Position numbers and translations under genes: made by a program. Below are positions 1 through 27,456 of a stretch of 27,456 nucleotides of DNA, piece by piece. Below the pieces are notes generated by a model that was not told where the DNA came from, ran no database searches, and saw only the letters and a program-made list of their open reading frames with translations. Position 1 is the first letter of the stretch, and the number at the start of each line of letters is the position of its first letter. The DNA comes from a virus, in IMG/VR virus record IMGVR_UViG_3300030106_002195, positions 3,831-31,286 of that record. One strand, written 5' to 3'.

Positions 1-2
1 AA

Positions 3-896
3 GAAGAAGTTGTTGAAGCAGAAGAAAAAGTTGAAGAAGCTATTGCAGAAGCTGAGGCCACTGGAAAACCATTACCAGAAAATATTCAAAAGTTAGTAGA
101 CTTTATGGAAGAAACTGGTGGTGATTTAAATGATTATGTTAGGCTTAATCAAGATTATAGCAAACTAGATGATCAAAATCTATTATATGAATACTATAAA
201 CAAACAAAGCCTCATTTAAACAATGAAGAAATTAACTTCCTTATGGAAGATTCGTTTTCTTACGACGAAGAAGAAGACGAAGAAAGAGATATACGAAGAA
301 AAAAATTAGCGTTAAAAGAGCAAGTTGCCAACGCTAGAGCCCATCTGGACGGGCAAAAGTCCAAATACTATGAAGAAATTAAAGCTGGATCTAAACTCAC
401 TAATGAGCAACAAAAAGCTGTAGATTTTTTTAATAGATACAACAAAGAATCAGAAGCTACTAAAAAAATAGCAAAAAACAATTCTGATATTTTTACACAA
501 AAAACTAACGAAGTTTTTAACGACAAGTTCAAAGGTTTTGAATACAACGTCGGTGATAAAAAATACAGATTTAACGTAAACAATGCTGAAGAGGTTAAAA
601 CAACTCAAAGTGATATAAATAATTTTACTAAAAAGTTTTTAGATAAAAATTCTACATTATCAGATGCTAAGGGTTATCATAAATCTTTATACACAGCAAT
701 GAATGCAGATGCTATTGCAAAACACTTTTACGAACAAGGTAAAGCAGATGCTATGAAAAATAGTGTTGCTAAAGCTAAAAATGTTGATATGAATCCAAGA
801 CAAAGTCATGGTACAGTTGAAGCAGGTGGCATAAAAGTAAAGGTGCTAGGTGATACATCTTCTGATTATAAATTTAAAATTAAAAACAATAAATAA
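3..896 (+). CDS. Scaffold-like acidic protein, 5'-truncated
   Basis: The frame is open to the left edge of the window, so the gene begins upstream; 297 residues are visible. An ATG at 105 is internal and unlikely to be the true start, because the same frame continues upstream with the same Glu/Ala-rich composition. The visible protein is highly charged, with a Glu-rich N-terminal stretch, a DEEEDEERD run and long helical, coiled-coil-like segments (for example LALKEQVANARAHLDGQKSK). The last 70 residues are lysine-rich and mixed. It has no membrane segment and no enzyme motif. It sits 20 bases upstream of the major capsid gene, the usual place for a scaffolding protein, which directs procapsid assembly and then leaves. 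Composition and position support that role; the sequence alone does not prove it. A capsid-associated or portal-linked protein is the alternative. Confidence 0.7.
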   Translation, partial: EEVVEAEEKVEEAIAEAEATGKPLPENIQKLVDFMEETGGDLNDYVRLNQDYSKLDDQNLLYEYYKQTKPHLNNEEINFLMEDSFSYDEEEDEERDIRRKKLALKEQVANARAHLDGQKSKYYEEIKAGSKLTNEQQKAVDFFNRYNKESEATKKIAKNNSDIFTQKTNEVFNDKFKGFEYNVGDKKYRFNVNNAEEVKTTQSDINNFTKKFLDKNSTLSDAKGYHKSLYTAMNADAIAKHFYEQGKADAMKNSVAKAKNVDMNPRQSHGTVEAGGIKVKVLGDTSSDYKFKIKNNK

Positions 897-916
897 CAAT
901 TTAAAATTATTAAAAA

Positions 917-2407
917 ATGGCAATATCAAATCCTGGTGGTTTGTTAAATAGTACGCCTGCTTCAATACAGCAGACACTATCTACAAACTACTTAGACTTT
1001 ACCGGTGGTGCAAACGACTGGGCACAACAATATTTACCAGACCTAATGGAGAAAGAAGCTGAAGTTTTCGGACCGAGAACTATTTCAGGCTTTTTATCTC
1101 AAGTAGGTGCTGAAGAGGCTATGACTGCTGATCAAGTAGTATGGTCTGAACAAGGAAGATTACATCTTTCATATACATGTACAATGACAGATAATAATGG
1201 TAATATTAACGGTTCACTTAACGGTGGTAAAGTTACTATTACTGATCATATTGATACTAACGCAACTTATACTACAGGTTCCCACGGTGTTAGAGTAAAC
1301 GATACAGTTATCGTTGCTAACCCAGAAGCTGTTATCAAGGCTTTAGTTACTGAAGTTGATGGCAACGTTGTAGAACTTGCACCTTACGGTGTAGCTGATT
1401 GTTCTGCGATTACAGATGCAAAAACTGATTGTGTTATTATGGTTTATGGTTCAGAATATGCAAAAGGTAAAAAATACCTTAGCGCTGCTGCGGCTGAAGC
1501 TGACACAAGAGGAGCTAACGAACCAAGCTTTAAATCTTACACTAACAAGCCAATTATAATGAAAGATTACTACGAAGTATCAGGATCTGATGCTTCAAGA
1601 ATTGGTTGGGTTGAGGTTTCTACTGAAGCTGGTGGTTCTGGTTACTTATGGTACTTAAAAGCTGAAGCTGATACAAGAGCTCGTTTTACTGATTACATTG
1701 AAATGGCAATGTTAGAAGGTGAGCTTGGTGTTCACGGTACTGACGCTGTTGATAATTTCTTAGGAACTGCTGGTGATTCTACTGGTACCCAAGGTTTATT
1801 TGCAGCTATTGAATCAAGAGGTAATGTTACTACTGGTGTTACTGGTGTTAATTCTGCTACTGATTTAGCTGAGTTCGATGCTATTTTAGCTGAGTTCGAT
1901 AAACAAGGTGCTATTGAAGAGTACATGATGTTTGTTAACAGATCAACTAGTTTAGCTATTGACGATATGTTAGCTTCAATGAATTCTTACGGAGCTGGTG
2001 GTACTTCTTACGGAGTATTTAACAACTCTGAAGACATGGCGTTAAATTTAGGTTTTACTGGCTTCCGAAGAGGTTCTTATGACTTTTACAAATCTGACTT
2101 CAGATACTTAAATGACAAAGCAACAAGAGGTGGTATCAATGACGCTGCTAGCGCTAATGCTATTAGAGGGGTTATGATTCCTGCTGGTTCTTCTTCAGTT
2201 TACGATCAAACTGTTGGTGCTAGTATGAAACGTCCTTTCTTACACGTTCGTTATAGAGCTTCACAAACAGATGACAGAAAATTCAAGACTTGGGTTACTG
2301 GTTCTGTAGGTGCCGCTACATCTGCTTTAGACGCAATGCAATTACATTTCTTAAGTGAAAGATGTTTAATTACTCAAGGTGCTAACAACTTTATGTTAAT
2401 GAAGTAA
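917..2407 (+). CDS. Major capsid protein
   Basis: This 496-residue protein has the size and composition of an HK97-fold capsid subunit: Gly/Ala/Thr-rich, no signal peptide and no membrane helix. The N-terminal part has an acidic helix (QYLPDLMEKEAEVFGPRTI) followed by FLSQVGAEEAMTADQVVW and EQGRLHLSY, a block I recall from capsid proteins of marine and Bacteroidota phages, including crAss-like ones. Residues about 85-185 look like a beta-rich insertion. The ATG at 917 has an A/T-only leader and no Shine-Dalgarno sequence. The gene uses more C-ending codons than its neighbours (TTC, AAC, TAC), as expected for a very abundant product. It follows the scaffold-like gene and is followed by a strong terminator. 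The fold is inferred; capsid identity is well supported by context. Confidence 0.85.
   Translation: MAISNPGGLLNSTPASIQQTLSTNYLDFTGGANDWAQQYLPDLMEKEAEVFGPRTISGFLSQVGAEEAMTADQVVWSEQGRLHLSYTCTMTDNNGNINGSLNGGKVTITDHIDTNATYTTGSHGVRVNDTVIVANPEAVIKALVTEVDGNVVELAPYGVADCSAITDAKTDCVIMVYGSEYAKGKKYLSAAAAEADTRGANEPSFKSYTNKPIIMKDYYEVSGSDASRIGWVEVSTEAGGSGYLWYLKAEADTRARFTDYIEMAMLEGELGVHGTDAVDNFLGTAGDSTGTQGLFAAIESRGNVTTGVTGVNSATDLAEFDAILAEFDKQGAIEEYMMFVNRSTSLAIDDMLASMNSYGAGGTSYGVFNNSEDMALNLGFTGFRRGSYDFYKSDFRYLNDKATRGGINDAASANAIRGVMIPAGSSSVYDQTVGASMKRPFLHVRYRASQTDDRKFKTWVTGSVGAATSALDAMQLHFLSERCLITQGANNFMLMK
1864..1900 (+). repeat. Short in-frame direct repeat in the capsid gene
   Basis: A perfect 16-base copy (tttagctgagttcgat) occurs at 1864-1879 and again at 1885-1900, a 21-base period. 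It duplicates the peptide LAEFD. A nine-base tandem (actggtgtt) lies just upstream. This looks like a small in-frame duplication in a surface loop or helix of the capsid protein. Confidence 0.6.
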
Positions 2408-2416
2408 ACTATTTTT

Positions 2417-2450
2417 AAAAGACCGGGGCTTCGGCCTCGGCCTTTTATTT
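2417..2450 (+). terminator. Intrinsic terminator with TTCG tetraloop after the capsid gene
   Basis: Arms 2423-2429 (ccggggc) and 2434-2440 (gcctcgg) form a 7-bp GC-rich stem with one G-T wobble, closed by the very stable TTCG tetraloop at 2430-2433. The stem is followed by a T-rich tract (ccttttatttt). Flanking AAAA (2417-2420) and TTTT (2443-2446) can extend the stem, so it may also work on the opposite strand. It lies 15 bases after the capsid stop and is among the most GC-rich short stretches in the window. It probably sets capsid mRNA level or stability relative to the downstream genes, with partial read-through. Confidence 0.85.
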
Positions 2451-2475
2451 TATTAATTTTATTATATATTATATT

Positions 2476-3294
2476 ATGGCAAAAAAACAAAAAACAGAAA
2501 AGGTAGAGGTACCTGTTGTCGAAACACCAATTGTTGAAACACTAAAACCTAAAAAAGTTGAATCTAAAAAACCTAGTTGGGAGATAAAAGATAGAGTTTA
2601 TTATTTAAAAGGAAATAATAAACCATTATCGTATATGTTAAAAACAAATGGTATATATTATTTTGACGAAGAAAAAGGTTACGAAAGAGAGCTTAAGTAT
2701 TGTCAAAATCAAAGAACTCCATTTGTTGACGAGATGCAAGGAGACCAAAGATTAGAACACGTTGTTTTTAGAAACGGCGTTTTATTTGTAGAAAAACAAA
2801 AAACAGTTTTACAAAAACTTTTGTCTTTATACCATCCTCATAGTGGAAATATTTTTTATGAGCACAAACCTGAGGCTGTTGCTGAAAACGAAATAGAAAC
2901 ACTAGAAATGGAAGCTGATGCAATATTAATTGCTAGAGAAATGGATATTGACATGGCTGAAGCTATTATACGTGTGGAAAAAGGTTCTGAAGTATCTAAG
3001 ATGAGTTCTAAAGAGCTTAAAAGAGATTTACTAGTATTCGCTAGAAATAACCCTGCTTTACTATTAGAATTAGCTTCTGATGATAACGTTCAGCTTAGAA
3101 ATTTTGGTATTAAAGCAACTGAACTTGGTATTATTAAATTATCTTCTGATCAAAGAACTTTTTCATGGGGTTCTAATAATAGAAAATTAATGACAGTACC
3201 ATTTGATGAGCATCCATATACTGCTCTAGCCGCTTGGTTTAAAACAGATGAAGGTATGGAGATTTACTCTAATATTGAAAAAAGATTAAATTAA
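2476..3294 (+). CDS. Conserved phage protein of unknown function (272 aa)
   Basis: The first 38 residues are a low-complexity Lys/Glu/Pro/Val tail, probably disordered. A compact mixed region follows, with YYLKGNNKPLSYMLKTNGI, YFDEEKGYERELKYC and a histidine-bearing YHPHSGNIF near residue 115. The C-terminal half is largely helical (EADAILIAREMDIDMAEAI, then SSKELKRDLLVFARNNPALL). I recall similar proteins beside capsid genes in marine phage contigs but know no assigned function. There is no signal peptide, membrane segment or catalytic motif. The gene starts directly after the capsid terminator and precedes the small Cys protein and the connector-like genes, so a head-associated or DNA-binding role is plausible but unproven. 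The start at 2476 has an A/T-only leader. Confidence 0.75.
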   Translation: MAKKQKTEKVEVPVVETPIVETLKPKKVESKKPSWEIKDRVYYLKGNNKPLSYMLKTNGIYYFDEEKGYERELKYCQNQRTPFVDEMQGDQRLEHVVFRNGVLFVEKQKTVLQKLLSLYHPHSGNIFYEHKPEAVAENEIETLEMEADAILIAREMDIDMAEAIIRVEKGSEVSKMSSKELKRDLLVFARNNPALLLELASDDNVQLRNFGIKATELGIIKLSSDQRTFSWGSNNRKLMTVPFDEHPYTALAAWFKTDEGMEIYSNIEKRLN

Positions 3295-3300
3295 TCTAAC

Positions 3301-3339
3301 TGTAGATGCAGTCGCTCTACGGGGCGATTGCAAACTACA
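3301..3339 (+). promoter_or_regulatory. Long intercistronic hairpin without T tract
   Basis: Arms 3307-3315 (tgcagtcgc) and 3324-3332 (gcgattgca) form a 9-bp stem with one G-T wobble and an 8-base loop. An outer 5-bp stem (tgtag 3301-3305 with ctaca 3335-3339) extends it across a small internal loop. It fills most of the 56-base gap before the 54-aa gene and is much more GC-rich than its surroundings. No T run follows, so it is not a classic terminator. It could protect an mRNA end, mark a processing site or modulate translation of the gene starting at 3351. Confidence 0.65.
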
Positions 3340-3350
3340 AATTATATTAT

Positions 3351-3515
3351 ATGGAAAAAAATAAATCAAAAGGTTTAGGTGATACTGTAGCAAAAATAAC
3401 AAAAGCAACTGGTATAAAAAAAGTAGTTGATACTGTAGCTAAGGCTACTGGTAAAGATTGTGGTTGTAACAAAAGACAGGACACGTTAAATAGATTGTTT
3501 CCTTATAATAACTAA
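3351..3515 (+). CDS. Small Cys-Gly-Cys protein (54 aa)
   Basis: The protein is small, basic and has two near-copies of a short unit: DTVAKITKATG then DTVAKATG. These are followed by DCGCNKRQDTLNRLFPYN. The CGC pair could bind a metal or form a redox pair. I recall the ending CGCxxRxxxLNxxFPY in small proteins of marine Bacteroidota-type phages, but know no function for it. I prefer the start at 3351 because it has the A/T-only leader seen for the other genes. An in-frame ATG at 3306 would add 15 residues, but those codons lie in the GC-rich hairpin and use codons rare here (TCG, CTC, GGG, GCG). Its position among head and connector genes suggests a minor virion or assembly factor. Confidence 0.7.
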   Translation: MEKNKSKGLGDTVAKITKATGIKKVVDTVAKATGKDCGCNKRQDTLNRLFPYNN

Positions 3516-3524
3516 AAAGAAATT

Positions 3525-4202
3525 ATGGCAGTAAATATAGATACAGTATATCAAAAAGTTTTAACATTTGCTAACAAAGAGCAAAGAGGTTATATAACAC
3601 CTCAAGAGTTTAATTTATTTGCTGACCAAGCACAAAAAGAAATATTTGAACAATATTTTTACGATTTAAATCAATTTTCTAGAATACACGGTGAAAATGC
3701 TGAGTACGTAGATGTTATTACTAATATTAATGAGAAAATTAATTTTTTTGAATCTACAGCAAATATAACTAATGGCGCGATAAGCGTTACAGATATTTAT
3801 AGATTAGGTACTGTTTATTCTGGAACTACAAATATAATAGTAGAAGAAGTGCAACAAGATGAGCTTGCAGTAATACTTAACTCTAAACTTACAACACCTA
3901 CTGCTAGCCGTCCTATATACGTTAGAATTACAGATAATACTATAGATGATCATCCGAGTAGCGCTGCTGATAGTTGTAGTTATGTTAGAATACCAACTAC
4001 GCCTTATTGGGGATACGTAGTTGTTAATGGTAAAGCTATGTGGGATCCTAGCACAACAACAGATTTTGAATTACACCCATCAGAAGAAAGTGAATTAGTG
4101 TACAAAATATTAAAGTTTGCTGGAATATCTATGAATAAAATCAACTTAATGAGAGCTGGTCAAGTTCAAGAACAAACAATGGCTCAACAAGAAAAACAAT
4201 AA
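3525..4202 (+). CDS. Head-tail connector or ring-like virion protein (225 aa)
   Basis: The N-terminus is a helical block, VNIDTVYQKVLTFANKEQRG, then YITPQEFNLFADQAQKEIFE and YFYDLNQF. This arrangement recurs, as I recall it, in connector or adaptor proteins of marine podovirus-like phages. The middle, about residues 75-195, is beta-rich (for example YRLGTVYSGTTNIIVEEVQQ). A C-terminal helix (ESELVYKILKFAGISMNKIN) and a Gln-rich tail follow. There is no membrane segment or enzyme motif. Five bases separate it from the next gene, which shares the same helix-beta-helix plan, so the two probably stack as rings below the portal. The helix-beta-helix architecture fits a neck protein, but I cannot tell which ring it forms. 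Confidence 0.6.
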   Translation: MAVNIDTVYQKVLTFANKEQRGYITPQEFNLFADQAQKEIFEQYFYDLNQFSRIHGENAEYVDVITNINEKINFFESTANITNGAISVTDIYRLGTVYSGTTNIIVEEVQQDELAVILNSKLTTPTASRPIYVRITDNTIDDHPSSAADSCSYVRIPTTPYWGYVVVNGKAMWDPSTTTDFELHPSEESELVYKILKFAGISMNKINLMRAGQVQEQTMAQQEKQ

Positions 4203-4207
4203 AATAA

Positions 4208-5590
4208 ATGGCTTATATAAATCAAACCTCTCAATCGTATTACGATGGTAGTGATTATGGTAATTATCAATTTACGTCTTTAAACGATATAATTAATCAA
4301 TTTATTATAGCTTATGTTGGTGAAGATAAAATTATATCTAAAGTAAAAAGATTAGACGTAGCTTTTCATGCTCAAAGAGCTTTACAAGAACTTTCTTTTG
4401 ATACGTTTAAATCTTGTAAGGCTAAAGAGTTTACAGTTCCATCAACATTAATTATGCCATTACCGCAAGATTACGTAAATTACACTAAAATATCTTGGGT
4501 GGATTCAGCTGGTATAAAACATTTGATGTACCCAACTTCTAAAACATCAAATCCTTCACAAAATTATTTTCAAGACTCCAATGGAGATTTTACATTACAA
4601 GCTATAGGTGATTTAGTATCTGGTTCTAGTGATGTAACTTTAGATGCAGAATATTCTAATATTTTAGTTGGTATGCGTGTTACTGGTGCTTATATACCTA
4701 GTAACACGGTTGTTGGTGCAACTCAAAATAGTGGTTCTACTACTGTTATAACTTTACATGATTTATCTGGCAATACTGTTACACCAAGTTACATTGATTC
4801 ATCTGGTAATAATGTTGATATAGGAAACACTGATACAACATTAACATTTACAAATCCTACAAGTCAATTAATTACAGATAAAAAATCATACAATATAGTT
4901 AAAAATTTGTCTTGGAATCTACTTGATTATAAAATAACAGCATCAGCGGCTGCTGATATTGCTGATATAAAAATAGGTATGTTAGTTTATCATGATGATT
5001 TTCAAACAGGTACTGTTGTTACAAATGTTAGTGGCACTACAATAGTTGTTAGTAGAGTACCACTACCAGGATCTTCTGCCGTGACTTCTGGTGGCGAAAT
5101 AACTTTTGTAGATCCAGAAAATGTTGACTCAACTACTTGGTCTAATTACAAATCACACACACCATCTGAAAACAATGTAAATGATTATCAAGATTATCAA
5201 AATGATATATATTGGCCAAATGAAGGTAGAAGGTATGGATTAGACCCGCAACACGCTCAAGTTAATGGTTCTTATTATATAGATAAAGAAACTGGAAAAA
5301 TACATTTTAGTTCTAATGTTTCAGGAAAAACTGTGATAATAGATTATATAAGTGATAGTTTAGGTACAGATTCTGAAATGCAAGTACATAAGTTTGCTGA
5401 AGAAGCTATGTATAAAAGTATTGCTTACGCTATATTATCTACTAGAGCTAATACACAAGAATATATAGTTAGAAGATATAAAAAAGAAAGATTTGCTGAA
5501 ATAAGAAAAGCAAAACTAAGACTATCAAATATAAAGCTAGAAGAAATAACTCAAATTTTAAGAGGTAAATCAAAACAAATAAAACACTAG
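4208..5590 (+). CDS. Second connector or ring-like protein with beta insertions (460 aa)
   Basis: Residues 20-120 form a helical and mixed core with VAFHAQRALQELSFDTFKSC, then FTVPSTLIMPLPQDYVNYTK, which I recall from structural proteins of marine phages. Residues about 325-460 return to that core and end in a basic helical tail (RRYKKERFAEIRKAKLRLSN). Between the two parts are two related beta modules, about 132-216 and 240-301. Both follow the pattern of beta strand, (V/I)GMxV, a variable loop, T(T/V)I, then a closing strand. These look like decorations on a ring protein. The gene lies between the 225-aa connector-like gene and the giant nozzle-like gene, matching the order of neck proteins in podoviruses. 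Tail tubular or adaptor protein is my best reading. Confidence 0.6.
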   Translation: MAYINQTSQSYYDGSDYGNYQFTSLNDIINQFIIAYVGEDKIISKVKRLDVAFHAQRALQELSFDTFKSCKAKEFTVPSTLIMPLPQDYVNYTKISWVDSAGIKHLMYPTSKTSNPSQNYFQDSNGDFTLQAIGDLVSGSSDVTLDAEYSNILVGMRVTGAYIPSNTVVGATQNSGSTTVITLHDLSGNTVTPSYIDSSGNNVDIGNTDTTLTFTNPTSQLITDKKSYNIVKNLSWNLLDYKITASAAADIADIKIGMLVYHDDFQTGTVVTNVSGTTIVVSRVPLPGSSAVTSGGEITFVDPENVDSTTWSNYKSHTPSENNVNDYQDYQNDIYWPNEGRRYGLDPQHAQVNGSYYIDKETGKIHFSSNVSGKTVIIDYISDSLGTDSEMQVHKFAEEAMYKSIAYAILSTRANTQEYIVRRYKKERFAEIRKAKLRLSNIKLEEITQILRGKSKQIKH

Positions 5591-5593
5591 TAT

Positions 5594-8500
5594 ATGCCAG
5601 AAATAAAGCATAATTTTACCGGTGGTAAGATGAATAAGGATGTAGATGAAAGACTTATTCCAAACGGACAATATAAAGACGCTATGAACATACAAGTGTC
5701 AACGTCAGAAGAATCTGATGTTGGTACTGTTCAAAATATATTGGGTAACGTGCCTGGTTGTAGTTATACTTTTAGTTCTGGAAATAAAATTGGTAATAAT
5801 CCTATACCTATAAACTCTAAAGTAATTGGCTCTGTTTCTGATGAAAAAAACGATACTTTATATTGGTTAGTTGCTGGAAATGATGGTAGTCCTTTATCAA
5901 CTTATCAACCAGGTGATTCTTTAAAAGATATGATTATGCGAACAAACGCTAATCATATAAGTGGAACTAGTTGCGAGCCAGTTTTTGTAGACACATACGC
6001 GTTTGTATCAGGTGTTAGTTTAGTAGATCCATTAACTGGTGCGCCGGTTAATGATGGAAATTTTGATAGTTTAATATTAGATATAGAAAACATACAATTA
6101 GGTTGGAGTATAACTGGTATTGATACTAATAATGACTTAAGTAATACAGTTCAAGTAACTGGTTTTAAAGATACAGATTCTGTAGTTACTACAATAGAGG
6201 TCACTTCTTCAATGTCTAATCCTATTGATTATTATGGACCAGAAACTTTTGGACAACAAGATTTAGATTCTTTATCTTCATCAGGCGTTAGTGGTGGAGC
6301 TACGGCTACTACAGCAACTGTAATAGATGGTATTTATTTACCACTTGTTTATAATACTAGTACAGACCAGTGGGTCCACACGTCAACTACGTCAATTTAT
6401 TCTACACTTGCTAACCAAGTATACATAGGTACAGACAATATAATTAATCCAAATAATCTTATAGGCAAAGAAGTAAACTTTTTTGTAGACAATGAAGATG
6501 GTACTTTTCAGTTGTCAAATACAGCTCAATTAATTGGACCTGGTTTTACTGTTTATAGTCCATTACCATTTCTTCCCAGTGGAACACTTATTAAAACTTG
6601 TGCTCTTATTCCAGGTACTTGGTCAAACCCACTGTTACCCCCAGTAACTAATGGTGTTACTAATACAGATCCGTGGCCTAACTTTATTTATAGATTAGAA
6701 CTTTGGGATGGTACAAATGATGTTAATTTTCCAGATTTAAACGCTACAACAGTTGATAATTGGAGAGCTGAAGATATAGCAAATCTCTTTGATCCTATTA
6801 GCTACCCATCGCCAGATCCAATCTTTGCTTTTGGTAGACTTTGGCAAGGTAAGGTAATTGACATGATAGTAAATAGAGGCCCTACTGTAACTAATATAAC
6901 AAATAATATATATAACTTAAGTTTACCTCAAGACATAAGCAATTATGTTATAAGTCCAAATCAAGAAGTAACTCTTACATCTGGCGAAACTACACTAACA
7001 GGTTTTGCAAGTTCTTCTACATTAGCAAATCCTGGGGTCAACGGAGGATCTTTAACTGTTGTAGATGCTAATGGAAATCCATTATTATTCCCACCAGATA
7101 GTGGTGATATAATAATAAGTTTTACAACTTTAACAGAAGTTACTTTTAATCAAACATTAAATTTACCAGCTGGTGGAATACAAGGTGGTTCTTTTAGCTG
7201 GGATAGAATTTTAATTCAAAAACCTAGGGTTTTAAATTTTGAACAAAATAATCTTGTTACGGGATTAAATATTGTTGATGATATGTTGTTCTGGACTGAC
7301 AATAACACAGAGCCTAAAAAAATAAATATATCACGTAGTGTAGCTGGTACTGAAAGTGATGGTATGACTCATACTAATTTTATAAACTACGATAGAAATA
7401 TAACAAATACTTCAAACAAAGTACTAGCTAGAGAAGAACATATAACTGTTATTAAAAAACCACCAACACAAGCGCCAAGTTTAAATATGACTGCTGGTAG
7501 ACAAGGTAATTTATTTGGTAAAATTAGTTATAATTTTGATTCAGAAGCGGTAGGTAATAATATAAGTATTGAAATAATTACTGATAATGTTGAAGAAGAA
7601 TTACAATATATTGTTGGTGATATATTAATTTTAAAACAAGGTGTTAATAATACAGATTTTAATTTTCCAATAACAGATTATGATATTAGAATTAAAATAA
7701 ATGAAATAATTCCACCATCAATACCTAATGACCCATTAACATATTATTGTGAAGTTTTATCTATAAGTCCTGGTATAATTGGTAGTAATGAACAGCCTTA
7801 TGGCGTTGATTTAGATAAATCCGGAGAAAAACTATATAGTTTAAAGTTTCCTAGGTTTGCTATTAGATATAGATATAAAGATGGTGAATACTCTTCGTAT
7901 GGGCCATTTTCTAATGTTGCTTTTATACCTGGAGAGTTTAATGTAGACGCAGAATCACAATATCTACCTAATAAAGGTTATAATTTAGGTATGGAAAACA
8001 CTTTAACGGAGTTAGAGTTAACTAATATAATACAAGGTGATATACCTGATGGCGTAGTTCAAGTTGATATATTATATAAAGAATCTAACTCACCTAATGT
8101 TTACACTGTAGATGAGATAAAACCTAGTGATACTTATTGGACTTCTAATTCTTACCAAATAAAAGAAGAAACAATAAAAGCTGTAGTACCATCAAATCAA
8201 TTGTTAAGACCGTTTGACAATGTGCCTAAAAAAGCTTTAGCTCAAGATGTAACAGGTAATAGAATTGTATATGGTAACTATGAGCAAAATTATAGTCTAG
8301 AAAACGCAACACGACCAAAGTTTAAAGTTAAACTAAAAGATAGGTTTGACTCTTTTGTAAAAAAATCAATAAAGTCATTAAGAAAATATCAGTTAGGCGT
8401 TGTTTATTGTGATCAATATAATAGACAAACACCAGTATTATCTGATTCTAGTGGTTCTATACGTGTTGATAAAATTGATTCTGTAAAAACTAGTTTGCTA

Positions 8501-11500
8501 GAAGTATCAACAGAACACCCGCATCCTTCTTGGGCTACTCACTATAAATTTTACATAAAAGAAACTTCTACAGAGTATTACAATCTTTCTTTGGATAGAC
8601 ATTTTGAAGCCAAAGATGGTAATATTTGGTTGTCATTTGCCTCTAATGACAGAGATAAAGTAGATTTAGAAACTTCTTTATATTTAAAAAAGAGATTTAA
8701 TTCAGAAGACCAAGAGACTAGTAATGAAAAATATAAAATCTTAGATATTAAAAATGAAGCACCAGAATATATACAAACAAGAAAAGTTATTTTAGGAAAA
8801 GTAACAGACAATAATGCTGGTAATAGATTTTTTACTAATGATGATTTTTTACCAGGAACTAATAAAGAGTCTTTTCGTATTTTACAAAGTGGATTAGATG
8901 GTACTATTTTAGAAGATTTTCATAAAAACCAAACAGCAACTGGTAATGGTGGTCCAGTCGTTAAAAATCCTCTTTATATTAAATTATCACAAGTAAACGC
9001 TGCTGGCATTAAAGTAGGTCTTGAAACAAAATGGTATGAAGTAGACAATGTTAAAAAACTTGAGCTTACTGGTGCTGATGAGTATGAAATAAGATTAAAA
9101 GATAAATTTGAAAAATTTGACGATTGGATAGTAAGAGGCGCGCCAAGTACTTCCGCTACTACTGCAAATTTAATAAACCTTACTGGTGATGGTAAAGGTT
9201 TGGTTTTTGAAGTAGCACAAGATATTGTACAAAACAAAGCTGCTTTTCAAGGTAGATTTTTTGCTAAAATATTAAGAGATGTAAATGTAGAAGATGCTAT
9301 TGTAAAACAAGGCACACTTGGAAATGTTGGTGTTATTGCGCAAGTAAATGCTGGTTATATAAAAAATTATACAACTGAAACACCTTCACCTAATGGAATT
9401 TCTGCAAACCAAATAACATCACATAAAACTTTTGTATCAACTTTAATAACTGGTTTTAATAATGCTGGTTTTACTTGGCCTCGTTGGTACAAGTTTATAG
9501 CTACACAACCTAGTAATATTCCAGCAACTAGTGGCCCTCCAGTTGGTAATCCTGTAAATAATGACGCTTATTGGAGTAGGCTTACTTGGGAGACTATAAG
9601 TCAACAATTAGATGCCTCTGTGTCATCTACTAACAATGGTTCTAGGTGGGTTTTAGATGAAGCTTTTTCTGCTGGAGAAGATCCACTATGGAATCAAAAT
9701 GGTGGTGAATATATTGACGAAAGTGCTGATGATGATTCATACGATGCTTCAAGTGGTCATTATATTTACGGTGGTAGTTCTGTTTTTTATGGCGGTGTTT
9801 CTTTTACTCCTGGTTATACAAATCCTCTTACTATTGATCAAAATAAATTGTCTAGTATTCCTTGGGCACCTATTACAAAACAAGATGGATTAGGACATGG
9901 TAGTGATAGCTCACAATATGAGTTTTATAGTACCGGTCGTGGTGTAGATACATCTTTAAATACTATAGACTTATCATATATAGGACCAGGTAGAAATGAG
10001 TCTAGTGATTTTTCAGGTGGTTCTACTACTTATATGAATATATATGATAATGACTGGCCTATGGATAATTGGAAAAATTTATGGTCTCTTAGTCCTTCTC
10101 AAGGAGTTTTTGATGAAGAAGCTAAAAATTTTGCTGATAATTTAGTAGGAGGTAAACATATAAGATTTACTAACGATGGTGATGGTACTATTTGGAAAAT
10201 AAAACATGTAGAAATATTTAACAAATGGAATTATTCTGATAACAAAACGGATTATCAATATCCTGATGGACAGCCTTATTATAATAGAACTAACATTCAG
10301 ACACTTACGAATGATCAAGCAAAAATGAACGCTCATGCAAATTGGGCTTATTTTAATCGTAGAATTACTTATAGATTACAATTAGAAAGCATACAATTAC
10401 CAAATGCAAAATTAGGTTATAATGGATACACTCCTTTTATTACTGATGGTACAACTATAGATACAAATTTATGCCCAATAGAAATAGTAGAATTAGATTA
10501 CATTAAAGATACTAATGATATACCTTTTCCAGAAAACCCAGCTATATTTGAAACAGAGCCAAAAGAAGATGTTGATTTAAATATATTTCATGAAGCTAGT
10601 GACACTATACCACTTGCTTTGAATATAAATGGTAGTCAATTTGCTCCAGCTGGAAGTGAAATAAGATCACTTGGGTTTGCTACTAAATCAGGAACTTTAT
10701 TTGGACAAATTAATCTTGAAACACCATATATAGGTACAATAGATGGTCTTGGTCCAAGAGTACTTAGATGGCTTGGTAATGGTATTGTAGAGTCTACTAT
10801 AAGGTTTTATGGAGCTAATGTAGGTGACACATTTACATTTACTAGATCAGATGGTACTTATACAGTTGGAAGATTAGTGTCTTTAGGTAATGGAGATGCT
10901 ACTAGTGTTCAAGCTACTATACATGCTGGAACAGGTAATTCTATACAAGCTTCTTATTTTGCTAAATTTGAAATATTAAATACGGTTGGTCTTGGTTGGC
11001 ATAATTGTTTTTCTTTTGGAAACGGCGTTGAATCTAATAGAGTTAGAGATACTTTTAACTCTGTGTTTATAGATAAAGGTCCAAAAGTATCAGCAACTCT
11101 TGATGATAAATATGACTTAGAAAGAAGACATTATGGTTTAATATACTCTGGTTTATATAACTCTATGTCTGGTATAAATAATTTAAATCAATTTATACAA
11201 GCTGAAAAAATAACAAAAGATATAAATCCTAACTATGGTAGTATACAAAAATTACATACTAGAAACTCTGACTTAATTACCTTGTGTGAGGATAAAGTTT
11301 TAAAAATATTATCAAATAAAGATGCTGTATTTAATGCTGATGGAAATACAAACTTAACTGCTACAAGTAAAGTATTAGGACAAACAATTCCTTTTGTTGG
11401 TGAATATGGTATATCTAAAAATCCAGAATCATTTGCTTCAGAATCTTATAGAGCTTATTTTACAGATAAAGTAAGAGGTACTGTTATGAGATTATCTATG

Positions 11501-12181
11501 GATGGTTTAACGCCAATTTCTGAACATGGTATGAAAGACTGGTTTAGAGATCACTTAAAATTATCTTCTGAACTAATAGGTAGTTATGATGATTATAAAG
11601 ACGAATACAACATCACATTGAATATGACTTCTAATGCTGATGTTGATGGAAGAAGCGATAGTAAAACAGTTACTTTTAAAGAGAGTACAAAAGGTTGGGT
11701 AAGTTTTAAATCTTTTTTACCTGAAAATGGTATTAGTTGTGCTAACAAATATTACACATATAAAAATGGTCATTTGTACATACATCACGATGAAAATCAA
11801 GAGCGCAATACTTTTTACGGTATTTTTACAGCAACAAGTGTTACTGCTGTTTTAAATAGCACGCCTGGTAGTATTAAAGATTTTTATACTTTAAATTACG
11901 AAGGGTCACAAGGTCATATGAAAACAATAACAAGTTACAGCACGTTTGATAGAACATCTTGGAATGGTGTTTATGGTCCTAATGGTGAGCCTGTATATAC
12001 TACAGTTACAGATACAATAGGTGCAGCTGAAATATCTGGTTATAATTTGCAAAATTTACAAGCAAAAAATGGTTGGTATGTGTCTAAAATAGAAACTGAT
12101 AAAGAAGAGGGAAGCATTAAAGAGTTTATTGAAAAAGAAGGTAAATGGTTTAATTATATAAAAGGTAAAGAATGGCTATAA
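5594..12181 (+). CDS. Very large nozzle or tail-stabilisation-like protein (2195 aa)
   Basis: The N-terminus has HNFTGGKMNKDVDERLIPNG followed by YKDAMNIQVSTSEE, the opening I recall from phage stabilisation (P22 gp10-like) and nozzle-type proteins in marine phages. Blade-like elements recur: LNIVDDMLFWTDNNTEPKKI near residue 557, and VGEYGISKNPESFASESYRA near 1935 followed by YFTDKVRGTVMRLS. Both suggest a beta-propeller scaffold. Long Thr/Ser/Asn-rich beta segments between them, for example residues 150-550 and 1240-1650, look like insertions. At 2195 residues it is several times larger than P22 gp10 (about 470) or T7 gp12 (about 790). It has no signal peptide or membrane segment. It starts three bases after the ring-like gene, and its last bases overlap the next start. 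It probably forms the tail tip that holds the channel closed and carries fibres. Confidence 0.6.
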   Translation: MPEIKHNFTGGKMNKDVDERLIPNGQYKDAMNIQVSTSEESDVGTVQNILGNVPGCSYTFSSGNKIGNNPIPINSKVIGSVSDEKNDTLYWLVAGNDGSPLSTYQPGDSLKDMIMRTNANHISGTSCEPVFVDTYAFVSGVSLVDPLTGAPVNDGNFDSLILDIENIQLGWSITGIDTNNDLSNTVQVTGFKDTDSVVTTIEVTSSMSNPIDYYGPETFGQQDLDSLSSSGVSGGATATTATVIDGIYLPLVYNTSTDQWVHTSTTSIYSTLANQVYIGTDNIINPNNLIGKEVNFFVDNEDGTFQLSNTAQLIGPGFTVYSPLPFLPSGTLIKTCALIPGTWSNPLLPPVTNGVTNTDPWPNFIYRLELWDGTNDVNFPDLNATTVDNWRAEDIANLFDPISYPSPDPIFAFGRLWQGKVIDMIVNRGPTVTNITNNIYNLSLPQDISNYVISPNQEVTLTSGETTLTGFASSSTLANPGVNGGSLTVVDANGNPLLFPPDSGDIIISFTTLTEVTFNQTLNLPAGGIQGGSFSWDRILIQKPRVLNFEQNNLVTGLNIVDDMLFWTDNNTEPKKINISRSVAGTESDGMTHTNFINYDRNITNTSNKVLAREEHITVIKKPPTQAPSLNMTAGRQGNLFGKISYNFDSEAVGNNISIEIITDNVEEELQYIVGDILILKQGVNNTDFNFPITDYDIRIKINEIIPPSIPNDPLTYYCEVLSISPGIIGSNEQPYGVDLDKSGEKLYSLKFPRFAIRYRYKDGEYSSYGPFSNVAFIPGEFNVDAESQYLPNKGYNLGMENTLTELELTNIIQGDIPDGVVQVDILYKESNSPNVYTVDEIKPSDTYWTSNSYQIKEETIKAVVPSNQLLRPFDNVPKKALAQDVTGNRIVYGNYEQNYSLENATRPKFKVKLKDRFDSFVKKSIKSLRKYQLGVVYCDQYNRQTPVLSDSSGSIRVDKIDSVKTSLLEVSTEHPHPSWATHYKFYIKETSTEYYNLSLDRHFEAKDGNIWLSFASNDRDKVDLETSLYLKKRFNSEDQETSNEKYKILDIKNEAPEYIQTRKVILGKVTDNNAGNRFFTNDDFLPGTNKESFRILQSGLDGTILEDFHKNQTATGNGGPVVKNPLYIKLSQVNAAGIKVGLETKWYEVDNVKKLELTGADEYEIRLKDKFEKFDDWIVRGAPSTSATTANLINLTGDGKGLVFEVAQDIVQNKAAFQGRFFAKILRDVNVEDAIVKQGTLGNVGVIAQVNAGYIKNYTTETPSPNGISANQITSHKTFVSTLITGFNNAGFTWPRWYKFIATQPSNIPATSGPPVGNPVNNDAYWSRLTWETISQQLDASVSSTNNGSRWVLDEAFSAGEDPLWNQNGGEYIDESADDDSYDASSGHYIYGGSSVFYGGVSFTPGYTNPLTIDQNKLSSIPWAPITKQDGLGHGSDSSQYEFYSTGRGVDTSLNTIDLSYIGPGRNESSDFSGGSTTYMNIYDNDWPMDNWKNLWSLSPSQGVFDEEAKNFADNLVGGKHIRFTNDGDGTIWKIKHVEIFNKWNYSDNKTDYQYPDGQPYYNRTNIQTLTNDQAKMNAHANWAYFNRRITYRLQLESIQLPNAKLGYNGYTPFITDGTTIDTNLCPIEIVELDYIKDTNDIPFPENPAIFETEPKEDVDLNIFHEASDTIPLALNINGSQFAPAGSEIRSLGFATKSGTLFGQINLETPYIGTIDGLGPRVLRWLGNGIVESTIRFYGANVGDTFTFTRSDGTYTVGRLVSLGNGDATSVQATIHAGTGNSIQASYFAKFEILNTVGLGWHNCFSFGNGVESNRVRDTFNSVFIDKGPKVSATLDDKYDLERRHYGLIYSGLYNSMSGINNLNQFIQAEKITKDINPNYGSIQKLHTRNSDLITLCEDKVLKILSNKDAVFNADGNTNLTATSKVLGQTIPFVGEYGISKNPESFASESYRAYFTDKVRGTVMRLSMDGLTPISEHGMKDWFRDHLKLSSELIGSYDDYKDEYNITLNMTSNADVDGRSDSKTVTFKESTKGWVSFKSFLPENGISCANKYYTYKNGHLYIHHDENQERNTFYGIFTATSVTAVLNSTPGSIKDFYTLNYEGSQGHMKTITSYSTFDRTSWNGVYGPNGEPVYTTVTDTIGAAEISGYNLQNLQAKNGWYVSKIETDKEEGSIKEFIEKEGKWFNYIKGKEWL

Positions 12182-15060
12182 ATAAATTTGGAAAAGCTGG
12201 CTTTGATAGCGCTGACAAATCTTTTCAAGGATTAGGCACTTTAAATGGCATAAGTCAATTTACTGTATTTGGTTGCACAGATGACACGCGGTTTAGTTAT
12301 ACTGCTCATCCATTTACTAACGCGGTTCAAGATTACTATAGTTTTTTTAATTTTAATCCAGGTGCTAATACCGATGACGGTAGTTGCGCACCTACTGTTT
12401 TAGGATGTTTAGATACTTCTAATGCTAATTATGACGCTAGTGCAAATCTTGACGCTATACCTACTCTTTGTGAGGTTTTAGGTTGTATTGATTCAACAGC
12501 ATTTAATTACGATCCAAACGCAAATACTGACGATGGTTCATGTGTTCCTGTAATTTTAGGTTGTATAGATGGTTCTCCAGACACAAATGTTGCTTCATAT
12601 CCAAATCACTCACACCCAACATCATCATCACCCACCTTGACAATTAATGCTTATAATGGTAGTGTTGATAATACTGATTACTCTTTGTATGTAAATTATG
12701 ATAATACTGCTAATACTGATGATGGAAGTTGTATCCAAAGGGTATATGGTTGTATGCAGTTAAACGCTTTAATGTATAATTATGATCCTTTAGCTAATAC
12801 AGAGCCACCTGGTTTTTGTTTGTTACCTATACTTGGTTGTATGGATACTGTAGCATGTAATTATGAGTCTGCTGCTCAACTAGATGATGGGTCATGTGAA
12901 TATTGTAGCGATAATGGTAGTGTAATTAATATTAATGGGGCTGATAATTATGATGGAGCAAGCTGTGGTTCTGATTCAGGTGGTTGTCAATATTGTACTT
13001 ATGTAGATATACAAAACAGCTCTACAATATCATACTCTAATTCTGTTCATTTATTCTGGACAATGCCAACGTCTTTACCTGCTCCTTTTACTAGTTCAGA
13101 TGGTAGCGTTGCACCCGTAGTAAGTTATGAAATTAGATACCAAAATAGAGATATATCTGGAAGCAGTTTTATTACCGCTACTAATAACTTATCACCTAAT
13201 ACAACTGATTATCATGTTAGTGGATTAGATTCTGACACAAGATATAGATTTCAAATAAGAACACATTGTGCAAATACTCATTCTGGTCCTTATAGTGGCG
13301 CTGCTATTCAGAAAAAAACTTTACCTCCAAGTGGTTGTACGGATCCAAATGCAAATAACTATAATTCTAATCCTGCTACTATTGATGATGGTAGTTGTGT
13401 ATATGTAGGTTGTACTGATCCTCTTGCTTTTAACCCAGTTACTGGTATAGCAGGAAAGACTGAGTTTACACATCCAGACGGCACAACTTATTATGCATCT
13501 ATTGATGATGGTTCATGTATTCCTGCTGTGTATGGCTGTACAAATCTAGCTGCTGGTAGTTTATTTAATTCCTTAGCGAATATTGATGATGGAAGTTGTC
13601 CAACTGGTTGTATGGATAGCGTAGCAAATAACTATGATTCAAGTGCTATTATACATGACGATAGTTGTACATATGAAGGTTGTACAGATCCTACAGCTAG
13701 TAATTATAGCTTTGCGGATAGTGTTGGATCTACAGCTGGTACAGTAAATCTAAACACAACTAATTATGGTTACGGTATTATTCCTAATGTACCTGAAAAT
13801 GATAAATATGTATCTAGCGCATCTGGGCTAACTGAAACAGGTACTGTTACTGATGATGGTAATTGTACTTATGTTATTGAAGGTTGTACAAATCCAAATG
13901 CAAATAATTATTTTGCAGCTGCAACAACACCTTGTAATTTAGGTGACAGTGATAATGATTGTTGTGCTTTTGGAAGTATTAACGCTGGAACAATAGGAGT
14001 TCGCTATAATTTTACAGGATTAGATCCACTTGTTACACCACCAGTTGGTACTCCTGATTTAGGCTGGGTTAGAGAAGGTTGTATGGATTCTTCGTTTGAT
14101 AATTATAACATGACAGCAGCAGGAGCAAATCAAACAGCAACAGTGCCTATTTATTCAGATCCCCATGTGTCTTTAATGAATCCAGGAACTTCTGAAGGTT
14201 GTTTAAACTTTAATACAGATCCTGTTACTGTTAACACTATATTTTCACAGGGTCACCCTTCATTTAGTAATAATTTACTAGAGCAAGCTGGTGGAAGTAA
14301 TACAGCTGCTGGCGTACCTCAACAGTCTCATGGGATAAAATTTCAATTAGCTTGTAATAACAGTAGTGGAGGATGTCCAGATTTAAATTTTGGTTTTGTT
14401 GATCCTACCGCTGCAACAACGTCTACTTTAGCTTCAAATGATAAGTTACTAGTTGAAGTATATAATATGGATACTGGCTCCCGTGTTGTAGATTTTGGTG
14501 ATTCATCTTTACAAATTTCTTCTGACAATTCAAATGGTCTGTTTGGGCCAGCAAACGCAGGTCCAGTTGATTTTTGGGGTGTAAATGTTAGTACTGGTTA
14601 TTTAGTAATCCCAAGAAGTACTGCACCTTCACCGACTGCAATTGATTTTAGTAATCCTACAAGTGGAGGAGCGGGTCAAAACATTTCTGGTCAAGCTGCT
14701 TTTAACAATACTTTTGTTATACCCGCAAAATGGTTAGCGTCTAAACCAAGATTTTTATTTGATTATGTAGAAGATATTAGTAATACTAATCAGCCTAAAA
14801 CTGATCTTATAAGTGACGCTCAAAATGGTATTTATTTTAGTGGCGGTTCAAGTAATATTGCGTTCATACAAACTTTACGTATAACATTTAAAACAGGTTT
14901 TGGTAATATAATATCTGGACATGATCTTGACGTTAAAGTTGGATGTACAGATCCTAACGCTAATAACTACTGTCCAAGTTGTAATGCTATGCAAAAATTC
15001 TCTCAATATAATCCTGGTCAAGCAATAAGTAGTAATAACTGGACTATATGTGATTATTAA
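12172..15060 (+). CDS. Cys-repeat/FnIII surface protein, candidate receptor-binding protein (962 aa)
   Basis: At least a dozen units begin GC(T/M/I/L)D and most end DDGSC, for example residues 104-124 and 388-409, with spacers of very different length. They are interrupted at about 277-385 by a fibronectin type III-like domain (YEIRYQNRDI, then the DSDTRYRFQIRT strand). The stretch 680-923 is nearly free of cysteine and beta-rich. One last unit closes the protein (GCTDPNANNYCPSCNAM). Such repeats are known from secreted proteins of marine Flavobacteriia and their phages; calcium binding or disulfide pairing is likely but unproven. There is no signal peptide, as expected for a virion part. The ATG lies inside the end of the nozzle-like gene, a ten-base overlap. 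I infer a tail fibre or adhesin. Confidence 0.65.
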   Translation: MAINKFGKAGFDSADKSFQGLGTLNGISQFTVFGCTDDTRFSYTAHPFTNAVQDYYSFFNFNPGANTDDGSCAPTVLGCLDTSNANYDASANLDAIPTLCEVLGCIDSTAFNYDPNANTDDGSCVPVILGCIDGSPDTNVASYPNHSHPTSSSPTLTINAYNGSVDNTDYSLYVNYDNTANTDDGSCIQRVYGCMQLNALMYNYDPLANTEPPGFCLLPILGCMDTVACNYESAAQLDDGSCEYCSDNGSVININGADNYDGASCGSDSGGCQYCTYVDIQNSSTISYSNSVHLFWTMPTSLPAPFTSSDGSVAPVVSYEIRYQNRDISGSSFITATNNLSPNTTDYHVSGLDSDTRYRFQIRTHCANTHSGPYSGAAIQKKTLPPSGCTDPNANNYNSNPATIDDGSCVYVGCTDPLAFNPVTGIAGKTEFTHPDGTTYYASIDDGSCIPAVYGCTNLAAGSLFNSLANIDDGSCPTGCMDSVANNYDSSAIIHDDSCTYEGCTDPTASNYSFADSVGSTAGTVNLNTTNYGYGIIPNVPENDKYVSSASGLTETGTVTDDGNCTYVIEGCTNPNANNYFAAATTPCNLGDSDNDCCAFGSINAGTIGVRYNFTGLDPLVTPPVGTPDLGWVREGCMDSSFDNYNMTAAGANQTATVPIYSDPHVSLMNPGTSEGCLNFNTDPVTVNTIFSQGHPSFSNNLLEQAGGSNTAAGVPQQSHGIKFQLACNNSSGGCPDLNFGFVDPTAATTSTLASNDKLLVEVYNMDTGSRVVDFGDSSLQISSDNSNGLFGPANAGPVDFWGVNVSTGYLVIPRSTAPSPTAIDFSNPTSGGAGQNISGQAAFNNTFVIPAKWLASKPRFLFDYVEDISNTNQPKTDLISDAQNGIYFSGGSSNIAFIQTLRITFKTGFGNIISGHDLDVKVGCTDPNANNYCPSCNAMQKFSQYNPGQAISSNNWTICDY
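12271..15057 (+). repeat. Degenerate GCxD...DDGSC protein-repeat array
   Basis: The repeat is visible at protein level and diverged in DNA. Unit starts fall near residues 34, 78, 104, 130, 193, 222, 388, 413, 455, 479, 503, 571, 636 and 924. The usual form is GCTDPxAxNYxxxAxxDDGSC, with insertions of 10 to 60 residues in several units. Two blocks (34-276 and 388-about 680) flank the FnIII-like domain, and a single unit caps the C-terminus. Confidence 0.8.
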
Positions 15061-15071
15061 AAAATATAAAT

Positions 15072-15479
15072 ATGATATTACATACATTAACTTTTTCTGG
15101 AAATATAAATACTAGCTTACAACCTGGTGATATAATATATTACGCTCCTACAACAACGTTTGGTGGTAGCGGTATTGGTTCGGTTAACAATGCTAATAAT
15201 GTAATTACATTTGGCGTTTGTACAGAAATATTTAAAAATGGTTCAACAGCTACAATACCTAATGTACCGCCAAATAGCATAATAGTTTCATATAATAATT
15301 CAGCTACACCAGCTATACCTTTACCAGCGCCAGGTGATTATATAATGTTTAGTAAAAACAAAGAAGTAAATTCATCTAGCGTTAAAGGTTATTATGCAGA
15401 AGTAAAACTTGTAAACGCTTCTACAGAGAAAATAGAATTATTTTCAATTTCTTCAGAAGTTTCAGAAAGTACAAAATAA
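15072..15479 (+). CDS. Small beta-rich structural protein (135 aa)
   Basis: Nearly the whole protein is predicted beta strand and loop: an opening LTFSGNINTSLQPGDIIYYA, then a Gly/Asn-rich loop. A well-formed ending follows, PGDYIMFSKNKEVNSSSVKG then YYAEVKLVNASTEKIELFSI. I recall this ending in short proteins next to tail genes in marine phages, but know no assigned function. It has one cysteine and no membrane segment. The spacing on both sides is 11-14 bases of A/T only, so it is likely co-transcribed with the fibre-like gene upstream and the 594-aa gene downstream. A tail-fibre attachment or minor virion protein fits. An assembly chaperone is possible but less likely, given the beta-rich composition. 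Confidence 0.65.
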   Translation: MILHTLTFSGNINTSLQPGDIIYYAPTTTFGGSGIGSVNNANNVITFGVCTEIFKNGSTATIPNVPPNSIIVSYNNSATPAIPLPAPGDYIMFSKNKEVNSSSVKGYYAEVKLVNASTEKIELFSISSEVSESTK

Positions 15480-15493
15480 ATAAAAAATAAATT

Positions 15494-17278
15494 ATGGCAA
15501 ACGGATATGGATATGGAGGCTCAACATCATCAGGTGGTTCCATGCAGACTACTCAAACGGTAATAACACCTACCACCCAAAGGTTAAGTGTGCCTAGTAG
15601 TGCTGTACAGAGAACTGTTAGCTCCACAGGGCAAGTAGCACCACCTGGTTTTCATTATATGCCTGATGGTACTTTAATGTCTGATGCTGAGCACGCTACT
15701 TTATATGGTAGTAAAACGATAACTAGTTTTGATTTAGATTTGTCTGATTTACCAGCATCTGCCACAAGAAGAAACTTTGTTGTTTTAGGTGATAATGGTT
15801 GCGCTTTTAGTTTAGAAATTAGAAATGAAGATGATAATTATTATAATTTTACTACAGAATCTTTTCAATCTACTAGTACAAAGCTTGAAAGTAAAAAACT
15901 TATAAACGGTGTTTATAGAGGTACAATATTATTTCCAGCTATTACAGATAATGATCATTATGATATTTACTTATATGCAGAGCCAGGTACAAAACACGTT
16001 GATTATGTAGACGCGAGGTTTGGTGATGGAAGTTTAGATATAAATTCATCTATAGGATCAAATTCTTTATTACTACAAAAAATTATATATCAATACACTG
16101 ATTTAACCTTAACAATATCTACTTTATCTCCGTCTTCAACTATTGAAACAGGTTCTCAATCAAACGCAGTATTAACAATACCTAGAGGGCAAGGTAAAAC
16201 CACAACTGCATTTAGTGTTAGTTGTTCTACTACTTCAGCCACAAAGTGCTATCGTATTATAAAACAACCTACAACACAAGATGTTTTAGGTTATATAACA
16301 ATGGGTATTGATGGTAGTCCAGGTACTATATTACCAGGTGAAGATATATATCCAGCAGTAACAAATACTGATACTGTCAATGGGGCTGTGACTAGTGGCG
16401 TTGCTGTAACAATGGACTCTGCCGTTGCTGATAAAATGGCGGTTGGCGATAGAGTTACTGGCAATGCAGCTTTAGATGTTAAAATCGTAACAGTAGCTTC
16501 TCTTGATTCTACAAATGTGTTTTCTATGTCAGAAGCCGTAGCGATAAGTGATGGTGTTACATTAAGCTTTAGTAATCATGTTCAACATAGGTGGGCTGTT
16601 GATAATATAGTTGGTATTAAAGAAGGTATGACTTCAAATATATTAGGTACAAATATAACTGCAAATTCTTTTGTAAGTAGATACCAAAATACTATAACTT
16701 TATTTGAAAACACTGAAAATGAAACTGTAGTTATAAAAAATGAAGCACCTTTTGTAAATGCTACTGGTACACCAGTATATACAAACGGAATACTAACAAC
16801 ACAGGCTGGTGAAGTTGTTTTTGATAAACAACAAAAATTAGTTTTAGGAGGTGATACGTTAAGGATGGGTGGTTATGGTAAAGATAAAATAGCTGATGCT
16901 ACAGATTATACTGTAAATATAACAGACTTAGCTATAGCGCTAACACCTATATCAACAACTACTACATCTGGCGTTGATAATAGCACGAGTGTACCTGTTG
17001 CATCTAGAAATGGTATATTAGATAGTGTTAGCACTGTAAGTGGTATAGGTATAAATCCTGCTTTAGCTGATCCAACTGTTAGTAGTGGTGCAGGTGCTGT
17101 TAGTGGTGCTGGTACTATAGTGTTAAGCGCTGCTCAAACATTAGAAAATGGTATAACATTAAATTTTGATGGTGCTGGACAAACAGCTACAATAACTGGT
17201 AATATTGAAGTAATATCATCTGGTACTAGTAATAATACTATATACTTTGATGTTGAAAAACTTCTTTCTATTACATAA
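15494..17278 (+). CDS. Beta-rich structural protein (594 aa)
   Basis: A flexible Gly/Ser/Thr N-terminus (1-45) leads to APPGFHYMPDGTLMSDAEHA, then a strongly beta region with LDLSDLPASATRRNFVVLGD and a YDIYLYAEPGTKHVDY strand near residue 156. I recall this head in virion proteins of marine phages. Residues 190-255 look like another beta domain (LQKIIYQYTDLTLTISTLSP). From about 299 onward, modules like those of the 460-aa ring-like protein recur (VTMDSAVADKMAVGDRVTG), and the C-terminus ends in a similar unit. There is no enzyme motif. Size, position after the fibre-like genes and the shared modules suggest a tail-associated or decoration protein exposed on the virion. The exact role is unknown. 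Confidence 0.65.
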   Translation: MANGYGYGGSTSSGGSMQTTQTVITPTTQRLSVPSSAVQRTVSSTGQVAPPGFHYMPDGTLMSDAEHATLYGSKTITSFDLDLSDLPASATRRNFVVLGDNGCAFSLEIRNEDDNYYNFTTESFQSTSTKLESKKLINGVYRGTILFPAITDNDHYDIYLYAEPGTKHVDYVDARFGDGSLDINSSIGSNSLLLQKIIYQYTDLTLTISTLSPSSTIETGSQSNAVLTIPRGQGKTTTAFSVSCSTTSATKCYRIIKQPTTQDVLGYITMGIDGSPGTILPGEDIYPAVTNTDTVNGAVTSGVAVTMDSAVADKMAVGDRVTGNAALDVKIVTVASLDSTNVFSMSEAVAISDGVTLSFSNHVQHRWAVDNIVGIKEGMTSNILGTNITANSFVSRYQNTITLFENTENETVVIKNEAPFVNATGTPVYTNGILTTQAGEVVFDKQQKLVLGGDTLRMGGYGKDKIADATDYTVNITDLAIALTPISTTTTSGVDNSTSVPVASRNGILDSVSTVSGIGINPALADPTVSSGAGAVSGAGTIVLSAAQTLENGITLNFDGAGQTATITGNIEVISSGTSNNTIYFDVEKLLSIT

Positions 17279-17332
17279 TAGTAAAAAAATAGCCAAAACT
17301 GTGACTATATTAGATGTAAATTAAATTAAATT

Positions 17333-17827
17333 ATGTCTAAAAACGAGTTGAAAAAAATACTTGACAATACGGTAGCTTTATCATATAAAGATAAAGTACA
17401 AGAAATAGAAGATTATTTTGTAAGTATTGCTGATGGAAAAGATATTGTAGCTGGAAACGGTTCAGAATTAATATATCCAGATATGTGGGAGTATAAACAC
17501 TCTTTTGCTGATGGTGTATATATTCGAGAAATGAAAATGAAAAAAGGTCAAATAGGTTTTTCAGCAATACATAAGCACAGTTATGGATTTTTTTTATTAT
17601 CTGGTGTGCTAGCATCGTCAAAAGAAGATGGTGTAGAAGAGTTTATAGCTCCTTGTTATATAGTTTCACCTAGAGGATCTAAAAGAATAGTTTATGCAGT
17701 AGAAGATTGTGTTATAACAACAGTACATGCTAATCCTACTAATACACAAGATTTAAAAGAAATAGAAAAAGCTAACGTAGCTTTTAACTGGAAAGAATAT
17801 GAAGAATATTTAAAAAGTAAAAAATGA
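17333..17827 (+). CDS. Small cupin-fold protein (164 aa)
   Basis: The centre reads MKKGQIGFSAIHKHSYGFFL then LSGV, and later YIVSPRGSKRIVYAVEDCVI then TTVHANPTN. This matches the two cupin motifs: HxH at residues 80 and 82, Pro-Arg-Gly at 113-115, and a third His at 132. The usual glutamate of the first motif is replaced by an aromatic residue, so three histidines could hold a metal without it. The N-terminal 45 residues and the C-terminus are helical. I recall similar cupin proteins in marine phage structural modules, without a known substrate. It is preceded by one of the longer gaps in the window (54 bases), and its stop overlaps the ATG of a ten-codon mini-ORF. An enzymatic or sugar-binding role remains open. 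Confidence 0.7.
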   Translation: MSKNELKKILDNTVALSYKDKVQEIEDYFVSIADGKDIVAGNGSELIYPDMWEYKHSFADGVYIREMKMKKGQIGFSAIHKHSYGFFLLSGVLASSKEDGVEEFIAPCYIVSPRGSKRIVYAVEDCVITTVHANPTNTQDLKEIEKANVAFNWKEYEEYLKSKK

Positions 17828-17856
17828 AAGTATTAACTAAAAAATATAAGCTATGA
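17824..17856 (+). CDS. Possible ten-codon bridging mini-ORF
   Basis: ATG at 17824 overlaps the cupin stop (ATGA), and its own TGA at 17854-17856 overlaps the ATG of the next gene (ATGA again). It would encode MKVLTKKYKL. The double ATGA link could couple translation of the cupin gene to the following gene. In an AT-rich genome it could also be chance. Confidence 0.2.
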   Translation: MKVLTKKYKL

Positions 17857-18569
17857 GCATGGGAATTATAGCTGTTAGCTCTGCGGCACTTGGCGCTGCT
17901 ACAAGTATATATGCTACTAATAAAAATGCTAGAATAGCAAAAGACGCAGCAACTGATGCAAGAACAGAGCGTGATGTACAACGAGCAGAACTAGAAAAAG
18001 AAATGCAAGCCTATAGAAATATGGAAATTAAAAATCCATTTGAAGGTATGCAAAACATGTTTGCTGAAAACGTATATGAAGATTTAACTGTAAACCAACA
18101 GCAAGCACAGTTTCAAGCCCAACAAGGTGCTCAACAAAGAGCAGATATTATGCAAAACTTACAAGGTGCTGCTGGTGGATCTGGTATTGCTGGTTTAGCA
18201 CAAGCATTAGCTAATCAAGGTCAATTACAAACTCAACAAATATCTGCTTCTATTGGACAGCAAGAAGCTAGAAACCAAGCGTTAAGAGCTCAAGGTGCAT
18301 TACAAGTACAAAGAGGTGCTGCTGATATACAGTCACTAGAAAGACAAGGTGCGCAGTATGTTCAGCAATCAGAAATGGATAGACAAGCAACTTTGTTGTC
18401 TATGCAAATGGGTGAAACTACTGGTGCTAATTTAGCATATCAACAAGCTCAAGCAAATCAAATGCAAGCACAAATTGCTCAAAACCAAGCTTTGGCTTCA
18501 GGCTTTACTAATATAGCTAGTACTGCTGTTGGTGCGTATCAAGAAGAGCTATTTCCTAACCAATCATAA
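17853..18569 (+). CDS. Internal virion protein, Gln/Ala-rich (238 aa)
   Basis: A short hydrophobic segment at residues 4-22 (GIIAVSSAALGAATSIYA) precedes a charged helix (DARTERDVQRAELEKEMQAY). The rest is a long Gln/Ala/Gly-rich helical region, including YEDLTVNQQQAQFQAQQGAQ and GAAGGSGIAGLAQALANQGQ. Composition and length resemble T7 gp14-type ejection proteins, which form part of the channel across the host envelope; I recall this family in many marine phages. It sits directly before a larger helical gene and the giant, matching the order of the three internal proteins in T7-like phages. The start could be the ATG at 17853 or 17859. A tape-measure or other core protein is the alternative, but the short length argues against a tape measure. 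Confidence 0.7.
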   Translation: MSMGIIAVSSAALGAATSIYATNKNARIAKDAATDARTERDVQRAELEKEMQAYRNMEIKNPFEGMQNMFAENVYEDLTVNQQQAQFQAQQGAQQRADIMQNLQGAAGGSGIAGLAQALANQGQLQTQQISASIGQQEARNQALRAQGALQVQRGAADIQSLERQGAQYVQQSEMDRQATLLSMQMGETTGANLAYQQAQANQMQAQIAQNQALASGFTNIASTAVGAYQEELFPNQS

Positions 18570-18580
18570 AATAAATTATA

Positions 18581-20173
18581 ATGGCAGCAGATCCTACATT
18601 AACAAGAGCAGCTTTTGCAGAAGCAACTTCAAGGGCAAGAGCAAATGTTCAAAACTTAAAACCTTTATATGATAGTACTTTAGGTATGGTGCAAACTGGT
18701 CAAAGGTTTGTTGACAACTTAATGAATCAAATCCAAAAAAGAAACGAAATAGAGCGTATTGCAAAAGACAAACAATTGTCTGGCTTTAATAAAATAACAG
18801 ATCAAACGTATGCAAGCTTATACTCAATGGATGAGCCAATGCCAAACAAAGTAGTTAACGCGTTACGTACTAGAATTAAAGAATTAAAAGAAGAGTTTGA
18901 ATTAGTTAATACTTACGGTAAAAATGATACTGAAGAAAATAATAACGCTAGAATTAGGTTGTTAGGTGAATTAAAAAGAATTACAAGTCAAACTATAGAT
19001 ACTAGAAAGAAGTTCATGGAAATGGCTGGTGATTATCCTGATTGGAATAGTTCTAGAATTAAAGCGGAAAATATTGATACTTTAAAATCTTTTCTTGATC
19101 TTAAAAATATGGATATGAATGATGATATATCTGTAGTATATACTAACGAAGGATTAACTTTTATAAACGCTGTGACAGGTAAAAGTTTTACAGCGGCACA
19201 AATGAGAGAAGCAATGCCTGTTATAAATAAAGCACCTCAAACACTAGCTACTAGTAGAGCTAACGATGCTATGGCTTTAGCAGCGAGAAACGCTGAAAAT
19301 GGTGAGGCAAGTATTTATAGTCAAGATGATTTAAATATTTATAACTCTACTAAAGCTGATGTTAAAGGAGCTTTTTTAGATCCAATAAAAACAAATGAAG
19401 ACTACGTAAATGCTGCTACAATAAAACTATTGCCAAAAGCACAAAGCTTAGAACAAGCTTTAGAGACTTATAGTGTAATACCAGTAGAAATTATCAAAAA
19501 CATGTATTATACACAAGATAATAACATAGTGCCAATAGGTGAAACTTTTGCTAGATTAGATAGAGATAATGATGGTGATATTGATAAAGATGATTTTTCT
19601 GGTATGTCACAGGAAGAATTTGAAAAATTTAGAGCTAATCATAAAGAAATGATAAATGCTATAATAAGACCTGATCATCCAGCTTTTAATTTAGAAACTT
19701 CTAAAGAAATATTAGGTAACTATTATGCTAATATAGAAGAACAAATTTATACAGACACTTACAATATTGCTGTTGAAAATAAAAATAGAAGAGAACGTAA
19801 AGAAGATGAGTTGACAGATTCTCAAGCGGTTAGAGATAGAATTATAAATGCTTTTAAATCTGGAAAAATTGATGGCTTGCCATTACCTTATGGTAGATCT
19901 ATAAGATATAATACTGAAGAAAAAATGTATTATTTAAGAAAAAGTGATGGAACAGAAATTGCTAAATTTAAAACACCTGATAATGATATATTAATGCAAA
20001 TATTAAGTGCTCATGGTGTTAGGGAAAAAGATTTAGTTAATGTAGATTTTAGTAAAACAATATTTGAATCTAATATTGAGTTTACAGATTTTGATCCTAA
20101 TGCGGAAAAAGATAAAGAAAACTTTTATAAAAACATGAAAGGATTTCAGGATTATTTAAATACAAAAAAATAA
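18581..20173 (+). CDS. Internal virion protein with EF-hand-like loop (530 aa)
   Basis: The protein is mostly alpha-helical and charged, with no membrane segment. The N-terminal 150 residues are helical, with a coiled-coil-like patch (RTRIKELKEEFELVNTYGKN). Residues 327-338 read DRDNDGDIDKDD, close to the EF-hand/dockerin loop DxDxDGxIxxx(E/D), and are followed by a helix (SQEEFEKFRANHKEMINAII). A C-terminal globular part has YGRSIRYNTEEKMYYLRKSD. It lies between the gp14-like gene and the giant, and its stop shares a base with the giant's ATG (TAATG), so the two are probably translationally coupled and made in proportion. I infer an ejected internal protein comparable in position to T7 gp15. 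The loop suggests calcium binding, untested. Confidence 0.65.
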   Translation: MAADPTLTRAAFAEATSRARANVQNLKPLYDSTLGMVQTGQRFVDNLMNQIQKRNEIERIAKDKQLSGFNKITDQTYASLYSMDEPMPNKVVNALRTRIKELKEEFELVNTYGKNDTEENNNARIRLLGELKRITSQTIDTRKKFMEMAGDYPDWNSSRIKAENIDTLKSFLDLKNMDMNDDISVVYTNEGLTFINAVTGKSFTAAQMREAMPVINKAPQTLATSRANDAMALAARNAENGEASIYSQDDLNIYNSTKADVKGAFLDPIKTNEDYVNAATIKLLPKAQSLEQALETYSVIPVEIIKNMYYTQDNNIVPIGETFARLDRDNDGDIDKDDFSGMSQEEFEKFRANHKEMINAIIRPDHPAFNLETSKEILGNYYANIEEQIYTDTYNIAVENKNRRERKEDELTDSQAVRDRIINAFKSGKIDGLPLPYGRSIRYNTEEKMYYLRKSDGTEIAKFKTPDNDILMQILSAHGVREKDLVNVDFSKTIFESNIEFTDFDPNAEKDKENFYKNMKGFQDYLNTKK

Positions 20174-23100
20174 TGGAGAAATATATAGTTAACGGCCAAG
20201 GTTTTAATGTTAAGCTTGAAGACTTAGATTTATTTATGCAAAAATTTCCTAATGCTAAAAAGTATATATCGGGAAAGACAGACGACTTCGCGATAGCGGA
20301 CCCAATGGCGGAGTCAAACGTTATGGGGTTCGACTTGGACAATGGTTTTTTGGCGCAACAAGAAGATGAGGAAGAAAGAAGCGCTTTAGATATATTAAAA
20401 AGTTATCCAGCTAGTTTCTACTTAAGAGGTACTGAAATGATAAATAACTTTGTAAAGTCTTATGAAACTGGAGAATCACCATCAGCAGTTGGAAGAGTTG
20501 CTGTAGAAATAGCTATGGAAAATCCTTTTGTAGCTGCATATGGTTACGCTGCAGAATATCTTAGAGGTAAAGGTTATGATATACCAAAAGAATTTATTGG
20601 TATGGATTTAACTACGCCAAAAGAACGTAGAGAAATATATGAAAACTTTATGTTAGACGCTAGGGAAAAAGGTATACCACTTGAAAAAGCACAAAGATTA
20701 GATCCTACTAATAAAATAAAATTTGAAGATACCATAGATTTTTTTCAAAAACACACTTATCAACCTAAAGACAAAGAAGGTAAGCCAATAGATTACATGG
20801 CTTTGTGGAGTGAAGGAAAAATATTAGAAGGAACAGATGCTTTTCTTAATGAAGCCGCTGGAGCTATACCTTCTTTGTTAGTTAGTAGAAGTCCCTATGG
20901 AACTGGAGCTGCGGTTATTGGCGTTGGTGCTTATATGGATAACTTTGAAAGAGAAATGTATAAAAGAGGTTTTAATGATGAAACAACCAGAAGCCAAGTT
21001 GTAAATGATTCTATGATAACAGGTGGTTCTGATTTTGTTACAGAATTTATAGGTGGTAGAATAATAAATAAACTAGCTAAATCTGGTTTAGGCAAAGATG
21101 CAGTAAAAGAACTTTTAACAACAAGCGTTCCAATGGCAATGTTAAAAAAGTTTGGACTTGGTTATTTATCTGAGTTTGTTACTGAAGGCGCTGCTGGAGT
21201 AATATCAGAAAGATCTGATAAGTGGGTTTACGATGATGTTGTTACTTATCAACAGTCTCTTAGAACTTTTTTTAAAGATGGTTTTTTAGGTGGTTTTTTA
21301 GGTGGCCCAGCGGTAGCAATGTCAACAGCAAACAAAAGTCAAATATATGAATACGTTGCAGATAGTCAATACAAACAAACTCAGTTAGGTATAGAACAAC
21401 AAATAATAGCTTTAACTAGAGATTTAGACCAAGCTGAAGGAAATCAAAAAGAAACTATACAGAAAAAAATAGATAGTTTAAAACAAGAAAAGCAAAAAAA
21501 CAAAGAAAACAATTATGCTTTTTTTGATAACATGACTCAAAAACAAAAAGAAAATTGGGCTAGTAATATAGATAAACAAAATGAAGCTTTAGATTTAATT
21601 TACGGTAAAAACAGCGAAGAAACTAAAAAACAAGCAAAAGAAGATTATGAAAAAGCTGTAAAAGCTAATGAAAAATTTTTTAACGGTTTAAAAAGAAACT
21701 ATGACCCAGAAGTAGAAGCTATAATAGGTAAACAAATAAGAGCTTATCAAGAAATACAAAAACAACGTGGTGTTTTTGGTTTTAATAAAGACAAGTTAAA
21801 TGTAAAATTTGTAGAAAACGAAGCTGAAATAGAAGCGTTAGAAAATAAATTTAAAGGTTTTAAAAGAGCTGATGGTATATTTTACGATGACTCAGAAGGT
21901 AAGCCTACTATATATATTAACTCTCAAGTTGCAGCTGCAACATCACAAACTAATGTTTTAGGTCATGAATATTTACATGCTATAGTATCTAGAGCTTTTT
22001 CAGAAGGTATCGGTAAATCTGCTTTAAAAAATTCTGTTTCTTCTTTTGTTAAATATTTAAATGACATTGGGCAATCTGACTTAGTGGCTGATATAGAGGC
22101 TAAAATAGCAGTCAATTACGATGGTTTAGATCAAGATGGTGATATTATAAGAGATGTTGATGGTTTAGTAAAAACCAAAAAAGCAAAAGATCAAGAAGAA
22201 TATTTTAACATATTTTCAGATTTAATAAAAGATAATAAAATAGAAGCTGTTGAAAATAAATCATCAGGTATAAAAAACTCTTTTAGAGCCTTACATAGAG
22301 GGTTAGGCTTTGGTAGTGTTGATTTTCAAAATGGACAAGAGGTTTTTGACTTTTTAGTAGACTATAACACTAACATGAATAGAGCTAGTAAACTAGGTAA
22401 ACTAACATCTAGAGGTATAGCTGGTGTTAAAATGAAAGGATTAGAGCCAAAAAAAGACAAACGTTTTAAAAAAGGTACTGACACTTTAAAAGAAGAAATA
22501 ATCAAAAAATCTGTATCTGTAGAGCGTAGAAATCAAATATCTAGTAGCGTACAAGAAATAGGTAGTACTTATAGTTTTGAAGGCGGTAAAAAAGCGTGGG
22601 ATGAAGGAGGCGCTGATCAAGCTATAACTGAAATAAAAACAAATAATTATTTAGATGATTTAATTGCTGCCAAATACAAGGCTGATAGAGTGCCAGTTGA
22701 CTTTGTAGATAAGGTATACGCAGAGCTTACAAGTCATATTAAAAACTTTAATCCAGAAACAAATGATAATTTATTTGGTTGGATAAATAGTCAGTTAGCA
22801 AATAAAGCTGGTAATGTTTATAATCGAGAATACAAACAGGTTGAACAAGAGAAAACATCTAAAGATGTAGATGATAGAACAAAAGAAGGTGAAGTTAAAG
22901 TACAAGTTGCTGCAGAAGTAGATCCTACATTAGAAGCGTTAGAAACAGAAGATATATCACCTGCTGCACAAGCTAGAAAAGCTGCAGAAAAAGCAAAACC
23001 AAAAATACAGAAAGAGTCTGAATTTAGAAAAGCTATAGGCATTGAAACCGATAGTAAAATATATAACGAAGTTTTAGATGGTGCTCGTAAAGCTTTATTA

Positions 23101-26100
23101 AGAGCTTATGAAGCTGGTACATCAGTTAGAAATATACAAAGAAAACTAAGAGACGAGGCTAATGTATATTTATTCAAAACAGTTAAAAACTTTTTAGGAA
23201 CTAAAGATTATGTTAACAACTTAAAAAAGTTTAGAGAGCCTATAATGAAAGTTATGTTTACTTCTGATTTAGTGCAGCTAGAAAGAAACGTACCACAAGA
23301 TGAAAGAGTGTTTACTAAATTTGTTAAAAAACTCACATCGAAACAAGAAGTGCAAGATGCGGTTAATCAAAAATTATTACCACCCGAGGCTTTAAATATT
23401 ATAGATAAAGGCACGGCTGTTAGCTTGTATGAAAAGAAAAATGTATCAGAAGCTAGTTTTATGTCATTTTTTGATATACCTGCTTTTAATCCTGTTACTA
23501 AACAAAGATCTGGTAAACGTGGTACTAGAAAAGATCAATTAGCGAAATATATGGCTGGCGCACTGTCTTACGATGCAACAATGCAAGTTGCTCAAGAGCC
23601 TGATGTTATGCAGCGTAGAGCGGACTTGGCTGGATTAAAAGGTGAGACTTTGGCTAAAGATAATTTACAAGTTTTAGCTACTGAAATAGGTAGAAATCCT
23701 AATATTAAGTTTAGTATTAACCAAGAACAAGTTGTTCAAGGTATAGATATAATATTTGGTAAAGACAAAAATGATGGTTTTGGTGGTAAAAATTGGCAAA
23801 AATACTATGACAATAAAAACATAAGTAATGAAACTAAATATGCAGCGCAAGAAGAATTTTTAAATAGACTTACGGAAGAAAACGATGCTATAAGTCAAGA
23901 GGAACTAGATAAATTAGATCGTTTTAAAAACGGTAAAAAAAGAAAAACAAAAATTCGTACTTATAAAAAATACGAAATAATAGCTAAACAAAGAGCTGAA
24001 AAAATATTAAGTAACTTAGGTTTAGATAAACAAGGCTACAACGTAGAAAATCTTTCAGAAAAAGATAATAATCCAGATATTAGAATTACTAAAAACGGTA
24101 AAACAGCATTTACTATTGAAATAAAAGGAAATACAGCTAGAGGTGTTTCCGTTTCATTTAACTATAAACAAGACGTAAAAAGGTTAGTTAAAGGTAAAAA
24201 AGCAGCTGAAAAACAAGAAACTGAAAACTATAACAAGCAAGAAAAATCTTTAATTGAATTTTCAAATAAAATTTTTGAAAAAATGATTAAGCTTGTTGGA
24301 CCAAGTGAAGTTACATATTCTAAATTTAAAAACTTACAAATAAGTGTAGAAGGTTATAATAAAATAATAGAAAAAGGTTTACAGTTAGAAATACACGGAA
24401 AACAGTTTTTTATAACTACAAGTGATTTTGCTAATTCATACATGCAGAAAAAAGGTAAAGACGGTAGCTCTAGAACTAGTAATGCTATTGATATAGGTAA
24501 TGCTGGTATGTTTTTAATGGATAATAACTCTATAATGCAAGTAGAGGGTTTAAATAATTTTTCAGATCAAAAAGTTTTAATACCACTTACCGCTAGAATA
24601 AACTTTGGACGAGTAAACAAAGCAGGAACACATAGGACTGTATCTATTAGAGTAGAGCCTCAAATAAACTCTGTATTTTTTGATAAGCAAAACATTAGTT
24701 TAATAAATAAGTCTGGAAATAAAAACTTTAAAATAAAAGAAAGTTTAACAAAAGAAGTAGGTACTGGTAGAAACTTATTTAAAGCATCTATATCTGACAT
24801 GTCCAAATCAAATGGTGCTAGTATATTTGACTTTGATGAAACAGTTGGTATAAGTGAAAATTTTGTTATAGCTAAAAAAGATGATATAACAGAAAAAATA
24901 CCATCTTACGAGTGGCCACTTGTTGGTGAGAATTTAAAAGAGCAAGGTTATGAGTTTGATTTTACTGATTTTAACAAAGTAACAAAAGGTAAACCAGGTC
25001 CGTTGTTACAAAAAATGAAAAATCAAATAGAAAAGTACGGGTCAAAAAACGTGTTTATACTCACTGCTAGAGCACCTGAAAGCGCGGTTGCTATTCACGA
25101 ATGGTTACAATCAGAAGGTGTTAACATACCTTTAGAAAACGTTACTGGGTTAGGTAATAGTACAGGTGAAGCTAAAGCAACTTGGATATTAGATAAGTAT
25201 GCAGAAAAAGGTTATAATGACATATACTTTGTAGATGATGCTTTACAAAATGTACAAGCTGTTAAAAACATGTTTGATCAACTTGACATAAAAGGTAAAT
25301 CTGTTCAAGCTAAAGTTAAGTTTAGTAAATCAATGAATGATGACTTTAATAATATACTAGAAGAAGTAACTGGTATTGAAGCTGAAAAACGTTTTATGCA
25401 AACAAAAGCTAGAAAACGTGGTGCTAATAAAGGTAAGTTTAGGTTTTTTATACCACCATCGCATGAAGATTTTACAGGTTTATTATATAACTTTATGGGT
25501 AAGGGCAAACAAGGTGATGGACATAGAGACTTTTTTGAAAAAGCTTTAATTAGACCTTTAAATAGAGCTTATAGAGAGATAGATACAGCTAAACAAGCTA
25601 TAGCTAATGATTACAAAGCGCTTAACAAAAAGTTTCCAGATATTAAAAAGAAACTTAGAAAGAAAACACCCGACGGAGATTTTATTATTGAAGATGCTAT
25701 AAGAATTTATTTATGGAACAAACACGGTTATAATATAGAAGGTTTAAGTGATATAGATAAATCTGATTTAGTTGAGTTAGTTATGAATGACTCTCAACTC
25801 AGAGAATATGCTGAGACAGTTAATATAATATCAAAACAAGATACATATGTAGAGCCTGGTAAAGGCTGGGAAGGTGGTAATATACAAACAGACTTAATAG
25901 ACGCTACTGGTAGAGTTGGTAGAGCAGAATATTTTAAAGAGTTTAATGAAAATGCTGAAATATTATTTTCTGAAGAAAACTTAAATAAAATTGAAGCTGG
26001 TTATGGGGCTGATTTTAGAAGCGCGCTAGAAGACATGCTTCATAGAATTAAAACTGGTGTTAATAGGCCAAAAGGTCAACATGCTACGGTTAACAAACTA

Positions 26101-27396
26101 ATGAATTATTTAAATGGTTCTGTTGGTACTGTTATGTTCTTTAACGTTAGATCTGCAATATTACAGCAAATGTCTATTGTTAACTATATTAACTTTGCTG
26201 ATAACAATATTTTTGCAGCTGCTAAAGCTTTTGCTAATCAAAAACAGTATTGGAAAGATTTTGCATTTATATTTAACTCTGACATGTTGAAGCAAAGACG
26301 TGGTGGTATTGGTACAGATATTAACGGTGCTGATCTTGCGCAAGCTGTCAAAGGGTCAAAAGAACCAACTAAAGTTGTTATAAGTAGATTATTAAAACTA
26401 GGGTTTTTACCTACACAAATTGGTGATAATATTGCGATTGCTACAGGTGGTGCTACTTTTTATAGAAACAGAGTAAATAAGTATATAAAAGATGGTCTAA
26501 GTCAAAAAGAAGCTGAAACAAAAGCGTTTACAGATTTTCAAGACTTAACACAGTCAACCCAGCAGTCTTCAAGACCTGATATGACATCGCAGCAGCAAGC
26601 TAGTTGGATAGGTAAATTAATATTAAATTTTCAAAACATTACATCGCAGTATAATAGAATAATTAAAAAAGCTGCTTTAGATATTGGTAAAGGTAGAATA
26701 TCACCGCCATATACAACCAAAGCACAAAGTAACTTAGGTAATTTATCTAAAATATTATATTATGGTGGTATACAAAACGTTTTATTTTATAGTTTACAAA
26801 CAGCTTTGTTTGCTATAATGTTTGATGATGAAAAAGATGAAGATCAAATATTAAAGAAAAGAGAAAGAGTTATACAAGGTACTATAGATTCTATATTGAG
26901 AGGTTCTGGTATATACGGTGCTGTAGTTTCTACGCTTAAAAACGCTGTTAGAAAATGGAAAGAACAAAGAGAAAAAGGTTACAATAAAGATGAAAGTGGA
27001 GTTTTAATGGAGTTGTTAAACTTTTCACCGGTTGTTGGTATTAAATCAAGAATGATTGTTAATGCTGAAAAAACACTTAACTATAATGAAAATGTTATAA
27101 GTGAAATGGAAACTTTTGATGCTGATAATCCAATGTGGTCTTCTGTAACTAACTACACACAAGCCTTAACAAACTTTCCAGCAAACAGACTCTATCAAAA
27201 AAGTATAAACATGCGTAATGCTCTTGATAAAGACTATACCAATTTCCAAAGAATAATGTTTTTTAGTGGTTATACAACTTGGAGTTTAGGTTTAGGTGAC
27301 GCTGAAGCTGTTGTAGAAGCAAAAGAAAAAGCTAAAATAAATAAACAAAATACAAAAAAGAAAAAGAAAAGACAAAATGTATATAGTTTAGATTAG
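20173..27396 (+). CDS. Giant polyvalent-type ejected protein (2407 aa)
   Basis: Regions in order: a short N-terminal motif (VNGQGFNVKLEDLDLFMQKF); a Gly/Ala-rich region about 60-390 resembling ejected phage proteins; a Lys/Glu coiled-coil stretch about 390-510; an HEYLH zinc-peptidase motif at 598-602; a sigma-region-2-like segment about 835-880; a PD-(D/E)xK nuclease-like core (P1301-D1302, E1316, K1318); HAD phosphatase motifs (D1553, D1555, T1557; T1631; K1668; D1688-D1689); and a conserved C-terminal region about 1740-2370, with GANKGKFRFFIPPSHEDFTG and PTQIGDNIAIATGGATFYRN. A hydrophobic stretch about 2190-2217 could meet the membrane. The tail is a Lys-rich run. Length, position and domain mix fit 'polyvalent' proteins injected with phage DNA. 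Activity of each domain is unproven. The start is fixed by the TAATG junction. Confidence 0.7.
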   Translation: MEKYIVNGQGFNVKLEDLDLFMQKFPNAKKYISGKTDDFAIADPMAESNVMGFDLDNGFLAQQEDEEERSALDILKSYPASFYLRGTEMINNFVKSYETGESPSAVGRVAVEIAMENPFVAAYGYAAEYLRGKGYDIPKEFIGMDLTTPKERREIYENFMLDAREKGIPLEKAQRLDPTNKIKFEDTIDFFQKHTYQPKDKEGKPIDYMALWSEGKILEGTDAFLNEAAGAIPSLLVSRSPYGTGAAVIGVGAYMDNFEREMYKRGFNDETTRSQVVNDSMITGGSDFVTEFIGGRIINKLAKSGLGKDAVKELLTTSVPMAMLKKFGLGYLSEFVTEGAAGVISERSDKWVYDDVVTYQQSLRTFFKDGFLGGFLGGPAVAMSTANKSQIYEYVADSQYKQTQLGIEQQIIALTRDLDQAEGNQKETIQKKIDSLKQEKQKNKENNYAFFDNMTQKQKENWASNIDKQNEALDLIYGKNSEETKKQAKEDYEKAVKANEKFFNGLKRNYDPEVEAIIGKQIRAYQEIQKQRGVFGFNKDKLNVKFVENEAEIEALENKFKGFKRADGIFYDDSEGKPTIYINSQVAAATSQTNVLGHEYLHAIVSRAFSEGIGKSALKNSVSSFVKYLNDIGQSDLVADIEAKIAVNYDGLDQDGDIIRDVDGLVKTKKAKDQEEYFNIFSDLIKDNKIEAVENKSSGIKNSFRALHRGLGFGSVDFQNGQEVFDFLVDYNTNMNRASKLGKLTSRGIAGVKMKGLEPKKDKRFKKGTDTLKEEIIKKSVSVERRNQISSSVQEIGSTYSFEGGKKAWDEGGADQAITEIKTNNYLDDLIAAKYKADRVPVDFVDKVYAELTSHIKNFNPETNDNLFGWINSQLANKAGNVYNREYKQVEQEKTSKDVDDRTKEGEVKVQVAAEVDPTLEALETEDISPAAQARKAAEKAKPKIQKESEFRKAIGIETDSKIYNEVLDGARKALLRAYEAGTSVRNIQRKLRDEANVYLFKTVKNFLGTKDYVNNLKKFREPIMKVMFTSDLVQLERNVPQDERVFTKFVKKLTSKQEVQDAVNQKLLPPEALNIIDKGTAVSLYEKKNVSEASFMSFFDIPAFNPVTKQRSGKRGTRKDQLAKYMAGALSYDATMQVAQEPDVMQRRADLAGLKGETLAKDNLQVLATEIGRNPNIKFSINQEQVVQGIDIIFGKDKNDGFGGKNWQKYYDNKNISNETKYAAQEEFLNRLTEENDAISQEELDKLDRFKNGKKRKTKIRTYKKYEIIAKQRAEKILSNLGLDKQGYNVENLSEKDNNPDIRITKNGKTAFTIEIKGNTARGVSVSFNYKQDVKRLVKGKKAAEKQETENYNKQEKSLIEFSNKIFEKMIKLVGPSEVTYSKFKNLQISVEGYNKIIEKGLQLEIHGKQFFITTSDFANSYMQKKGKDGSSRTSNAIDIGNAGMFLMDNNSIMQVEGLNNFSDQKVLIPLTARINFGRVNKAGTHRTVSIRVEPQINSVFFDKQNISLINKSGNKNFKIKESLTKEVGTGRNLFKASISDMSKSNGASIFDFDETVGISENFVIAKKDDITEKIPSYEWPLVGENLKEQGYEFDFTDFNKVTKGKPGPLLQKMKNQIEKYGSKNVFILTARAPESAVAIHEWLQSEGVNIPLENVTGLGNSTGEAKATWILDKYAEKGYNDIYFVDDALQNVQAVKNMFDQLDIKGKSVQAKVKFSKSMNDDFNNILEEVTGIEAEKRFMQTKARKRGANKGKFRFFIPPSHEDFTGLLYNFMGKGKQGDGHRDFFEKALIRPLNRAYREIDTAKQAIANDYKALNKKFPDIKKKLRKKTPDGDFIIEDAIRIYLWNKHGYNIEGLSDIDKSDLVELVMNDSQLREYAETVNIISKQDTYVEPGKGWEGGNIQTDLIDATGRVGRAEYFKEFNENAEILFSEENLNKIEAGYGADFRSALEDMLHRIKTGVNRPKGQHATVNKLMNYLNGSVGTVMFFNVRSAILQQMSIVNYINFADNNIFAAAKAFANQKQYWKDFAFIFNSDMLKQRRGGIGTDINGADLAQAVKGSKEPTKVVISRLLKLGFLPTQIGDNIAIATGGATFYRNRVNKYIKDGLSQKEAETKAFTDFQDLTQSTQQSSRPDMTSQQQASWIGKLILNFQNITSQYNRIIKKAALDIGKGRISPPYTTKAQSNLGNLSKILYYGGIQNVLFYSLQTALFAIMFDDEKDEDQILKKRERVIQGTIDSILRGSGIYGAVVSTLKNAVRKWKEQREKGYNKDESGVLMELLNFSPVVGIKSRMIVNAEKTLNYNENVISEMETFDADNPMWSSVTNYTQALTNFPANRLYQKSINMRNALDKDYTNFQRIMFFSGYTTWSLGLGDAEAVVEAKEKAKINKQNTKKKKKRQNVYSLD
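20268..20345 (+). other. GC-rich patch inside the giant gene
   Basis: Bases 20281-20340 contain 34 G or C of 60, against 18 of 60 in 20401-20460 and 16 of 60 in 20221-20280. Codons rare elsewhere here (GCG, GAC, TTC, GGG, TCG) cluster in it. Arms 20284-20291 (gacttcgc) and 20308-20315 (gcggagtc) can pair over 8 bp with one wobble and a 16-base loop. The reading frame is intact across it, encoding an acidic linker-like segment. Confidence 0.7.
21280..21303 (+). repeat. Tandem 12-base repeat encoding GFLGGFLG
   Basis: The unit ggttttttaggt occurs twice in tandem and in frame, giving GFLGGFLG at residues 370-377. It forms a glycine-flanked hydrophobic turn at the end of the Gly/Ala-rich region of the giant protein. 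Confidence 0.6.
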
Positions 27397-27429
27397 TAAA
27401 CAATTAAAAAAATAAGTGATAATAAAAAG

Positions 27430-27456
27430 ATGGTAAGAAGACTAATAATATTGCTG
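27430..27456 (+). CDS. Start of a further gene, 3'-truncated
   Basis: An ATG 33 bases after the giant's stop opens a frame that runs to the window edge. It has the same A/T-rich leader as the other genes. Nine codons are visible, MVRRLIILL. Two arginines followed by a hydrophobic run suggest a membrane or secreted product, such as a lysis protein, but this is too short to identify. Confidence 0.4.

Follow-up and report, generated by a model that had tools for sequence, protein, structure and literature searches.

A giant, probably virion-packaged protein of uncultured phages with a constant HAD phosphatase-type core and exchangeable neighbouring domains

The last gene of a phage virion cassette encodes a protein of 2407 residues that ends in a predicted HAD phosphatase and a long helical C-terminal region, both found in every relative compared, while the domains that precede them vary from one relative to another. 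We favour, with modest confidence, the reading of this giant as a virion-packaged polyvalent protein whose peptidase would free effector units, the HAD phosphatase being constant and the early effectors exchangeable. Phage giants of the polyvalent kind, with processing by a zincin, have been described before; the present family stands out by its constant phosphatase core, by a sigma-2-like module that some members have and others lack, and by a slot whose content can be swapped.

The window, i.e. the whole stretch of 27,456 nucleotides that was analysed, covers bases 3831-31286 of a 31,286-base IMG/VR virus record and carries the virion cassette on a single strand (Table 1).

Table 1. Features of the giant gene and of the two genes upstream (nucleotide positions in the window, residues of the giant protein)
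Feature	Residues	Position	Strand	Basis
Small ejection-type (internal) protein candidate, 238 aa		17853..18569	+	Synteny only
Second internal protein candidate, 530 aa		18581..20173	+	Synteny only
Giant polyvalent ejected-type protein (putative)		20173..27396	+	ORF of 2407 aa from an ATG, without internal stop
Gly-rich hydrophobic helical domain	222-379	20836..21309	+	Profile matches to virion giants of cultured flavophages
Zincin-like (gluzincin-type) metallopeptidase, predicted	540-750	21790..22422	+	Conserved residues and model
HExxH motif (HEYLH)	598-602	21964..21978	+	Sequence and conservation
Sigma-2-like helical segment, T4 gp55 type	783-894 (core match 842-888)	22519..22854	+	hhalign, phrog_234 and model
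Helical/mixed domain (putative), travels with the sigma-like segment	967-1182	23071..23718	+	Found in 20/81 proteins
PD-(D/E)xK nuclease-type core, predicted	1263-1345	23959..24207	+	Residues and model pattern
HAD phosphatase domain, predicted	1547-1714	24811..25314	+	Motifs and fold match
Constant all-helical C-terminal region	1718-2391	25324..27345	+	Tile conservation and model

Domain architecture among relatives

The giant was compared with the best 80 IMG/VR loci for the whole protein, which makes 81 proteins with that of the window, and domains were counted by dividing the window protein into tiles and searching with an iterated profile of each tile. Complete relatives measure 2252-3612 aa, and at least 541 stretches in IMG/VR encode the C-terminal region. 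The family is mostly marine, to judge from its neighbours. A tblastn search of the 50,697 cultured-phage records of INPHARED gave no match to the giant, no cultured member of the family was present in the collections searched, and no description of it was found in open-licence papers. Some relatives lie on contigs (L101-L111) of MAGs labelled Maricaulis, Aliivibrio, Woesearchaeota, Ilumatobacteraceae or Bacteroidota. Several of these are probably misbinned phage contigs, and because the taxa are incompatible with each other (archaea, Aliivibrio, Bacteroidota), they are not taken as evidence of a host.

The tile counts form a gradient, from the HAD domain and the C-terminus (81 of the 81 proteins) through the zincin (about 55), the Gly-rich domain (36), the sigma-like segment (27) and the helical domain that follows it (20) down to the PD-(D/E)xK core (5). 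All 69 full-length members have their domains in collinear order; the ends are constant and the middle is variable, the stretch from the zincin or the sigma module to the HAD domain differing in both length and content. The earlier note had read four catalytic or regulatory signatures in one frame, and all four are present in an ORF without interruption, so that at least two domains of unrelated activity, as expected of a polyvalent protein, do share one polypeptide (zincin, sigma-like, PD-(D/E)xK and HAD). They are nevertheless unequally general. The full set was found in the window protein, in L002/L003 (one sequence type), L004, L007 and L087, which does not fit one fixed four-enzyme machine: only the HAD domain and the C-terminus are invariant and the zincin is near-constant, whereas the sigma-like segment is optional and the PD-(D/E)xK domain an occasional insert. 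The same note had named two observations that would speak against it. One of them, a lack of conservation of the motif residues in homologues, can be set aside because each of the four signatures is conserved, or can be detected, among relatives. The other, a fold of helical structural repeats, describes the C-terminal region well and does not apply to the enzyme domains upstream of it.

Whole-protein scans of the 2407-residue sequence against Pfam and PHROGs returned nothing significant, and neither did PDB sequence searches with the C-terminal, HAD, zincin, sigma and PD-(D/E)xK profiles. The zincin was recognised by motif and fold topology; the giant has no match to the Pfam PolyVal and LPD families. 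A structural model of residues 540-1715 (pLDDT 76, pTM 0.39) gave confident zincin, sigma-like and HAD units, the relative placement of the domains being unreliable; in Foldseek searches with this model, matches outside the HAD domain were individually sub-threshold.

In the zincin, H598, E599 and H602 are conserved in 54/54 relatives and the downstream Glu676 in 51/51. The model of this domain (pLDDT mostly 80-95) shows the HExxH helix together with three strands, and Glu676 sits on a conserved helix further along, the arrangement that defines zincin-like peptidases. The PD-(D/E)xK core displays E1268, P1301-D1302 and E1316-I-K1318 on the helix-strand order predicted by the model. These residues are conserved in 5/5 members (E1268, P1301, D1302, E1316, K1318) and are also present in L087, which was found by a separate scan with the PD-(D/E)xK region. 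No solved nuclease was matched by the PDB profile search or by the fold search, in which the domain was included within the model of residues 540-1715. With five distinct members, this predicted domain is rare, an occasional insert in the variable slot.

The long conserved C-terminal region pointed out by the earlier note proved to be, with the HAD domain, the invariant part of the family. Residues ~1548-2390 were found in 81/81 proteins; within the C-terminal region, the first two tiles are present in all 81 and the last one in 78, some loci being cut by contig ends. A model of the HAD domain with the C-terminus (pLDDT 83.5) resembles in fold the C-terminal halves of phage polyvalent proteins (Foldseek E 1e-12 to 1e-5, TM ~0.4-0.55). 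Identification of this region as LPD38 was rejected: there was no Pfam match to PF18857, and hhalign against seven LPD38 proteins gave a probability of 0.1%.

Virion cassette and probable packaging

The giant gene closes the cassette, with capsid-type and other virion structural families upstream. The capsid-type gene product shares 40-45% identity with those of the elemovirus, Panino and ctfjg026, 35% with that of phi38:1 and 26% with that of phi18:3, and these capsid relatives are flavophages of the Pervagoviridae/Pachyviridae type. As the earlier note had proposed, the giant directly follows two internal-protein-like genes, of 238 and 530 aa, and the trio is syntenic with known ones. The cassette ends with a ~200-aa protein, a ~500-aa protein and a giant in phi38:1, phi18:3, elemoF and Panino as well, and a trio of the same sizes is found in JC1. 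By position and size, the 238-aa candidate corresponds to phi38:1 gp099 (200 aa), phi18:3 gp120 (227 aa) and elemoF gp20 (205 aa), and the 530-aa candidate to phi38:1 gp100 (549 aa), phi18:3 gp121 (499 aa) and JC1 gp68 (510 aa). The latter candidate also contains, at residues 321-342, a single EF-hand-like loop (DRDNDGDIDKDD; Pfam EF-hand E 0.004).

Two other genes of the window deserve mention. Positions 5594-12181 encode a structural protein of 2195 aa (phrog_14478, E 4e-130) that exceeds its positional counterparts in Cellulophaga phages (1324-1612 aa); its weak match to the C-terminal muzzle domain of crAss phages (E 0.01) is the sole sign of crAss-like kinship. Positions 12172-15060 encode a protein of 962 aa with about ten 'GCxDxxAxNY ... 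DDGSC' repeats and a fibronectin type III domain. These repeats look like those of secreted proteins or adhesins, here in a phage tail-region gene.

The giants of Cellulophaga phages phi38:1 (gp101) and phi18:3 (gp123), Flavobacterium phage elemoF (gp18) and Maribacter phage Panino occupy the same gene position and share the ~160-aa Gly-rich domain, as indicated by profile matches of residues 222-379 to elemoF gp18 (E 4.5e-24), Panino (E 4.7e-24), phi38:1 gp101 (E 2.6e-18) and phi18:3 gp123 (E 2.8e-10). ElemoF gp18 possesses in addition a homologue of the giant's zincin (E 5e-7). On the other hand, these cultured flavophage giants show no detectable match to the HAD domain or to the conserved C-terminus. 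A DUF3293 domain lies inside elemoF gp18 (L089; residues 1323-1392), ~150 residues before its HExxH site, and is another payload domain of such giants.

Packaging of the giant in the virion and its ejection are likely, given that its gene closes the virion cassette and that its ~160-aa domain is homologous to that of syntenic virion giants. The packaging that the earlier note had suggested thus gains support both from synteny and from a domain held in common with a virion protein annotated from MS/MS. Alternatively, the giant could be made late and act, unpackaged, inside infected bacteria, where capsid maturation would be one conceivable task. We consider this very improbable, as residues 222-379 are homologous to phi18:3 gp123, whose annotation derives from MS/MS of virions, and the synteny with virion giants is strict; among the latter, the positional counterpart in Burkholderia phage JC1, gp69, which follows proteins of 196 and 510 aa, was detected in virions with 51 unique peptides (PMC9144972). 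A packaged giant could still be mainly a mechanical ejection protein, forming a channel as T7 gp16 or crossing peptidoglycan, whose zincin and helical parts alone are important, the other domains being remnants or spacers. Its place as the last of an ejection-type trio, the Gly-rich domain with the helical C-terminus and the different contents of the slot among relatives would all agree with such a role. We nevertheless find it unlikely, since decaying domains would lose their active-site residues first, while the HAD active site is invariant in 81 proteins that have diverged to ~41-45% identity in this region and the zincin site is invariant in 54.

The sigma-2-like segment and the predicted HAD phosphatase

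The sigma-like segment is probably homologous to the sigma-2 part of T4 gp55, judging from profile comparisons. Its tile profile was aligned by hhalign with a gp55 alignment built from six phages and scored 30.7 (E 2.9e-4), its core match corresponding to gp55 profile positions 66-112, the sigma-2 core-binding segment. In T4 gp55, residues ~42-122 form the sigma-2 part with the RNA polymerase core-binding motif (PMC2988020). A sigma-like NFNPE is found at residues 858-862, with P861 conserved in 27/27 members, and the helices are modelled with a pLDDT of 87-97. The late sigma factor family of gp55 type, phrog_234, matches 3 of the 22 members of the sigma tile (best E 2.6e-6; E 0.099 for the window protein) and also L043 and L005 at the segment (best E 6e-8). 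Sigma factors account for about 8 of the first fifty PDB rows and for 8 in BFVD in the Foldseek search, all sub-threshold. By this match to the sigma-2 core-binding part, the segment can be assigned to the gp55 type with moderate strength. The segment could instead be an unrelated helical linker, resembling sigma-2 by convergence and making no contact with RNA polymerase, which we regard as a real possibility without favouring it: the profile comparison assigns a probability of only 41% to the match, which spans 47 columns, and no match was obtained with Pfam Sigma70_r2, with PDB sigma chains or with the phages' own sigma factors. Chance likeness of this kind is difficult to reconcile with the controls, in which none of 300 column-shuffled gp55 alignments reached 30.7 (maximum 16.2) and the reversed alignment gave 12.3, with the noise-level scores of the other domains of the family against gp55, or with the rank of phrog_234 as the top recurrent match of the tile among 38,880 families.

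Standalone sigma-70 family genes of ~250 aa were detected in 7 of 50 relatives' records (L194-L201), and these phages therefore have a free sigma factor as well; as a source of the sigma-like segment they were discarded, having no detectable relationship with it. No multisubunit RNA polymerase (PF00562) was found in 35 relatives' records, compared with 14/14 in the control, and the host RNA polymerase is thus the likely target of the segment. Pfam and PHROG searches of the giant proteins for an RNA polymerase domain gave no match either, and a search for T7-type RNA polymerase was uninformative, its controls being themselves silent.

The HAD domain displays DFDET (1553-1557), TAR (1631-1633), K1668 and DD (1688-1689), i.e. 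the DxDxT, T/S, K and D(D) motifs of the superfamily on a Rossmann-like fold. In motif I, D1553 is conserved in 70/71 proteins, D1555 in 71/73 and T1557 in 70/73, and all residues of motifs II-IV (T1631, A1632, R1633, K1668, D1688 and D1689) are conserved in 81/81. Its substrate is the least certain step that matters in the proposed mechanism. The top VIA-align match was the 3'-phosphatase of T4 Pnkp (PseT), alike in fold and motif layout (5uj0_B, Z 11.9 over 125 residues, rmsd 2.4 A; 1ltq, Z 11.1). In addition, three relatives (L059, L069 and L075) carry a polynucleotide-kinase-like P-loop domain (AAA_33/phrog_505) directly upstream of the HAD domain, in the order seen in T4 Pnkp, the window protein itself having no kinase. 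The fold and the three kinase-bearing relatives are the reasons for proposing an action on nucleic-acid ends. We consider it less likely, but a serious possibility, that the substrates of the domain are instead nucleotides or sugars, or else a signalling molecule, and that the giant rewires host metabolism instead of repairing nucleic acids. Many unrelated HAD phosphatases lie within 1-2 Z units of T4 Pnkp (Z 9-10.8), and direct sequence comparison with the latter found nothing beyond motif I; against this stand the first rank of T4 Pnkp and the kinase domains just described. Matches to phrog_415 were obtained in 32 of 50 relatives' records and also in 10 of 14 control genomes, and hence do not single out 3'-phosphatases. 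No RNA ligase was found. A full RNA-repair set was considered and dropped, as the match to an 'RNA ligase' family covers the P-loop kinase part only.

Proposed role at genome entry

What the analysis shows is the conservation of the sequence, its matches to known folds, the order of its domains and the synteny of its gene. On this basis, we propose that the giant is the largest of three proteins ejected together by a podovirus whose capsid gene relates it to phi38:1 and phi18:3 of Cellulophaga. To be packaged and to cross the tail and the inner membrane, the giant may rely on its Gly-rich N-terminal domain and on its helical C-terminus. The zincin would cut the giant into units, inside the head or on arrival, in line with the established proposal for polyvalent proteins (PMC5512222). 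Such processing is uncertain here because the virion RNA polymerase of N4 has an MPTase domain and is yet packaged unprocessed (PMC5512222). Among the units, the sigma-2-like segment might bind to host RNA polymerase at its clamp helices and skew transcription early in infection, the PD-(D/E)xK domain might cut host or rival nucleic acid, and the freed HAD phosphatase would have phosphate ends as its substrate, most likely the 3'-phosphates of nucleic acids that T4 Pnkp acts on, and might thereby mend breaks inflicted by the host on tRNA or DNA as infection starts. More tentatively, and with less confidence than in the overall reading, we suggest that a virion-delivered sigma domain of the gp55 kind, released by the peptidase, captures the host RNA polymerase at genome entry, beside a universal end-processing phosphatase.

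The earlier note had supposed that this set and order of domains might be a variant not yet described. The polyvalent proteins of Iyer et al. 2017 (PMC5512222) are, like the giant, multidomain products of the virion cassette that combine a zincin MPTase with unrelated enzymatic domains; that part is known, whereas the HAD phosphatase and the sigma-2 module are absent from their catalogue. T4 gp55 is a free protein of 185 aa with a sliding-clamp tail, made during infection, while here the segment is embedded in a giant protein of virion type. The N4 virion RNA polymerase is likewise ejected and of giant size, is equipped with an MPTase domain and takes part in early transcription (PMC5512222), but the protein of the window has a sigma-like segment in place of a recognised RNA polymerase domain.

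The phosphatase is present in 81/81 giants while its neighbour domains come and go, which points to a conserved need at entry, plausibly that of mending the ends left where host defences cut nucleic acids. Certain phages carry their own RNA polymerase into the cell for immediate transcription. If our reading is true, a virion-delivered sigma domain would be an alternative to a virion RNA polymerase for early transcription. Hundreds of uncultured ocean phages have relatives of this protein, in which the tail end is constant and other parts can be exchanged; the giant would then represent a modular early-takeover kit, carried in the virion without a virion RNA polymerase and common to many uncultured marine phages.
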